From assembly GCA_021372865.1 (NCBI GenBank), contig JAJFTO010000019.1:186001-250000 (forward strand): 64,000 bases of DNA. The letters run 5' to 3'. Origin of the DNA: Porphyromonadaceae bacterium. GTDB taxonomy: Bacteria > Bacteroidota > Bacteroidia > Bacteroidales > Dysgonomonadaceae. Positions 1 to 64,000 of the stretch are shown piece by piece; position 1 is the stretch's first letter, and each line of letters begins with the position of its first letter. The notes beneath the pieces were generated by a model. The model did not search any database. It worked only from the letters and a program-made list of their open reading frames with translations, and was not told the DNA's origin. Both the position numbers and the translations under genes were made by a program.

Positions 1-10
1 GCAAAACAAA

Positions 11-43
11 ATAGTCCTGTAAATATCTAATTTACAGGACTAT
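11..43 (-). terminator. Hairpin terminator downstream of tmRNA
   Basis: A 14-bp perfect inverted repeat (11-24 with 30-43, 5-nt loop) is flanked by T-rich sequence on both sides, so it could stop transcription in either direction. It lies just past the 3' end of the minus-strand tmRNA, where a terminator is expected. Confidence 0.75.
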
Positions 44-66
44 TTTTATTCAGATTATTCAATAAG

Positions 67-465
67 TGGAGCTGGAGGGATTCGAACCCTCGTCCAAACG
101 AGGAAGCAATCTGCTTTCTACATGCTTAGCTTCATTTTATTTGTCGGGAAGGAGCGCGACTGAAGCCACCAAACTCAATCCTTATCTTCTTAATTTCGGA
201 AGGGGTCCGAAGCCTCCCCCATCCTATCTCCGATTTGCCTGCACCACCTGATCGGAACGCTTCGAAGCCAGAGCTTCCGGGTGATGTCTTGTCCTGCCAC
301 ATGTGACAGGATTAAGCGCTAACCTACTGTACTTCGGTTACGCAGCAAGAGCGTAATTGTTATTATTGCCAGTTATAGCTTTGCCAATTGAGATTAAAGT
401 GCAAACCAACAACGCACTGCATGCTTACAAACCTCTTCTACCCGCTGTCAAAACCGGTCAACCCC
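67..465 (-). ncRNA. ssrA: tmRNA (transfer-messenger RNA)
   Basis: tmRNA rescues stalled ribosomes and adds a degradation tag. On the minus strand the 5' end starts GGGGTTGACCGG and the 3' end has a T-arm (GGTTCGAATCC) followed by CAGCTCC-A. The two ends pair over 7 bp as an alanyl-tRNA-like acceptor stem, and the terminal CCA is not encoded. The tag frame is at 341-370 with stop TAA at 338-340 and reads GNNNNYALAA, of the Bacteroidales type ending NYALAA. The length of about 399 nt is normal. The short open frame at 66-251 on the plus strand lies inside the RNA gene and is not coding. Confidence 0.95.
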
Positions 466-504
466 ATGTTGTGAAAGAACGCATCTGCACACTTGAGTAA
501 GACA

Positions 505-536
505 CAAAATTAGGCAATTGGTTTGATACTGCCAAA
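505..536 (-). promoter_or_regulatory. Promoter of tmRNA
   Basis: Read on the minus strand, TTTG (533-536), 20 nt and TAATTTTG (505-512) match the Bacteroidetes -33/-7 consensus. The start would lie about 30-35 nt upstream of the mature 5' end, leaving a short leader to be processed off. Confidence 0.75.
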
Positions 537-641
537 AATTTTTCATTCCATCCTTTTCAAAAATCTGAGAATGACACCTGTATTATATATATAAGTAAAT
601 GAAACATTATGTCGATCGGTAAATTTCATGGAAAAAATGTG

Positions 642-649
642 TAATTTTG
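642..649 (+). promoter_or_regulatory. -7 element for the nfnA operon
   Basis: TAATTTTG ends 20 bp before the ATG of the first gene and matches the Bacteroidetes -7 consensus TAnnTTTG. No clear -33 TTTG is seen, so this is a partial promoter call. It implies a very short leader. Confidence 0.5.
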
Positions 650-669
650 TACCATAGTAACCAATCGTT

Positions 670-1452
670 ATGAACAAGATAATCGCAAAAGAGAATTTCT
701 CAGAGAAAGTTGTACGTTTTGAAGTGGAGGCGCCACTCATTGCAAAAAGTCGCAAGGCAGGCCATTTCGTGATCGTGCGTGTGGGTAAAAAGGGAGAAAG
801 GGTGCCTTACACCATCGCTTCTGCCGATCCCATGAAAGGTACCATCACGCTGGTTATCCAGCGTGTGGGTAAATCATCTGAAAAGCTTTGCCAGCTTGAA
901 GTAGGAGACTACGTCACCGACATAGTGGGCCCGCTCGGAAAAGCAACCCACATCGAGAAATTCGGTACAGTAGTCTGCGCAGGCGGCGGTGTGGGTGTAG
1001 CCCCCATGTTGCCCATCATTGAGGCCATGAAAAAGGCCGGGAACCGGGTTATCTCTGTCCTGGCAGCCCGCACAAAGGAATTGATCATACTGGAGGAACA
1101 GGTACGCCAATACTCCGACGAAGTGATCGTCATGACCGACGATGGTTCATATGGCGAAAAGGGATTGGTAACCAACGGCGTGGAGAAAGTAATACAGCGC
1201 GAGAAGGTGGACCTGTGTGTCACCATTGGCCCGGCCATCATGATGAAGTTTGTAGCACAACTGACCAAGAAATATGAAGTTCCTACCCTCGCCTCACTGA
1301 ATACCATCATGGTAGACGGTACCGGCATGTGCGGTGCCTGTCGCGTAACTGTGGGAGGAAAAACAAAATTTGTCTGCATCGACGGTCCAGAGTTCGATGC
1401 CCACCAGGTAGATTTTGATGAGATGCTGATGCGTCTCAAGGCATATAATTAG
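670..1452 (+). CDS. nfnA: Ferredoxin-NADP+ reductase subunit NfnA-like (FAD/NAD-binding)
   Basis: 260 aa, of the sulfide/dihydroorotate dehydrogenase electron-transfer family. It probably forms the small subunit of NfnAB, which couples NADH, NADPH and ferredoxin by flavin-based electron bifurcation in the cytoplasm. Visible features are an FAD-binding RVPYT segment (~44-48), a nucleotide-binding GGGVGVAP (~105-112) and a C-terminal [2Fe-2S] site with Cys221, Cys224 and Cys236 (GMCGACR...FVC). The ATG at 670 follows the -7 element closely and gives the usual family length. The large-subunit gene starts 24 bp downstream on the same strand, which supports a two-subunit enzyme. Many databases call this family sulfide dehydrogenase beta; the Nfn assignment rests on the pairing and the Fe-S site. 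Confidence 0.85.
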   Translation: MNKIIAKENFSEKVVRFEVEAPLIAKSRKAGHFVIVRVGKKGERVPYTIASADPMKGTITLVIQRVGKSSEKLCQLEVGDYVTDIVGPLGKATHIEKFGTVVCAGGGVGVAPMLPIIEAMKKAGNRVISVLAARTKELIILEEQVRQYSDEVIVMTDDGSYGEKGLVTNGVEKVIQREKVDLCVTIGPAIMMKFVAQLTKKYEVPTLASLNTIMVDGTGMCGACRVTVGGKTKFVCIDGPEFDAHQVDFDEMLMRLKAYN

Positions 1453-1476
1453 ACAATCCGAATCAATCAATAAAAT

Positions 1477-2946
1477 ATGAGCGAGTATTTACAGGCCGAA
1501 AGAGCACAGGAGTGGCGCGAGGTCCAGCGCAAAACAATGAAAAGCAAAGACCGTACAGCCATTCCACGGGTAAAAATGCCAGAGGTGGATCCCGAAGTGC
1601 GAAGCCATACCTACGATGAAGTAAACCTCGGACTGACCGAAGCACTGGCCCTGGAGGAATCACACCGATGTCTCGATTGTGTGGAACCCACCTGCATCAC
1701 AGGCTGTCCGGTAGAAATCAATATACCCAAATTCATCAAGAATATCGAACGGGGCAACTATCTGGAAGCAGCCCGTACACTGAAAGAAACCAGTGCCCTG
1801 CCGGCAGTCTGCGGACGTGTTTGTCCCCAGGAACGGCAGTGTGAAAGTCAATGTTTCTATAAATTGAAACTAAAGAAGGAATCTGTAGCCATAGGCCATC
1901 TTGAACGGTTTGCAGCCGACTATGAACGAATAAGCGGAAACATCTCCATCCCACAGACCGCCCCGGCCAACGGTATCAAAATAGCCGTCGTCGGTTCCGG
2001 TCCGGCCGGGCTTGCCTTTGCCGGTGACATGGTAAAACTGGGTTATGATGTCACCGTGTTCGAGGCGCTCCATGAACTGGGAGGGGTTTTGCGTTATGGT
2101 ATCCCAGAATTTCGTCTGCCCAATGATATTGTCGATGTGGAGATTGACGGACTCAAAAAAATGGGTGTTAAATTCGAAACCAATTGCATCATAGGCAAAA
2201 CCATCTCACAGGAAGACCTGAAGGAATATGGATTCAGCGGTATCTTCGTAGGGAGTGGAGCCGGACTGCCCAACTTCATGAACATACCGGGTGAGAATCT
2301 GATAGGTATCATGTCATGCAACGAGTACCTCACCCGCGTAAACCTGATGCAGGCGGCCGACCCTGAGAGTGACACGCCGGTATACAAAGGGAAGAAAGTG
2401 GCCGTAATTGGCGGAGGCAATACCGCCATGGACGCAGTACGTACAGCACGCAGGCTCGGAGCAGAAAAAGCAATGATCATCTATCGTCGCTCGGAAGAAG
2501 AGATGCCAGCCCGTTTGGAAGAGATCAAACATGCCAAAGAAGAAGGAATCGATTTCTTCACGCTGCATAACCCAATTCGTTACGAAGGGGATGAACGGGG
2601 GCGTGTACAACGCATGCTCCTGCAACGCATGCAGCTGGGAGAACCGGATCAGTCCGGACGCCGCCGTCCTGTAGCCATTGAGGGCGATACACTCTGGCTG
2701 GAGGTAGATGAAGTGATTGTGAGCGTAGGGGTCTCCCCCAACCCACTGATTCCACAAACTTTCTCCGGAATGGAAGTGACCGCATGGGGGACAATCGTGG
2801 TCGACAGCAACACCATGCAGACGGCCGACGAGATGATATTTGCCGGAGGCGACATTGTACGAGGCGGAGCTACCGTCATTCTTGCAATGGGCGACGGTAG
2901 GAAAGCCGCCAAGGCTATGCATGCACACTTAACCCATTCGTTGTGA
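1477..2946 (+). CDS. nfnB: NfnB-like large subunit / NADPH-dependent glutamate synthase small-chain homologue
   Basis: 489 aa. The N-terminus carries eight cysteines in two groups (C65, C68, C73, C77 and C112, C116, C122, C126) for two [4Fe-4S] clusters. Next comes an FAD-binding GSGPAG (~173-178) and a second dinucleotide fold with GGGNTAMD (~315), the GltD/NfnB architecture. With the upstream subunit it would exchange electrons between NADPH, ferredoxin and NADH. Annotation pipelines often label such proteins gltA/gltD, but no glutamate synthase large subunit lies nearby and the NfnA partner is adjacent, so NfnB is the better reading. Its stop overlaps the GTG start of the next gene (GTGA), implying translational coupling. 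Confidence 0.85.
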   Translation: MSEYLQAERAQEWREVQRKTMKSKDRTAIPRVKMPEVDPEVRSHTYDEVNLGLTEALALEESHRCLDCVEPTCITGCPVEINIPKFIKNIERGNYLEAARTLKETSALPAVCGRVCPQERQCESQCFYKLKLKKESVAIGHLERFAADYERISGNISIPQTAPANGIKIAVVGSGPAGLAFAGDMVKLGYDVTVFEALHELGGVLRYGIPEFRLPNDIVDVEIDGLKKMGVKFETNCIIGKTISQEDLKEYGFSGIFVGSGAGLPNFMNIPGENLIGIMSCNEYLTRVNLMQAADPESDTPVYKGKKVAVIGGGNTAMDAVRTARRLGAEKAMIIYRRSEEEMPARLEEIKHAKEEGIDFFTLHNPIRYEGDERGRVQRMLLQRMQLGEPDQSGRRRPVAIEGDTLWLEVDEVIVSVGVSPNPLIPQTFSGMEVTAWGTIVVDSNTMQTADEMIFAGGDIVRGGATVILAMGDGRKAAKAMHAHLTHSL

Positions 2947-4061
2947 AATTAAAGATACTGGCCGACGCCCACATCCCTTATTTGAGAGGAGTGGCCGAAC
3001 AATTGGGCGAAGTGGAATACCTGCCCGGGAATCAATTCACCCGGGAGGCAATCATGGAAAAAGATGTACTGATCGTACGTACGGTCACCCACTTTGGGGA
3101 AGAGCTACTCAATGGTTCCGCCGTGAAGTTGATCTGTTCAGCCACCATCGGCTTCGATCATATCGACACCGCATATTGCGACACGCATGGAATTGCATGG
3201 CGGACGGCACCGGGTTGCAACGCCAATTCAGTGGAACAGTACATCACTGCTTCCTTGTTGTACCTTGCCTTGAAGTATCAATTTAATCTTGAAGAGAAAA
3301 CCATTGGAATTGTGGGTGTTGGTAATGTAGGAAGCAAGGTAGCTACAGCCTGTCGCAAACTGGGCATGCGTGTATTGCTGAACGACCCGCCAAGGGAAGA
3401 AAAGGAGGGGAATGCAGCTGGTCCGTTTGTGGATCTGGAAATGATTAAACAAAAAGCCGACTTTATCACCTTCCACACACCCCTGACAAAAACAGGCAAA
3501 CATCCCACCTGGCACCTCGCAGATGAATCATTTTTGCACAGTGTTTTCAGAAAACCTTTTATTATGAATGCAGCTCGCGGAGCTGTTACCGACAATTATG
3601 CCTTAAAAAAAGCATTGCGCGGAAAAACCATCTCAGGGATCGTAATCGATTGCTGGGAAAATGAACCGGATATAGACCGGGAGCTGCTTAACATGGCTGA
3701 CATTGCCACGCCCCATATCGCCGGATACAGCGCCGACGGAAAGTGGACTGCCACCAGGATGAGCATCGAAAATCTGAACAACTTTTTCGGACTGGGTATC
3801 ACGCCACAATACAAGGAGATACCCCAACCACTGCAGCCGGTCATCGATCTTGAAAAAATAACTCCCGAAGCGCAACTGGCACATGCTGTCTGGCATAGTT
3901 ACGATCCCACGGCAGAAACAGATTCACTCAAGTCGGCTCCCGAAAAATTTTACTGGTTTCGCTCAAACTATCCTTTGCGAAGAGAGTATCCAGCATATCG
4001 GGTGATCAATGCAACTTCCTCTGTAACAAACAAGTTGAAATTACTGGGATTTAAACTTTAG
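2943..4061 (+). CDS. pdxB: 4-phosphoerythronate dehydrogenase
   Basis: 372 aa. It oxidises 4-phosphoerythronate in the deoxyxylulose-5-phosphate branch of pyridoxal phosphate synthesis. It has the D-2-hydroxyacid dehydrogenase fold, with NAD-binding GVGNVG (125-130) and the catalytic Arg (NAARGAV), Glu (CWENEPD) and His (TPHIAGYSADGK) segments typical of PdxB. A C-terminal extension of about 90 residues fits the PdxB dimerisation domain. The start is GTG at 2943, overlapping the stop of the preceding gene, so it is probably the third gene of the nfn operon. The DXP consumed by this vitamin pathway is made by Dxs, encoded at 46139-48103. Confidence 0.9.
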   Translation: MKLKILADAHIPYLRGVAEQLGEVEYLPGNQFTREAIMEKDVLIVRTVTHFGEELLNGSAVKLICSATIGFDHIDTAYCDTHGIAWRTAPGCNANSVEQYITASLLYLALKYQFNLEEKTIGIVGVGNVGSKVATACRKLGMRVLLNDPPREEKEGNAAGPFVDLEMIKQKADFITFHTPLTKTGKHPTWHLADESFLHSVFRKPFIMNAARGAVTDNYALKKALRGKTISGIVIDCWENEPDIDRELLNMADIATPHIAGYSADGKWTATRMSIENLNNFFGLGITPQYKEIPQPLQPVIDLEKITPEAQLAHAVWHSYDPTAETDSLKSAPEKFYWFRSNYPLRREYPAYRVINATSSVTNKLKLLGFKL

Positions 4062-4162
4062 TAAGGCAAGTCAGACAAGGTCGTTCTGCCAACAAGATCT
4101 TTCCTGTAGCAGAAATTAACGTTATTAAGCAAATCGCTCTTTTTTAATTGCTCAGGATTGGG

Positions 4163-4170
4163 TATTTTTG
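4163..4170 (+). promoter_or_regulatory. -7 element for the OmpA/TPR lipoprotein gene
   Basis: TATTTTTG matches TAnnTTTG and lies 56 bp before the ATG. A run of Ts about 20 nt upstream (4140-4145) could serve as the -33 region. Confidence 0.5.
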
Positions 4171-4226
4171 TCTGATATAACGTACTGGAAATTTGATCAA
4201 TTTAATTTATAATAAACTTTATCCCA

Positions 4227-5927
4227 ATGAACAGAAAATCAAATCTTTTATCGCTTCTGATTGTGGTGTCGGTAGTTTTATTTGCCACCTCCTGCAGCAG
4301 CAAACTCAAACCACTGTCACAAAATAATTTCAACGTGACACCTTCTCCGCTTGAGACAGTGGGAAATCAAATTCCTGTAACCGTCAACGGGACCTTCCCC
4401 GAAAAATGGTTTCATAAAAATGCAACGCTGACAATTACTCCCGTTCTGAAATTCGGGAACAGCGAAGTAACCGGTACCCCTTTCAGTTACCAGGGCGAGA
4501 ACATATCCGGGAACAGGGTGACAATCTCAAACAGCAGAGGTGGAAATTTCACCATCAGCTCCACGTTCCCCTACAGGGAGGAGATGCAATCAGCCGAACT
4601 CTACCTTCGTTTCGACGGGAGGATCAAAAACAAGCAATCCATTCTTCCCGACCTGAAAGTAGCCGACGGCGTAATAGCCACGTCAGCATTGGCCAACGTA
4701 AAGACGACCACTCCCTCCGTGGCGGACGATGGATTCCAGCGCATCATTAAACAAGTACAGGAAGCGAACATTCTGTTCGTGATCCAGCAAGCCAATCTGC
4801 GCCAGAGCGAATTGAACAAGCAGGACATGTCTGCATGGAAAAAACGGGTGGAACAGGCATTTAATGATCCGAAACAAAATGTGAACGTGGAAGTATCGGC
4901 ATACGCCTCTCCCGACGGGGGACTTTCACTCAACGAAAGGCTGGCAGAACAACGGGAAAAAAATACTTCTTCATATCTGGAAAAGGAATTGAAGAACAAG
5001 AATATAAACACAGATGTTTATGCCCGCTATACTGCGGAGGACTGGGACGGTTTACGTCAGCTTGTTTCCGCTTCAAATCTTCAGGATAAGGAGCTGATAC
5101 TTCGTGTACTGGAAATGTATCCCGACTCCGAAACACGTGAAAGAGAAATCAAGAACATCTCTTATGTATTTGAAGATCTTGCCAAGACCATCCTGCCCCA
5201 ACTGCGCCGTTCACGTATTACCGCCAATATTGAGATCGTTGGCAAGTCGGATGAGGAGATCATGACTGCGTGGAAAAACAATCCAAAAGGGCTGACTGTT
5301 GAAGAACTGCTGTATGCCTCTACCCTCACCAATGACGAGAAAGTAAAAGAACGCATCTATCAGTACGCCACGGCCAACTTCTCGAACGATTACAGAGGTT
5401 GGAACAACATTGGGACCATGTTCTACAAACAGGGCGATTTCGCGAAAGCAAAACAGTCGTTCGACCGTGCTGCGCAAGTTAACCCTTCGGCTCCTGAAGT
5501 CAATATGAACAAAGCCCTGCTGGCCATCATGAACAATGAACTGCAGGCAGCCAATGAACTGCTGGGACGTTCAGCCGGAGCTGCCGGCCTTGATGGAGCA
5601 ATGGGATTGCTAAGCCTGCTACAGGGCAACTACAATCAGGCAGTGGGTGCTTACGGTCAAAACAGAACCAACAATGCAGGCCTGGCTCAACTGCTGGTAA
5701 GAGATTACAACAAGGCCAAGCTTACCCTGGAATCGATAGAAAATCCTGATGCCACCACCGCCTACCTGCTGGCCATCATTGCTTCACGTACAAACAATTT
5801 CAACGACGTGGCAGCAAATCTGCGCACAGCCATCAGCCGCGACCGTACTTTCGCTACCCGGGCGGCTAAAGACCTGGAGTTTGCAAAATATCGTACCAAT
5901 CAGGAATTCATGTCAATCCTGAAATAA
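4227..5927 (+). CDS. Outer-membrane-type lipoprotein with OmpA-like and TPR regions
   Basis: 566 aa. A lipoprotein signal peptide ends at Cys23 (FATSC). The first half is probably beta-rich and lacks a motif I recognise. At about 225-255 the segment VSAYASPDGG...LNERLAEQRE resembles the peptidoglycan-contacting helix region of OmpA-like domains. From about 385 to the end there are TPR-like helical repeats (GWNNIGTMFYKQGDFAKAKQ and following). The protein is probably anchored in the envelope and bridges to peptidoglycan or a complex. It stands alone, with its own -7 element and a strong terminator. Exact function is unknown. A role in type IX secretion, where similar domain mixes occur, is possible but not shown. 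Confidence 0.7.
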   Translation: MNRKSNLLSLLIVVSVVLFATSCSSKLKPLSQNNFNVTPSPLETVGNQIPVTVNGTFPEKWFHKNATLTITPVLKFGNSEVTGTPFSYQGENISGNRVTISNSRGGNFTISSTFPYREEMQSAELYLRFDGRIKNKQSILPDLKVADGVIATSALANVKTTTPSVADDGFQRIIKQVQEANILFVIQQANLRQSELNKQDMSAWKKRVEQAFNDPKQNVNVEVSAYASPDGGLSLNERLAEQREKNTSSYLEKELKNKNINTDVYARYTAEDWDGLRQLVSASNLQDKELILRVLEMYPDSETREREIKNISYVFEDLAKTILPQLRRSRITANIEIVGKSDEEIMTAWKNNPKGLTVEELLYASTLTNDEKVKERIYQYATANFSNDYRGWNNIGTMFYKQGDFAKAKQSFDRAAQVNPSAPEVNMNKALLAIMNNELQAANELLGRSAGAAGLDGAMGLLSLLQGNYNQAVGAYGQNRTNNAGLAQLLVRDYNKAKLTLESIENPDATTAYLLAIIASRTNNFNDVAANLRTAISRDRTFATRAAKDLEFAKYRTNQEFMSILK

Positions 5928-5947
5928 AAACAGCAAAAAAGTTAAAC

Positions 5948-5992
5948 AAAAAAAGCTGTCTCATGAAGGTATCATGGGACAGCTTTTTTTTT
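5948..5992 (+). terminator. Rho-independent terminator
   Basis: AGCTGTCTCATG (5954-5965) pairs with CATGGGACAGCT (5973-5984) around a 7-nt loop and is followed by a run of nine Ts. It lies 26 bp after the lipoprotein stop codon. Confidence 0.9.
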
Positions 5993-6071
5993 CGTATGGA
6001 AAAGGAATGTCGGGTAAAAAATTATTTCGATAAAAAACAGTGAAGCATATCTTGTGATCGCAAAAAAAATG

Positions 6072-6079
6072 TAATTTTG
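6072..6079 (+). promoter_or_regulatory. -7 element for the first trkH
   Basis: TAATTTTG lies 68 bp before the trkH ATG. TTG at 6052-6054 may be the -33 element, with a rather short 17-nt spacer. Confidence 0.5.
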
Positions 6080-6147
6080 CCGGTCGACAACTCACTCTTT
6101 GCCCACTTTTTTAACAACAGACGGAAGGCGATGCGAAAAAATAAACT

Positions 6148-7599
6148 ATGATTCGGTTTAAAGTAGTTATAAAATATCTGGGTTATATCCTACTCTTTAA
6201 TTCGCTGTTTCTGCTTATTGCGGCAGCGATCTCATTATTCAACAATGAAAAATCTTTAATTCCACTGATTACCAGTGCATTAATTTGCACAGTAGTTGGT
6301 ATTCTGCCGCACTTACTTATTGGAAAAACAGGAGAAATACAATTTCATGAAGGCCTTGCTATCAGTGTAATCGGATGGTTTGTTACCTGTATTGCCGGAA
6401 TGCTCCCCTATGTCATGTGGGGAAACGAGTTTGGACTGGCAGAAGCCATCTTTGAGAGTGTCTCAGGATATACAACCACTGGGGCAACCGTACTATCCGA
6501 TGTGGAAGCACTGCCCAAAGGATTACTTTTTTGGCGTTCTTCCACCTCCTTCATCGGGGGTGTGGGAATCATCCTGTTTGTGTTGCTGGTGCTCCCCGAG
6601 AAACGAGGCGCCATGTCCAGTTTCTACCGGGCTGAAGTATCCGACTTATCGAAAATGAGCTTTACCATGCGGTCAAGACATATTACCCGCATCATCGTGA
6701 CAGTATATTTCATTTTGATCGTTTCACAAATAATTTTACTGAAAGTGGCAGGCATGACTTTCTTTGATGCCGTTTGTCACTCTTTCACTACGGTAGCGAC
6801 GTCAGGGTTCTCGACCAAAAACCTGAGTATAGGCGCATATAACAGTGTTTGGATTGAATCAATCACTATTTTCTTCATGCTCATAAGCAGCATGCATTTC
6901 GGATTGATTTACGGAACAATAACAGGAAGAAAATATAACCTGTTCCGTTCTCATCCGACTCGCATGTATGTGGTGGTAATACTCATCGGAATCATGCTGA
7001 TCGCACTGCAGCTGACAAATGAACATTTTTATGGCTTTTGGGAATCATTCCGTCTCGCCTTCTTTCAGGTTGCATCTCTGGTAAGCACCACGGGATACGC
7101 AACGGTGGATACGGCAAACTGGCCCATATTTTCCATCATCCTGCTTCTCTATTTTTCCATCCAGTGCGGAATGGTCGGTTCCACGGCCGGAGGAATAAAA
7201 TTCGACCGGGTTTATCTTTTTTTCGCATCTGCAAAGAAGCAACTGAAATTAATTTTACACCCGGAGGGAATGTATGTTGTCAGAATGAATAATCAGGTGG
7301 TTGACCAGAAGCTGGAACTGCAAGTCTTGGTCTTCATCGTTGTGTACATACTGACACTGTCTGTCACGACGTTGTTACTTTCAGCAATGGATATTGACGG
7401 GATGACGGCCTTCTCTGCATCGGTTGCCACCCTTGGAAATGTGGGTCCCGGCTTTGGCACGGTAAGCTCACTCGGGAATTTCGGCCATTTGCCCGATGCA
7501 GCCAAATACATCCTCTCCGCCAATATGTTGCTGGGCCGTCTCGAGATCATGAACGCCTTTGCACTCTTTATGATGCTGTCGGTAAAAAGAAGACATTAA
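6148..7599 (+). CDS. trkH: TrkH-family potassium uptake protein (first copy)
   Basis: 483 aa, polytopic inner-membrane channel subunit for K+ uptake. Four pore-loop repeats are visible: SGYTTTGATVL (~109-119), TTVATSGFSTK (~216), SLVSTTGYATV (~313) and SVATLGNVGPG (~430). The first three carry a T-x-G filter motif and the fourth is more divergent. It has no adjacent trkA and differs from the second TrkH at 49520, which follows trkA. It may share that TrkA or use another regulator. It sits alone between a terminator and tyrS. The A/T-rich start region and family length support the ATG at 6148. Confidence 0.88.
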   Translation: MIRFKVVIKYLGYILLFNSLFLLIAAAISLFNNEKSLIPLITSALICTVVGILPHLLIGKTGEIQFHEGLAISVIGWFVTCIAGMLPYVMWGNEFGLAEAIFESVSGYTTTGATVLSDVEALPKGLLFWRSSTSFIGGVGIILFVLLVLPEKRGAMSSFYRAEVSDLSKMSFTMRSRHITRIIVTVYFILIVSQIILLKVAGMTFFDAVCHSFTTVATSGFSTKNLSIGAYNSVWIESITIFFMLISSMHFGLIYGTITGRKYNLFRSHPTRMYVVVILIGIMLIALQLTNEHFYGFWESFRLAFFQVASLVSTTGYATVDTANWPIFSIILLLYFSIQCGMVGSTAGGIKFDRVYLFFASAKKQLKLILHPEGMYVVRMNNQVVDQKLELQVLVFIVVYILTLSVTTLLLSAMDIDGMTAFSASVATLGNVGPGFGTVSSLGNFGHLPDAAKYILSANMLLGRLEIMNAFALFMMLSVKRRH

Positions 7600-7671
7600 G
7601 ACCGATGGTTGAATACAGGATGTTAAATGATATTGACAACTTGTCCGGAATGATATCCCGATTACTTTTCG

Positions 7672-7679
7672 TATCTTTG
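7672..7679 (+). promoter_or_regulatory. -7 element for tyrS
   Basis: TATCTTTG is an exact Bacteroidetes -7 box, 32 bp before the first possible tyrS ATG. No convincing -33 is seen. Confidence 0.6.
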
Positions 7680-7711
7680 CGGTACTTTTCTGAATATAAC
7701 TGATTGTTAAA

Positions 7712-9010
7712 ATGATGATGAACTTTGTGGAAGAACTTCGTTGGCGCGGCATGATACAAGATGTGATGCCCGGTACGGAAGAACAGTTAATGAAAGAACA
7801 AACCGCGGGTTATCTGGGAATTGACCCCACAGCCGATTCTTTACATATCGGCCATCTGGTGGGCGTGATGATGCTCAAGCATTTTCAACGTGCCGGACAT
7901 ACCCCCATCGCATTGGTGGGAGGTGCCACGGGAATGATCGGTGATCCCTCGATGAAGTCGGCCGAGCGCAACCTGCTTGATGAAGAGACATTGCGACACA
8001 ACCAGGAAGCCATCAAAACCCAACTGGCCAGATTTCTCGATTTTGAAAGTAACATACCCAATAAAGCCATCCTGGTGAACAACTACGACTGGATGAAAGA
8101 TTACAGCTTTCTGAATTTCATCCGTGATATCGGAAAGCACATCACCGTAAACTACATGATGGCCAAAGATTCCGTAAAAAAGCGCCTCAGCGGTGAATCA
8201 AGTGAAGGTATGTCATTCACTGAGTTCTCCTACCAACTGATGCAGGGGTATGATTTTTTGCATCTTTACAGAGAAAAAGGTTGCCGCCTGCAACTGGGAG
8301 GTTCCGACCAATGGGGAAACATCACGACCGGCACTGAACTGATACGTCGTGTGGAAGGTGGCGAAGCCTACGCACTGGTCTGCCCGCTGATCACCAAAGC
8401 CGACGGTGGCAAATTCGGGAAGACCGAAAGCGGCAACGTGTGGCTCGACCGGCGTTATACATCCCCTTACAAGTTTTATCAGTTCTGGTTGAATGTGAGC
8501 GATGCCGATGCCGAAAAATACATCAAGATATTTACCGCTCTCTCAAAAGAAGAGATTCAGGCATTGGTGGCAGAACAGCAGTCAGCACCCCATCTGCGTC
8601 CGTTACAGAAAAAACTGGCTGAAGAGATTACTGTGATGGTACATTCCCGGGAAGATTACGACAAGGCTGTGGATGCGTCGGAGATTCTCTTTGGGAAATC
8701 TACCTCACAAGCACTGCATGCCATCGATGAAGAAACATTCCTGCAAGTGTTTGAAGGAGTGCCCCAATTTACCGTCTCAAAAGAAAAACTAACGGCAGGT
8801 ATCAAAGCAGTTGATCTGTTGACCGACGAGGCTGCGGTATTTTCATCCAAGGGAGAGTTGCGCAAAACTGTCCAGGCAGGTGGCGTGATGATCAACAAAG
8901 AGAAACTGGAAATATTTGATGAACAGATCGGTCTCTCACATCTGATTGGAAACAAGTATATCCTTGCTCAACGCGGGAAAAAGAACTATTTCCTGCTCAT
9001 TGCAGAATAA
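7712..9010 (+). CDS. tyrS: Tyrosyl-tRNA synthetase
   Basis: 432 aa class I aminoacyl-tRNA synthetase that charges tRNA-Tyr in the cytoplasm. It has the HIGH motif ([10 protein letters not shown], ~42-51), the KMSKS-equivalent KFGKT (~234), the tyrosine-pocket segment [10 protein letters not shown] and a C-terminal S4-like RNA-binding domain (~365-432). Three in-frame ATG codons (7712, 7715, 7718) are consecutive. As I recall, relatives start MNFVEEL, which would be the third, so the true start may be 7718. It is followed by tRNA-Gln. Confidence 0.95.
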
Positions 9011-9053
9011 AGCTGTTAAAGCTGAGGATCGCGCCCAAATTGAAGAATAAAAA

Positions 9054-9085
9054 TTTGCAACGTTAAAATTATTATACTACTTTTG
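9054..9085 (+). promoter_or_regulatory. Promoter of tRNA-Gln
   Basis: TTTG (9054-9057), 20 nt and TACTTTTG (9078-9085) match the Bacteroidetes -33/-7 consensus at both boxes. They place the start about 20 nt before the mature tRNA. Confidence 0.85.
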
Positions 9086-9112
9086 CACTGCTTTTCACGA
9101 AGCAATAAGGAT

Positions 9113-9186
9113 TGTCCCATGGTGTAATGGTAGCACATCTGATTTTGGTTCAGCCAGTTAAGGTTCGAATCCTTGTGGGACAACCA
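9113..9186 (+). tRNA. tRNA-Gln (anticodon TTG)
   Basis: A 74-nt cloverleaf with CCA encoded (9184-9186). The acceptor stem TGTCCCA/TGGGACA pairs over 7 bp, the D-arm contains GGTGTAATGGTAGC and the T-loop is TTCGAAT. The anticodon loop TTTTGGT gives anticodon TTG (9145-9147). The outermost anticodon-stem position appears as a U-C mismatch (9138 with 9154); the other four pairs are intact. Confidence 0.95.
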
Positions 9187-9388
9187 ATTAAATGGCGTAT
9201 TTAGCATATTATCAGCTATTTACGTCTTTTTTTATTTTCAAAAAGTAAGAATTTTAGTAAGAATGAGGGATGATCCTTATCACAAGAACTATTACATAAT
9301 AAGGTGTCCACAGCCTCATTCTTTGTCATTCAAGACTTTTTTTACCTTGTTTGACAAGTTTCCCGAATAAGTGGACAGTTTATAAAAA

Positions 9389-10798
9389 TCAGAAATCAAG
9401 TAGTTGTTTTAGCTGTTCAGTATATAAATCAATTCGACGCATTTCGCTTGGAATATCAATAGATTGAGGACAAAGCGGGTTGCAAGTTTCGCAACCAATA
9501 CAATGGCTCGATTGTCTTAGTTTTGGAACTTTGCGGTCGTATCCTACCAGATATGCACGTCTTGCTTTGCGATAATTTTCGTCATTGGAGCTTTGCAGGC
9601 GTTTACCTGCACTGATTATTCGGTTATAGTGTCCAAAAACATTCGGAATATCTACTCCATAAGGACAAGGCATGCAATATTGACATTCATTACACTGAAT
9701 ATAATCGGCATTAAGCATAATTTCTGTAACCTTTTCAAGTGCTGCATATTCTTCACTTTCTATCGGTTTTAGCGGTGAAAAAGTCCGTATGTTTTCCTGT
9801 AAATGTTCCATGTAAACCATGCCACTTAGTACTGTAATAACACTTTCAGGCGTGCCCGCATATCTAAAAGCCCACGATGCAGCACTGTCTTCCGGATGGA
9901 TTGCGGCTAGTATATTCAATGCTTCTGTACCTAATCGGGAAAGACGACCACCAAGCAAAGGCTCCATTATTATTGCAGGAATATTTCGTTTTTCAAGTTC
10001 ACCCAGCAAATATTCAGCATTGACATTTCTGCCGGAAGCGTGCTGCCAGTCGATGTAATTCATCTGTATCTGAACAAAATCCCATTTGACATCAGAATTT
10101 AGGGCATAGTCAAAAACTCTCACATCTCCATGGAAAGAAAAACCAAGATTACGGATCCTACCGGCTTCACGTTCTTTCAGCAAATAATTCAACAGTCCAT
10201 TACTGATAAAACGTTCTTCATAAAAGGGAATGCCTGTTTCACCTCCTATTGAATGAAGTAAATAATAATCTAAATAATCAGTTTGTAGATTTTTAAGTGA
10301 ATTATGGTACATTTCTACTGAGGCATTAAAAAGCTCTCTTTGAGACAATCCTTTACCAGCAAAACGCTGATTTGACATTTTGGTTGCTATAAAATAAGTG
10401 CCTCTTGGATGTTTACTTAATGCAATACCTGTTGCAGCCTCTGACCATCCTCTCACATAAGGAGGTGCTGTGTCGAAATAGTTCACACCATGTGCTATGG
10501 CATAATCAACAAGCTCATTTACTGCATCCTGGTCAATTTCTTCACCAGTGCCATCAGCTTTCTTACGCAGCGGCCAACGCATACATCCGTACCCCAAAAG
10601 TGAAACTTTATCACCCGTAGAAGGTACTACCCGATATGTCATTTTATCAGTAGGCACTTCTACCATTGTGTTACCTGCAGTGGATTCTTTTTTCTCTGAT
10701 TTGCAACCGGATAATGACAATGATGTCGCAGTTGCAACAGATGCTGCTCCGATTGTTTTCAGAAAATGACGGCGTTGTATATTGTTCTTATTGTTCAT
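9389..10798 (-). CDS. Tat-exported aldo/keto reductase lipoprotein with C-terminal ferredoxin domain
   Basis: 469 aa. The N-terminus has a twin-arginine motif (RRHFLK, R9-R10) and a lipobox ending at Cys32, so it is predicted to be exported folded and lipid-anchored outside the cytoplasm. Residues ~55-340 are an aldo/keto reductase barrel with the tetrad Asp (NYFDTAPPY), Tyr, Lys (IATKMS) and His (LLHSIGG). The last ~120 residues hold two cysteine groups, CNECQYCMPCPYGVDIP and CIGCETCNPLCPQSIDIP, for [4Fe-4S] clusters. It lies 30 bp downstream of a membrane polyferredoxin, its likely electron donor, since NADPH is not expected in the periplasm. Substrate unknown. By eye both genes are more AT-rich than the neighbours. 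Confidence 0.85.
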   Translation of the reverse strand: MNNKNNIQRRHFLKTIGAASVATATSLSLSGCKSEKKESTAGNTMVEVPTDKMTYRVVPSTGDKVSLLGYGCMRWPLRKKADGTGEEIDQDAVNELVDYAIAHGVNYFDTAPPYVRGWSEAATGIALSKHPRGTYFIATKMSNQRFAGKGLSQRELFNASVEMYHNSLKNLQTDYLDYYLLHSIGGETGIPFYEERFISNGLLNYLLKEREAGRIRNLGFSFHGDVRVFDYALNSDVKWDFVQIQMNYIDWQHASGRNVNAEYLLGELEKRNIPAIIMEPLLGGRLSRLGTEALNILAAIHPEDSAASWAFRYAGTPESVITVLSGMVYMEHLQENIRTFSPLKPIESEEYAALEKVTEIMLNADYIQCNECQYCMPCPYGVDIPNVFGHYNRIISAGKRLQSSNDENYRKARRAYLVGYDRKVPKLRQSSHCIGCETCNPLCPQSIDIPSEMRRIDLYTEQLKQLLDF

Positions 10799-10828
10799 AT
10801 TTGTTGCTTAGTGATTTCGATGATTTTC

Positions 10829-12331
10829 TCAGATAACATGGTGTCTCACATTACCTTCTACGTAAATAGCACTATATGGACGTGCCGGGCACAAATTCTC
10901 ACATGCACCACATCCTATACACAACTCTTTATCTACAAATGGTATTTTCAGAGAATCTTTTTTATCAGGGTTCCTACTAATTAGTGTAATGGCTCCGGTC
11001 GGACAATGACGTTGGCAATTATCACATTTAATTTCATCTTTATTGACTAAGCACAGATCTTTTAGCCAAAATGCAATTCCAACTGAGATCGATGATTTAT
11101 CGACAACTGTGATAGGTTGTATTGCTCCGGTAGGACATACTTTAGAACACTCAATACACTCCGGCCGGCAATAGCCTCGTTCGAAAAACATTTCGGGCTG
11201 CATCAGTGTATCTATTTTGTTAGATGGACGTAGTACATTATTTGGACAAGACGACACGCAGAGCTGACATGCTGTGCATTTGTTATTCATATGTTGTGCA
11301 CTTAATGCTCCAGGTGGAACGATCGGCGTTTTGCGGTCCGGTATTTTCTTATCAATAATTTCTGCTAAACCACCATCACCTCTTACTACTGGCTGTTGTG
11401 CCTTGAGTACAGTTCCGGCAGCTAAAAATGATAGCGAAGAAAGCGCTTTACGACGAGTCATCAAACGGTTTCCCGATTTTAAAGTTTTATCGATTGTTTT
11501 TTTATGAAATTTAATTGGAGAATAACTCATAGAATCAAATTTGCATTTTTCTATACAATTGAAACAATTCACGCATCTGCTATAATCTATATGCATTGAT
11601 TTTACATCAATACACGACGATTTACAACTGCGTTCGCAAATATTGCATTGTGTGCATTTTTCCTTATCAAATGTAATTCTGAAAAACGAAAATTTTGACA
11701 GTAAACCTAAAAAGGATCCCACAGGACAAACAGTGTTACAGTATGTACGTCCATGACGCCAGGCAAGATAACTTACCATACCCATCGTAAGAAGCGAAGT
11801 TCCAAAAATTATCCAACCTTTAAACCAAATTTCGGTAGAATAGAAAACATAGCTATTTACCTGTTCAGCAAAAAACGAAAGAATATTATTTCCCCAATAA
11901 TATAGAGGGGAAAAAAAATTATTGACGATACGCCCGTAAGCAGCATAAGGGTCGAGCAAAGCTACAATAACACCAATACCTGCAACTATTGTCACAATAA
12001 ATAGTGCCAGGAAGCCGTATCGTAACCATGATTTTGCACGAGCGTAACGAAAACGGTACTTTTTCCCTCTTCTACGTGACGAGAGATGTGAAACACCGTC
12101 CTGAAATACACCTAACGGACAAATTGTTGAACAATAAACCCTCCCGAAAAGTAAAGTAAGCAATAAAATAATAACTATTGCGATAATATTTACCCCCAAT
12201 AATGCAGGTATAAGCTGAACTTTGGCTACCCAACCCAATACTTTATTAAAAATACCTGTAAAATCAAGGAACAACATCGTAATGCTTACAAAAAATATTA
12301 CGGCAAAAATTCGTCTGATTTTTTTCAACAT
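10829..12331 (-). CDS. NapH-like membrane polyferredoxin with a second exported-type ferredoxin half
   Basis: 500 aa. Residues 1-205 contain about four membrane segments and two CxxxCP motifs (CSTICP ~67-72, CNTVCP ~198-203) as in NapH/CcoG-type quinol-linked proteins. Ferredoxin motifs follow (CTQCNICERSCKSSC ~226-240, CVNCFNC ~253-259). At 292-311 the segment TRRKALSSLSFLAAGTVLKA looks like an internal twin-arginine signal. Further ferredoxin motifs come after it (CTACQLCVSSCP, CIECSKVCP, CDNCQRHCP, CIGCGACENLCP). The layout suggests a fusion of a cytoplasm-facing and a periplasm-facing Fe-S module. It is the first gene of the operon with the aldo/keto reductase and would pass electrons across the membrane to it. 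Confidence 0.8.
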   Translation of the reverse strand: MLKKIRRIFAVIFFVSITMLFLDFTGIFNKVLGWVAKVQLIPALLGVNIIAIVIILLLTLLFGRVYCSTICPLGVFQDGVSHLSSRRRGKKYRFRYARAKSWLRYGFLALFIVTIVAGIGVIVALLDPYAAYGRIVNNFFSPLYYWGNNILSFFAEQVNSYVFYSTEIWFKGWIIFGTSLLTMGMVSYLAWRHGRTYCNTVCPVGSFLGLLSKFSFFRITFDKEKCTQCNICERSCKSSCIDVKSMHIDYSRCVNCFNCIEKCKFDSMSYSPIKFHKKTIDKTLKSGNRLMTRRKALSSLSFLAAGTVLKAQQPVVRGDGGLAEIIDKKIPDRKTPIVPPGALSAQHMNNKCTACQLCVSSCPNNVLRPSNKIDTLMQPEMFFERGYCRPECIECSKVCPTGAIQPITVVDKSSISVGIAFWLKDLCLVNKDEIKCDNCQRHCPTGAITLISRNPDKKDSLKIPFVDKELCIGCGACENLCPARPYSAIYVEGNVRHHVI

Positions 12332-12417
12332 AATTCTTTTATTTTGTTACTCTGAGATCTTGAAGACATACCCTTGCGTGTATTTTCATAGCTTTCATAG
12401 TCGCTTTTAGTTATATG

Positions 12418-12448
12418 CAAAATTATAATAAATTTAGGTACTTACAAA
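12418..12448 (-). promoter_or_regulatory. Promoter of the polyferredoxin/aldo-keto reductase operon
   Basis: On the minus strand TTTG (12445-12448), 19 nt and TAATTTTG (12418-12425) fit the Bacteroidetes promoter consensus, about 87 bp before the ATG at 12331. Confidence 0.75.
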
Positions 12449-12663
12449 TAATGATTGTGTAATAAATTGTGTTATATATCATTATCAGAAAGCCTGAAAG
12501 GGTTCAAACTATTGTTGGCCGTTTGTGTTGCAACCCTACCCCGGAACGGTGCAGTTTGCTAATAACGGCTCGAAGCAGATATTCAAGAAAAATCTTTGTA
12601 TTAAATGAGGTGGAGTGATCTGAATTGATTTTGTCGACTAAAACATAAAAATATCACTGAACA

Positions 12664-12691
12664 AAAAAACCCGGAACAGTTTGCTCCGGGT
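12664..12691 (-). terminator. Terminator of the keto-sugar cluster
   Basis: On the minus strand ACCCGGA pairs with TCCGGGT around a 9-nt loop and is followed by seven Ts. It lies 25 bp after the stop of the sugar isomerase-like gene and closes the 18.3-12.7 kb cluster. Confidence 0.85.
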
Positions 12692-12716
12692 CCTTTTAAC
12701 AATAACAAATTAAAAG

Positions 12717-13613
12717 TTATTTGGCGTAGCTTTCTTTCACAAAAGCAGCATTGGTCAAATAATCGTAGCTTTCCTTCACTCCTTCGAAAGGAGTTCCGGT
12801 ATATCTTTCCACTTCCACGACCATATATTTGGCCCCGGCTTTATCAGCGTTATTATAGATGGCATCAAATCCTACCATTCCGCTTTGACCCAACTCTTTG
12901 CTATCTTTAATATGGAGGATCTCAAAACGTCCCGGATATTCATTGAAATAATCTACCGGAGCTTTTTGTCCCATGACTACCCAATAGACATCCATCTGGA
13001 AGAATACTTTCGTAGGATCCGTATTTTTAAGCAGATAATCATATATCAGCTCACCTTCCACTTTGGTAAATTCGAAGTTGTGGTTGTGATATCCAAACCG
13101 AATGCCTGCAGCATTACATTTTTCACCAATCTTGTTGAAATAGTCGCTGTAAGCCTTCAGGTCGTCCAACGTTTTTGGGGTCGGTATCCAGGGAACCACC
13201 AGATATTTCATTCCGGCTTCTTTGTGGGCCTTAATAGCGGCATCCCACCATGCCCATGTTTCATCCCAGTTGGTCTTGGATGCTGGCTCTGCAAGGGGTT
13301 TGCCTGCATGAGACGACAACACTACCATACCGGCATCCTCGATCGATTTTTTGAAATCGGCAGGAGCCAACCCATAGAACTTCCCGTCTTTATAACCGGC
13401 AGTTTCCACACCGGTGTAACCCGTTTGAGCCACCTTGGCAATAGTACCGGGATAATCGGACTTGATATCATCCCGCACGGAGTATAGCTGCAAGTAAATC
13501 TCTTTTTTTATTGCAGGAGCAGATTCAGCTTTTTGTTGTCCCTGAATACAGCCTGAGAAAATAACCATGCTGCACAGAAGGGCTAAACTTAATAACTTGG
13601 AATATTTTTTCAT
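12717..13613 (-). CDS. Sugar phosphate isomerase/epimerase-like TIM-barrel lipoprotein
   Basis: 298 aa. A lipoprotein signal ends at Cys22 (IFSGC). The rest is an AP-endonuclease-2-like TIM barrel of the xylose-isomerase-like superfamily. Metal-ligand-type segments are visible (GYHNHNFEF, FQMDVYWV, LHIKDSK, VVEVER). Family members isomerise, epimerise or cleave sugar derivatives, and in clusters with DUF1080 and Gfo/Idh/MocA proteins they are linked to 3-keto-sugar handling. Despite the family name, an exported lipoprotein is unlikely to act on a phosphorylated sugar. It is the last gene of the cluster, 66 bp after the DUF1080 gene. Confidence 0.82.
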   Translation of the reverse strand: MKKYSKLLSLALLCSMVIFSGCIQGQQKAESAPAIKKEIYLQLYSVRDDIKSDYPGTIAKVAQTGYTGVETAGYKDGKFYGLAPADFKKSIEDAGMVVLSSHAGKPLAEPASKTNWDETWAWWDAAIKAHKEAGMKYLVVPWIPTPKTLDDLKAYSDYFNKIGEKCNAAGIRFGYHNHNFEFTKVEGELIYDYLLKNTDPTKVFFQMDVYWVVMGQKAPVDYFNEYPGRFEILHIKDSKELGQSGMVGFDAIYNNADKAGAKYMVVEVERYTGTPFEGVKESYDYLTNAAFVKESYAK

Positions 13614-13679
13614 TATATCTGTTTTTTATAAAAGGACATTTCCGCCCAATGACGGAAACATCCTTTTATGTGTAAAAGA

Positions 13680-14453
13680 TTAGTCCAATATTTTAATTTT
13701 GATATTCCTGTACCAGACATCGTCGCCATGGTCCTGCAAGCCGATGAATCCTTCATGGTTTTCACCACCCGCATTCAGGAAGTTAGGCCAGTCTTTGAAT
13801 TTGCTATTTGAAACCATCTCTTTCCATGCGTCGGTCCACAAATGATATTCTACCACATTTTCCCCATTCTGGGAGTGAATAACGGTTCCCTTATACACCA
13901 TGATTCCACCGGTATTCCACTCTCCTGCAGGTTTTGCATTCTGAGGAACGGCAGGAACCAGGTCATAAAGTGATGCCGACTGACGGTTTCCATCCTTTCC
14001 TAATTTTGCATCGGGATGTCTCTCGTTGTCCAGAACCTGATATTCGGGTGAAGATTCGTATATAGGTTTCCCTTCTACCTCCTGAGCCAGATAGAAAACG
14101 CCACTGTTGCCGCCTTGCGATACCTTCCACTCAAAGGTAAGTTCAAAATTCTTAAATTTCTGATCATAAATGATGTCTCCACCATCTTTTGCCCCTGCTT
14201 CGCCCATACCCGAACCGTTGATTTTGATGGCACCATCTTCAATGGTCCATGCTTTAGGCATATCGGTACGGTTGTAACCACGCCAGCCAGTGAAATCGGT
14301 TCCGTTAAAAAGAGTGATCCAGCCTTCATCGGCAGCAACCACTGCAGTGGAATCGGCAGACTCCGTGGCATTTGATTGTTTATTTGCATTGGTGCATGAT
14401 GTAAATGCCATTGCAGTCATTATTAGTAAACTAAATAAATAAACCTTTTTCAT
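13680..14453 (-). CDS. DUF1080 / 3-keto-disaccharide hydrolase-like lipoprotein
   Basis: 257 aa. A lipoprotein signal ends at Cys20 (FTSC). The mature part is a concanavalin-like beta-sandwich of the DUF1080 family, with typical segments GWITLFNGTDFTGWRGY, DIIYDQKFKNFELTFEWK and GNSGVFYLAQ, and a C-terminal GFIGLQDHGDDVWYRNIKIK. Some family members cleave 3-keto-glycosides made by Gfo/Idh/MocA dehydrogenases. Two such enzymes are encoded immediately upstream, so the same role is likely here, outside the cytoplasm. Substrate range cannot be read from sequence. Confidence 0.85.
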   Translation of the reverse strand: MKKVYLFSLLIMTAMAFTSCTNANKQSNATESADSTAVVAADEGWITLFNGTDFTGWRGYNRTDMPKAWTIEDGAIKINGSGMGEAGAKDGGDIIYDQKFKNFELTFEWKVSQGGNSGVFYLAQEVEGKPIYESSPEYQVLDNERHPDAKLGKDGNRQSASLYDLVPAVPQNAKPAGEWNTGGIMVYKGTVIHSQNGENVVEYHLWTDAWKEMVSNSKFKDWPNFLNAGGENHEGFIGLQDHGDDVWYRNIKIKILD

Positions 14454-14542
14454 AACTATTTTCTTTTTAATTAAACTGATAAATATTAAACAGCAAGGGA
14501 ATAATGATGAATGAAATCATCATTATTCCCTCTGATTCATCT

Positions 14543-16015
14543 TTACTTCGGCATTTCCGGCAATTTATAGCCGTTCTTATAAGTATGCTTGATCAGTTCA
14601 TTTGCATATTCGATAGCATTCACTGGTTCTGTCCAGGTCTTTTTGAAAGTAGGATGCCCGTCGGTAATCTTGAAACCATCTTCAATAATGGAACGGATCG
14701 TGGCATCGGCAGGAATGTTGGTAAAACGCATGTTTTCACCATCCCATTCAAGTTCCTGATTCAATGTTTGCAGCCTTACAGCAAGTACACCCATGACAAC
14801 CATTTCGTTGAAAGGACCTGCTTGTGAGAAAGGAGAAGCTGTTTCAACGCGGTTCTCCGGAGATTCTTTGCAAGCACGTACCCAATCCATTTCGTGGGAA
14901 AGGGTTACCTCACGCTGTGTCTTCGGAGAATTTGGGTTACGGCCAGATACCAGCCACGGATTTACACCATAGCAACCGCAGATAAGAGTATCTTTTGTTC
15001 CGTGGAAAATTACGCCCCCACCCTGGTCGTTCAGATTCTTGCCTGCTGGAACGCCTTCAGGGCGCACCGGCGTAAGTCCACCATCATACCAGTAAACCTC
15101 CACTTCAGGCATTGCCACCTTCGGCAGATTGTCACGCTGTGGGAAAATATATTTCACCATCTGGGCATTGGGAGCACAATCGTTCAGCAACATGGTAGAT
15201 GATCCCTGCACCTTTGTCGGATAACCCAGGTTCAAACCTTTGAATACAGGATGAAGAATATGGCAAGCCATATCACCCAGTGCACCTGTACCAAAATCCC
15301 ACCATCCACGCCAGTTCCAGGGGTGATAAATATTATTGAAAGGACGCTTGTTGGCCGGCCCGATGAAGAGATCCCAGTTCAGCGTCTGGGGTATTGGGCT
15401 TGCTTCTTTCGGAGTCATCAGTCCCTGTGGCCAGATGGGTCTGTCGGTGAATGTTTCCACCTTCGTCACCTCTCCGATCTGCCCATCGCTGATCCAGTCT
15501 ACAATCTGACGGACACCGGGCTTCGATGAACCCTGATTTCCCATTTGGGTAGCCACTTTGTATTTTTTGGCCAATTTGGTCAATAAACGAGATTCATAAA
15601 CGCTGTGAGTGAGCGGTTTCTGACAATAGACATGTTTGCCCATGGTCATTGCTTCAGCGGCAATGATGGCGTGGGTATGGTCGGCTGTGGCTATCAGCAC
15701 GGCATCAATACTTTTTCCCAGCTCATCATACATTTTTCTGTAATCATAGTATTTTTTTGCTTTGGGGAAATGTTCGAAAACACGTTGACTGTATTTCCAA
15801 TCCACATCACAAAGGCCAACAATGTTCTCGCTTTCCAGATTTTTCAGGTTTCCAAAACCCATTCCGCCGATACCCACTGCGCCAATATTCAGCTTATCAC
15901 TCGGAGCTGTATAGCCCATACTCTTCCCTAGTACCGATGAAGGCACAACTGTAAGGCCGGCTGCTGCAATAGCGCCGGTACCTAAGAATTTTCTTCTTGA
16001 AATTTTTGATGACAT
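14543..16015 (-). CDS. Tat-exported Gfo/Idh/MocA oxidoreductase (QKP type)
   Basis: 490 aa. The N-terminus SRRKFLGTGAIAAAGL is a twin-arginine signal (R7-R8), so the enzyme should be exported with its nucleotide cofactor already bound. The Rossmann fold starts with GAVGIGGMG (~44-52). The conserved EKP signature is changed to QKP (HVYCQKPLTHSV). The C-terminal half is the usual alpha/beta catalytic domain. It probably oxidises or reduces a sugar or glycoside. It is paired with a second, EKP-type dehydrogenase 40 bp upstream. Confidence 0.85.
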   Translation of the reverse strand: MSSKISRRKFLGTGAIAAAGLTVVPSSVLGKSMGYTAPSDKLNIGAVGIGGMGFGNLKNLESENIVGLCDVDWKYSQRVFEHFPKAKKYYDYRKMYDELGKSIDAVLIATADHTHAIIAAEAMTMGKHVYCQKPLTHSVYESRLLTKLAKKYKVATQMGNQGSSKPGVRQIVDWISDGQIGEVTKVETFTDRPIWPQGLMTPKEASPIPQTLNWDLFIGPANKRPFNNIYHPWNWRGWWDFGTGALGDMACHILHPVFKGLNLGYPTKVQGSSTMLLNDCAPNAQMVKYIFPQRDNLPKVAMPEVEVYWYDGGLTPVRPEGVPAGKNLNDQGGGVIFHGTKDTLICGCYGVNPWLVSGRNPNSPKTQREVTLSHEMDWVRACKESPENRVETASPFSQAGPFNEMVVMGVLAVRLQTLNQELEWDGENMRFTNIPADATIRSIIEDGFKITDGHPTFKKTWTEPVNAIEYANELIKHTYKNGYKLPEMPK

Positions 16016-16055
16016 AAGTACTTTTTTTAGGTGTTAACTCTTAGTTAATAACGAT

Positions 16056-17723
16056 TTATTCTCTTGTAATCAATTCCTTGTCTTTATCCCAGTACATTGT
16101 TCTTCCTTCCAGGTAGGCCCGTGTTCCCATGTGTGCCGAGATGGCTTCTTCAAAGCCCTGATCAATGCCGCATGAGGGTTGTTTTCCGTTCCGGATACAG
16201 TCGATCCATTCCTTCAGATGCAAAAAAGTGGTATTGTATCGTTTTCCATCGATAAAGGAATAAAGCAACCCTCTTTCAAGGAAATAACGTTCTGTAGCTG
16301 AAGAAACAGCATCGACACTTTGACCTGGGACATAAGTGTAAAATGGTTCTCCCGGTTTTATAATACCATCTTCAATTTTCTTATGGTATTGCTCGCTTCT
16401 CGGATCTACAGTCACAGTAAGGGTGTTGCCTACTTCCATGGTAGCGTCATGCCCCATAATCTTTCTGGTGCGTTTAAACTGATTGGCAAGTGTGGCAGAA
16501 TAGAACATGGTCAAATCTTTATCCCTATACTCGAAAACAGTTTGTAGTACATCGGGCACCGTACGTCCGTCCTTAAAAAAATAAACACCACCGGAAGAAC
16601 TTGCGGACGAAGGAATGCCCAGATTGAGAATCTGGTTCATTGCGTCATATTCATGCGTCAGCAGATCGCCGCTCAGGCCGGTGCTGTAATCCCACCAGCA
16701 ACGCCAACGGAAAAAACGCTCCAGACTGAATTTATCCCGGGACTCGGGACCCACATATTTTGTTACGCCCGCAGAAGTCATGTAATCCATATATTCTTTG
16801 ATGCGCTCCGGGTCACCCTCAAATTGTTTCCAGTCGATGGTATCCCGACTTGCTTTTTCATGAATCGGATAAACCCATGCACCATTTGGATCGTTCCGGT
16901 TCGTACCTGTTTCAATCAGGGTTATTTTCCCCAGCAATCCTTTCTCAATTATCTGGCGGGCACGTTCATATGCTTCAATCTGTCTGTTTTGATGTCCCAG
17001 CTGAAAAACAAGATGCGGGTTTTCCTTTACAACGGTACGGAGTGCGTAGGTCTCCGGTACCGTCCAAGTCATCGGTTTCTCTACGTATACATGTTTCCCC
17101 GCTTTGATGGCATCCATGGCCATGGTACCATGCCAGTGGTCAGGCGCAGCAATTACCACGGCATCCACATCGGGCGCAGCGAGCAACTCTTTGTAATGAA
17201 GATATCGCTTGGGCTCACGGCCATAACGGCCATTTTTACCTTCCCTGTAAATATTGGAGCCAGCCTTCACGGCATCTTCGCCATATACATCAAAAATATC
17301 GCATACAGCCGTAATCTCTATCCGCAGATCCTCCTGCGCAAGAAAATCCCGGTAGCGGGTGTTTTCAGAATCTTTACGTTCCTGCTCTTTCAAGTCTTCC
17401 ACATAGGCAGGTGTTGCAAAACCAAGAGCCTGCATCAGTAGTTTGCCCCTTATTCCGAAACCGATGATACCCAACCTGAGGACCGGTGCATCGGAGTTGG
17501 TAGGGGTATAAGCAGCCATATCACTTTTAAAACGGAACATTTCAGCCGCATTGCGGTTGTTCAGTTCTGTTTTTTTCTTTTGATATACGCCGTAAGCCAT
17601 TGCCCCCAAAACGGGCACAGCAACCATTGCTTTGAGAGCATCACGGCGTCCCTGAGATACCTTTTTTTCCGGTTTATTTACGTTTTCGTTCTGTATATCG
17701 TTTTTTTCTTCACTCATAGACAA
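16056..17723 (-). CDS. Tat-type Gfo/Idh/MocA oxidoreductase (EKP type)
   Basis: 555 aa, longer than the standard ~350-450. A charged 25-residue leader precedes a twin-arginine motif (GRRDALK, R26-R27) and a short hydrophobic stretch (AMVAVPVLGAMAYGVY) without an obvious cleavage site, so it may stay anchored. The Rossmann motif is LGIIGFGIRG (~83-92) and the signature HVYVEKPMTW is intact. It is probably the main glycoside 3-dehydrogenase of the cluster, with the QKP-type partner acting on related intermediates; this split of roles is inference. It is followed after 40 bp by the partner gene and preceded after 67 bp by a DoxX-like gene. Confidence 0.85.
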   Translation of the reverse strand: MSMSEEKNDIQNENVNKPEKKVSQGRRDALKAMVAVPVLGAMAYGVYQKKKTELNNRNAAEMFRFKSDMAAYTPTNSDAPVLRLGIIGFGIRGKLLMQALGFATPAYVEDLKEQERKDSENTRYRDFLAQEDLRIEITAVCDIFDVYGEDAVKAGSNIYREGKNGRYGREPKRYLHYKELLAAPDVDAVVIAAPDHWHGTMAMDAIKAGKHVYVEKPMTWTVPETYALRTVVKENPHLVFQLGHQNRQIEAYERARQIIEKGLLGKITLIETGTNRNDPNGAWVYPIHEKASRDTIDWKQFEGDPERIKEYMDYMTSAGVTKYVGPESRDKFSLERFFRWRCWWDYSTGLSGDLLTHEYDAMNQILNLGIPSSASSSGGVYFFKDGRTVPDVLQTVFEYRDKDLTMFYSATLANQFKRTRKIMGHDATMEVGNTLTVTVDPRSEQYHKKIEDGIIKPGEPFYTYVPGQSVDAVSSATERYFLERGLLYSFIDGKRYNTTFLHLKEWIDCIRNGKQPSCGIDQGFEEAISAHMGTRAYLEGRTMYWDKDKELITRE

Positions 17724-17790
17724 AATTCCCTAAATGTTACGTTTTCCTGTCGAGCGGCGCCAAATGACTGTCACCGCTCTTCGGTTTAAA

Positions 17791-18276
17791 TTATGATTTT
17801 TTTTTGCGGACCAGCAAACTGTCAAATCCTATGATCCGTGATGTTGGAAACAGCATCAATACAACTATCGCCACAAGCATGATCAGGTTTTTATCGATCC
17901 ACAGGTAAGAACCTTCGGTTGGCAGAATATATTTTGCATACAACAAAGGGGGATGCGAAAGATAAAACATCAGCAAAAAAAGAATGGCACCTATATAACC
18001 GGCTTTATTGAATAAGCCCGATATAAGTGACAATCCCACAAGCGTCAATCCCCATATATTAATGAAATTGACAACCGAAATCATGGTAGGATTTTCAGCC
18101 AATTGTACAAAAAACGGGGCAAAGATCCCTTTTGAATCGATCAGATACCCGTAGGCAGTCCAATTGGGAGTGAACACTTTTGCCAACCCTTCGTATAAAA
18201 AATACCAACCGATAAACACACGCAACGTAAACAAGAAATATAATTGAAGTTTACTATATTGAAATACTTGCTTCAT
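17791..18276 (-). CDS. DoxX/DoxD-like small membrane protein
   Basis: 161 aa with four predicted membrane helices (~15-32, 62-85, 92-110, 125-145), of the DoxX/TQO-small-subunit-like family. Family members are associated with quinone-linked oxidation. As the first gene of a cluster of exported dehydrogenases, it may link reoxidation of their bound nicotinamide cofactor to the quinone pool; this is inference. It begins the minus-strand run that ends at 12717. Confidence 0.75.
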   Translation of the reverse strand: MKQVFQYSKLQLYFLFTLRVFIGWYFLYEGLAKVFTPNWTAYGYLIDSKGIFAPFFVQLAENPTMISVVNFINIWGLTLVGLSLISGLFNKAGYIGAILFLLMFYLSHPPLLYAKYILPTEGSYLWIDKNLIMLVAIVVLMLFPTSRIIGFDSLLVRKKKS

Positions 18277-18556
18277 ATTAAAAATGACTAATTCGATTTT
18301 CTGCTCTTTTCTACTTTAACATGATAAATATTGCGTAAAAGTAAGACAAAAAAAAATGAAAAAGAAATTTTACAGACAGATTCGTTTATATTCTTCCAAT
18401 AAGTTATCTTTAATAATATAATTAACATTTCCATAAGAAATGATTTGAAACTTTTGTCTAACTTCGTAGCTAATACAATAAGAACATCCCATTTTTTTTT
18501 AGATGTTTTTAAGTAGGAGATTGGTTTTCAAGACAAATTAACAACTGTAACAGAGA

Positions 18557-20212
18557 ATGATCCAACACAATTTTTTAGGCTTAATAGAACAGAGTATACA
18601 CACCAACTGGCATGCACCGGCAATGACTGATTTTGAAGGGAAGACCTTTTATTACAAAGATTTTGCCCGTGAAATAGATCAGCTTCATCATTATTTTAAT
18701 GGTGCTGGCATACAACGAGGCGATAAGATTGCGGTTTGCGGGAAGAATTCCGCCCGCTGGGCAATCGCCTTCTTTGCCACACTTTCATACGGAGCAGTGG
18801 CGGTAAGCATCCTTCATGAATTTGATGTGGAGAGTGTAGAGTTTATTGTGGATCATTCCGATTCGAAGATGTTCTTTGTCGATGAAAGTATTTGGAGTCA
18901 TATCGATGACACCGTACTGCCTCAGTTGGAAAATGTGTTTTCACTCGACGACTTTGCGCTGCTGAAAAGTACCTCAGATAAGGTAGGTACTTTTATCAGT
19001 ACTGCTCCTGCTTACTTCGAGAAGAAATATGAAAACGGATTCTTTGCCAATGATCTCTCGTTTCGTACAGACAGACCCGAGGAACTTGCAGTGATAAACT
19101 ATACATCGGGTACCACCAGCAGCCCAAAAGGAGTGATGTTACCCTACCGCAGCCTGTGGTCAAACACCCGATTTGCCAACGACAGCCTCCACTTCATACA
19201 GCCAGGCGACAACATTGTCTGCATGCTTCCCATGGCGCATACCTATGGGCTTTCCTTTGAGATACTCAATTCGATCTCGATGGGTTGTCATATTCATTTT
19301 CTGGGGAAGACACCTTCACCCAAAATATTACTGGAAGCATTTGCCCTCGTTAAACCGAAGCTGGTACTGGCCGTACCGCTCATCATTGAGAAGATAGTTA
19401 CACGGAATGTTTTGCCCAAAATCAGCCGGGGAGCAGCAGCAGTGCTGACCAAAGTGCCTTTGTTCAACAAGATCGTATACAACAAGGTACGTAAATCGAT
19501 GATCGACTTCTTTGGTGGAAATCTGGTAGAGGTAGTCATTGGAGGTGCAGCATTGAATGCCGATGTGGAAAAGTTTCTTCGGAAGATCAGATTTCCTTAT
19601 TCAGTGGGTTATGGCATGACCGAATGCGGTCCTCTCATCTCCTATTCCTTCTGGACCGAGTACAAAATGAGATCCAGCGGAAAAGTGGTAGATCGGATGC
19701 AGGTAAAGATTGATTCTGAAGACCCGGAAAACATTGTCGGGGAGATACTGACCAAAGGCAGTAACCTGATGCTGGGTTACTACAAGAACGAGGAGGCCAC
19801 GATGCAGACCTTCACCGAAGATGGCTGGTTGAAGACCGGCGATTTGGGTACCCTCGACCGGGATAAATTCGTATTTATCAGGGGAAGAAATAAAAATATG
19901 ATTCTAGGATCTTCGGGACAAAATATTTATCCCGAAGACATAGAAGCAAAAATCAACGGCTCTCCTTTCGTCAGTGAATCACTGGCCATCGAAGAAAACC
20001 ACAAAATTGTGGCATTGATTGTACCCGATTACGAAGCATTGAAGGCTGAAGGTATTGCGGATGATCATCTGACGAATTTCTTTGGGAAAATCATTGGTGA
20101 AATCAATTCCAAACTACCTGCATACAGCAAAATTGCTTCTTTTCGCATTCACACTGAGGAGTTTGAGAAAACCCCAAAACGAAGCATCAAACGGTTCAAG
20201 TACCAACAGTAA
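18557..20212 (+). CDS. Long-chain acyl-CoA synthetase (AMP-binding)
   Basis: 551 aa ANL-superfamily adenylate-forming enzyme. The AMP-binding loop NYTSGTTSSPKGVML (~178-192), the GYGMTECGPL motif (~352-361) and the KTGDLG segment (~427) are present, followed by a short C-terminal domain ending KRSIKRFKYQQ. It is likely to activate fatty acids to acyl-CoA or acyl-ACP at the membrane surface. The gene is monocistronic and diverges from the DoxX-led cluster. The last 20 bases, including the stop, are repeated 62 bp downstream. Confidence 0.88.
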   Translation: MIQHNFLGLIEQSIHTNWHAPAMTDFEGKTFYYKDFAREIDQLHHYFNGAGIQRGDKIAVCGKNSARWAIAFFATLSYGAVAVSILHEFDVESVEFIVDHSDSKMFFVDESIWSHIDDTVLPQLENVFSLDDFALLKSTSDKVGTFISTAPAYFEKKYENGFFANDLSFRTDRPEELAVINYTSGTTSSPKGVMLPYRSLWSNTRFANDSLHFIQPGDNIVCMLPMAHTYGLSFEILNSISMGCHIHFLGKTPSPKILLEAFALVKPKLVLAVPLIIEKIVTRNVLPKISRGAAAVLTKVPLFNKIVYNKVRKSMIDFFGGNLVEVVIGGAALNADVEKFLRKIRFPYSVGYGMTECGPLISYSFWTEYKMRSSGKVVDRMQVKIDSEDPENIVGEILTKGSNLMLGYYKNEEATMQTFTEDGWLKTGDLGTLDRDKFVFIRGRNKNMILGSSGQNIYPEDIEAKINGSPFVSESLAIEENHKIVALIVPDYEALKAEGIADDHLTNFFGKIIGEINSKLPAYSKIASFRIHTEEFEKTPKRSIKRFKYQQ

Positions 20213-20282
20213 ATCATTGGCTTAATACCGAGCTTAATGCGGACTTCCCATCCAGGTTCAATTACCAACAGTAAATCATTGG
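20193..20282 (+). repeat. Direct repeat duplicating the 3' end of the acyl-CoA synthetase gene
   Basis: A 28-bp unit at 20193-20220, spanning the last codons and stop, recurs at 20255-20282 with a single mismatch. The period is 62 bp. The second copy is non-coding. Confidence 0.9.
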
Positions 20283-20301
20283 TCTGTTGTCTCATTGGTA
20301 T

Positions 20302-20344
20302 ATTTGCTAATGTGACATATTGTCTCGATGTCACATTAGCAAAT
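20302..20344. terminator. Perfect 17-bp hairpin between convergent genes
   Basis: 20302-20318 and 20328-20344 are exact inverted repeats with a 9-nt loop. It lies between the convergent acyl-CoA synthetase and carB genes and may stop both transcripts, although no long T-run follows. The arms contain TTGCTAAT, akin to the octamers at 23571-23634. Confidence 0.65.
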
Positions 20345-20355
20345 TAGCACATTGA

Positions 20356-23300
20356 TCAGTATTCATCCCAGCTCTTTATTTCGATATCCTCCAACCCCAT
20401 TTTGCAGAACGCAGTAATAAAGGCGCTGGCCAGACGGGCGTTGGTGATGAGCGGAATGTTGTGATCCACTGCTCCACGCCGGATGATATAGCCGTTCGTC
20501 AGTTCCCTGCGCGTCACATCCTTCGGAATGTTGATGATCAGGTCGAATTGCTTGTCGGCAATCATCTGCCGTATGTTGTTATCCCCATCCTCGTCGGGCC
20601 AATTCACATCGGTGGCATCGATACCATTGTCACCGAGGAACTTACAGGTACCGTGACTGGCAAAAAGGTTAAATCCTTTCTCGCCCAGCAATTTGCAGGC
20701 TTCCAGCAGATCCACCTTCGACTTCATCTCGCCTGAAGAGATAAGAATCCCTTTTTTCGGTATTTTATATCCCACGGAGAGCATCGACTTCAGGATGGCG
20801 TCGGAAAAATCTTCACCAATGCAGCCCACCTCGCCGGTAGATGACATGTCCACGCCCAACACCGGGTCGGTATTCTGCAGACGGGAGAAAGAAAACTGCG
20901 ATGCTTTTACTCCGATATAGTCCAGATCGAACACCGAGCTATCGGGTTTTGCGTAAGGCGCATTCAGCATGATGCGGGTGGCAGTTTCAATGAAGTTGTG
21001 TTTCAGCACCTTCGACACAAACGGGAAGGAGCGGGAAGCACGCAGGTTGCATTCAATCACCTTGATGTCGTTGTTCTTGGCCAGATACTGGATGTTGAAG
21101 GGGCCGCTTATGTTCAGTGCGCGGGCTATCTGCTTCGAAATCTTCTTTACACGCCGCATGGTCTCAAAATAGATCTTCTGCGCTGGGAATACCAGTGTAG
21201 CATCGCCTGAGTGCACCCCGGCAAATTCCACATGCTCCGAAATGGCGTATTCTACCACTTCTCCATCCCTGGCCACTGCATCGAATTCGATCTCTTTGGC
21301 ATTCTGCATAAAGCTGGAGATCACCACAGGGTATTCCTTCGATACATTGACGGCCATCTTCAGGAAAATGCGCATCTGCTCTCTGTCGTAACACACATTC
21401 ATGGCTGCACCGGAGAGTACGTAGGAGGGACGAATCAGCAACGGGAAGCCCACCTCTTCGATGAAGGCATCAATCTCAGCAATGCTGCTTGCCTCTGTCC
21501 AGCGTGGCTGGTCGATACCCAATTCATCGAGCATGGCTGAAAACTTGTGCCTGTTTTCAGCACGGTCAATGGAGAGGGGTGAAGTCCCCAGAATGGGTAC
21601 CTGTTGTCTGTGCAACTTCATTGCCAGGTTATTGGGTATCTGTCCGCCCACAGAGACAATGACGCCCTTCGGTTTTTCCACGTCAATGACATCCATCACC
21701 CGTTCGAAGGTGAGTTCATCGAAATAGAGCCGGTCACACATATCGTAATCGGTTGACACCGTCTCGGGGTTGTAGTTGATCATCACCGAAGCATATCCCA
21801 GTTCACGTGCAGTCTGCACTGCATTTACCGAACACCAGTCGAACTCCACCGACGAGCCAATGCGGTAGGCACCCGAGCCCAGCACAATGACCGCTTCTTT
21901 ATCTTCCTTGTGTGGCGTATAAGCTTTCTCCGATCCATAGGTGAAATAGAGATAATTTGTTTTGTCGGGATTTTCCGAGGCCACGGTATTGATCCGGCGA
22001 ACTACCGGCTTGATTCCCATATTTTTGCGGTAATTCCTTACCCGGATCAGTTCATTTTCCAAAGTGCCGGCAGGTTCTTCCACAAAACGGGCAATCTGAA
22101 AATCAGAGAAACCAAGCCTTTTGGCTTCTTTGAGCACCTCCTCAGACAGTTCTTCTATTTTGTTATACGACGCAAGTACTTTTGAATAATTGTATATATT
22201 TTCCAGTTTTTCCAGAAACCAGTGATCAATCTTTGTAAGTTCCTCGATCTGTGCCACACTGTATCCTTTTTCGAATGCATCGGCAATGGCGAAGATGCGA
22301 AGGTCAGTCGGTTTGGCCAGTGACTCCTCCACATTGTCGAAGGTAATCTCCCTGTTCCCTACAAAACCGTGCATCCCCTGTCCGATCATGCGCAACCCTT
22401 TCTGGATGATCTCTTCGAACGACTGTCCGATAGACATGATCTCACCCACCGACTTCATGGAGGAGCCGATCTCGTGGCTCACGCCGTAGAACTTATTCAG
22501 GTCCCAGCGGGGTATCTTCACAATCATGTAGTCCACCGCAGGTGCTATATAGGCCGAGTTGGGCGTACCCTGTTCGCCGATCTGGTCGAGGGTATAACCC
22601 AGCGCCAGCTTGGTAGCCACAAAGGCCAACGGATATCCCGATGCCTTGGAGGCAAGTGCAGAGGAACGACTCAGGCGGGCATTGATCTCGATGATACGGT
22701 AGTCATTGGTAGTTGCATTGAATGCATACTGTATGTTACACTCGCCCACAATGCCAATGTGGCGAACAACCTTTCCTGCGATATCCTCCAACAGGGAGAT
22801 TTGCTCTTTGGTGAGCGTAATGATAGGTGCCACCACGATACTTTCGCCGGTATGGATACCCAGCGGGTCGAAGTTTTCCATCGGCACCACCGTGAAACAG
22901 TGGTCGTTGCTGTCGCGAATCACCTCAAACTCTATCTCCTTCCATCCTTTCAGACTCTCCTCCACCAGAATCTGGTTCGAAAAGGAGAGGGCACTTTTGC
23001 AAAGTTCAACAAATTCCGCTTCATTTTCACAGATTCCTGAACCCTGCCCTCCCAGTGCATAGGCAGAGCGCACCATGATGGGGAAGCCTATCTCACGGGC
23101 CGCAGCCAATGCATCTTCCAGCGATTCTACCGCATGAGACAAAGGTGTTTTGGCATCAATCTCTTTCAGTTTCTTCACGAACAGGTCACGGTCTTCGGTG
23201 ATCATGATGGCCTCCACCGACGTCCCCAGCACCCGTACGCCATACTTCTCCAGCGTACCGCTCAGGTAAAGTTCGGTTCCGCAATTCAGGGCGGTCTGGC

Positions 23301-23568
23301 CACCAAAGGCAAGCAGGATGCCATCGGGTTGTTCTTTCTGAATCACCTTCTCCACGAAGTAGGGTGTGATGGGCAGGAAATAAACCTTGTCGGCCACCCC
23401 CTTCGATGTTTGAATGGTAGCGATGTTCGGGTTGATGAGCACCGTCTCTATTCCCTCCTCCCGCATTGCTTTCAATGCCTGTGAACCGGAATAATCAAAT
23501 TCTCCCGCCTGTCCGATCTTCAGGGCGCCGGAACCCAGTAAAATAACTTTTTTAATTGATTGATCCAT
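20356..23568 (-). CDS. carB: Carbamoyl-phosphate synthase large chain, paralog 1
   Basis: 1070 aa, the full length for CarB. It makes carbamoyl phosphate from bicarbonate, ammonia and two ATP for pyrimidine and arginine synthesis. Both ATP-grasp halves are present, each with its GSGA(L/Y)(K/R)IG start, and a C-terminal MGS-like allosteric domain follows (~930-1070) with SHGT where the other paralog has TGGT. No frameshift or missing motif is seen. It is the last gene of a carA-carB-carB run, separated from the upstream paralog by a 62-bp spacer filled with octamer repeats. Which copy serves which pathway cannot be told from sequence. Confidence 0.93.
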   Translation of the reverse strand: MDQSIKKVILLGSGALKIGQAGEFDYSGSQALKAMREEGIETVLINPNIATIQTSKGVADKVYFLPITPYFVEKVIQKEQPDGILLAFGGQTALNCGTELYLSGTLEKYGVRVLGTSVEAIMITEDRDLFVKKLKEIDAKTPLSHAVESLEDALAAAREIGFPIMVRSAYALGGQGSGICENEAEFVELCKSALSFSNQILVEESLKGWKEIEFEVIRDSNDHCFTVVPMENFDPLGIHTGESIVVAPIITLTKEQISLLEDIAGKVVRHIGIVGECNIQYAFNATTNDYRIIEINARLSRSSALASKASGYPLAFVATKLALGYTLDQIGEQGTPNSAYIAPAVDYMIVKIPRWDLNKFYGVSHEIGSSMKSVGEIMSIGQSFEEIIQKGLRMIGQGMHGFVGNREITFDNVEESLAKPTDLRIFAIADAFEKGYSVAQIEELTKIDHWFLEKLENIYNYSKVLASYNKIEELSEEVLKEAKRLGFSDFQIARFVEEPAGTLENELIRVRNYRKNMGIKPVVRRINTVASENPDKTNYLYFTYGSEKAYTPHKEDKEAVIVLGSGAYRIGSSVEFDWCSVNAVQTARELGYASVMINYNPETVSTDYDMCDRLYFDELTFERVMDVIDVEKPKGVIVSVGGQIPNNLAMKLHRQQVPILGTSPLSIDRAENRHKFSAMLDELGIDQPRWTEASSIAEIDAFIEEVGFPLLIRPSYVLSGAAMNVCYDREQMRIFLKMAVNVSKEYPVVISSFMQNAKEIEFDAVARDGEVVEYAISEHVEFAGVHSGDATLVFPAQKIYFETMRRVKKISKQIARALNISGPFNIQYLAKNNDIKVIECNLRASRSFPFVSKVLKHNFIETATRIMLNAPYAKPDSSVFDLDYIGVKASQFSFSRLQNTDPVLGVDMSSTGEVGCIGEDFSDAILKSMLSVGYKIPKKGILISSGEMKSKVDLLEACKLLGEKGFNLFASHGTCKFLGDNGIDATDVNWPDEDGDNNIRQMIADKQFDLIINIPKDVTRRELTNGYIIRRGAVDHNIPLITNARLASAFITAFCKMGLEDIEIKSWDEY

Positions 23569-23570
23569 TA

Positions 23571-23634
23571 TTGATGTGTTGATGTGTTGATGTGTTGATG
23601 TGTTGATTTGCTAATCTGCTAATCTGCTAATCAA
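23571..23634 (+). repeat. Octamer tandem repeat array
   Basis: Eight consecutive 8-bp units: four TTGATGTG, one TTGATTTG, two CTAATCTG and a final CTAATCAA. They fill the whole spacer between the two carB genes. Confidence 0.95.
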
Positions 23635-26600
23635 TTATATTCTTCCCAATGTTTAATTTCTATATCCTCACGCGTGATCTTGCAGAAAGCTTTGATGAAA
23701 GCGCTTGCCAGTCGGGCGTTAGTAATCAGTGGAATATTGTAATCGATTGCTCCGCGACGAATACGGTAACCGTTGGTCAGTTCTCTTTCTGTCAGATTCT
23801 TGGGAATATTGATGATCAAGTCGAACTTTTTTTCTGCGATCATATCGTTTACCTTCAGCGTGGCATTTTCATCATCGGGCCATGCCACAAGGGTACTGTT
23901 CACGCCATTTTCTTCCAAAAATTTTTGTGTACCGCCGGTGGCGTACAATGCATATCCGTTTTTCTGTAAAAGCCGGCATGCATCCAACAGATCTATTTTC
24001 GATTTCGTTCCGCCGGAAGAGATCATGATGTTTTTTTCGGGAACGCGATAGCCTACTGCCAGCATCGATGTGAGCAAAGCATCATCGAACTGGTTCCCAA
24101 TCGCACCGACTTCACCCGTAGAAGCCATATCTACACCCAGTACGGGATCGGCCTTCTGCAGACGGGTAAAAGAGAACTGTGGTGCTTTTATTCCTACATA
24201 ATCGAGCTCAAATTCTGATTTTTCAGGTTTTATAACTGGAATTTCAAGCATCACTTTGGTTGCAAGCTCTATAAAATTAATTTTCAATATTTTGGAAACA
24301 AAAGGAAATGATCTCGAAGCGCGAAGATTACATTCTATCACCTTGATATCGTTGTCTTTTGCCAGGAACTGAATATTGAACGGGCCGGTAATATTTAATG
24401 CTTTGGCGATCTGTCGTGTAATCTGTTTAATCCTCCGGGCAGTCTGCACATAGATTTTCTGCGCAGGAAACAGGATGGTGGCGTCTCCGGAGTGTACACC
24501 TGCAAATTCCACATGTTCGGAGATGGCATACACCACCAGCTCACCATTGTGTGCAACCGCATCCATCTCAATTTCCTTTGATTCCTCAATAAATTCGGAG
24601 ACGACCACCGGATACCGGCTCGATACTTCCGTGGCAAGAGTCAGGAACCGTTCCAGTTCACTGTTGTTTGAACAGACGTTCATTGCTGCGCCGGAGAGTA
24701 CATAGGAAGGTCTTACCAGCAATGGAAAACCCACCTCGTCGGCGAAATGATGAATTTCACTGAGCGTGGTCAGCTCCCTCCATCTCGGCTGGTCTATCTC
24801 CAGCCTGTCGAGCATGGAGGAGAATTTATGCCTATCCTCTGCATTGTCAATACTTTTGGCTGATGTCCCCAGTATGTTTACCCCTGAGTTATCCAGCCTC
24901 ACAGCCAGGTTGTTGGGTATCTGTCCACCCACAGAGACAATCACACCATACGGGTTCTCCAGTTCAATGATATCCATCACCCGTTCGTACGTCAACTCAT
25001 CGAAGTAGAGCCGGTCGCACATATCATAATCGGTCGATACCGTCTCCGGGTTGTAGTTGATCATCACCGAGCGAAAACCTTCCTTGCGCACCGTATCGAG
25101 GGCATTTACCGAACACCAGTCGAACTCCACCGACGAGCCGATGCGGTAAGCTCCCGATCCCAGTACAATCACCGAACGGCGATCACCCAGGTAGTGAACA
25201 TCATTCTCCGACCCGTTGTAGGTAAGATAGAGATAGTTGGTCTGTGCGGGGTATTCTGCTGCCAGCGTGTCAATCTGTTTTACTACCGGAAGGATATCTT
25301 TTTTCTTTCTGTAACCGCGAATGACTGTCGGTGCCGCATCGTCCGTCTCTTCTTTCCACAGAGCCCTGGCAATCTGAAAGTCCGAAAAGCCCTGTTGTTT
25401 GGCTCTCTTGAGGATTTCATCAAAATCGTTGTTTCCGTTTTTTTCTAAATCCACCGCTGACGGGGTATACCCTTCCAGCGTTTCAGCTGTCAGCACAATC
25501 TGGTAGAGTTTATGAAGAAACCAGCGGTCGATTTTTGTCAGTTCATGAATCTGATCCACCGTATATCCTTTTCGAAAAGCCTTGCTGATCACGAAGATAC
25601 GTTGATCAGTCGGCTCACGCAATGCTTTGTCGATGTCGTCGATGATGAGCTCCTTATTCTCCACAAAGCCATGCATACCCAGTCCGATCATGCGAAGCCC
25701 TTTTTGAATGGCCTCTTCAAAGGTACGTCCGATAGCCATGATTTCGCCGACTGACTTCATGCTGGAGCCGATTTCTTTGGATACACCGCTGAACTTACCC
25801 AGATCCCAACGGGGAATTTTTACCACAATGTAGTCCAATGCTGGTTCAAAGAAAGCACTGGTCGACTTCGTAACCGAATTTTTCAGGTCGAAAAGTCCAA
25901 ATCCCAGTCCCAGTTTGGCCGCGACAAAAGCCAGAGGATATCCGGTTGCCTTGGAAGCCAGCGCAGAAGAGCGGCTCAGGCGGGCATTCACCTCAATCAC
26001 CCGGTAATCTTCTGATTCGGGATCGAAGGCATACTGCACATTGCACTCGCCCACGATGCCGATGTGACGGACAATCTGAATGGCCAGCTCCCGCAATTTA
26101 TGATATTCTGAGTTGGTGAGTGTCTGTGAGGGAGCCACCACAATGCTCTCGCCAGTGTGAATACCCAGCGGGTCGAAGTTTTCCATGTTACAGACCGTGA
26201 TGCAATTGTCGTATCGGTCGCGTACCACCTCATACTCTATTTCTTTCCACCCTTTCAGCGACTTCTCAATCAACAGCTGGCCGGAGTAGTTAAACGCCTT
26301 GCCAGCAAGCGATTTCAGCTCCTCTGCATCGTTACAGAAACCCGAACCGAGTCCGCCCAGTGCATAGGCAGCCCGCACGATGATGGGGTAACCCAGCTTG
26401 CCGGCAGCTTGCAATGCATCCTCCAGGGTAGAAACGGCAAAACTTTGAATGGTTTTCACGTCGATCTGATCGAGCTTCTTCACAAACAGATCCCGGTCTT
26501 CGGTATCCATGATCGCCTGTACGGGGGTACCCAGCACCTGCAAATCAAATTTTTCAAACACACCGGACTGATAAAGAGCAACCCCACAGTTCAATGCTGT

Positions 26601-26927
26601 CTGTCCGCCAAAGGCGAGCAGGATGCCATCGGGCCGTTCACGGGCTATCACCTTCTCCACAAAGTAAGGAGTAACTGGTAGAAAGTATATTTTATCGGCC
26701 ACTCCTTCTGAGGTCTGCACCGTGGCGATATTCGGATTGATCAGGATTGTTTCTTTCCCTTCCTCTCGCAGGGCTTTCAATGCCTGTGAACCGGAGTAGT
26801 CGAATTCTCCCGCCTCACCGATCTTGAGTGCACCCGATCCCAGCACAAGGACTTTACGGATTTCCCTCTCGCTGTGTAAAATTTCTTTTTTTGGCGCCAA
26901 TATCTGATCTGTCATATTTTTAATCAC
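23631..26927 (-). CDS. carB: Carbamoyl-phosphate synthase large chain, paralog 2
   Basis: 1098 aa. It is closely similar to the adjacent copy throughout and complete, with two ATP-grasp halves and an MGS-like domain. It has an N-terminal extension of ~20 residues and starts GSGALKIGEAGEFDY where the other copy has GQAGEFDY. A start at an internal Met (26915) is also possible. It follows carA by only 16 bp, so it is the more likely direct CarA partner. The pair arose by duplication and both have stayed intact. Confidence 0.93.
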   Translation of the reverse strand: MIKNMTDQILAPKKEILHSEREIRKVLVLGSGALKIGEAGEFDYSGSQALKALREEGKETILINPNIATVQTSEGVADKIYFLPVTPYFVEKVIARERPDGILLAFGGQTALNCGVALYQSGVFEKFDLQVLGTPVQAIMDTEDRDLFVKKLDQIDVKTIQSFAVSTLEDALQAAGKLGYPIIVRAAYALGGLGSGFCNDAEELKSLAGKAFNYSGQLLIEKSLKGWKEIEYEVVRDRYDNCITVCNMENFDPLGIHTGESIVVAPSQTLTNSEYHKLRELAIQIVRHIGIVGECNVQYAFDPESEDYRVIEVNARLSRSSALASKATGYPLAFVAAKLGLGFGLFDLKNSVTKSTSAFFEPALDYIVVKIPRWDLGKFSGVSKEIGSSMKSVGEIMAIGRTFEEAIQKGLRMIGLGMHGFVENKELIIDDIDKALREPTDQRIFVISKAFRKGYTVDQIHELTKIDRWFLHKLYQIVLTAETLEGYTPSAVDLEKNGNNDFDEILKRAKQQGFSDFQIARALWKEETDDAAPTVIRGYRKKKDILPVVKQIDTLAAEYPAQTNYLYLTYNGSENDVHYLGDRRSVIVLGSGAYRIGSSVEFDWCSVNALDTVRKEGFRSVMINYNPETVSTDYDMCDRLYFDELTYERVMDIIELENPYGVIVSVGGQIPNNLAVRLDNSGVNILGTSAKSIDNAEDRHKFSSMLDRLEIDQPRWRELTTLSEIHHFADEVGFPLLVRPSYVLSGAAMNVCSNNSELERFLTLATEVSSRYPVVVSEFIEESKEIEMDAVAHNGELVVYAISEHVEFAGVHSGDATILFPAQKIYVQTARRIKQITRQIAKALNITGPFNIQFLAKDNDIKVIECNLRASRSFPFVSKILKINFIELATKVMLEIPVIKPEKSEFELDYVGIKAPQFSFTRLQKADPVLGVDMASTGEVGAIGNQFDDALLTSMLAVGYRVPEKNIMISSGGTKSKIDLLDACRLLQKNGYALYATGGTQKFLEENGVNSTLVAWPDDENATLKVNDMIAEKKFDLIINIPKNLTERELTNGYRIRRGAIDYNIPLITNARLASAFIKAFCKITREDIEIKHWEEYN

Positions 26928-26943
26928 TAATGATTTCTGAAAA

Positions 26944-28023
26944 CTATCTTGCAGCCAGCAACTTCACAAACTCTTCAAAAAAGAAACGGGTGTCTGTTGG
27001 ACCCCCTGCAGCCTCGGGGTGAAACTGTACCGAGAAAAAAGGTTTTGTTTTGTGCCGGATTCCTTCGTTGGTACCATCGTTCATATTGATAAACCAGGGT
27101 TCCCATTCATCACCCAGAAGCGATTCATCCACCGCATAGCCGTGGTTTTGCGAAGTGATGAAGCAGGCATTGGAACCGATCATTCGTACCGGCTGATTGT
27201 GGCTGCGATGCCCGTATTTCAGTTTGTAGGTGTTGGCCCCCGCGGCCTTGGCCAGCAGCTGGTTTCCCATACAAATGCCAAAAACCGGTTTATCCTGATG
27301 CATTGCTTTTCGAATATGCTCTACCGTGATTGCACAATAATCGGGGTTTCCAGGTCCGTTGGAAATAAAGAGTCCGTCGTAATCCATCCCGGTGAAGTCA
27401 TAGTCCCATGGCACCCTGATCAGATGTACATTTCGTTTGATCAACTCCCTCACAATGTTCAATTTTGCACCGCAATCGATCAGCACTACTTTTTTCTCTC
27501 CATGCCCGTACTCGACCGGATCTTTGCAACTTACCCTTGCCACCAGGTTTTCGCTTCCCGGATCATAAAAATCGATTTCATCCTCCTCCGCAAAGACGAT
27601 CTTACCCAGCATGGATCCTTTTTCCCGCAATACTTTTGTGAGCAGACGGGTATCTATACCGAAGATGCCGGGAACTCCATTCTGTCGCAACCATTCACCC
27701 AGCCCTTCCTGTGCATTCCAGTGTGAATAATCGTCGCAATAATCCTGCACGATCAGACCCGACGCATGGATGCGTGTGGACTCAAAAAAATCGGAAACTC
27801 CGTCTGTTTCGCTTTGTGCGGGAACTCCGTAATTTCCGATGATGGGATATGTGAGTGTTAAAATTTGTCCTTCGTAGGAGGGGTCTGACAGACTTTCGGG
27901 ATAACCGACCATTGCTGTACTGAAAACGACCTCCCCCGATGATGCCTTTTCGGCTCCAAACGATTGTCCATGAAAAACCGTCCCGTTTTCAAGGATCAAC
28001 CGCACCGGTTTGTATCTGTGCAT
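26944..28023 (-). CDS. carA: Carbamoyl-phosphate synthase small chain (glutaminase)
   Basis: 359 aa. It hydrolyses glutamine and channels ammonia to CarB. The N-terminal CPSase small-chain domain (LILENGTVFHGQSFGA...) is followed by a class I glutamine amidotransferase with nucleophile Cys in FGICMGNQLL and the His/Glu pair in FHPEAAGGP. It heads the operon with both carB genes. An exact -7 box TATCTTTG lies 48 bp upstream. No other pyrimidine or arginine gene is next to it. Confidence 0.95.
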   Translation of the reverse strand: MHRYKPVRLILENGTVFHGQSFGAEKASSGEVVFSTAMVGYPESLSDPSYEGQILTLTYPIIGNYGVPAQSETDGVSDFFESTRIHASGLIVQDYCDDYSHWNAQEGLGEWLRQNGVPGIFGIDTRLLTKVLREKGSMLGKIVFAEEDEIDFYDPGSENLVARVSCKDPVEYGHGEKKVVLIDCGAKLNIVRELIKRNVHLIRVPWDYDFTGMDYDGLFISNGPGNPDYCAITVEHIRKAMHQDKPVFGICMGNQLLAKAAGANTYKLKYGHRSHNQPVRMIGSNACFITSQNHGYAVDESLLGDEWEPWFINMNDGTNEGIRHKTKPFFSVQFHPEAAGGPTDTRFFFEEFVKLLAAR

Positions 28024-28070
28024 AGAATCTCCGTTGTATTGGTGAATTGATACCGTATGATATTAGGGTA

Positions 28071-28078
28071 CAAAGATA
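28071..28078 (-). promoter_or_regulatory. -7 element of the car operon
   Basis: On the minus strand this reads TATCTTTG, an exact match to the Bacteroidetes -7 consensus, 48 bp upstream of carA. No clear -33. Confidence 0.6.
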
Positions 28079-28165
28079 GAAAAAAATCAGTAAATAGAAT
28101 AGAGATATCCAATTTATTGAATTGTTTTTTCGTCCAATAATCCAATTGTTATCTCAAAAGATTTT

Positions 28166-28173
28166 TAACTTTG
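28166..28173 (+). promoter_or_regulatory. -7 element of the SIMPL gene
   Basis: TAACTTTG fits TAnnTTTG and TTG lies 17 nt upstream (28146-28148). Its position puts any in-frame TTG at 28171 before the transcript start, so that codon cannot be the start of translation. Confidence 0.55.
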
Positions 28174-28206
28174 CCGAAACAAACAATAAAAGAGGAGGAG
28201 ATGATT

Positions 28207-28908
28207 ATGCAAAACCGGATTATTGAAGCTGCTATCCTTGCCATAAGTTTGGTGGTAACGGGTATCATACTAAGCGCTGCTTTCAACAACTTCACAGATC
28301 GTGACCGTTTGGTAACAGTGAAGGGGCTTGCCGAGATGGAGGTACCCGCTGACAAAGTGATTTGGCCTTTGATGTATAAAGATCTCGGAAATGATATGGC
28401 TACACTTTATACCAACATTCAAAGCAAAAACAAAACCATCATCGATTTTTTACAGTCAAATGGTATCACCCGAGAGGAGATCAGCGTTGCTCCTCCCGAG
28501 ATCATCGATATGGAGGCGGAACGATATATAAATCAGGCCATTCAATATCGATACAATGCAACCTCGGTCATTACCGTTACTTCTTCCAATGTGGACAAAA
28601 TACGCAAATTGATTTCTGAACAGACAGAATTGCTGAAACAGGGAGTAGCCATTACCGGTGGCGACTACCGTTATAATACGCTCTATGAATTCACCGGGCT
28701 AAACGACATAAAACCGGGAATGATTGAAGAAGCAACCAAAAATGCCCGTGAAGCAGCAGAAAAATTTGCAATGGATTCGGGCAGTAAATTGGGCAAAATA
28801 CGCAATGCATCGCAGGGACAGTTTACAATTACCGACCGGGATGCGAACACTCCCTACATTAAAAATGTACGGGTAGTGACCACCGTAAATTATTATCTCA
28901 AAAAATAA
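28207..28908 (+). CDS. SIMPL-domain (DUF541) exported protein
   Basis: 233 aa with this start. An N-terminal hydrophobic helix (~5-25) serves as signal or anchor. The rest is a SIMPL/DUF541 domain (VTVKGLAEMEVPADKVIW..., ending VRVVTTVNYYLKK), a periplasmic fold of poorly known function linked to oxidative stress in other bacteria. The frame is open from a TTG at 28171, but that lies inside the -7 box. AGGAGG at 28193-28198 sits 8 nt before the ATG at 28207, and ATG 28201 is too close, so 28207 is chosen. It diverges from carA. Confidence 0.8.
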   Translation: MQNRIIEAAILAISLVVTGIILSAAFNNFTDRDRLVTVKGLAEMEVPADKVIWPLMYKDLGNDMATLYTNIQSKNKTIIDFLQSNGITREEISVAPPEIIDMEAERYINQAIQYRYNATSVITVTSSNVDKIRKLISEQTELLKQGVAITGGDYRYNTLYEFTGLNDIKPGMIEEATKNAREAAEKFAMDSGSKLGKIRNASQGQFTITDRDANTPYIKNVRVVTTVNYYLKK

Positions 28909-28965
28909 ACATCGGCGCCTGACCGATATTAATAAGTGCGATATAAATACCGGCCGGCTGTTATC

Positions 28966-29664
28966 TCAGAGAGAGAAGCGTTTGCCTGTCTTCAGAAATT
29001 TCTCGTATTTTTCCGGATTAAATGAATAGAAAAAAGCTCCCCGTTTGGAGTTCTCTTTATCTTTCACTTCGAGCCTGTCGAGAATATCCATTGAGGCCAG
29101 CTTCTTTCTGAAATTCCTTTTGTCCAGGGGCATCTGGTATATTGTCTCATAAAGATCCTGCAGCGAGGGAAGTGTAAACTTTGCGTCGAAAAAATTAAAA
29201 ATCAATGGTTCCTTTGATACTTTGTATTGCAATAGCATCAGCGCATCACCGACCATCCGGTTGTGGTCGAAGACCAACCTGGGTAACTCATTGATATTGG
29301 TCCAGCGGGCATCGAAATTTTGAGCAGGCGAGGTATTGAACTTTTCGATCTGTACCAATGCATAAAATGCCACCGAAATGACCCTGCCTCCACTGTCTCT
29401 GTTCTTCTCTCCATAGGCACCCACCTGTTCCATGTAAATACCTTTCTGTTGTGTGTAGCGATAGAGCACCTTCTCAGCAGCTTCGTTGAGGCTTTCGTTT
29501 TCTTCCATGAACCCTCCCATGAGAGACCATTCGTTTTTCAGCGGTTCCACTGGGCGTCGGGTAAGCAGTACGTGCAGTTCTCTTTCATGGAATCCAAAGA
29601 TAATGCAATCCACTGCGATTAAAAAATGATCGTTGTTTTGGTAATAATTTGCTGTCATAGGCAT
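28966..29664 (-). CDS. Nudix-derived transcriptional regulator (NrtR/AraR-like)
   Basis: About 233 aa. The first half is a Nudix fold, but the catalytic box is degraded: in GGFMEENESLNEAAEKVLYR the R-E-x2-E-E residues are replaced, so hydrolase activity is unlikely. The second half is a winged-helix DNA-binding domain (SLQDLYETIYQ...RKKLASMDIL). This is the layout of NrtR and of AraR, the Bacteroides arabinose regulator. It follows galK and probably controls the galactose genes. The frame is open back to 29763, but the galK terminator lies at 29700-29746. The start is therefore placed at the ATG at 29664, with 29658 as an alternative. Confidence 0.82.
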   Translation of the reverse strand: MPMTANYYQNNDHFLIAVDCIIFGFHERELHVLLTRRPVEPLKNEWSLMGGFMEENESLNEAAEKVLYRYTQQKGIYMEQVGAYGEKNRDSGGRVISVAFYALVQIEKFNTSPAQNFDARWTNINELPRLVFDHNRMVGDALMLLQYKVSKEPLIFNFFDAKFTLPSLQDLYETIYQMPLDKRNFRKKLASMDILDRLEVKDKENSKRGAFFYSFNPEKYEKFLKTGKRFSL

Positions 29665-29699
29665 AGAAGGCAAAGAAAGGTTGATTCTTTGATGGTAAA

Positions 29700-29746
29700 A
29701 GAAAAAAGAAAAAAGGGAAGCAGGTACCACGCGGTATCCTGCTTCC
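29700..29746 (-). terminator. galK terminator
   Basis: On the minus strand a 13-14 bp hairpin (29733-29746 with 29715-29728, one bulge, 4-nt loop) is followed by CTTTTTTCTTTTTTC. It begins 22 bp after the galK stop. Confidence 0.9.
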
Positions 29747-29768
29747 TGCTTATTTTTTGACAACAGGG

Positions 29769-30917
29769 TCAGAGTCTGCGTGCTCCGTCACTGATGACTA
29801 CGTCGTACACTTTCGGCTCATGGCCGTATTTGGCACTGAACTGTGTTTTGGCATCCCGGATAAAAGAATCGTAAAGCTCGTCTTTCACCAGATTGATTGT
29901 ACATCCACCAAAGCCACCACCCATTACGCGTGAGCCGGTTACACCGTGTGCACGAGCCACGTCGTTGAGAAAGTCCAGTTCTTCGCAGCTTACCTCGTAA
30001 AGTTTACTCATGCCATGATGCGTTTCATACATCTTCGCACCAACTGTTTCGTAGTCTCCACGTTCAAGTGCGTCACTCACGTCTCTCACCCGTTGGGTCT
30101 CCTCAATCACGTACTTTGCACGCATGTAATCCTCTTCTGATATTTCGCCCTTCACTTCGTCGAGCATCCCCAGTGTGGCATCACGGAGAAACTCCACTTC
30201 GGGATGACGCTTAGCAATGGTGCGTGCAGCATGTTCGCACGATTCGCGACGTTTGTTGTAGGCCGAAGAGGCCAGTTCGTGTTTCACCACCGTGTCGAGC
30301 AACACCAGCCTGTAGCCTTTAGGATCGAATGGGAAATAGGCATATTCCATTGATTTGGTGTCAAGACGGATCAGATGGCCCTTCTTTCCGAAGATGGATG
30401 CAAACTGATCCATGATACCACACTTTACACCCACGTAGTTGTGCTCTGTGCTTTGCCCAATGCGGGCCAGTTCAAATTTGTCGATGCCCAGATTCAACAG
30501 GTCGTTCAGCGCAAAGGCAAACGTACTCTCAAGCGCTGCCGAGGAAGACATTCCTGCTCCCAAGGGCACATCACCCGTGAAAACGGTATCAAATCCTTTC
30601 ACGGTACCCCCTCGTTTGATTATTTCGCGGCAAACGCCGAATATATATTTGGCCCATCCTTCCTTTGGAAGGTCTTCTTCATTGAGTCCGAACTCCGAGC
30701 TTTCATCCAGGTCGATCGCATAAGCTCTCACCTTGTCGGTTCCATTAAAACGAATGGCCGCAGTCATTCCTTTATCTATGGCACCCGGAAACACAAAACT
30801 GCCATTGTAATCGGTATGTTCCCCAATAAGGTTTATACGTCCCGGGGAAGCGTAAATTTCGGGTAGTTCATTCCCGTAAAACTTTTGAAAAATTTCAGTG
30901 ATTTTTTCTGTGGTCAT
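29769..30917 (-). CDS. galK: Galactokinase
   Basis: 382 aa GHMP kinase that phosphorylates galactose to galactose-1-phosphate, the first step of the Leloir pathway. The galactokinase signature GRINLIGEHTDYNG (~27-40), the ATP-binding loop PLGAGMSSSAALE (~117-130) and the C-terminal GSRVMGGGFGGC are all present. It is the third of four minus-strand genes (galM, permease, galK, regulator) and is followed by a strong terminator. galT and galE are not in the window. Confidence 0.96.
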   Translation of the reverse strand: MTTEKITEIFQKFYGNELPEIYASPGRINLIGEHTDYNGSFVFPGAIDKGMTAAIRFNGTDKVRAYAIDLDESSEFGLNEEDLPKEGWAKYIFGVCREIIKRGGTVKGFDTVFTGDVPLGAGMSSSAALESTFAFALNDLLNLGIDKFELARIGQSTEHNYVGVKCGIMDQFASIFGKKGHLIRLDTKSMEYAYFPFDPKGYRLVLLDTVVKHELASSAYNKRRESCEHAARTIAKRHPEVEFLRDATLGMLDEVKGEISEEDYMRAKYVIEETQRVRDVSDALERGDYETVGAKMYETHHGMSKLYEVSCEELDFLNDVARAHGVTGSRVMGGGFGGCTINLVKDELYDSFIRDAKTQFSAKYGHEPKVYDVVISDGARRL

Positions 30918-30954
30918 ATTACAAATTATAAAAGAGTCTGCCTTTCCTGTTTCA

Positions 30955-30996
30955 TGTCGGAAATAGTCCGTTCTTTCTTCAGGAATATTTCCGACA
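30955..30996 (-). promoter_or_regulatory. Inverted repeat between permease and galK genes
   Basis: TGTCGGAAATA (30955-30965) and TATTTCCGACA (30986-30996) are perfect 11-bp arms with a 20-nt loop. No T-run follows, so it is more likely an RNA-processing or regulatory hairpin, or an operator, than a terminator. Confidence 0.5.
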
Positions 30997-31038
30997 CTTA
31001 ACTATTCTGACAGACCCAAATGTTATTTTACAAATATT

Positions 31039-32334
31039 TTATTCTTTTACAGTATCTTCTTCTGTAACTACAATGTTGGTATTTACATTTTTAGAACCCA
31101 CAACGGCATAATAAAGCAGATAAACCAAGCCGGCAATCACCAGCCAGTAGCTATTCAGGAAATCTGAATTGTCGGCAATCAATCCTTGCAAATAAGGAAG
31201 AATACCGCCACCGCAAACCATCACCATAAATATACCGGACGCCATTTCGGTGTATTTGCCCAATCCTTCCACTGCCAGATTGAAAATACTACCCCACATG
31301 ATGGAAGTACACAAACCGCCCAGTACGAGGAAGAACACTTTAATCGGCACGACTGCGCCAAACAAGCTGATAGAAAATCCTGCAGGAATGAAAATAGCCA
31401 ACAGAACCAGCAAAACGCCGATTGCAGAAGTGGTGGCGAGCATGGCCTTGCTCGATACTTTTGCCCCAATGGAAGCACCCACCAGTCGTCCTGCAAGCAT
31501 AAGAAGCCAGTAGAGTCCCACAATTGATCCAGCCACGCCGGCAGCGATACTCAAGCCACCTCCAGCAACATCCGTAGTCATATAAAGATTGGCAATGTTT
31601 GGTATTCCCACTTCCACACCCACATAGATGAAGATAGCCACGATACCGAGTACAAAATGACGGAACGAAAGTGCGCTGTGTTCGTCTTTCACCTTCACCG
31701 TATTTTTCTTGTTGCGCGTAACTTCGAGACGTGGTTCAGGTATTTTCACAGCCAGAATCACAATGAAAGCGAAGGCGAAGATACCCATTGCCAGGAACAG
31801 TACCGGGTTTGCGTCGCTGATGGCAGCCCGGGCAACATCACCCATCAAATAACCCACAAGGATAGGAACGATGGTAGCACCGATAGAATTGATGGCACCA
31901 CCAAACTGAATCAACTGATTTCCTTTATTTCCGCCACCACCCAGGGTATTCAACATGGGGTTTACCACAGTATTCAACATACACATGGAAAAGCCCGAGA
32001 TGAAAGCGCCGGTCAAATAGACACCAAAGCTGGCCACCGTTCCGGAAAGGAAGGTGATAGCCACCCCGATGAATCCTATGGCCACGGCCATCAGTGAAGT
32101 AAATTTATATCCTTTTCTTTCCAGGATCATTCCGGCTGGAATTCCCATGAAGGCATAAGCGATAAAGTTTGCAAGGTTTCCCAATTGGGACATGGCGTTG
32201 CTCGCGCCGAACTGGTTCTTTACAATAACTCCCATCGGATTTTGTAATCCTGTCACGAAGGATATCATAAAAAACAACATGATCATCACCGCAATGGGTA
32301 ATGCATAATTTTTCTTTTCTGTCGCTGGGCTCAT
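31039..32334 (-). CDS. MFS sugar permease (glucose/galactose, FucP-like)
   Basis: 431 aa with about 12 membrane helices, of the fucose/glucose-galactose:H+ symporter branch of the major facilitator superfamily (SFVTGLQNPMGVIVKNQFG at the N-terminus). It probably imports galactose or glucose through the inner membrane. The cluster with galM and galK supports galactose. A TAATTTTG-type -7 box occurs upstream on the minus strand (32378-32385). Confidence 0.88.
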   Translation of the reverse strand: MSPATEKKNYALPIAVMIMLFFMISFVTGLQNPMGVIVKNQFGASNAMSQLGNLANFIAYAFMGIPAGMILERKGYKFTSLMAVAIGFIGVAITFLSGTVASFGVYLTGAFISGFSMCMLNTVVNPMLNTLGGGGNKGNQLIQFGGAINSIGATIVPILVGYLMGDVARAAISDANPVLFLAMGIFAFAFIVILAVKIPEPRLEVTRNKKNTVKVKDEHSALSFRHFVLGIVAIFIYVGVEVGIPNIANLYMTTDVAGGGLSIAAGVAGSIVGLYWLLMLAGRLVGASIGAKVSSKAMLATTSAIGVLLVLLAIFIPAGFSISLFGAVVPIKVFFLVLGGLCTSIMWGSIFNLAVEGLGKYTEMASGIFMVMVCGGGILPYLQGLIADNSDFLNSYWLVIAGLVYLLYYAVVGSKNVNTNIVVTEEDTVKE

Positions 32335-32377
32335 AATTTAATTCAATTAAAATTTTTATTTATATTTACAAAAAGTT

Positions 32378-32385
32378 CAAAATTA
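32378..32385 (-). promoter_or_regulatory. Possible -7 element for the sugar permease gene
   Basis: Minus-strand TAATTTTG lies in the 90-bp gap between galM and the permease gene. A second CAAAATTA overlaps the galM stop at 32420-32427. No well-spaced -33 is seen. The permease may also be read from the galM promoter. Confidence 0.4.
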
Positions 32386-32424
32386 ATTATCGACACAATC
32401 CATACCTTCAGCATTCACACAAAA

Positions 32425-33501
32425 TTACAGGGAGAATCTGAATGTCGTTCTCGACTCAAACAACTCATCCGGCCGCAGAATCACTGAAGGGTATGCAGGT
32501 TTGTTGATACTGTCGGGAAAATGTTGTGTTTCGAAACAAACGGCAGCTCTTTGGGGGTAGCGATGTCCTTTTTTGGCTGTAAAACTACCGCTCATCCAGT
32601 TTCCTGTATATAGCTGCATGCCCGGTTCGGTGGTATATATCTCCATCTTAATCCCTGTTTTGGGTGATTCGCAGATACCGGCGTAGGTATATTCGTTGCT
32701 GGCAACAGGTTTATTTAATACGTAGGTATGATCATATCCTTTGCCGAAATGCAGCTGTTCGAAATCATCGTCAATCCGGTCGCCAATGGCAAACGGCCTT
32801 GTAAAATCCATGGGGGTATCTTTTACCGGCGCAGGATCTCCATAAGGAATGGCTGTGGCATCGGTAGGCAGATAGTAATCGGCATTGAGCGTGAGCAGAT
32901 GATCACCTATATAGGAATCACCTTCACCCGAGAGATTGAAAAAGGAATGATTTGTCAGATTCAGGATGGTTGTTTTATCGGTGGTAGCCCGGTAATAAAG
33001 TTCAAGTGAATTGTCGTCGGTCAGCGTATAAATTACCGTCACCGACAGATTGCCTGGAAAGCCTTCTTCACCGTCGGGAGACAAATAAAAAAGTTCTATG
33101 CTGTTGCGGGTCACATTTTTTACATCCCAGACGACCGCATTGTAACCTTTTATTCCTCCGTGAAGTGAGTTCGGGCCGTTGTTTACGGCCAGTTTGTATT
33201 CCTTGCCTTCCAAAGAAAAGCGGCCCCCGGCAATTCTGTTTGCTGTGCGACCGCATACTGCCCCGTAGTAGGGTTCTGTGGAAGTGAGGTATTCATCTAT
33301 TGAAGGATATCCCATTACCACATCGGTAAAATTGCCCTCTCTGTCGGGCACCATTAACGACACTATTTTCGCTCCGTAGTTGGTAACGGTGACTTCACAC
33401 CCGAGATTGTTTGTCAGTGTGTATAATCCGGTTTGCTTGCCATCTACTGTTTTTTCAAAAGCTCCAACCAGCAAACCGGATTTGCTATACATTTCGTTCA
33501 T
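32425..33501 (-). CDS. galM: Aldose 1-epimerase (mutarotase)
   Basis: 358 aa. It interconverts alpha and beta anomers of galactose and glucose. Family features are the conserved NRIAGGRFSLEGKEY, the catalytic-His segment TNHSFFNLSG and YDHTYVLN, and a C-terminal glutamate region (AVCFETQHFPDSIN). There is no signal peptide, so it is cytoplasmic. It is the first gene of the galactose cluster. The upstream gap carries an inverted repeat that could be an operator. Confidence 0.93.
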   Translation of the reverse strand: MNEMYSKSGLLVGAFEKTVDGKQTGLYTLTNNLGCEVTVTNYGAKIVSLMVPDREGNFTDVVMGYPSIDEYLTSTEPYYGAVCGRTANRIAGGRFSLEGKEYKLAVNNGPNSLHGGIKGYNAVVWDVKNVTRNSIELFYLSPDGEEGFPGNLSVTVIYTLTDDNSLELYYRATTDKTTILNLTNHSFFNLSGEGDSYIGDHLLTLNADYYLPTDATAIPYGDPAPVKDTPMDFTRPFAIGDRIDDDFEQLHFGKGYDHTYVLNKPVASNEYTYAGICESPKTGIKMEIYTTEPGMQLYTGNWMSGSFTAKKGHRYPQRAAVCFETQHFPDSINKPAYPSVILRPDELFESRTTFRFSL

Positions 33502-33558
33502 GTAATTTCTTGGTTTTAAATAATAAGATATTGATGAAGATTGATCTTGTATAAAATT

Positions 33559-33629
33559 CGTGTAAAATTAACACAGATTTTGTGAATGTCCTAAAAAAAA
33601 ATTGTGTTATAAAACATAAATTTTACACG
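33559..33629 (-). promoter_or_regulatory. Long-range inverted repeat upstream of galM (candidate operator)
   Basis: CGTGTAAAATT (33559-33569) and AATTTTACACG (33619-33629) are perfect 11-bp inverted arms. An inner pair, TAACACA (33569-33575) and TGTGTTA (33603-33609), extends the symmetry. This may be a double operator for the Nudix-type regulator, or the galM leader. Confidence 0.45.
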
Positions 33630-33645
33630 CTAAAACTTCGTCATT

Positions 33646-34959
33646 CTAATCTTTCACTTCATCAACATCTTTTATCTTTTTTGTTACTAATATTTTATCT
33701 ATTTTATTTCCATCGACATCCACTATTTCAAAATGGAGTTTGTCATAATCAAATTTGTCACCCACACTGGGAATCTTGTTGATGCATGCAAAAACAAATC
33801 CTGCCACCGTGGAATAGTCGATCTTGTCGAAATCAACTATGAAGTCCTCATCCAGTTGCGTCAGTATCTCAATGGGAGCCTCTCCGCTGACCAGCGCAGA
33901 CTGATCGTCGCGCATAAAAAGGAGCGGTTCGGCACCGGCATCGTCAGTCTCTTCAGGTATGGTTCCCACGAGGTTTTCGAAAATATCGTGCATGGTAATG
34001 ATGCCATCAAGGCTGCCATATTCATCCACCACCACAGCCACAAACTTGTGGTTATTTTTGAAGTTCTCCAGTACCTTTTTGGCACGAAGTGTATTGGGAA
34101 CGATGATCGGTTCGATGATCAGATCTTCGATCTCAAATCTTTCACCCGTATTTAACCTTAGCAAAAAGTCGCGCATCGAGATAATGCCTGCAAAGTCATC
34201 GATTTGTTTTCTGCAGGCAAGTATTTTACTGTGCTTTGTCTGCAGAAGATCACGGATGACCGTTTCCCGGTTTTTGCTGATGTCCACCCACTCCACATCG
34301 GTGCGATGTGTCATCAGGTGTATTGCCCTTTTGTCGGAAAAGTAAAATACCTGTTCGTGTATAATATTTTCTTCCACATCGATGATCCCTTCGTGTGAGG
34401 CAGTTTTCAGCATGGCACGTAATTCCATTTCAGAAATCACCTCATTTTTTGGTTTCAGGCCGATCAGCCTGGCGATAAAGCTGGTGGAAATTGCCAGCAA
34501 CTTCACGAAAGGGAAAAAGATGATGCTCACCACATGTATTGCGGGAGCAACGGCGATGGCCATTTTCTCCGAGTTGTTCAGTGCGATTGTTTTGGGTACC
34601 AGTTCACCAATTACGATAGAGACATAGGTGATCAGGAAGACCACAATCACCATTGAAATAGCCTCAGAAAAAGGTGCGGTGGCAGTAAATTGTTCGAAGA
34701 AAGGAATCAGGTATACAGCAAAAGCCTGCCCTCCGAATGCTCCGTTGATGATGCCAATCAGCGTAATTCCCACTTGTACAGACGACAGAAAATTGTCGGG
34801 ATCAGCTTGCAATCTGAGTGCTCGAACGGCTCCCTTTTTTCCCAGTCGTCGTTCCTTCTCCAGCTTATTCTTCCTTGCGGAGACAATCGCAATCTCCGAA
34901 AGGGCAAAAAATCCGTTGAGCAGGATCAGCAGAAAAACAATGATGACATCAATCCACAT
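33646..34959 (-). CDS. CNNM/CorC-family membrane protein with CBS domains
   Basis: 437 aa. A DUF21/CNNM transmembrane domain (residues 1-~195, starting LLILLNGFFALSEIAIVSA) is followed by two CBS domains (~205-330) and a CorC_HlyC domain (~345-430). Such proteins are linked to Mg2+ or other divalent-cation transport. Older names include hemolysin and GldE-like; no gliding operon is seen here. It is convergent to nothing and probably monocistronic. Confidence 0.85.
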   Translation of the reverse strand: MWIDVIIVFLLILLNGFFALSEIAIVSARKNKLEKERRLGKKGAVRALRLQADPDNFLSSVQVGITLIGIINGAFGGQAFAVYLIPFFEQFTATAPFSEAISMVIVVFLITYVSIVIGELVPKTIALNNSEKMAIAVAPAIHVVSIIFFPFVKLLAISTSFIARLIGLKPKNEVISEMELRAMLKTASHEGIIDVEENIIHEQVFYFSDKRAIHLMTHRTDVEWVDISKNRETVIRDLLQTKHSKILACRKQIDDFAGIISMRDFLLRLNTGERFEIEDLIIEPIIVPNTLRAKKVLENFKNNHKFVAVVVDEYGSLDGIITMHDIFENLVGTIPEETDDAGAEPLLFMRDDQSALVSGEAPIEILTQLDEDFIVDFDKIDYSTVAGFVFACINKIPSVGDKFDYDKLHFEIVDVDGNKIDKILVTKKIKDVDEVKD

Positions 34960-34990
34960 ACGCAGTCAAAGTAAGTGCGTCTTGTCTTTG

Positions 34991-35893
34991 TTACCACAAC
35001 GGTGAGGGGTAGACACCGCTTTCAGCGAGGTCTTTCAGTTTCGCCACCACATCAGGACGGTCTTCGGCATAGGTTACACCAAACCATTTTGAGGGAGTGT
35101 CGAGTACCTTCACGGTCACCTTACCACTTACAGTGAGGTTATTCACCAGCAAGGGAATAAAAAATTCGGCTTTGATATTTCCGGCATTTTCCTTCAGAAA
35201 TTGTACGAAATAATCATCTGAATACCGGAAGTAATCAGGCGTAAAGCCCCACATGTTCATCGACACAGGCGTATTGTCACCGATGGGTACCCACTTGTCA
35301 TTTTCATCCTTGTAGGATACCTTGCCATCGACACGCATCACCTGGGTACGTTCCACCACGCCGGTGAGATTGCCCTCCACATCGGTTTCACATATACCGC
35401 GTGCCACGGTACCGCTTTCCGAAAGAGTGTTTCCCACGCGGTAACCCACCATACAATACCTGTTTTCACTGTGAGCGAGCTCCGAAAGGAAGTCTGCCAG
35501 TACTTTGAAACTCTCACGTCCGTAAAAATCGTCTGCATTGATCACAGCAAACGGCTCATGGATGACTTCTTTTCCCATCATCACCGCGTGGTTGGTACCC
35601 CACGGCTTCACCCTGTCAGGGTTTAGTGTAAATCCCTCCGGCAGATTATCGAGTTCCTGGAACACCAGTTCGACTGGTATTTTTTTCTCATATTTACTGA
35701 CAATTTTTTCCCGGAAGTCATTTTCGAATGATTTCCGGATTACGAATACCAGCTTGCCGAATCCGGCATTCACGGCATCATAAATTGAATAATCCATGAT
35801 GGTCTCCCCACCAGGTCCCAGGCCGTCAAGTTGTTTCAATCCGCCATAACGGCTTCCCATCCCTGCGGCCAATACAAATAATGTAGGTTTCAT
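34991..35893 (-). CDS. Sugar nucleotidyltransferase
   Basis: 300 aa. The N-terminus LAAGMGSRYGGLKQL is the nucleotide-binding G-x-G-x-R loop of NTP transferases that make NDP-sugars. The metal-binding Asp is in the AVINADDFYG segment. It resembles the nucleotidyltransferase that accompanies N-acetylhexosamine kinases, but no kinase is adjacent, so the sugar is unknown. A TATATTTG -7 box lies 32 bp upstream. It ends 31 bp before the CNNM gene. Confidence 0.8.
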   Translation of the reverse strand: MKPTLFVLAAGMGSRYGGLKQLDGLGPGGETIMDYSIYDAVNAGFGKLVFVIRKSFENDFREKIVSKYEKKIPVELVFQELDNLPEGFTLNPDRVKPWGTNHAVMMGKEVIHEPFAVINADDFYGRESFKVLADFLSELAHSENRYCMVGYRVGNTLSESGTVARGICETDVEGNLTGVVERTQVMRVDGKVSYKDENDKWVPIGDNTPVSMNMWGFTPDYFRYSDDYFVQFLKENAGNIKAEFFIPLLVNNLTVSGKVTVKVLDTPSKWFGVTYAEDRPDVVAKLKDLAESGVYPSPLW

Positions 35894-35925
35894 TCTTCGC
35901 GTTTATTAATTTAATTTTTACCCCA

Positions 35926-35933
35926 CAAATATA
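35926..35933 (-). promoter_or_regulatory. -7 element of the sugar nucleotidyltransferase gene
   Basis: Minus-strand TATATTTG (TAnnTTTG) lies 32 bp before the ATG at 35893. Confidence 0.5.
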
Positions 35934-35986
35934 GGATTTTTACGGTTACGGAGAAAGAGAAACGGCATCCAAATTGACGTCCATAC

Positions 35987-36661
35987 TTACATTAAATGAG
36001 AAAAGGCATTCCACAACACCTCCTCCGGAAGAGGAGCAGTAACGGAGATTTCTTCCTTTGATACGGGATGAATAAAGGAGACTGTGCGGGCATGCAGGCT
36101 GATGCTTCCGTCAGGATTGGAGCGTTCCGCACCATATTTAAGATCTCCCCTGAGGGGAGAACCAATTTTTGCAAGCTGGCAGCGTATCTGATGGTGCCGG
36201 CCGGTCTCCAGGTCTACCTCCAGCAGGAAATAGTTTTGAGAGGCGGCGATCAGCCGGTAATGAAGTACCGCCCGCTTGGTATGTGGTTTTTCAGTATCGT
36301 AAGCGATTGATTTATTGGTTTTTTCGTTCTTTATAAGATAATGAATCAATGTATCTTCATCTGCTGCCGGTCTGTTTTTCACAACGGCCCAATAGGTTTT
36401 CTTAATTTCCCCGTTGCGAAACATGTCATTGAGCCGTGTGAGGGACTTACTGGTTTTCGCGAATACCACCACTCCACTCGTAGGCCGGTCGAGCCGGTGT
36501 GTCACACCACAGAAAACGTTCCCCGGTTTGTGATATTTTTCTTTCAGATAAGCTTTTACCTTATCAGACAAAGGTTCGTCGCCCGTCTTATCTCCCTGTA
36601 CAATCTCGCCTGCCGCCTTGTTGACTATAATAAGGTGGTTGTCCTCATATAAAACTTCCAT
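35987..36661 (-). CDS. RluA-family pseudouridine synthase
   Basis: 224 aa. It isomerises uridine to pseudouridine in rRNA or tRNA. The catalytic motif HRLDRPTSGVVVF is present (Asp ~58). It lacks the N-terminal S4 domain of RluC/RluD, like the shorter RluA/TruC-type enzymes. RNA target unknown. It lies 84 bp downstream of the fabG-like gene, with a terminator-like hairpin between. Confidence 0.88.
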   Translation of the reverse strand: MEVLYEDNHLIIVNKAAGEIVQGDKTGDEPLSDKVKAYLKEKYHKPGNVFCGVTHRLDRPTSGVVVFAKTSKSLTRLNDMFRNGEIKKTYWAVVKNRPAADEDTLIHYLIKNEKTNKSIAYDTEKPHTKRAVLHYRLIAASQNYFLLEVDLETGRHHQIRCQLAKIGSPLRGDLKYGAERSNPDGSISLHARTVSFIHPVSKEEISVTAPLPEEVLWNAFSHLM

Positions 36662-36689
36662 ACGACTCTTGTTATGATACTTTTAAAAA

Positions 36690-36724
36690 GTTCAGAGGCA
36701 CATAGGATCTCCTGTGTGCCTCCG
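36690..36724 (-). terminator. Hairpin after the fabG-like gene
   Basis: On the minus strand GAGGCACACAGG pairs with CCTATGTGCCTC (12 bp with one wobble, 4-nt loop), followed by a short T-run a few bases on. It lies 24 bp after the stop at 36746. Confidence 0.7.
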
Positions 36725-36745
36725 AAATAAAATTTATTACCCGAA

Positions 36746-37492
36746 TCAGGTATTCATCCCGCCGCAGACATTGATTACCTGTCCACTCACATACGAAGAT
36801 AGATCCGAGGCAAGGAAAAGAGCTACATTCGCAACATCCTCCGGTGTGCCGCCACGCCGCAATGGTATTTGTTTGGCCCATTCGTTGCGGACTTCCTCTG
36901 AAAGTTGTCCTGTCATATCGGTGATAATGAAACCTGGAGCGATGGCATTGGCCCGGATACCCCGTGAACCGAGCTCCTTGGCGATCGATTTGGCAAGTCC
37001 TATCATTCCGGCTTTTGATGCCGAATAGTTTGCCTGCCCTGCATTTCCCGACACCCCTACTACGGAACTCATGTTCACAATACTGCCCGATTTCTGGCGC
37101 ATCATCACGGGTGTCACGGCATGTACAAAATTGAATGCCGATTTCAGGTTCACGTTGATCACCGCATCCCATTGCTGTTCACTCATTCGCATCATCAACC
37201 CGTCTTTGGTGATGCCTGCGTTGTTTACCAGCACATCAATGCGTCCGAAATCCTGCATAATCTGATCCACTACTTTGTGTGATTCATCAAAGTTGGCTGC
37301 ATTGGATGCATAACCTTTACACTTCACGCCGAGGGAAGCTATTTCATTTTCGGTGGCTTTACCGGTTTCATCGATGACCAGGTCGGTGAATGCAATATTT
37401 GCTCCTTCCGATGCATATTTCAGTGCGATGGCTTTGCCAATCCCACGGGCTGCACCGGTAATAAGGGCTGTTTTTCCTTCTAATAACTTCAT
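36746..37492 (-). CDS. fabG: 3-oxoacyl-ACP reductase (FabG-type SDR)
   Basis: 248 aa short-chain dehydrogenase. It has TGAARGIGKA (~12-21), NNAGI (~88), the catalytic Ser in NMSSVVG (~138) and YSASK (~151-155), plus the PGFIITDMT loop. The best match is FabG of fatty-acid synthesis, reducing 3-oxoacyl-ACP with NADPH. Other fab genes are absent from the window, so it may be a secondary copy. A TetR regulator lies just upstream on the same strand, 138 bp away. Confidence 0.85.
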   Translation of the reverse strand: MKLLEGKTALITGAARGIGKAIALKYASEGANIAFTDLVIDETGKATENEIASLGVKCKGYASNAANFDESHKVVDQIMQDFGRIDVLVNNAGITKDGLMMRMSEQQWDAVINVNLKSAFNFVHAVTPVMMRQKSGSIVNMSSVVGVSGNAGQANYSASKAGMIGLAKSIAKELGSRGIRANAIAPGFIITDMTGQLSEEVRNEWAKQIPLRRGGTPEDVANVALFLASDLSSYVSGQVINVCGGMNT

Positions 37493-37568
37493 ACAATTAT
37501 TTTTAATCTATAATAATTCCTATTGAATCCCAATTCTCATCTTATCAGCGCCAACCGTTCACTTGCCT

Positions 37569-37620
37569 ACCGCTGTATCTGACAAACCTCGACTACCAAA
37601 GTTGATTGCTGATTGCAGAA
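37569..37620 (+). repeat. Dispersed intergenic repeat, copy A
   Basis: Starts ACCGCTGT and ends CTACCAAAG...GCTGATTGCAGAA. It aligns over about 50 bp with 60681-60730 with several substitutions and a small gap. Confidence 0.65.
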
Positions 37621-37630
37621 ACCAGACCGC

Positions 37631-38221
37631 TCACTTTACATACATCCCTTTAAACAAAATATCCGAAATGAGTTCACGGTCCTCTTTTATGTTGTAATCG
37701 AGTTTCATGGCACCACGTATGGTGGGTACCTCAAGCCCTTTAAATGCGTAATGCAATATCTCGGCAGTCTGTTTTACATCCTGTAGCTGAAAGATTCCTT
37801 TTTCACATCCGTCCTGAATAATAGTCTCAAGATAGTGAATCTCTTTCTTATCAAACTCCTTACGTACATTTTCCACTTTCCAGATATCCCGAAAGAAGTC
37901 GGCACGGAGTGTACCATTGCGCGTAACCACCTCCTTGATGGCATACAAACGGGTAAAAGCCAGCAGTATGAGCTTTTCGTCGGCGGGAATCTTACGTCGA
38001 ATTACCTCCTCCAGCTTACCATACAGCACACCGAGCTCCGATTCAATTACAGCTTTGTATATTTCATTTTTGTTGCTGAAATAAGTGTACAGCGTACGTC
38101 TTCCCCTTTGGGAAGCTTCGGCAATATCATTCATTGTCGTATTTTCAACACCTTTTTTCGCGAAAAGCTGCCGAGCTACGTCAATTAAATCGTTCTTGGT
38201 TTTTGAAATGGCTGAAGTCAC
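37631..38221 (-). CDS. TetR/AcrR-family transcriptional regulator
   Basis: 196 aa. An N-terminal helix-turn-helix (TTMNDIAEASQRGRRTLYTYFSNK, ~26-49) is followed by an all-helical ligand domain, the TetR layout. Ligand and targets are unknown. A palindrome TGCACAT-N11-ATGTGCA overlaps its own probable start of transcription, which suggests autorepression. The neighbouring FabG-like gene may be a target. Confidence 0.88.
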   Translation of the reverse strand: MTSAISKTKNDLIDVARQLFAKKGVENTTMNDIAEASQRGRRTLYTYFSNKNEIYKAVIESELGVLYGKLEEVIRRKIPADEKLILLAFTRLYAIKEVVTRNGTLRADFFRDIWKVENVRKEFDKKEIHYLETIIQDGCEKGIFQLQDVKQTAEILHYAFKGLEVPTIRGAMKLDYNIKEDRELISDILFKGMYVK

Positions 38222-38227
38222 TTTTTC

Positions 38228-38258
38228 TGCACATTTTATTTATATATGTGCAAAAATA
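38228..38258 (-). promoter_or_regulatory. TetR gene promoter with overlapping operator
   Basis: The minus-strand -7 box TATTTTTG (38251-38258) is overlapped at its downstream edge by the perfect palindrome arms TGCACAT (38246-38252 as read on minus) and ATGTGCA (38228-38234). The 11-nt centre falls at the predicted start site. Confidence 0.6.
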
Positions 38259-38312
38259 AAACAAAAATTTCAAATCCCGACGCCATTGTAATAAAAATAT
38301 CCATATCTGCTG

Positions 38313-38885
38313 TTATTTTTTTTTGAGTAATACCGCAGCCTCGCATACCTCCTGGTACCACTCCTCACCGAATTTTCTGATCAGCGGTTCTCTTAAAAAC
38401 CGGTAAAGAGGCACACCTTCTTTAAGACCAAGCTTCAGTGCAGGCCGGCAAACCGACCAGCGGTGATAGTTCACTGCCGTAAAATCGACATACTCATGCA
38501 ATCTGATCGGGTAGAGATGGCAAGAAATTGGTTTTTGCACAGAAATACGCCCCTCTCTAAATGCACTATCTATCACACATTTGCAAATACCGTTTTCATC
38601 AAACCGGGTAAAAACGCACTCTTTACCCTCAATGATGGAAGTAACCAATTCCCCGTCGGTATCGGTATAGGCAATTCCCTGCTTGTCGATCAACTCCAGT
38701 GCTTTGGGCGAAAGATCTTTCCTGATTTCAGGCAGAATTTCATTCATCTGGTCAAATTCCTCCCTTGTGATGGGAGCGCCCGATTCTCCCTCCACGCAGC
38801 ACTGACCTTTACATTTACATAGGTCGCAAATAAACTGTTCTTCGAATATGTCGTCAGAAATAAGTGTATTCTGTATTTGTATCAT
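38313..38885 (-). CDS. DUF3109 cysteine-rich protein
   Basis: 190 aa. Near the N-terminus is CDLCKCKGQCC (~20-30), with further cysteines later (CVFTRF, GICKCV, SCHLYP, CRP), the DUF3109 pattern that probably binds a metal or Fe-S cluster. No signal peptide. Biochemical role unknown; relatives belong to the YkgJ-like putative Fe-S or zinc group. It is followed by TetR and preceded 27 bp upstream by a CPBP protease gene, possibly in one transcript. Confidence 0.8.
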   Translation of the reverse strand: MIQIQNTLISDDIFEEQFICDLCKCKGQCCVEGESGAPITREEFDQMNEILPEIRKDLSPKALELIDKQGIAYTDTDGELVTSIIEGKECVFTRFDENGICKCVIDSAFREGRISVQKPISCHLYPIRLHEYVDFTAVNYHRWSVCRPALKLGLKEGVPLYRFLREPLIRKFGEEWYQEVCEAAVLLKKK

Positions 38886-38912
38886 TTTAATATGGGTTTG
38901 TTTTATTGATCA

Positions 38913-39794
38913 TTAAGACTGCGTTCTGATTCTACTTCGGAAGATCCGAAACAGAAGAAAAGTGACCAGCGCACTCACCAGCGCAGCAATAAAATAGGAA
39001 AAAGTGACGGGCTGCTCATCCATGCGGACAAACCATTCGGTTTTGCCCCAAAAAAAATTCATCAAAATAACCGAGGCATTATTTACGAAATGAAAAACAA
39101 CCGGAACCCAGAAATTCCCCGAGTAGAGGAACAGGTATCCCAGCAGCGTCCCAAGCACCATCCTCGGTAAGAAACCGTAAAACTGAAAGTGTACGACACT
39201 GAATAAAAGCGCGGTAAGCCATACCGCTGCATGACCGTTTCTGAATTTTTCCATCAGAAACTGCTGCAGTGCACCCCTGAAAAACAACTCTTCCGAAATT
39301 GCAGCCATACCGGCAACAATGACCAGATTTAGTATCAAAGAACCGATTGTATTTCCGGAAAGTAATAGTTCGGTTGTTTCCATGGCTGCATTTTCCATGG
39401 ACCGCAATACCCCTTCAATACCGCTCATCCAGTCCGGCAGCTCCATGGCGCTGTTCCAACGGGTCAGAAACGATACAAACGGATAGGAGACACAAAATAT
39501 AAGTACTGTGAAAATAATTTTCCAGATTAGCTTTTTGTTGTTGTTAGTCTTCAGATAATGGGAGGGTCGGTCTTCGGTAAAAGCAATCACAAGATATGCA
39601 GGCAGTGCAATCGCAAAGACCGACTGCAATGCAGAGCTCAAATAGACTTGCGCAGCTCCTTCGGCGTAGCCCACTCCGGGAATCATTTGCATCAAACGGA
39701 TAAATATTCCTGCCACGATCACACCGATGAACAACAATAAAAAAAGGTAGATAATTTTGAATCCAGGTGAAGCTGATTTGAAAATTGGTTGCAT
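38913..39794 (-). CDS. CPBP-family intramembrane metalloprotease
   Basis: 293 aa with about eight membrane helices. It has the CPBP/ABI motifs: EELFFRGALQQFL (EExxxR), FSVVHFQF and a C-terminal HFVNNAS. Homologues include Rce1-like proteases and bacteriocin-immunity proteins; the substrate is unknown. An exact -7 box TATCTTTG lies 17 bp before the ATG. It diverges from the trigger factor gene. Confidence 0.85.
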   Translation of the reverse strand: MQPIFKSASPGFKIIYLFLLLFIGVIVAGIFIRLMQMIPGVGYAEGAAQVYLSSALQSVFAIALPAYLVIAFTEDRPSHYLKTNNNKKLIWKIIFTVLIFCVSYPFVSFLTRWNSAMELPDWMSGIEGVLRSMENAAMETTELLLSGNTIGSLILNLVIVAGMAAISEELFFRGALQQFLMEKFRNGHAAVWLTALLFSVVHFQFYGFLPRMVLGTLLGYLFLYSGNFWVPVVFHFVNNASVILMNFFWGKTEWFVRMDEQPVTFSYFIAALVSALVTFLLFRIFRSRIRTQS

Positions 39795-39811
39795 TTCTTC
39801 TGTTTTAAGTG

Positions 39812-39819
39812 CAAAGATA
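39812..39819 (-). promoter_or_regulatory. -7 element of the CPBP protease gene
   Basis: Minus-strand TATCTTTG, exact consensus. It lies only 17 bp upstream of the ATG, implying an almost leaderless message. Confidence 0.55.
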
Positions 39820-39881
39820 AAGCTTTCGTGTGAATTCCCCGCTCTTCATCACAGAAACGGCTCCGCAGGGAGTAAAATTTT

Positions 39882-39912
39882 TTTGCAAATTAAAAGAATA
39901 ACACTAATTTTG
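39882..39912 (+). promoter_or_regulatory. Promoter of tig
   Basis: TTTG (39882-39885), 19 nt and TAATTTTG (39905-39912) fit the consensus. The predicted start near 39918 rules out the in-frame ATG at 39757 as the tig start. Confidence 0.8.
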
Positions 39913-39984
39913 CACTCTTATTTAAAAAAAGGATTCAATCGGTTGAAATTAACCGACTTTCACAAAAAAAAATCACCCATTCTA

Positions 39985-41433
39985 ATGAAGTCATCACTGA
40001 ATAAAAAGGACGAGGTAAATGGAACCATCGTCATCGAACTGGAGAAAACAGATTATCAGGAAAAAGTAGATAAGTCTCTGAATCAATTCCGCCAAAAAGC
40101 AAATATCCCCGGCTTTCGTCAGGGAAAAGTGCCCAAAAGTATTATTCAAAAAATGTACGGTAAAGCGGTGTTGGTAGACGAGGTCAACAAGATTGTCACA
40201 GAAGAGCTGACCGGTTTCATTCGGGATAACAAACTGAAGATTTTGGGTGAGCCCATCTCCGACGACAGTGAAGAAAAGCGGGTTGATCTTGATAAGGATG
40301 AAATCCTGACGTTTTATTTCGATGTAGCACTTACGCCGGAATTTGATCTGCAGCTCGACAAAAACATCGAACTGACTTATTATCAGGTAAAACTGGAAGA
40401 GGACCTTCTGGAAAAACAGATGGATGCGTACAAACAAAACTATGGCACATATGCGTCCATTGAAGGGGAAGCAAAGGATACCGACCTCATCAAGGGAACG
40501 CTTACAGAAATGGACGGCGAAAAGGAAAAAGAAAACGGTCTGGTAATTGAAAACGCCATTCTGATGCCTTCCTATGTGAAGGAAGAAACAGTGAAGAACA
40601 GTTTTATCGGTGCCAAGGTGGGTGATCAAGTGGTGTTCAACCCGAAAAATGCATATGACAACAACGAAGCAGAGGTGGCTTCATTGTTACAAACGACCAA
40701 AGAACAGGTGAAAGATATCAATGCCGACTTCCGTTTCGACATCAAAGAAGTGACCCGGTATCAGGAAGCAGAATTGAACCAGGAACTGTTCGACCGTGTA
40801 CTGGGTGAAGGAGTTGCCAGCACCGAAGAAGCGTTCCGCACAAAGGTGTCGGCAGAGCTTGGTAACCAGTTTAAGCCCAACGCAGATCATCTTTTCATCC
40901 ACGAAGCAAGAGACATTATTGTGGACAAAATGAAAGATGTGCAATTCCCTGACGAGTTTTTAAAACGTTGGTTACTCGAATCAAGTGATCAAAAAACCTC
41001 CGAACAGGTGGAAGAGGATTATCCTGCAATTCTGGAAGATCTCAAATTTCAAATTGCCAAGCAGAAGATTGTAGAAGAGAACGGGATCAAGGTAGAATAC
41101 GAGGACATCGTAACCCTGGCCACAGAAGTGGCCAAGGCACAATTTGCACAGTACGGAATGACCAACCTTCCGGCAGATGTATTGCAGAACTATACAAAAA
41201 GCATGCTTGAGAAGGAAGAAACCATCCGGAATCTTCACGACAGAGCTACAGAAGACAAAATCATCAGCTGGTTGAAAGAGAATGTAACCGTGATTGAAAA
41301 AGAGGTTTCATCGAAAGATTTCAACGAAATAATGCACGAACACGCCCACCTGCATGGAGAAATTGCCGATGATCATGTAGACGATCATGCTGCGGAGGAC
41401 TCTTCTGAAAAGGTGGAGACACCGACTGAATAA
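39985..41433 (+). CDS. tig: Trigger factor (ribosome-associated chaperone)
   Basis: 482 aa with this start. It binds the ribosome exit and shields nascent chains. The N-terminal ribosome-binding loop IPGFRQGKVPKS (~38-49) is intact, followed by a divergent PPIase-like middle and the helical C-terminal chaperone arms. The tail is His/Asp/Glu-rich (HEHAHLHGEIADDH...). The frame is open from 39757, but the promoter at 39882-39912 and the usual N-terminus favour ATG 39985. It heads the conserved tig-clpP-clpX order. Confidence 0.92.
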   Translation: MKSSLNKKDEVNGTIVIELEKTDYQEKVDKSLNQFRQKANIPGFRQGKVPKSIIQKMYGKAVLVDEVNKIVTEELTGFIRDNKLKILGEPISDDSEEKRVDLDKDEILTFYFDVALTPEFDLQLDKNIELTYYQVKLEEDLLEKQMDAYKQNYGTYASIEGEAKDTDLIKGTLTEMDGEKEKENGLVIENAILMPSYVKEETVKNSFIGAKVGDQVVFNPKNAYDNNEAEVASLLQTTKEQVKDINADFRFDIKEVTRYQEAELNQELFDRVLGEGVASTEEAFRTKVSAELGNQFKPNADHLFIHEARDIIVDKMKDVQFPDEFLKRWLLESSDQKTSEQVEEDYPAILEDLKFQIAKQKIVEENGIKVEYEDIVTLATEVAKAQFAQYGMTNLPADVLQNYTKSMLEKEETIRNLHDRATEDKIISWLKENVTVIEKEVSSKDFNEIMHEHAHLHGEIADDHVDDHAAEDSSEKVETPTE

Positions 41434-41475
41434 ACAGTATAGAACAAAAAAACGGACTGTTTTTCAGGATTTTAT

Positions 41476-41505
41476 TTTGTAGTTCAACAATTCGTTATAA
41501 TTTTG
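41476..41505 (+). promoter_or_regulatory. Promoter of clpP-clpX
   Basis: TTTG (41476-41479), 18 nt and TAATTTTG (41498-41505), about 107 bp before the clpP ATG. It allows clpPX expression independent of tig. Confidence 0.65.
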
Positions 41506-41612
41506 TTTTTTAATTTAGCCGGCAGTCTGCACTCCGGTGTAAAAATTCCGGCACTTTATTTGCAATAGCTTATTTTGACAAATAAAGAAACAACAATTAA
41601 TAAAAAAGTCGT

Positions 41613-42287
41613 ATGAAAGACGATTTCAGAAAATATGCAGTAAAGCATCTGGGTATGAGCGGCGGCAGACTGGACAGTTACATGAACATCACCAGTCAGG
41701 GGGGATACATCTCTCCGACCATCATTGAGGAGCGTCAGCTCAACGTGGCACAGATGGACGTTTTTTCAAGGTTGATGATGGATCGTATTATCTTCCTCGG
41801 CACAGCCATCGATGATTACACAGCCAATGTAATACAGGCCCAACTGCTTTATCTCGATTCTGCTGACCCCGGCAAGGATATCTCTATCTACATCAATTCC
41901 CCCGGAGGGTCGGTCTATGCAGGCCTGGGCATTTATGACACCATGCAGTTCATCTCGAGCAATGTCTCCACCATCTGCACAGGTATTGCTGCATCAATGG
42001 CCGCCGTTCTGCTGGTCGCAGGGACCGAAAAGAAACGTTACGCCCTCACCCACTCCCGGGTGATGATCCATCAACCAATGGGAGGTGTACAGGGTCAAGC
42101 ATCAGACATCGAAATCACTGCGCGGGAGATTGCTAAAATAAAACAGGAACTCTATACCATTATTTCCAAGCATTCAGGAAAAGCGATTGAAGAGGTAGCG
42201 CGCGATTCAGACCGTGATTTCTGGATGACTGCCTCAGAAGCCAAAGAATACGGGATGGTGGATGATGTTCTGATAAGAAAGGGTTAA
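41613..42287 (+). CDS. clpP: ATP-dependent Clp protease proteolytic subunit
   Basis: 224 aa serine protease that forms the ClpP tetradecamer. The catalytic Ser is in [11 protein letters not shown] and the His in [12 protein letters not shown], with the usual Asp further on. A ~25-residue leader before the core ([15 protein letters not shown]) could be a short propeptide. It lies 11 bp before clpX, with which it works. Upstream is tig. Confidence 0.96.
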
Positions 42288-42298
42288 AATTACAGAGG

Positions 42299-43540
42299 AT
42301 GGCAAAAAAAGCGAATAGCAGCAATCATTGCAGTTTTTGCGGGAGGAGTGAGCAGGAAGTCAACCTGCTTATATCCGGCATGACCGGTTATATCTGCGAT
42401 ATGTGTGCTGAACAGGCACATGAGATCGTGAACGACACTTTCAAAAGCAGTACCAAATCGGATCCGGGAATCTCGCTGACCTCTTTGCCCAAACCGGCAC
42501 AAATAAAGGAGTTTCTGGATCAGTACGTAATCAAACAGGACAATGCAAAACGTTTTTTGTCCGTCTCGGTCTATAACCACTACAAACGTATTTTGCAGAA
42601 GAATTTAAAAGACGACGTGGAGATCGAGAAATCGAATATCATCATGGTGGGTGCTACCGGTACCGGTAAAACATTGCTGGCGCGTACCATTGCTAAAATG
42701 TTACATGTTCCCTTTACCATTGTAGATGCCACGGTACTCACAGAGGCAGGATACGTGGGAGAAGATATCGAAAGTATTCTTACCCGATTGCTGCAGGTGG
42801 CTGACTACGACGTGAATGCCGCCGAAAGGGGGATTGTATTCATTGATGAAATCGATAAAATTGCACGCAAGAGTGACAATCCCTCCATTACCCGTGACGT
42901 GAGCGGTGAAGGTGTACAACAGGGACTGTTGAAACTCCTGGAAGGTTCGGTGGTGAACGTGCCGCCCCAAGGTGGCCGCAAGCATCCCGAACAACGAATG
43001 ATTGCCGTCAACACCAAGAATATTCTGTTCATTTGCGGGGGTGCCTTCGACGGTATTGAGAAGAAGATTGCCCAACGGCTCAACACACGCGTAGTAGGAT
43101 ATGCAGCAAGCAGTGACAAAGCAAATATTGACCGGAACAACCTGTTGAAGTATATTACTCCCCCCGATTTGAAATCTTTCGGGTTGATTCCGGAAATTAT
43201 AGGCCGTCTTCCAATACTCACCTACCTGGAGCCACTCGACAGAGATGCCTTGTTACGCATACTCACAGAACCGAAGAACTCCATCATCAAGCAATATCAG
43301 AAATTGTTTGACATGGATGGGGTGACCCTTTCATTTGATCAGGGTACCTATGAATATATCGTGGACAAAGCCATTGAATTCAGACTGGGGGCACGCGGAC
43401 TGCGTTCCATCGTGGAAGCCATCATGATTGACGCGATGTTTACGCTGCCTTCTGAGGAGAAAAAGAAATTGCATGTCACGCGTGATTACGCCATACATCA
43501 ATTGGAAAATTCCGACTTTCACCACCTACGGGTAGCCTGA
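42299..43540 (+). CDS. clpX: ATP-dependent Clp protease ATP-binding subunit
   Basis: 413 aa AAA+ unfoldase. It has an N-terminal zinc-binding domain (C11, C14, C33, C36), Walker A GATGTGKT, Walker [10 protein letters not shown], the substrate-pore loop GYVGED and a C-terminal small domain. It hands unfolded proteins, including tmRNA-tagged ones (tag GNNNNYALAA, gene at 67-465), to ClpP. Length and order are standard. Two hairpins follow the stop. Confidence 0.97.
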
Positions 43541-43561
43541 TACTCACTCCCGTGAATAAAA

Positions 43562-43627
43562 AAACCGCCGGTCACAGAAGCGTGTCAGGCGGTTTATTGA
43601 AAACGCATGCTTGTCCTGCGTTTTTTT
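43562..43627 (+). terminator. Tandem terminators after clpX
   Basis: A first hairpin pairs AAACCGCC with GGCGGTTT (about 43562-43595). A second pairs AAACGCA (43601-43607) with TGCGTTT (43617-43623) and runs into seven Ts. The second has the classic intrinsic form. Confidence 0.75.
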
Positions 43628-43785
43628 AATACGATTTTTCAGAAAAAAGACGCTTTTTTAAGAAGTTTATTTGCAAGGATTATTTTTATCCACTATCTTG
43701 GATGTATATTTATGGTCCGGCATGCAACTGTCAGAGAATTCATAAGAAAACATACTTACGATGTAATTGCGAATGTAGTTTTATG

Positions 43786-43816
43786 TTTGGAAATATAAAT
43801 TACTTATTTAATTTTG
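43786..43816 (+). promoter_or_regulatory. Promoter of recQ
   Basis: TTTG (43786-43789), 19 nt and TAATTTTG (43809-43816) fit the consensus, 46 bp before the recQ ATG. Confidence 0.78.
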
Positions 43817-43862
43817 TGTCAGACTTGCGGCGGCCAAATTTTGTCACCGGGTAATTTGCTGA

Positions 43863-46061
43863 ATGAAAGAACAGGAGAGTCTATATCAGGGGTTAAAGAA
43901 ATATTTCGGATTCGATACATTTAAAGGGATGCAGGAAGCTGTCATTCATAGTATCTTATCCGGGAAGGATACCTTTGTGCTGATGCCCACAGGCGGAGGA
44001 AAATCTCTTTGTTATCAGCTTCCTGCCCTGCTTTCGGAGGGTACTGCCATTGTCATATCCCCGTTGATTGCGCTGATGAAGAACCAGGTAGATGCCATGC
44101 GTAACTATAGTGAAGAAGACGGTATCGCCCATTTCCTCAACTCATCGCTTTCAAGACAGGAAATTGAAGAAGTAAAAAAAGATGTACTTTCAGGGAAAAC
44201 GAAGATGCTCTATGTCGCTCCAGAATCACTTACAAAGCAGGAGAACATAGAATTTCTGCGAAACATCCCAATTTCATTCTATGCGGTGGACGAAGCCCAT
44301 TGCATTTCGGAATGGGGACACGACTTTCGTCCCGAATACCGGCGGATCAGACCCATTATCGCAGAGATATGTCCGCGACCCATTATTGCGCTGACTGCTA
44401 CTGCGACACCCAAGGTACAACACGATATACAGAAAAATCTCGGAATGAACGGGGCTGTAGTATACAAATCATCTTTTAATCGCCCCAACCTTTATTACGA
44501 AGTAAGAAAAAAAACGGAACATATCGATCGTGAGATCATCAAATTCATCCTCTCCCAAGAGCGGAAATCAGGCATTATCTATTGTCTGAGCCGCAAAAAA
44601 GTGGACGATTTTACAGAGATACTGCAAGCAAACGATATAAGGGCACTGCCTTATCACGCAGGCATGGACGCCGCGAATCGGAGCAACAATCAGGATGCTT
44701 TCCTGATGGAAAAAGCAGATGTAATTGTCGCTACCATCGCCTTCGGGATGGGAATCGATAAACCCGACGTGCGATATGTCATCCATTACGATATTCCCAA
44801 GAGCCTGGAAGGATATTATCAGGAGACAGGCCGTGCAGGCCGCGACGGAGGCGAAGGCCGATGCATTGCTTTCTATTCTGAAAAGGACCTGCAGAAACTG
44901 GAACGTTTCATGCAGGGAAAACCCGTCTCAGAACAGGAGATAGGCAAACAGCTCTTACTGGAGACAGCAGCTTATGCAGAAACGTCCGTGTGCCGTAGGA
45001 AAGTATTGTTACACTATTTCGGAGAAGATTATCTGGATCCGAATTGTGGACATTGTGATAATTGTTTAAATCCCAAAAAGAAAGTGGAAGCGAAAGAATT
45101 ACTCATTACTGTATTAGAAGCGATTATTGCTCTCAAAGAAAAACAAAAAGCTGATTATCTGGTTGATTTTCTAGTCGGAAAAGAATCATCCGACATTGAA
45201 ACATATGGACACAATGAACTGGAAGAATTCGGATCGGGTGCCGATGAAGAAGCAAGCACCTGGGAAGCCCTCATACGTCAGGCTTTGCTCGATAATTACC
45301 TGAAAAAGGATATCGAGAATTACGGAATTCTTAAAATCACGAAGAAAGGAAAAGAGTTCTTAAAAAACCCCATCTCATTTAAAATAACAAAAGATGATGA
45401 AGATGAAGATGATATGGGCGATTTAGAAAGTGACGATTCAGATGTAATTGCTTCCGCCGGGAGTGGCGGAGCTGCGGATCCGGTACTCTTCTCCATGATG
45501 AAAGATCTCCGAAAAAAAATCTCGAAAAAACTAAATGTCCCACCCTATGTGATTTTCCAACCCTCCTCACTCGAGGCAATGGCCACTTCCTACCCCATCA
45601 CTCTCGAAGAACTGCAGAATATACCCGGTGTGGGAGCAGGAAAAGCAAAGCGTTATGGCAAGGAATTTGTGGATCTCATCAGGAAACATGTAGAGGAGAA
45701 CGAGATTATTCGCCCCGAAGACCTGCGTGTAAAGACAGTTGCCAACAAATCAAAACTAAAAGTATCTATCGTACAGGCGATAGACCGCAAAGTGGCACTC
45801 GATGACCTGGCTGAATCTAAAGGTATCGACTTCAACGAGATGCTTTCGGAGGTAGAAGCCATCGTATACTCGGGGACAAAAATTAATATCGATTATTTCC
45901 TCAACGAAGTGATGGATCAGGATGTGATACAGGATATCTATTCCTACTTCAAGGAGACAGAGACGGACGACATCGATAAAGCTCAGGAGGAACTTTCCGA
46001 CTATACCGATACCGAAATAAGAATGGTACGCATCAAGTTTTTCTCCGACATGGCGAATTGA
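43863..46061 (+). CDS. recQ: ATP-dependent DNA helicase RecQ
   Basis: 732 aa 3'-5' helicase for recombination and repair. Walker A MPTGGGKSL (~41-49), DEAH box (143-146), motif VI QETGRAGRDG and the RQC zinc cysteines (CRRK...CGHCDNC) are intact. An HRDC domain follows (~545-620). It is about 120 residues longer than the E. coli enzyme: an acidic linker (DDEDEDDMGDLESDDSD) separates RQC and HRDC, and an extra ~100-residue helical tail follows HRDC. It is the first gene of a plus-strand run to trkH. Confidence 0.94.
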   Translation: MKEQESLYQGLKKYFGFDTFKGMQEAVIHSILSGKDTFVLMPTGGGKSLCYQLPALLSEGTAIVISPLIALMKNQVDAMRNYSEEDGIAHFLNSSLSRQEIEEVKKDVLSGKTKMLYVAPESLTKQENIEFLRNIPISFYAVDEAHCISEWGHDFRPEYRRIRPIIAEICPRPIIALTATATPKVQHDIQKNLGMNGAVVYKSSFNRPNLYYEVRKKTEHIDREIIKFILSQERKSGIIYCLSRKKVDDFTEILQANDIRALPYHAGMDAANRSNNQDAFLMEKADVIVATIAFGMGIDKPDVRYVIHYDIPKSLEGYYQETGRAGRDGGEGRCIAFYSEKDLQKLERFMQGKPVSEQEIGKQLLLETAAYAETSVCRRKVLLHYFGEDYLDPNCGHCDNCLNPKKKVEAKELLITVLEAIIALKEKQKADYLVDFLVGKESSDIETYGHNELEEFGSGADEEASTWEALIRQALLDNYLKKDIENYGILKITKKGKEFLKNPISFKITKDDEDEDDMGDLESDDSDVIASAGSGGAADPVLFSMMKDLRKKISKKLNVPPYVIFQPSSLEAMATSYPITLEELQNIPGVGAGKAKRYGKEFVDLIRKHVEENEIIRPEDLRVKTVANKSKLKVSIVQAIDRKVALDDLAESKGIDFNEMLSEVEAIVYSGTKINIDYFLNEVMDQDVIQDIYSYFKETETDDIDKAQEELSDYTDTEIRMVRIKFFSDMAN

Positions 46062-46138
46062 TGTACCAAAGCCAACAGGCCAATGCATTTCTAAACTATT
46101 TTAAAACGCTTCCGTTATATATGGATTGGCTATAGATT

Positions 46139-48103
46139 ATGCAATATTTACAAAATATAGATAGTCCCGACGATCTCAAGAAGCTTAGTATTGACGAACT
46201 GGAGACAGTCTGTACCGAGCTGAGAGAGTTTATCATTGAACAGCTTTCCAACAATCCGGGACACTTCGGCTCAAGTCTGGGTTCGGTGGAGTTGACTGTG
46301 GCACTACATTATCTGTATAATACACCCTATGATCGTATTGTATGGGATGTGGGACATCAGGCATACAGCCACAAGATTCTTACCGGCAGACGTGACCGTT
46401 TTTCCACAAACCGCAAATTGGGTGGACTTTCCGGGTTTACCAATCCTTCGGAAAGTGAATTCGACACCTTTGTGGCCGGCCACGCATCCACCTCCATCTC
46501 GGCAGCGCTGGGCATGGCCGTAGCCGCCACACTCAACAAGGAAGAGGACAGGCACGTAGTAGCTGTCATCGGCGACGGCGCCATGACGGGAGGCCTGGCC
46601 TATGAAGGGCTCAACAACGCCTGTTCACAGCCCAACAACCTGCTTATCATCCTTAACGACAATAACATGTCCATTGACAACAATGTGGGTGGCATACAGG
46701 ATTATCTGGTTAAACTGACTACGTCCAACAAATACAATCGATTTCGGAATTCGGTATACCAGGGATTTAAACGAAGAAATCTGATATCGGAAGAAGAGAA
46801 AAATATCGTACTGCGGTTTAACAACAGCATGAAATCTCTGATTACCAAAGAACAAAATCTCTTTGAAGGATTTAATATCCGTTACTTTGGACCTGTAGAC
46901 GGACATGATTTACGCGGTCTGATCCGCATTCTACGCAATATAAAGGATATGAAAGGTCCAAAGATGCTTCATATCAAGACCGTAAAGGGCAAAGGATATA
47001 AGCCGGCAGAAAATTCGGCCACAATCTGGCATGCACCAGGCCTTTTTAACAAAGAGACCGGGGAACGCATCCTCAAAGATCAGAAGAATCAACCGCTGCC
47101 CTATCAGGAGGTTTTCGGACATACACTGGTTGAAATGGCGGAACGAAATGACCGGATTGTGGGTATCACACCTGCCATGCCCACCGGCTGTTCGATGACC
47201 TACATGATGAGTGCCTTTCCTGAGCGAACTTTCGATGTGGGCATTGCAGAAGCACACGCTGTCACCTTCTCTGCCGGTATGGCAAAAGAAGGGTTCATAC
47301 CCTTTTGCAACATCTACTCCTCGTTTATGCAGCGTGCCTACGATCAGGTGATACATGATGTGGCATTGCAAAAATTAAAAGTGATCATGTGTCTCGACAG
47401 AGCAGGACTGGTAGGGCCCGACGGACCCACACACCATGGCGTCTTCGATCTTGCCTATCTGCGGCCAATACCCAACCTGGTAATTTCAGCGCCTCTCAAC
47501 GAACATGAACAGCGTAACCTAATGTACACAGCCGTGTATGGGAACGAGGGTCCATTTGTAATCCGCTATCCCCGGGGTCAGGGTGAACTTACGGAGTGGC
47601 ACAATGAACCCAGGCTCCTTACCATTGGAAAGGGAAGAAAACTGAAAAAAGGAAAAGATATGGCGCTTCTCAGCATCGGGACCATTGGCAACAATGCAGC
47701 AAAAGCTATTGCCAGAGCAGAGGAAATGGGCGTTAGCGTAGCTCATTACGACATGGTTTTCCTTAAGCCAATAGACGAAGATTTGCTCAGGAAGGTGGCG
47801 ACAAAATTCAAGTTGATTGTCACCGTTGAAGATGGCATTATTAAGGGGGGACTGGGCAGTGCCGTCCTCGAGTTCCTTGCAGAAAATCACTTTTCCGATG
47901 TCCAGGTGCATCGAATCGGTATTGCCGATGAATTTGTCACACATGGCTCTGTAAAGGAACTTCAACAATTGACTGACATCGATACAGAAGGTATACTGAG
48001 ACAGATTTTGCAACTTTATCATGACAGCAGAGGTGGCAACATTTCCGACCAAAATACCGGGACCATTAATCCGGCTGAGCTGATCCAAAATATGAAAGAT
48101 TAA
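46139..48103 (+). CDS. dxs: 1-deoxy-D-xylulose-5-phosphate synthase
   Basis: 654 aa thiamine-diphosphate enzyme that condenses pyruvate and glyceraldehyde-3-phosphate to DXP, for isoprenoids, thiamine and pyridoxal phosphate. It has the N-terminal [16 protein letters not shown], the ThDP motif [12 protein letters not shown]...NDNNMSI, the transketolase-like middle domain ([15 protein letters not shown]) and a C-terminal domain. Length is normal. It lies 77 bp after recQ and 15 bp before trkA. DXP also feeds the pathway of PdxB (2943-4061). Confidence 0.95.
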
Positions 48104-48118
48104 TTAATTGCATTCATA

Positions 48119-49456
48119 ATGAAGATTCTAATAGCCGGTGCCGGCGCTGTAGGAACACACCTCGCAAAACTTCTCGGACAGGAAGATCACGAAATTACCC
48201 TTATGGATGCCGACAGGGAACGTCTGGCTATCACACGCGACAATACAGACATCCTCACGTCTGTAGGAAATTGTACCTCATTGAAAGATCTCACCGAAGC
48301 CGGGGTGGCCCATGCCGACCTCTACATTGGCGTAACACCGGAGGAATCCAGGAATATCACATCCTGCATGCTCGCTGCCAACCTGGGCGCCAGGAAAACG
48401 CTTGCGCGCATCGACAACTATGAGTACCTGCTACCCAAAAATACGGAGTTTTTTGAAAAACTGGGAATTCATTCCATGATCTATCCCGAGTTGAGCGCCG
48501 CCCGTGAGATTGCAATGGCGCTAAAGACTCCCTGGACCCGTTTTTGGTGGGAACTTTGTAATGGGACAGTGATCCTGGTGGGTGTCAAGGTGCGGGAGAA
48601 CGCTCCCATCGTCAATAAATACCTGCATGAATTAACACAGGAGAACAAACAGTTTCACCTGGTAGCCATCAAACGGGACACGCACACGTTGATCCCAAAG
48701 GGAAGCGACCAGGTTCTGGCAAACGACATTCTTTATTTTACCACGATGCGGAAGTACGTGCATATACTCCCTGATCTCCTTGGGAAAAAATCATTTGAGA
48801 CCAAACGCATTATCATCATGGGAGGCAGCCGCATCACCATGCGCACGATCCAGCAGCTTCCCCAAAATATCAATATCAAGGTCATCGAACAGGATAGGGA
48901 GCGAGCGGAAAGGCTGGTTGAGGTGATGCCACCCAATGTAACTATTTTTGTGGAGGATGGACGCAATGCCGAGTTTCTCGTGCGTGAAGGAATTGCTGAG
49001 ACCGATGCTTTTCTGGCACTTACCGACAATTCAGAAGCCAATATTCTGGGATGTATGATGGCAAAGCGTTATGGCGTGAAGAAAACAGTAGCCGAAGTGG
49101 AAAATATCGACTATATTTCAATGGCAGAACGCCTCGATATTGGTACCGTCATAAACAAAAAACTCATCTCAGCCAGTAAAATATATGAATTGCTGTTGAA
49201 AGCTGACGCCTCCAACATCAAGAGTCTCACTTTTGCCGATGCCAACGTGGGAGAGGTCATTGCCAAACCCAATTCGAGAGTCACCAAAAAATTGATTAAA
49301 AATCTGGAACTGCCACCAAACATTACATTCGGTGCGCTCATCAGAAACGGAGAGCCCATGCTCATCGATGGTGATACGTTGATTGAGCCGTATGACCAGG
49401 TGGTAGTCTTCTTCCTGAGTAAATCATTGAAAAGCATCGAAAAACTGTTTAATTAA
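48119..49456 (+). CDS. trkA: Trk potassium uptake regulatory subunit TrkA
   Basis: 445 aa. Two tandem RCK units, each an NAD(H)-binding Rossmann domain (MKILIAGAGAVGTHLA at residue 1; RIIIMGGSRITMR at ~236) plus an RCK_C domain. It sits on the cytoplasmic face and gates TrkH. It is followed after 63 bp by a trkH, forming a complete Trk system. Confidence 0.95.
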   Translation: MKILIAGAGAVGTHLAKLLGQEDHEITLMDADRERLAITRDNTDILTSVGNCTSLKDLTEAGVAHADLYIGVTPEESRNITSCMLAANLGARKTLARIDNYEYLLPKNTEFFEKLGIHSMIYPELSAAREIAMALKTPWTRFWWELCNGTVILVGVKVRENAPIVNKYLHELTQENKQFHLVAIKRDTHTLIPKGSDQVLANDILYFTTMRKYVHILPDLLGKKSFETKRIIIMGGSRITMRTIQQLPQNINIKVIEQDRERAERLVEVMPPNVTIFVEDGRNAEFLVREGIAETDAFLALTDNSEANILGCMMAKRYGVKKTVAEVENIDYISMAERLDIGTVINKKLISASKIYELLLKADASNIKSLTFADANVGEVIAKPNSRVTKKLIKNLELPPNITFGALIRNGEPMLIDGDTLIEPYDQVVVFFLSKSLKSIEKLFN

Positions 49457-49519
49457 CAACAAAGCCGGATATCATCATGCAACAGCCATTCAGTCACCAA
49501 TGGCATAAAAGGGTGAAAC

Positions 49520-50986
49520 ATGCGGAAATTTAACCATCGGATCGTACTTAGTAGCATCGGGCTTCTTTTAATGATTGAAGCAGCTTTTATGTTATTTTCT
49601 GCTTTCGTGGGTGAATATTTTCATGAAAGTGCAGTTCAAAGTATTTATCTTTCGGGTGTCATTACTTTTACCTCCGGGGCCTTGTTCCTGTTCCTTGGAA
49701 AAAGAAAGAAAACCTCACCGGGGCAGATATCCAAACGGGAAGTCTACTTCACTGTGACCATGGCATGGATCATGATGGCACTGTTCGGGACCCTCCCTTT
49801 CATGCTCAGCGGTGCCATTCCTTCGTTCACCAATGCCTTTTTCGAAACCATGTGTGGCTTTACCACCACAGGCAGCTCTACACTGCTCAACATTGAAGCC
49901 TTCCCCAAATCGCTTCATTTCTGGCGTAGTTTCACACAGTGGATCGGCGGTATTGGCATCATCATCTTCGTGATGTCGTTCGTGCCTGTATTTGCAGGAA
50001 ATTCGGGACAATTCTTCGAGGCTGAAGCCACTGGAATATCCGAAGATATGGTGCGTCCGCGCATCAGTGTCATTACCAAAAACATGGCACTCACTTATCT
50101 TGGACTGACAATTGTCGGTTTTTTCTTTCTATGGGCCGGTCCCATGGACGCATTCGATGCAGCCTGTCATTCCCTTTCAGCCATTTCCACCGGAGGCTTC
50201 TCTACCAAACAGGCGAGCATCGCCTATTTTAATTCTCCCTATACCGAATACGTGATCACGGCGCTCATGTTCTTTGGCGGTACCAACTTCATGCTGCTTT
50301 ACACTTTCTTTAGCCATTTCAGCATCAGCACATTCCGGGATGAAGAGTTCAAATGGTACTTTTCCATCATCCTGATTTTTACTCTCGGCATCTCCATGAT
50401 GTTGCTCTTATCGGGTAAAATGAACGACGTGGAATATACAGTCCGTACGGCGCTTTTTCAGGTAGTGGCAGCCGTCACCACTACCGGATATGCCACAGTG
50501 GACTATCAACAGTGGGGAGAAGTTTACTGGCTTCTTTTTCTGGCGATGATTCTCTTTTGCGGTTGTGAAGGATCCACATCTGGCGGGATGAAAGTATCGC
50601 GTCTGGTAGTGCTCACAAAAAATACACTGCTTGTATTCAAGAAACAGGTACATCCTGACGCGCTCTACCGGGTGAAGATGAACGGAAAGGTTATCAGCGA
50701 AAATGCCTCTTCGAAGATTCTTGCATTCGTCTTTCTCTATCTTTCACTGGCGGCTTTCAGTGCAGTGGTACTGAGCTTCACCGGCATGTCTTTCGATGAA
50801 TCCATCGGCGTCTCCATCTCCTCCATAAGCAGCTACGGCTTCGGGTTAGGATCCTACGGACCCAGCGGCACCTATGAGCCGGCTTCAGTCTTTGCCAAAT
50901 ATTACATTTGCTTCCTCATGCTGGTGGGTCGCCTTGAAGTCTTCACCATCCTCTCACTTTTCGTACCGGGATTTTGGAAGAAGTAA
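49520..50986 (+). CDS. trkH: TrkH-family potassium channel subunit (second copy)
   Basis: 488 aa polytopic membrane protein. Pore loops are CGFTTTGSSTL (~112-122), SAISTGGFSTK (~220), AAVTTTGYATV (~315) and SISSYGFGLGSYG (~430). Direct linkage to trkA marks it as the primary TrkA-coupled channel. It differs clearly from the copy at 6148. The gene ends a recQ-dxs-trkA-trkH run and faces clpB convergently. Confidence 0.94.
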   Translation: MRKFNHRIVLSSIGLLLMIEAAFMLFSAFVGEYFHESAVQSIYLSGVITFTSGALFLFLGKRKKTSPGQISKREVYFTVTMAWIMMALFGTLPFMLSGAIPSFTNAFFETMCGFTTTGSSTLLNIEAFPKSLHFWRSFTQWIGGIGIIIFVMSFVPVFAGNSGQFFEAEATGISEDMVRPRISVITKNMALTYLGLTIVGFFFLWAGPMDAFDAACHSLSAISTGGFSTKQASIAYFNSPYTEYVITALMFFGGTNFMLLYTFFSHFSISTFRDEEFKWYFSIILIFTLGISMMLLLSGKMNDVEYTVRTALFQVVAAVTTTGYATVDYQQWGEVYWLLFLAMILFCGCEGSTSGGMKVSRLVVLTKNTLLVFKKQVHPDALYRVKMNGKVISENASSKILAFVFLYLSLAAFSAVVLSFTGMSFDESIGVSISSISSYGFGLGSYGPSGTYEPASVFAKYYICFLMLVGRLEVFTILSLFVPGFWKK

Positions 50987-50997
50987 AGAAGGGGTCA

Positions 50998-51015
50998 GGA
51001 TTCAGGAGTCAGCTC
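50998..51015 (-). repeat. Dispersed intergenic repeat fragment, copy C
   Basis: GGATTCAGGAGTCAGCT matches, with one difference, the reverse complement of 60717-60733 in copy B. It lies in the gap between convergent trkH and clpB. Confidence 0.55.
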
Positions 51016-51116
51016 CGGTAATGGAATGTTGCCAAGGGCAGCGGTTCAAAAGTCAGCGGACAGCTAGAGGAGACATGTCGGAACAGACGGCGGCTTGCAA
51101 GAAACTGTAGCAGTGA

Positions 51117-53705
51117 TCAGTTGCGAAAGAAGATGGTGTCGTCTATCGCATCGATGATGATGGGTTGTGACTTATCAACCGTACCTGCCAGAAGATCTTT
51201 CGAAAGCTGGTTCAGCACCTTATTCTGAATCACCCGTTTCACGGGACGAGCCCCGAACTCGGGATCGAAACCTGCCGCAGAAATGCTCTTCAATGCTTCT
51301 TCTGTATATTGCAGCTCGATGCCGTTCTCTGCCAGTATTTTTCGTACACCCCCGAGTTGAAGACGGACGATCTGTTCAATCTCAGACTCTTTGAGCGGAG
51401 TAAACATGATGATGTCGTCGATCCGGTTCAGAAATTCAGGCCGGATGGTCTTCTTCAGCAGGTCCATTACCAGGTTTTTCGTTTTCTCAATGATTTCTTC
51501 CCGGTTTGCGGGTGTGATTCTTTCAAGATTTTCCCGAATCATACCCGATCCCATGTTGGACGTCATGATGATGATGGTATTTTTGAAATTCACAACCCTC
51601 CCCTTGTTGTCGGTCAGCCTTCCGTCATCCAACACCTGCAGGAGGATGTTAAACACATCGGGATGAGCCTTTTCGATCTCGTCGAACAGCACCACCGAAT
51701 AGGGTTTACGCCTTATAGCTTCGGTCAGCTGTCCCCCTTCATCGTATCCCACATATCCCGGAGGGGCACCGATCAGTCGCGTGGCACTGAACTTCTCCTG
51801 GTACTCGCTCATGTCGATGCGGGTCATCATATTTTCATCATCAAACAGATATTCCGCAAGGGCTTTGGCCAGTTCGGTCTTACCGACACCGGTAGTTCCC
51901 AGAAAGATAAAAGAACCAATCGGCCGCTTTGGATCACTCAATCCTGCCCGGTTGCGTCTCACCGCGTCGGAGACAGCCGTGATGGCTTCATCCTGTCCGA
52001 CGACGCGCTTGTGCAGTTCCTCCTCCAGATGAAGCAGCTTCTGTCGCTCGCTCTGCAGCATCTTGCTCACAGGAATGCCTGTCCAGCGTGAAACCACATC
52101 GGCAATATCCTCGGCATCCACCTCCTCCTTGATCATGGCGCGGTTACCCTGACGCGCATGCAACTCCTTCTGCAGCGCCTCAATGGTGTTCTCCAGTTCT
52201 TTGATCCTTCCGTAGCGCAACTCGGCCACCTTTCCATAGTCTCCCTCCCGTTCGGCCCGGTCTGCTTCGAACTTCGCATCCTCTATCTCTATTTTATTTT
52301 GCTGAATCTGGTTGATCAGATCCTTCTCCGACTGCCACTTGGCCTTGTAATCGGCCTCCTCCGCCTTCAGTTCCTCAATCTGACGAGTCAGCAGCTCCAC
52401 TTTCGGCTGGTCATTCTCGCGTTTTATGGCCTCCCGCTCAATCTCAAGCTGCTTCACGCGCCGCATGATCTCATCCAGCTCCTCCGGAACAGAGTCTACC
52501 TCCATACGCAGCTTGGCAGCAGCCTCATCCATCAGGTCGATGGCCTTATCGGGCAGAAACCGGTCGGTGATATAACGGTGCGACAGTTGTACTGCCGCGA
52601 TGATCGCCTCGTCCTTGATACGCACTTTGTGGTGATTCTCGTAACGTTCTTTCAGTCCACGCAGGATGGAGATGCTGTCCGACTCGCTCGGTTCATCCAC
52701 CATCACCATCTGGAAACGTCTTTCCAGTGCCTTATCCTTTTCGAAATACTTCTGATATTCATCGAGTGTGGTCGCTCCGATGGCACGCAGTTCACCCCTC
52801 GCCAGAGCCGGCTTCAGGATGTTGGCAGCATCCATGGCTCCCTCGCTCTTGCCGGCGCCCACCAGCGTATGAATCTCGTCGATGAAGAGGATGATCTCTC
52901 CCTCTGCCTTCACCACTTCGTTGACGACCGACTTCAATCGTTCCTCAAACTCTCCCTTATATTTGGCGCCGGCAATCAACGCGCCCATGTCGAGTGAAAA
53001 AAGCTGCTTGCTGCGCAGGTTCTCCGGCACGTCACCCCGCACGATACGGTGTGCCAGTCCTTCGGCAATGGCTGTCTTGCCGGTTCCCGGTTCTCCGATC
53101 AGGATCGGGTTGTTCTTTGTGCGCCGGCTCAGTATCTGCAATACGCGGCGTATCTCCTCGTCACGGCCGATGACCGGGTCGAGTTTGCCGCTGCGAGCCC
53201 GCTCAATCAGATTTACAGCATACTTACTCAAGGCCTGGTAGGTATCTTCCGCTGTCTGACTGGTCACCTTCTCCCCTTTTCGCAGTTCATCGATGGCCTT
53301 TTGCAGCTCAGCCGGTGTGATACCGGCATCGCGCATCATGCGGGAAGCATTGTTGTTCTCCTGCACGAGAGCCAGCAACAGATATTCGATGGAGACAAAC
53401 TGATCGCCCATCTTACCGGTAAGGTCCGTCGCTTTCTGGAAAACGGCGTTGGTATCCCTGCTCAGCATGGGTTCACCGCCCGACACACGTGGATAAGATT
53501 CGATTTCGCTGTCAACCACCTTTTCCAGATTCGATGCATTTACACCCAGCTTTTGAAATAGGAAGTTTATCACGTTCTCGCCCACCAGCATCACCCCTTT
53601 CAACAGGTGAGCCGGCTCAATCATCTGCTGCTTATTTCCCTGCGCAATCTCAATGGCCTTCTGTACCGCTTCCTGCGCCTTGATGGTAAAGTTATTGAAA
53701 TTCAT
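51117..53705 (-). CDS. clpB: Protein disaggregase ClpB
   Basis: 862 aa Hsp100 AAA+ protein that with DnaK re-solubilises aggregates. The N-terminal Clp_N repeats (~1-145), first Walker [14 protein letters not shown] (~205), a long coiled-coil middle domain (~410-525) that distinguishes ClpB from ClpA/C, and second Walker [13 protein letters not shown] (~605) are all present. Heat-shock control is likely, but no CIRCE-type repeat is seen upstream. Large open frames antisense to it are shadows. Confidence 0.96.
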
Positions 53706-53959
53706 ATTTCTCCTTTTTTAATATCTTTATAATTGGAATCTGAATTCATTCCATCAATGATCTTTTCACATGAACAAAGAAACAAGCCATAAAGTTAGTG
53801 CTCCTCTGTTCTTTCTTACTCAACCATCCATGAATCGCAGATTTACACCAGGATATCGTCAAAATCTTTGCCAAACCACCCACGCTGACGTTTTGACAGT
53901 TCTCCCATCAATGAGTGCATGCACCACGGGTAAGTCGATACAACTTTTAAATATATAAT

Positions 53960-55447
53960 TTAACTGCGGGGATCATCAATTCTGCCAATAAAGAGTATTA
54001 CCCCTGTACTTTTCTCCCTGATCAGCAGCATAAACGGGCGATTGGCAAAAAAGTGGACGGGTTCATTCGATGTCTTCATAACTCCGTAACCCACTATCAT
54101 CATGGATGTAACAGCGGCAACCTCTGTACCCTCTTCATTCACTTCTATAAATGCTTTCTGTCTAATATTGGAGACATTGAAAGCATCATCTGAAAGATGT
54201 GCGAAACCTCCGCTGAAAATTTTTTGCATCCCCACATTTTTCAATGGCTGATTGAAAGGTATATTGCATTCTATCCTTAAACGGGGTAATTTCAACCATA
54301 CTCGTTCACTCTTCATCTGATTGACAATACGCTCCCAATGAGCACTACTCAGGTATTCAATCAGTTGACTGATATTTTCATTGTCGGGTGGAAGAACTGC
54401 CATCATGCTGTACGCTCCGTTCCCATATGGTAATTCAACACATTGAAGATATGAGTCGCTATAATAAGGCAGGGAGGTGGTTTGTTCCATCATCTCCACC
54501 CTCAATGTTTTGCCGTCGGACTGAATAAAATCGTCCGGTTTTGTTTGCTCTTTCCTGAACCTTTTCTCCATCTGCCATTTACTCTTGAAATAGATGGCAT
54601 TTGCCAGATACATCATCATATCTCCTGGCATCGGAGTGGCAGCAATATGATTGATCTTGCCATTTGTTTTATCAAGGCACCATTTGTTGATAACATTGGC
54701 CGCATTGGAATCATTGAAATCGAGCGCTTTTATATCCGTATCAAAATATCTCTTACTGGTTTCTTTAAACGCTTCTTTCATTGAAAAATCACTACGATAC
54801 CAGATGGAATTGGCGATAGCAATATCCGTGAACCGATCTGCTTCCAATAATCTCCGGTTTATGGTTCGATAATAGTCGTTAAGTTCGGATTCTGAAAAGT
54901 TAGTGATACCCCAAATCTGGTTCATTTCTGTACGGGTATCACCCGAAGAACCGTTGTAGAGAGTCCCGAGAGCCATATTAAGACTTATAGGAGAAAAAAA
55001 TGCATTGGGTCCTTGCAACCTTGAGATTTCCAAGAAAACGTTAAACGAAAACCTGTTGTCGGCCTCTGCCTTCTCGCGCTGCTTCGGAGTCAACAGGATC
55101 GGTTTCGCAGGCATTATTCCTTCTGAAATGTTGTCTTCCATCACCACGTCGATCCTCTGGCGGCCCTCAACTGCAATTTCCCGGTTCTCCATGCCAACGA
55201 AAGAAAATTGAAGAATAGCATCTTTTGGTACGGCAATAACGTACCTTCCATCCATATCAGTCACGGTCCCCTGTACAGTTCCTTTCACAATAACCGTCGT
55301 ACCCGGAAACGTCTCACCCGACTGGTCCATCACCGTACCTGTCACCCTGTGCTCTGTTTGCTGTGCTTTTATGCCGGTAATATGCAGGACTGTCAGTAAC
55401 AAAAGCTTGACCAGTATAATCCTGTACCACATTACATCACCTCTCAT
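53960..55447 (-). CDS. Serpin with N-terminal CarboxypepD_reg-like domain
   Basis: 495 aa. A signal peptide (~7-28) is followed by a CarboxypepD_reg-like beta-sandwich (~33-110, GTVMDQSGETFPGTTVIVKG...) and a full serpin domain (~125-495). The serpin hinge NEEGTEVAAVTSM and the C-terminal NRPFMLLIREKSTGVILFIGRI are intact, so it should be inhibitory. Counting from the hinge Gly as P15, P1 falls near Tyr (IVGYG), which would favour chymotrypsin-like targets; the loop is longer than usual, so this is uncertain. A start at 55432 is also possible. It follows the vWA gene by 54 bp. Confidence 0.88.
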   Translation of the reverse strand: MRGDVMWYRIILVKLLLLTVLHITGIKAQQTEHRVTGTVMDQSGETFPGTTVIVKGTVQGTVTDMDGRYVIAVPKDAILQFSFVGMENREIAVEGRQRIDVVMEDNISEGIMPAKPILLTPKQREKAEADNRFSFNVFLEISRLQGPNAFFSPISLNMALGTLYNGSSGDTRTEMNQIWGITNFSESELNDYYRTINRRLLEADRFTDIAIANSIWYRSDFSMKEAFKETSKRYFDTDIKALDFNDSNAANVINKWCLDKTNGKINHIAATPMPGDMMMYLANAIYFKSKWQMEKRFRKEQTKPDDFIQSDGKTLRVEMMEQTTSLPYYSDSYLQCVELPYGNGAYSMMAVLPPDNENISQLIEYLSSAHWERIVNQMKSERVWLKLPRLRIECNIPFNQPLKNVGMQKIFSGGFAHLSDDAFNVSNIRQKAFIEVNEEGTEVAAVTSMMIVGYGVMKTSNEPVHFFANRPFMLLIREKSTGVILFIGRIDDPRS

Positions 55448-55501
55448 GTCAATCTGTTTTAATATTTATCTGCTAAAACATTTATTACGGGAATTGAACG
55501 A

Positions 55502-57346
55502 TCACATCTCCAGTTGTTGAACCGCTTCCACCAAACGGATAAATTCGCGTCGGTAACCATGGGGATCGTTATCCAGTCCCTTAAGGGCCAGCTCGACCAC
55601 ATCCTCGTAAGTGCCGTCTCCTTTATAATCTGAATCACGCAGCAACTGCCCGAACATGGCGACAGCCATCACAAAATTGAAGTCAGGTGATGCCATCCGA
55701 TTCGTTTTCGAAGCAGGCACGGGCACCTCGAGCTTCCTGCTTATGTCTTCACCTGGCTTTTTATAGCGCAGCTTCACGGTTAACAACTCTTTGGTATTGC
55801 TGAATTTGGACGGTAAACGTTCGGTTTTCTGTTGCTGATATTTCAATGGATCCACTTTTCCAACAGGAATATCAACTCCCACTGGAACAATTTCATAAAG
55901 CGCCGTAACGGTATGTCCGGGTCCAAGCTCACCAGCATCCTTGGTGTCGTCGTTGAAATCTTCATCTTCCAGCAATCGCGATTCATAGCCAATCAAACGG
56001 TAGGCATTCACAAAATTTGGATTGAACTCCACCTGGAGCTTTACATCCTTGGCCACGACAGCCATCGTGCTGCCAAACTCGTTTACCAACACTTTATTGG
56101 CTTCCTGCAGGTTATCGATATAGGCATGATTTCCATTGCCCTTTTGTGCGAGCGTCTGTAGTTTGTTGTCCTTGTAATTTCCCATTCCATAACCCAGCAC
56201 AGTCAGGTAAATGCCCGACTGACGCTTTTGCTCAATCAACGACTCGAGTCCTTCGGTTGAGGAAACACCCACATTAAAATCGCCATCAGTACAAAGAATC
56301 ACCCGGTTATTGCCTCCTTTCACCAGGTTCTTTTCAGCTATTTTATAGGCCAGCTGGATGCCGGCACCACCCGCAGTGGTACCTCCGGCCTGGAGATTAT
56401 CCAGCGCTTCCGTTATCTTTTGCTTGTCGGCGCCGCTTGTCGAAGGCAATACTTCACCCGCCGCACCGGCATAGGTGACGATTGCCACACGGTCTTTCGG
56501 TCGCAGGTTGTTCACCAGGAGCTTCATAGATGCTTTAACCAAAGGGAGCTTATTGGCATCCATCATTGACCCGGACACATCAATCAGGAAAACAAAATTT
56601 CCTGCCGGAAGCATTTCCGAAGGGATCTCCTTTGTCTTTATGCCAATGCGTACCAGTTGTGTATTCCGGTTCCAGGGGCATCCGGCGGTTTCGGCTACGA
56701 TACTTACCGGTTGTCCATCCTTCGGCTGTGGATAATCGTAGTTAAAATAATTGATCATCTCCTCCACCCGCACAGCATCTTTTTCTGGCATTTGTCCCTG
56801 GTTAATCATCCGGCGAATGTTACCGTAAGACGCCGCATCCACATCCAGCGAAAAGGTGGACAATGGATTTTTATTTACTGAAAAAAAACGATTTTCTCTG
56901 AATGGTTCGTACTCCTCTGAATTTTGAGGTTGCATTGGCAGCCTGTGTGACCAATCATTTACTGTGATTACCCGTTGAGTGGCGGCACCCACGACATTTG
57001 CCCGTTTCTGATTTCCAAAGGCCACCACTGTGACCTCCTCCATCAACCGAAGGTCGGGCTTCATATAGACATCAAGCTGTGCTTTGTTCACTTCGATTTC
57101 ACGGGCCATATATCCGATAAACATAAAGACCAGTGTATCTCCAATCTTCGTTTTGATACGAAATTTTCCGTCTATATCGCTGACTGTTCCGTCGCGGGTA
57201 ACTTTATTCATGATGGTCGCACCGATGATCGGCTGCTTCTCTTCATTAAATACCTTTCCGCTCACTTCAATCTGCTGTCCATAAACGGATACTGTCAGCA
57301 GCATCGTAATCAAAAATAGACAGACTCTTTGCATTGTTGTTTTCAT
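55502..57346 (-). CDS. YfbK-like von Willebrand factor A protein with CarboxypepD_reg-like domain
   Basis: 614 aa. After a signal peptide (1-23) come a CarboxypepD_reg-like domain (~26-97), then a SusC-like plug-start motif EEVTVVAFGNQKRANVVG (103-120) without any following barrel. Next is the vWA_3_N region (ENRFFSVNKNPLSTFSLDVD), a vWA domain with MIDAS DVSGS (256-260) and a DUF3520-type C-terminus. It is predicted to be periplasmic or surface-exposed and metal-binding. Function unknown. It diverges from an ECF sigma/anti-sigma operon and is followed by the serpin gene. Confidence 0.85.
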   Translation of the reverse strand: MKTTMQRVCLFLITMLLTVSVYGQQIEVSGKVFNEEKQPIIGATIMNKVTRDGTVSDIDGKFRIKTKIGDTLVFMFIGYMAREIEVNKAQLDVYMKPDLRLMEEVTVVAFGNQKRANVVGAATQRVITVNDWSHRLPMQPQNSEEYEPFRENRFFSVNKNPLSTFSLDVDAASYGNIRRMINQGQMPEKDAVRVEEMINYFNYDYPQPKDGQPVSIVAETAGCPWNRNTQLVRIGIKTKEIPSEMLPAGNFVFLIDVSGSMMDANKLPLVKASMKLLVNNLRPKDRVAIVTYAGAAGEVLPSTSGADKQKITEALDNLQAGGTTAGGAGIQLAYKIAEKNLVKGGNNRVILCTDGDFNVGVSSTEGLESLIEQKRQSGIYLTVLGYGMGNYKDNKLQTLAQKGNGNHAYIDNLQEANKVLVNEFGSTMAVVAKDVKLQVEFNPNFVNAYRLIGYESRLLEDEDFNDDTKDAGELGPGHTVTALYEIVPVGVDIPVGKVDPLKYQQQKTERLPSKFSNTKELLTVKLRYKKPGEDISRKLEVPVPASKTNRMASPDFNFVMAVAMFGQLLRDSDYKGDGTYEDVVELALKGLDNDPHGYRREFIRLVEAVQQLEM

Positions 57347-57427
57347 ACGATTTATTTTTTATATTATGATGTTTTGTATGATAGATACAAAAACAACCCA
57401 AATTCCATAAGCAAACGAATAATTTTT

Positions 57428-57435
57428 TAATTTTG
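57428..57435 (+). promoter_or_regulatory. -7 element of the ECF sigma operon
   Basis: TAATTTTG, 34 bp before the TTG start at 57470. No -33 TTTG at the usual spacing, which could mean a weak or sigma-specific promoter. Confidence 0.45.
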
Positions 57436-57469
57436 TAAGACGAGATTACCAGTATATTCGCGCAACAGA

Positions 57470-58087
57470 TTGATTAACAAACCCGACATATCAAAATTAT
57501 CGGATAACGCATTGTTTGAACTTTGTAAAAAGGAAAAACAGATGGTCTTCTTCGGCGAGTTATACCGGCGCTATATTCCAATGGTATACGGATTGTGTCT
57601 GAAATACCTTGCCAACAGGGCTGATGCAGAAGATGCAGTAATGGATTTGTTCGAAGAAGTTTCGCAAAAGATAAAACAATACGAGATACAAAATTTTCAT
57701 ACATGGCTCTATACCGTTGCCAAAAACCATTGCCTGCAGCGTATAAAAAAAGAAAACAAGACTTTCTTTGTTTTATGTGGAGAGGATATTATGGAAAACG
57801 GCAGTTTTTTTACTCTATTGGATAGCGGTCAATCTAACGAAGAAGAGGCATCGGCATTGATCGTTTGTATGAATGAGCTGAGTGTGGAACAACGGAAAAG
57901 TATCGAGTATTTTTACTATCAGGATAAATCATACGCTGACATTGTTTCTTTGACGGGGTTCACACTTGCAAAAGTAAAAAGTTACATTCAGAACGGGAAA
58001 AGGAATTTGAAAAATTGTGTCAGCCGGATATTGAAAACTCTACCTGACCGGGACGAATTACATCACGTATATGCACCGAAGCAATGA
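57470..58087 (+). CDS. ECF-type RNA polymerase sigma factor
   Basis: 205 aa. Region 2 (FGELYRRYIPMVYGLCLKYL...DAEDAVMDLFEEV, ~22-70) and region 4 (LSVEQRKSIEYFYYQDKSYADIVSLTGFTLAKVKSYIQNGKRNL, ~139-183) are present with a short linker, as in ECF sigma factors. No ATG is available upstream in frame, so the start is TTG at 57470, which would limit its translation. Its stop overlaps the next gene by ATGA, typical of a sigma/anti-sigma pair. Confidence 0.88.
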   Translation: MINKPDISKLSDNALFELCKKEKQMVFFGELYRRYIPMVYGLCLKYLANRADAEDAVMDLFEEVSQKIKQYEIQNFHTWLYTVAKNHCLQRIKKENKTFFVLCGEDIMENGSFFTLLDSGQSNEEEASALIVCMNELSVEQRKSIEYFYYQDKSYADIVSLTGFTLAKVKSYIQNGKRNLKNCVSRILKTLPDRDELHHVYAPKQ

Positions 58088-59250
58088 ACAGGACAGAAGA
58101 GGAAAGCTTGAAAGAGTATATACAGGGACAAAGACACGGAAAGAAAGCCAACCGACTGGAACGTCAGACGATGGACGATCCTTTCCTGCGTGACGCCATC
58201 GATGGTTATGATTCGGTGGAGGGTGATCACTCTTCTGTCATTGAAAAGCTGGAAAAAAGTGTTCAGCCAAACCAAAAACGGATTCACAAATCTCTCTGGA
58301 TATGGGGTGCCGCAGCGGTGTTGATACTTCTTGTCGGGATTCCCCTTTTGCTGCTTTCCCCCGGAGCGAAAGAGGAAATTGTGGTTGCAACAACCGGAAA
58401 TAATCCACAGGTGAAAGAGGTTACTCCTACTGCCGCACCAAAAGATCCGGGTGTCGTGGAGAAGAATCCCGTACAACAGCCTCCCGTTGTTCTTCCGTCG
58501 GCCGCCAGGAAAGAAAGGATCGTTTCGGACGATACGGTCATGCAGATCATCGTGAACGAGAAAGTACAGATGGCAGCAGTATCGCAGAATGTGACAGAGA
58601 AATCGATTCCCGAAGGTTTGAAGGAGACAGACATGGCATTGCTGGCGAGCGGACGTGTGGTGGACGAGACAGGTGAACCGATTATCGGAGCCACTATTCA
58701 ATTGAGGAACAGCAATCTGGGTACAGTGTCTGATATGGACGGTAAATTCAACTTAAATATCCCTGCCAATGCAGATTCTACGCTGTTGGCTTCATTTATT
58801 GGAATGAAACCGCAGGAAATTCCGGTGAAGGAAAATATGGGTGATATTACACTGAAATCCGATGATATGGCACTGAATGAAGTGATTGTTGTGGGTTTCG
58901 GAACTCAGAAAAAGAGCAGCGTAGTGGGTTCCGTTACAGGAATAGGTTCTACTGAGAAAACAGGTTCCCACGAAAATGTTGATTCCACGACAACAAATAC
59001 AAACCGAGTTGTTTTCGACAAAGAAGAATTTATCGGTTATTTCAGGGAAAATTATGATGAAAAAATCTGCAAAGAACAACCTGTATCATTTATTGTAACG
59101 TTTTTCATTGACAGCGATGGACATCCGCTAAATGTGCAAATTAAAGAGAACTCCTGTCCTGCAATGGAGACTGAAATCAAAAGGTTGCTACTCGGTTCGC
59201 CGCCATGGTCGGAAGGAAACCGGAAAGTAACGTTGAAAATTGAATTGTAA
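58084..59250 (+). CDS. Candidate anti-sigma membrane protein with CarboxypepD_reg-like and TonB-C-like regions
   Basis: 388 aa. Residues 1-68 are cytoplasmic, charged and could bind the sigma factor. One membrane helix follows (~71-92). The outer part has a proline-rich linker, a CarboxypepD_reg-like domain (~189-260), a SusC-like motif NEVIVVGFGTQKKSSVVG (264-281) and a C-terminal ~75 residues reminiscent of TonB C-terminal domains (GYFRENY...SFIVTFFIDSDGHPLNVQI). It starts inside the sigma gene stop (ATGA). The anti-sigma role is inferred from order and topology; the outer domains look built to sense the envelope. Confidence 0.75.
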   Translation: MNRTEEESLKEYIQGQRHGKKANRLERQTMDDPFLRDAIDGYDSVEGDHSSVIEKLEKSVQPNQKRIHKSLWIWGAAAVLILLVGIPLLLLSPGAKEEIVVATTGNNPQVKEVTPTAAPKDPGVVEKNPVQQPPVVLPSAARKERIVSDDTVMQIIVNEKVQMAAVSQNVTEKSIPEGLKETDMALLASGRVVDETGEPIIGATIQLRNSNLGTVSDMDGKFNLNIPANADSTLLASFIGMKPQEIPVKENMGDITLKSDDMALNEVIVVGFGTQKKSSVVGSVTGIGSTEKTGSHENVDSTTTNTNRVVFDKEEFIGYFRENYDEKICKEQPVSFIVTFFIDSDGHPLNVQIKENSCPAMETEIKRLLLGSPPWSEGNRKVTLKIEL

Positions 59251-59906
59251 TGTCAAAAAATAAATTCTATACATCGCGTGAGGAGCGCATCAACTACCTG
59301 ACTCACGGTTTTGGCGCGCTGATGAGCGTAGCAGCGACGGTGCTGCTGCTAAGCCGTGCGTTGGCGACGGACAACGACACTGCCCTGCTGGGGTATGCTC
59401 TTTTTGGTTTCGGGATGATCGCATGCATGAGCTCATCCACAGTCTATCATTATGTGCAGGAGCCAATGCTTAAGTCAAAGCTACGCCATTTCGACCACGC
59501 AAGCATCTACCTGCTCATTGCAGCCAGCTATTCCCCCTTCACGCTCATCCTGTTACGCGATATTCCTTTCTGGGGGTGGTTTATTTTTATGCTGGTCTGG
59601 TTCATCGCACTCGTCGGAATCATCATCAGCTTCCGCCCACTGAAGCGAAACAGCCATCTGAAGACTTCCTCATATGTTCTGATGGGACTGATTGTGCTGA
59701 TCGCCTTTAAGCCATTGATTGGGGTTGCTCGGGCACAGGATACCATGGATACGGTAATCTGGCTGATTGCAGGCGGAGTTTTCTATATTGCCGGTGCTGT
59801 AATCTATGCTACAGCCAGGCGGGAGTTTGTCCATGCCATTTTTCATATCTTCGTACTGCTGGGATTGGCATGCCATATCTACGCGGCATACCTGATTCCG
59901 TTATAA
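59250..59906 (+). CDS. Hemolysin III / PAQR-family membrane protein
   Basis: 218 aa with seven predicted membrane helices, of the YqfA/HlyIII family. Conserved elements are EERINYLTHGFGA at the start, SSTVYHY, the histidine-containing LRHFDHASIY and the late VHAIFHIFVLLGLACH. Function is uncertain; family members may be metal-dependent hydrolases or affect membrane fluidity. Its ATG overlaps the stop of the anti-sigma-like gene (TAATG), so it is probably coupled to the sigma operon. Confidence 0.85.
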   Translation: MSKNKFYTSREERINYLTHGFGALMSVAATVLLLSRALATDNDTALLGYALFGFGMIACMSSSTVYHYVQEPMLKSKLRHFDHASIYLLIAASYSPFTLILLRDIPFWGWFIFMLVWFIALVGIIISFRPLKRNSHLKTSSYVLMGLIVLIAFKPLIGVARAQDTMDTVIWLIAGGVFYIAGAVIYATARREFVHAIFHIFVLLGLACHIYAAYLIPL

Positions 59907-59958
59907 AAAAAAAGATTAGAATACTGACAATTAAAATATTAAAAGAAAATAATAGACA

Positions 59959-60672
59959 ATGAGAAGTAAATCAATTACCATTGACAACTATTTAGACAAC
60001 CATTTCATAGGTCGCAGTAACTGGCTTAGGGCTTCAGTGTTAGGTGCAAATGACGGAATAATTTCAATTTCAAGTCTTGCCATTGGTGTGGCAGCTGCAA
60101 ATTCAGAAAGAGCTCCTATCTTACTGGCGACTGTCGCCGGTTTGGTTGCCGGTGCAATTTCAATGGCTGCCGGTGAGTATGTATCAGTCAGTTCACAAAC
60201 GGATATCGAAAAATCGGATATCGAAAGAGAGAGGCAGGAATTAGAAGCTATGCCCGATGTAGAATTGAAGATTTTATCGGAAATATATGAGCGCCGCGGC
60301 CTACAAAAAGAAACAGCCATGTTGGTTGCCAAAGAATTGACGGAAAAAGATGCGCTGAGCGCTCATGTGAGAGACGAACTGGGCATCAACGAAATGAGCC
60401 AGGCCAATCCTGTTCAGGCTGCCCTGGCTTCCTGTGCCTCTTTTCTCGTAGGAGGAATACTGCCTCTTATGGTTGTATTGTTTACCCCTATATCCAATAT
60501 GGTCTACTCTCTGTACGCCTTTACAATTGTAGCGCTTGCCGTACTGGGAGCGGTATCTGCCAAAACAGGAGGTTCTCAGATCATGAAGGGTGTGTTCCGG
60601 ATTGTGATATGGGGTACCGTGGCAATGGGATTATCTGCTCTTGTGGGCTATCTTTTTGGTGTAAATGTATAA
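59959..60672 (+). CDS. VIT1/CCC1-family iron or manganese transporter
   Basis: 237 aa with about five membrane helices. Typical motifs are NWLRASVLGANDGIISISSL and AGAISMAAGEYVSVSSQ near the N-terminus, and a helical metal-binding insert (DIEKSDIERERQELE..., ~80-130). It probably moves Fe2+ or Mn2+ out of the cytoplasm. It lies 52 bp after the hemolysin III gene and may or may not be in that transcript. Confidence 0.88.
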   Translation: MRSKSITIDNYLDNHFIGRSNWLRASVLGANDGIISISSLAIGVAAANSERAPILLATVAGLVAGAISMAAGEYVSVSSQTDIEKSDIERERQELEAMPDVELKILSEIYERRGLQKETAMLVAKELTEKDALSAHVRDELGINEMSQANPVQAALASCASFLVGGILPLMVVLFTPISNMVYSLYAFTIVALAVLGAVSAKTGGSQIMKGVFRIVIWGTVAMGLSALVGYLFGVNV

Positions 60673-60680
60673 TCTCCCAA

Positions 60681-60730
60681 ACCGCTGTCAAATAACCTTT
60701 CACTACCCAAGCTGAAAGCTGATTCCTGAA
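60681..60730 (+). repeat. Dispersed intergenic repeat, copy B
   Basis: Starts ACCGCTGT and ends CTACCCAAG...GCTGATTCCTGAA. It is related to copy A at 37569-37620 and, in reverse, to 50998-51015. It sits between convergent genes. Confidence 0.65.
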
Positions 60731-60739
60731 TCCACCTGA

Positions 60740-62122
60740 TTACTGTATATTCGGCAATTCCAACCCGTATCCTTTTCTTTTGTCCTCCGCTTTCAGCAGG
60801 AATGCAAAAATCAGAGCCAGCACGCCGAAGCTTGTAAAGATCAACATCGGCAGGGTGTAATCGTAGGTGTTAACGGTCAGCCCGTCGCGCACCGTTTGTC
60901 CCGTCACGCAGTACTTCTCCAACACCCAGCCAATCAGCAGAGGCACACCCATCAGTCCCCAGTTCTGTACCCAGAATATCAGCGAGTAGGCAGTCCCCAG
61001 TCGCTTCTCCGGTACAATCTTGGGCACTGAAGGCCACATAGCCGAAGGCACCAACGAGAAGGCAATACCCAGGAATACGACGAGTACCATCGCAAAGATC
61101 CAGCTATGAAAAACCGGCACAGAAAAGAGCGCGTGTACGATAATCAAAAGGATGGCACCGATAATCATGATGGTTGCCCCTTTTCCTTTTTTGTCGTAAA
61201 TACCTCCGAAAAAGGGTGTCAGCAGAATATTTCCAAACGGCAACAACATCGGTATTAAACCGGCGAGGTCTTCTTTCACACCGAATTTATTCACCATCAG
61301 GTCCGTAGCATATTTCAAAAAGGGAAACACAGCCGAGTAGAAGAGTACACATAGAATGGCAATATACCACCAGCCTCTATTACCCAGAATCTTGCCGATA
61401 TCCGACAGTTTGAATTCATCTTCCGGATTCTTCTCATCCACTGTGAGGGCAGCTTCAGAAGCATCGAGTTTCCTGTCCATTACCACATAGACAAAGAAAG
61501 CGATCAGGCCAATACAGAGACCTATCAGCGCGATCAACAGCGGACGGGAGACATCGATCACACCCATTGCTTTGGCTATTGGGACAGAAAAGCCCAACGC
61601 CAGCGCAGTACCTATCCTGGCCATGGCGACCTGCATACCCATGGCAGTAGCAAGTTCCTTGCCTTTGAACCATTTGACGATAATCTTTGAGACTGTGATG
61701 CCGGCAACCTCCACACCCACGGCAAAAGTAGCAAAGCCGATGCTGGCCCAGAATACCTGCGCATCGAGACCGAAAAGTGTCTGTCCCCGCAATGCTCCAT
61801 CAGAGACGGCCCAGTACTTTATTGCGGCACCGACTACCATCACAGCGGCTGCACCTACCCCGGTGATGCGCACACCCAGCTTGTCGAGGATGATCCCGCC
61901 GAAGATCAGCATCAACAGGAAAACATTAAACCAACCGTAAGAGCTTGTGAATGTGCCATATTCAGCACGCGACCAACCCAGCTGACCTTCCAGTAATCCT
62001 GCCAGAGGGGCCATGATATCGGTTAAAAAATAGCCGCACATCATTGTAAACGAAACAATGAACAATGCAGACCAACGCGCCGCCGGAGAGTCTCTCAGCG
62101 TTTTCCTTATTGCTTCTGTCAT
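60740..62122 (-). CDS. MFS transporter
   Basis: 460 aa with about 12 membrane helices, major facilitator superfamily. Visible motifs include GGIILDKLGVRITG (loop 2-3) and GGIYDKKGKGATIM (loop 8-9). Substrate not identifiable; location beside hutH raises histidine, urocanate or related carboxylates as candidates, but this is weak. An exact -7 box TATCTTTG lies 40 bp upstream, so it is probably transcribed alone. Confidence 0.85.
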   Translation of the reverse strand: MTEAIRKTLRDSPAARWSALFIVSFTMMCGYFLTDIMAPLAGLLEGQLGWSRAEYGTFTSSYGWFNVFLLMLIFGGIILDKLGVRITGVGAAAVMVVGAAIKYWAVSDGALRGQTLFGLDAQVFWASIGFATFAVGVEVAGITVSKIIVKWFKGKELATAMGMQVAMARIGTALALGFSVPIAKAMGVIDVSRPLLIALIGLCIGLIAFFVYVVMDRKLDASEAALTVDEKNPEDEFKLSDIGKILGNRGWWYIAILCVLFYSAVFPFLKYATDLMVNKFGVKEDLAGLIPMLLPFGNILLTPFFGGIYDKKGKGATIMIIGAILLIIVHALFSVPVFHSWIFAMVLVVFLGIAFSLVPSAMWPSVPKIVPEKRLGTAYSLIFWVQNWGLMGVPLLIGWVLEKYCVTGQTVRDGLTVNTYDYTLPMLIFTSFGVLALIFAFLLKAEDKRKGYGLELPNIQ

Positions 62123-62161
62123 GAGAATATATTTAACTGTTATTGATTTATCTCAAAGTTG

Positions 62162-62169
62162 CAAAGATA
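62162..62169 (-). promoter_or_regulatory. -7 element of the MFS transporter gene
   Basis: Minus-strand TATCTTTG, exact consensus, 40 bp before the ATG at 62122. Confidence 0.6.
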
Positions 62170-62215
62170 AACAATCTGCACCATTTATTTAGAAAAAATT
62201 TTATTTTATCAGATG

Positions 62216-63715
62216 TCAGCGTGTATCGGTTTCCAGTCTGTTCAGGAATGCCACTGTTTTGCGGATCTCCTTGTACATGACGATGTCCTCGTCGATAAAC
62301 GGGACCTCCTTACGATATTCCCTCACCATCTTTTCGATCAATGGAGATGAGCGCAGGGGGCGACGAAACTCGAGTGCCTGCACCCCGTTCATCAGTTCTA
62401 TGGAGAGGATGGTATCGAGGTTATCCATCACTTTAATCAACTTGATGGCCGCAGTGGCGCCCATGCTCACATGATCTTCCTGCCCGTTGGAAGAGACGAT
62501 GGAATCACTGCTGGCGGCATAGCAGTACATCTTGTTCTGGCTCACCACCGAGGCTGCCACATACTGTGGAATCATAAAGCCTGAGTTTAGCCCGGGGTTG
62601 GCTACCAGAAACTCCGGCAGGCCCCGTTTGCCGAGTATCAGTTGTGCCGTACGCCTTTCTGAGATGTTGCCCAGCTCTGCCAGAGCAATAGCCAGGAAGT
62701 CGAAGGCAATGGCCAGGGGTTGTCCGTGGAAGTTGCCCCCTGAGATGATCATGTCGTCATCCGGGAAGATAGTGGGGTTGTCGGTCACCGAGTTGATCTC
62801 GGTCACTACCACCTGTCGTACATAGTCGATGGCATCCTTGGTGGCGCCATGTACCTGTGGCACACAACGGAAAGAATAGGGATCCTGCAGATGCTCCTTC
62901 TTTCTGGATATCAGTTCGCTACCCTCCAGGATCCTGCGAATACTCCGGCTTGTCTCCAGCTGTCCCTGGTGAGGGCGTATCTGGTGTAACCGCTCGTCGA
63001 ACGGCTCCAGGTGGCCATCATAGGCATCGAGTGAGAGTGCCGCAATCAGATCGGCCCGCTTTGAGAGACGTTGTCCCTTCATGATGGCATAGACGCCGTG
63101 TGCCGACATGAACTGGGTGCCGTTGAGCAGTGCAAGCCCCTCCTTGCTTTTCAACTGGATGGGTTTCCATCCAAACTCATCCAGCACATCGCCGATATCG
63201 CGTTTCCTGCCTTTGTAAAACACGTCCCCCACCCCGATCAGCGGCAGGAAGAGATTGGCCAGCGGTGCCAGGTCGCCCGAGGCACCCAGCGATCCCTTGT
63301 CATAGACAATGGGCAGGATATCGTTGTTGAACAGATCAAGCATCCGCTGTACCGTCGCCACCTGCACGCCGCTGTAGCCCAGCGAGAGGGCGTGGGCCTT
63401 GAGCAGAAACATCAGCTTGACGATGAGCGGTGCCACCTCCTCGCCCACGCTGCAGGCGTGTGACTTCACCAGGTTCTCCTGCAGGGCGCTCAGATCTTCA
63501 TTGGAGACCGTCCGTTCGCAAAGCGACCCAAAGCCGGTGGTGATGCCATAGAGTGGCTCCTGCTGTGTTTCCATCTTCCGGTCCAGGTAGTCGCGGCACT
63601 TCTGTATTCGCTCTCTGGCTTCGGGTGACAGCTCTACCCTGATGTTGTCGTTGATGATCCATTCCAGGTCTTCGATGGTCAGGTCACACTGACCGATATA
63701 GTATATGTTTTTCAT
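62216..63715 (-). CDS. hutH: Histidine ammonia-lyase
   Basis: 499 aa. It deaminates histidine to urocanate, the first step of histidine degradation. The Ala-Ser-Gly triad that cyclises to the MIO cofactor is in GSLGASGDLAPLA (A145-S146-G147). Other family segments (YGITTGFGSL, QEDHVSMG) are present and length is standard. Upstream on the same strand is the cyclodeaminase gene, so this is part of a hut operon that continues beyond the window. Confidence 0.96.
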   Translation of the reverse strand: MKNIYYIGQCDLTIEDLEWIINDNIRVELSPEARERIQKCRDYLDRKMETQQEPLYGITTGFGSLCERTVSNEDLSALQENLVKSHACSVGEEVAPLIVKLMFLLKAHALSLGYSGVQVATVQRMLDLFNNDILPIVYDKGSLGASGDLAPLANLFLPLIGVGDVFYKGRKRDIGDVLDEFGWKPIQLKSKEGLALLNGTQFMSAHGVYAIMKGQRLSKRADLIAALSLDAYDGHLEPFDERLHQIRPHQGQLETSRSIRRILEGSELISRKKEHLQDPYSFRCVPQVHGATKDAIDYVRQVVVTEINSVTDNPTIFPDDDMIISGGNFHGQPLAIAFDFLAIALAELGNISERRTAQLILGKRGLPEFLVANPGLNSGFMIPQYVAASVVSQNKMYCYAASSDSIVSSNGQEDHVSMGATAAIKLIKVMDNLDTILSIELMNGVQALEFRRPLRSSPLIEKMVREYRKEVPFIDEDIVMYKEIRKTVAFLNRLETDTR

Positions 63716-63795
63716 TCAATTAAAATTATTTATTTAATCATGTTCTTGTGTGAAAATGATTATTACGTCCTTTTCATGCTTTGTATCTGTTTCGT

Positions 63796-64000
63796 TCAAA
63801 GAATTGTCTTCACCCATTGGATCGATTGGTTCTCCTTTTCCAGCGTTTCCTGTTCCATTCTGTCGCATTTTGTAATCATTTCAGCAACAAATACCTTGTC
63901 ATGGATGCCTCCCAGGTTTGTGCGAACATTCAGCAGTGCACCCATGATGGCCGTGCGGCAGGTCATCAGGCCGACCAGCCCGTCGGTCACCGCGTTCCGG
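63796..64000 (-). CDS. Formimidoyl-tetrahydrofolate cyclodeaminase family protein (partial)
   Basis: Only the last ~67 codons are in the window; the gene runs in from beyond 64000. The frame reads RNAVTDGLVGLMTCRTAIMG, then a LNVRTNLGGIHDKVF segment, matching the C-terminal helical part of FchA/FTCD cyclodeaminases. These remove ammonia from formimino-THF made during histidine degradation. It precedes hutH by 80 bp, which supports the assignment. The GTG at 63990 is an internal valine codon rather than a start. Confidence 0.8.
   Translation of the reverse strand, partial: RNAVTDGLVGLMTCRTAIMGALLNVRTNLGGIHDKVFVAEMITKCDRMEQETLEKENQSIQWVKTIL

Follow-up and report, generated by a model that had tools for sequence, protein, structure and literature searches.

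A Tat-signal iron-sulfur aldo/keto reductase and a NapH-NapG-type polyferredoxin as a predicted extracytoplasmic redox pair of Bacteroidales

Background

Modular electron transfer through NapH-like proteins has been proposed for extracytosolic oxidoreductases (PMC8238504), and assembly by both the Sec and the Tat pathways was shown for a NapH-NapG-type polyferredoxin, the deltaproteobacterial MLMS-1 PFD (Tooke et al. 2017, PMC5449189). In the latter, a twin-arginine helix links a NapH-like four-helix part, which has cytoplasmic clusters, to a periplasmic domain of NapG type with four clusters, an organization that the polyferredoxin described here shares. As far as its account of insertion extends, PMC5449189 describes no iron-sulfur (Fe-S) aldo/keto reductase (AKR) partner, whereas polyferredoxins of the present type are paired with such an enzyme, often in a tat operon. 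The NapGH quinol dehydrogenase of periplasmic nitrate reductase has homologous domains and a presumed inside-to-outside electron path; unlike NapGH, however, our polyferredoxin is one fused chain, scores far under the equivalog cut-offs and has an AKR as partner instead of a molybdoenzyme. The flavinylated NapH-like systems share the modular conduit for extracytosolic oxidoreductases but use ApbE-flavinylated FMN domains (PMC8238504), none of which was found by Pfam in either protein of the pair.

Two further groups of proteins resemble parts of this arrangement. MsrPQ (YedYZ), in which a Tat-exported reductase is fed by an inner-membrane electron carrier, is alike in working principle but differs in its cofactors, haem and molybdenum, and has no homology to the pair. 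Shorter Fe-S AKRs, of which those without an evident export signal are presumably the COG1453 group, share the AKR barrel, a characteristic change in the nicotinamide site and the C-terminal cysteine motifs. As far as our searches show, Fe-S AKRs have neither a solved structure nor a described role.

In this study we examined a stretch of 64,000 nucleotides (the window) from a Porphyromonadaceae bacterium (GCA_021372865.1, JAJFTO010000019.1, positions 186,001 to 250,000), which is part of contig C19 in a draft genome of 2.7 Mb. A sequence-only reading had proposed a possible transmembrane electron relay to an exported AKR, knowing of no described system of this kind. The polyferredoxin type is in fact already described, while our literature search found no description of a Fe-S AKR-polyferredoxin pair; on the best reading of the sequences, what is new is the Tat-exported Fe-S AKR as a probable partner of NapGH-type extracytoplasmic electron transfer.

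Results and discussion

Architecture of the two proteins

The pair occupies the minus strand, the polyferredoxin gene lying upstream of the AKR gene with a gap of exactly 30 bp, and comprises the following features:

9389..10798, minus: Fe-S aldo/keto reductase, Tat-signal lipoprotein, 469 aa (ORF, Pfam, alignment, structure model)
10757..10774, minus: twin-arginine motif RRHFLK, residues 9-14 (RRxF[LIF]K in 39/41 homologues)
10703..10714, minus: lipobox LSGC32 (strict lipobox pattern in 35/41 homologues)
10253..10474, minus: AKR catalytic tetrad D109, Y114, K140, H182 (invariant in 41 sequences)
9470..9694, minus: predicted C-terminal two-[4Fe-4S] domain, C369/372/375/378 and C433/436/439/443 (Pfam, alignment)
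10829..12331, minus: NapH-NapG-type polyferredoxin, 500 aa (profile matches, alignment; architecture as in PMC5449189)
11696..12331, minus: membrane part resembling NapH, with CxxxCP motifs at two places, C67/C71 and C198/C202 (profile, alignment)
11543..11656, minus: ferredoxin-like dicluster, C226/229/232/236 and C253/256/259/263, predicted cytoplasmic (side inferred from NapH)
11396..11455, minus: Tat motif R293-R294 inside the chain, and helix of low hydrophobicity, residues 293-312 (motif alignment)
10853..11377, minus: NapG-like domain, periplasmic by prediction, with sixteen Cys, all invariant, for four clusters (profile, alignment)

Open reading frames and Pfam matches confirmed the initial description of a Tat-type lipoprotein AKR with two C-terminal four-cysteine motifs next to a polyferredoxin. 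The AKR N-terminus, MNNKNNIQRRHFLKTIG...LSLSGC32, combines the Tat motif with the lipobox; residues 68-357 match Aldo_ket_red (PF00248; 125 bits, cut-off 24) and residues 368-446 match Fer4_9 (30.7 bits, cut-off 27), and the eight cluster cysteines and four catalytic residues are invariant in the alignment of 41 homologues. The closest named relative is Proteiniphilum sp. UBA4084, whose AKR is 95% identical, and against a sister species dN/dS is 0.13 for the AKR and 0.16 for the polyferredoxin.

In the polyferredoxin, residues 48-91 match the NapH-type Fer4_5 (61.8 bits), and the best NCBIfam matches are NapG, NapH and MauM/NapG. The match to the NapH/MauN model (E 2e-20) lies under its curated cut-off and that to NapG at residues 324-483 (E 2e-23) under its equivalog cut-off; since the scores reach only 82.7 bits against a cut-off of 269 for NapG and 67.5 against 234 for NapH, the protein is not filed as NapGH. 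An internal [RK]R motif is found in 36/36 polyferredoxin homologues, with R294 invariant, as are the cluster cysteines. Because of this internal twin-arginine helix we predict a periplasmic location for the four-cluster domain at the C-terminus, and the architecture appears to match the described dual Sec/Tat type, Sec-then-Tat insertion being predicted here. The predicted domain layout likewise makes the cytoplasm-to-periplasm cluster chain proposed at the outset plausible. The structure prediction (pLDDT 56) was too poor for use, docking included.

Co-conservation and genomic context

In the main scan, with one genome per species, 51 AKR relatives were recovered, nearly all from Bacteroidales and including Proteiniphilum, Tannerella, Muribaculaceae, Prevotella and Bacteroidaceae. 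A polyferredoxin gene lies near the AKR gene on the same strand, usually adjacent, in 48 of these 51 loci, a count that, like those that follow, ignores shared ancestry; it was absent beside the AKR in L100, on a contig of 3.6 kb, and in L138 and L139. The usual order is polyferredoxin-AKR, reversed in L096-L098, L101 and L103 (with the genes a few kb apart in L096), and L104 reads AKR-polyferredoxin-AKR. An independent sample drew on 198 genomes from this order; when polyferredoxins up to 6 kb from the AKR were counted, 33/36 long AKRs had this neighbour versus 0/9 of the shorter, more distant Fe-S AKRs (Fisher p 2.5e-7). The distance matrices of the two proteins correlate (r 0.83), a value reached in 0/1000 permutations. 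The co-occurrence that the sequence-only reading suggested looking for in Bacteroidota is thus found in both samples, and together with the low dN/dS and the invariant residues it places the pair beyond chance association. Of the refuting conditions named in that reading, none came true among those that could be checked. A more distant Tat-signal Fe-S AKR (L158) stands without a polyferredoxin nearby.

Across the 51 loci, the neighbours that recur are DUF1893, an ECF-like protein and tatC. ECF-type substrate components and DUF1893 (TM1506) proteins adjoin the pair at L099:9371-10464, L102:9314-10505 and L133:9409-10376, a possible cofactor supply; ECF-like proteins also occur near the DUF362-polyferredoxin pairs of L142-L144. 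In L097:3708-8751 and the matching part of L096, the polyferredoxin is followed by heterodisulfide-reductase-like CCG and Fer4 genes, one of them encoding a membrane protein.

Elsewhere in the window, positions 12717-17723 (minus strand) hold an exported glycoside 3-oxidation-like cluster, with a Tat-signal BT_2158-family glycoside 3-dehydrogenase, a 3-keto-disaccharide hydrolase, a sugar-isomerase-like lipoprotein and a second Gfo/Idh protein. A conserved link between this cluster and the pair was considered and rejected, the cluster being absent from the sister loci L091 (Proteiniphilum sp. UBA4084) and L093 and the recurring neighbours named above being different genes. Also on the minus strand are two tandem full-length carbamoyl-phosphate synthase large chains beside one small chain (20356-28023) and a bacterial serpin with an N-terminal CarboxypepD_reg-like domain (53960-55447).

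Export and linkage to the tat genes

Export of the AKR by the Tat pathway, predicted from the window alone, gained support from its relatives. Besides the conservation of the signal in 39 of 41 homologues, tatC lies beside the pair on the same strand in 21/51 loci; tatA is also present in those tatC loci inspected by ORF reading (L092, L099, L116, L121 and L133), and L121 shows the order tatA-tatC-polyferredoxin-AKR. The window genome has tatC, located away from the pair, so that a twin-arginine signal and a Tat translocase occur together and the AKR may be classed as a putative Tat substrate. TatC was detected in 31/31 genomes with a long AKR versus 164/198 overall (p 0.0017, uncorrected for relatedness).

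The two AKRs without a Tat motif, in L138 and L139, carry Sec-type lipoprotein signals instead, and neither TatC nor a full-length polyferredoxin was detected in their genomes, which are Bacteroidales drafts and maybe incomplete. They form a natural control for the Tat assignment. Both homologues (L138:1154-2383 and L139:1123-2358) keep all eight cluster cysteines despite the Sec-type signal.

A probable exchange of the exported partner

Polyferredoxin relatives without an AKR adjoin a DUF362 protein in 22/23 surveyed loci, and every DUF362 partner whose sequence was read begins with a twin-arginine signal; none of the AKR loci has DUF362. Maximum-likelihood analysis groups all 57 polyferredoxins linked to an AKR in a single clade (support 100/99), beside which stands the DUF362-linked paralogue of the window genome itself, 45% identical. 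The conduit thus seems to serve as a general module that changed its exported partner on one occasion, and this swap is the strongest argument for the two products working together. In the window genome, the paralogue follows a Tat-signal DUF362 protein (L142:5148-7659, contig C7); pairs of this kind are widespread in the phylum, and no described function was found for them.

Fold and cofactor site of the AKR

The AlphaFold model of the AKR (pLDDT 83) matches solved NAD(P)-dependent AKRs, best of all L-galactose dehydrogenases (Z 28.9, rmsd 2.8, 280 aligned residues); SmbA, an AKR-like fold solved with ppGpp, is among the matches, and no Fe-S AKR was listed among the best matches of the PDB search. 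With its (beta/alpha)8 domain and Asp-Tyr-Lys-His tetrad the protein belongs to the AKR superfamily. When aligned with other AKRs from these bacteria, the exported Fe-S AKRs and L158-L160 read M-E-P-L in place of the nicotinamide-stacking motif W/Y-S-P-L, the stacking aromatic and the small residue after it being replaced by the invariant M278-E279. The adenine loop, SGM-x-Y-M-E-H-L, has no basic residue, while S325-G326 and N336 are retained. Both changes would weaken NADP binding, but the protein may nonetheless bind NAD(P).

Independence from NADPH, as originally proposed, does not follow from these changes, because the short Fe-S AKRs share M-E-P-L and the tetrad is intact. Three of these nine were read; L158 has a Tat signal, whereas L159 and L160 have no signal peptide and show the same changes, for which reason we rejected the idea that export caused the loss of the NADPH site. 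The window genome also encodes a second Tat-signal AKR, in which the Fe-S motifs are absent (L002:1303-2295, contig C9), directly preceded by a gene for what resembles an exported sugar dehydrogenase.

A proposed relay and its alternatives

We consider the most likely function, with slightly better than even chances, to be a complete relay in which the two genes form an operon encoding an extracytoplasmic oxidoreductase, the AKR is exported and docks on the polyferredoxin, and electrons flow between the two. Sec would insert the polyferredoxin, with Tat taking over its last helix and the periplasmic domain, and its approximately six [4Fe-4S] clusters and NapH CxxxCP motifs would form a chain that reaches the periplasm from the cytoplasmic face. 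The AKR would fold in the cytoplasm and gain two [4Fe-4S] clusters before Tat export and lipid anchoring; its ferredoxin domain would then dock on the polyferredoxin, allowing electrons to pass between the latter and the barrel. There the intact D-Y-K-H tetrad would act as the acid-base system for a carbonyl or hydroxyl, perhaps sugar-like, substrate. Clusters cannot normally give single electrons directly to NAD(P), and hydride chemistry driven from them needs a two-electron bridge, either a flavin or a bound nicotinamide; this part probably falls to a cofactor of hydride or flavin type that the protein binds tightly.

Several observations weigh against this relay. No flavin domain was found in the AKR or the polyferredoxin, which leaves the hydride bridge unexplained. 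In E. coli, Asp at position +2 of a lipoprotein means retention in the inner membrane, whereas the residue after the lipid cysteine of these AKRs is mostly K or S, so that the lipoprotein might be sorted to the outer membrane, out of the polyferredoxin's reach. Moreover, the Tat-signal AKR of L158 lacks a polyferredoxin nearby, and the cysteine domain is retained in L138 and L139 without Tat signal or polyferredoxin. A stricter version, in which the barrel is driven outside the inner membrane through its own [4Fe-4S] clusters from the trans-membrane polyferredoxin and has given up free NADPH, we regard as doubtful.

A low-potential donor in the cytoplasm could send electrons outward, or they could run inward and reach menaquinone; by analogy with NapGH we slightly prefer the outward direction. 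Representative potentials are about -75 mV for menaquinone, -200 mV for carbonyl/alcohol couples and -420 mV for ferredoxin. Carbonyl reduction by menaquinol would therefore be uphill, and the quinol-driven version of the original proposal, whose carbonyl reduction gained no support here, is thermodynamically doubtful; neither reduction from a low-potential cytoplasmic donor nor hydroxyl oxidation into menaquinone meets this obstacle. A quinone partner thus favours oxidation, while ferredoxin would favour reduction. The leading alternative reverses the flow, the AKR being a periplasmic sugar or alcohol dehydrogenase that passes electrons through the polyferredoxin to menaquinone, and we rate it a serious candidate with less than even chances. 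With carbonyl/hydroxyl couples, menaquinone accepts electrons better than it donates them, and among solved structures the NAD(P)-dependent L-galactose dehydrogenases come closest to the AKR (Z 28-29), although similarity of fold and sequence says nothing on direction. NapH-like modules have been proposed for oxidases as well as reductases (PMC8238504), but in NapGH the flow that has been characterised leads outward, to nitrate reductase.

It is unlikely, in our view, that the AKR is exported as a holoenzyme with tightly held NADP(H) and works as a closed dismutase, its Fe-S domain merely docking or sensing. Periplasmic glucose-fructose oxidoreductase is exported in this way, with tightly bound NADP(H); the AKR tetrad is invariant, and the second Tat-signal AKR of the window genome indicates that exported AKRs need not use clusters. 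The substitution of M278-E279 in the stacking site is, however, equally invariant, and such a dismutase would leave the eight invariant cysteines and the strict polyferredoxin linkage unexplained.

Less probable again is a barrel that serves as a binding or repair scaffold instead of oxidising or reducing small carbonyls, the pair doing another periplasmic redox job such as repair: DUF362, the alternative partner, uses the same conduit without evident AKR chemistry, and SmbA is among the structure matches, but the full catalytic tetrad is kept in 41/41 sequences. That two unrelated iron-sulfur genes merely share an operon is barely credible, for while both come from large, common families, the co-location in 48/51 and 33/36 cases against 0/9, the occurrence of both gene orders, the correlated divergence and the single polyferredoxin clade all speak against it.

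Conclusions

Our analyses suggest that with this conserved pair the cell probably carries out a carbonyl/alcohol reaction, its chemistry predicted, outside the inner membrane by means of wired-in electrons. One branch of the Fe-S AKRs thereby gains a compartment and a likely partner in electron transfer, together with a function that can be tested in Bacteroidales of gut and rumen, whose Tat operon becomes linked to a Fe-S AKR cargo, and the partner swap provides a functional hypothesis for the uncharacterised but widespread DUF362-polyferredoxin pair. If it proved true, a cluster-driven AKR, whose gene accompanies the tat genes in Prevotella and related bacteria, would represent a new catalytic mode for the superfamily, and a textbook NADPH family would gain a second power source.
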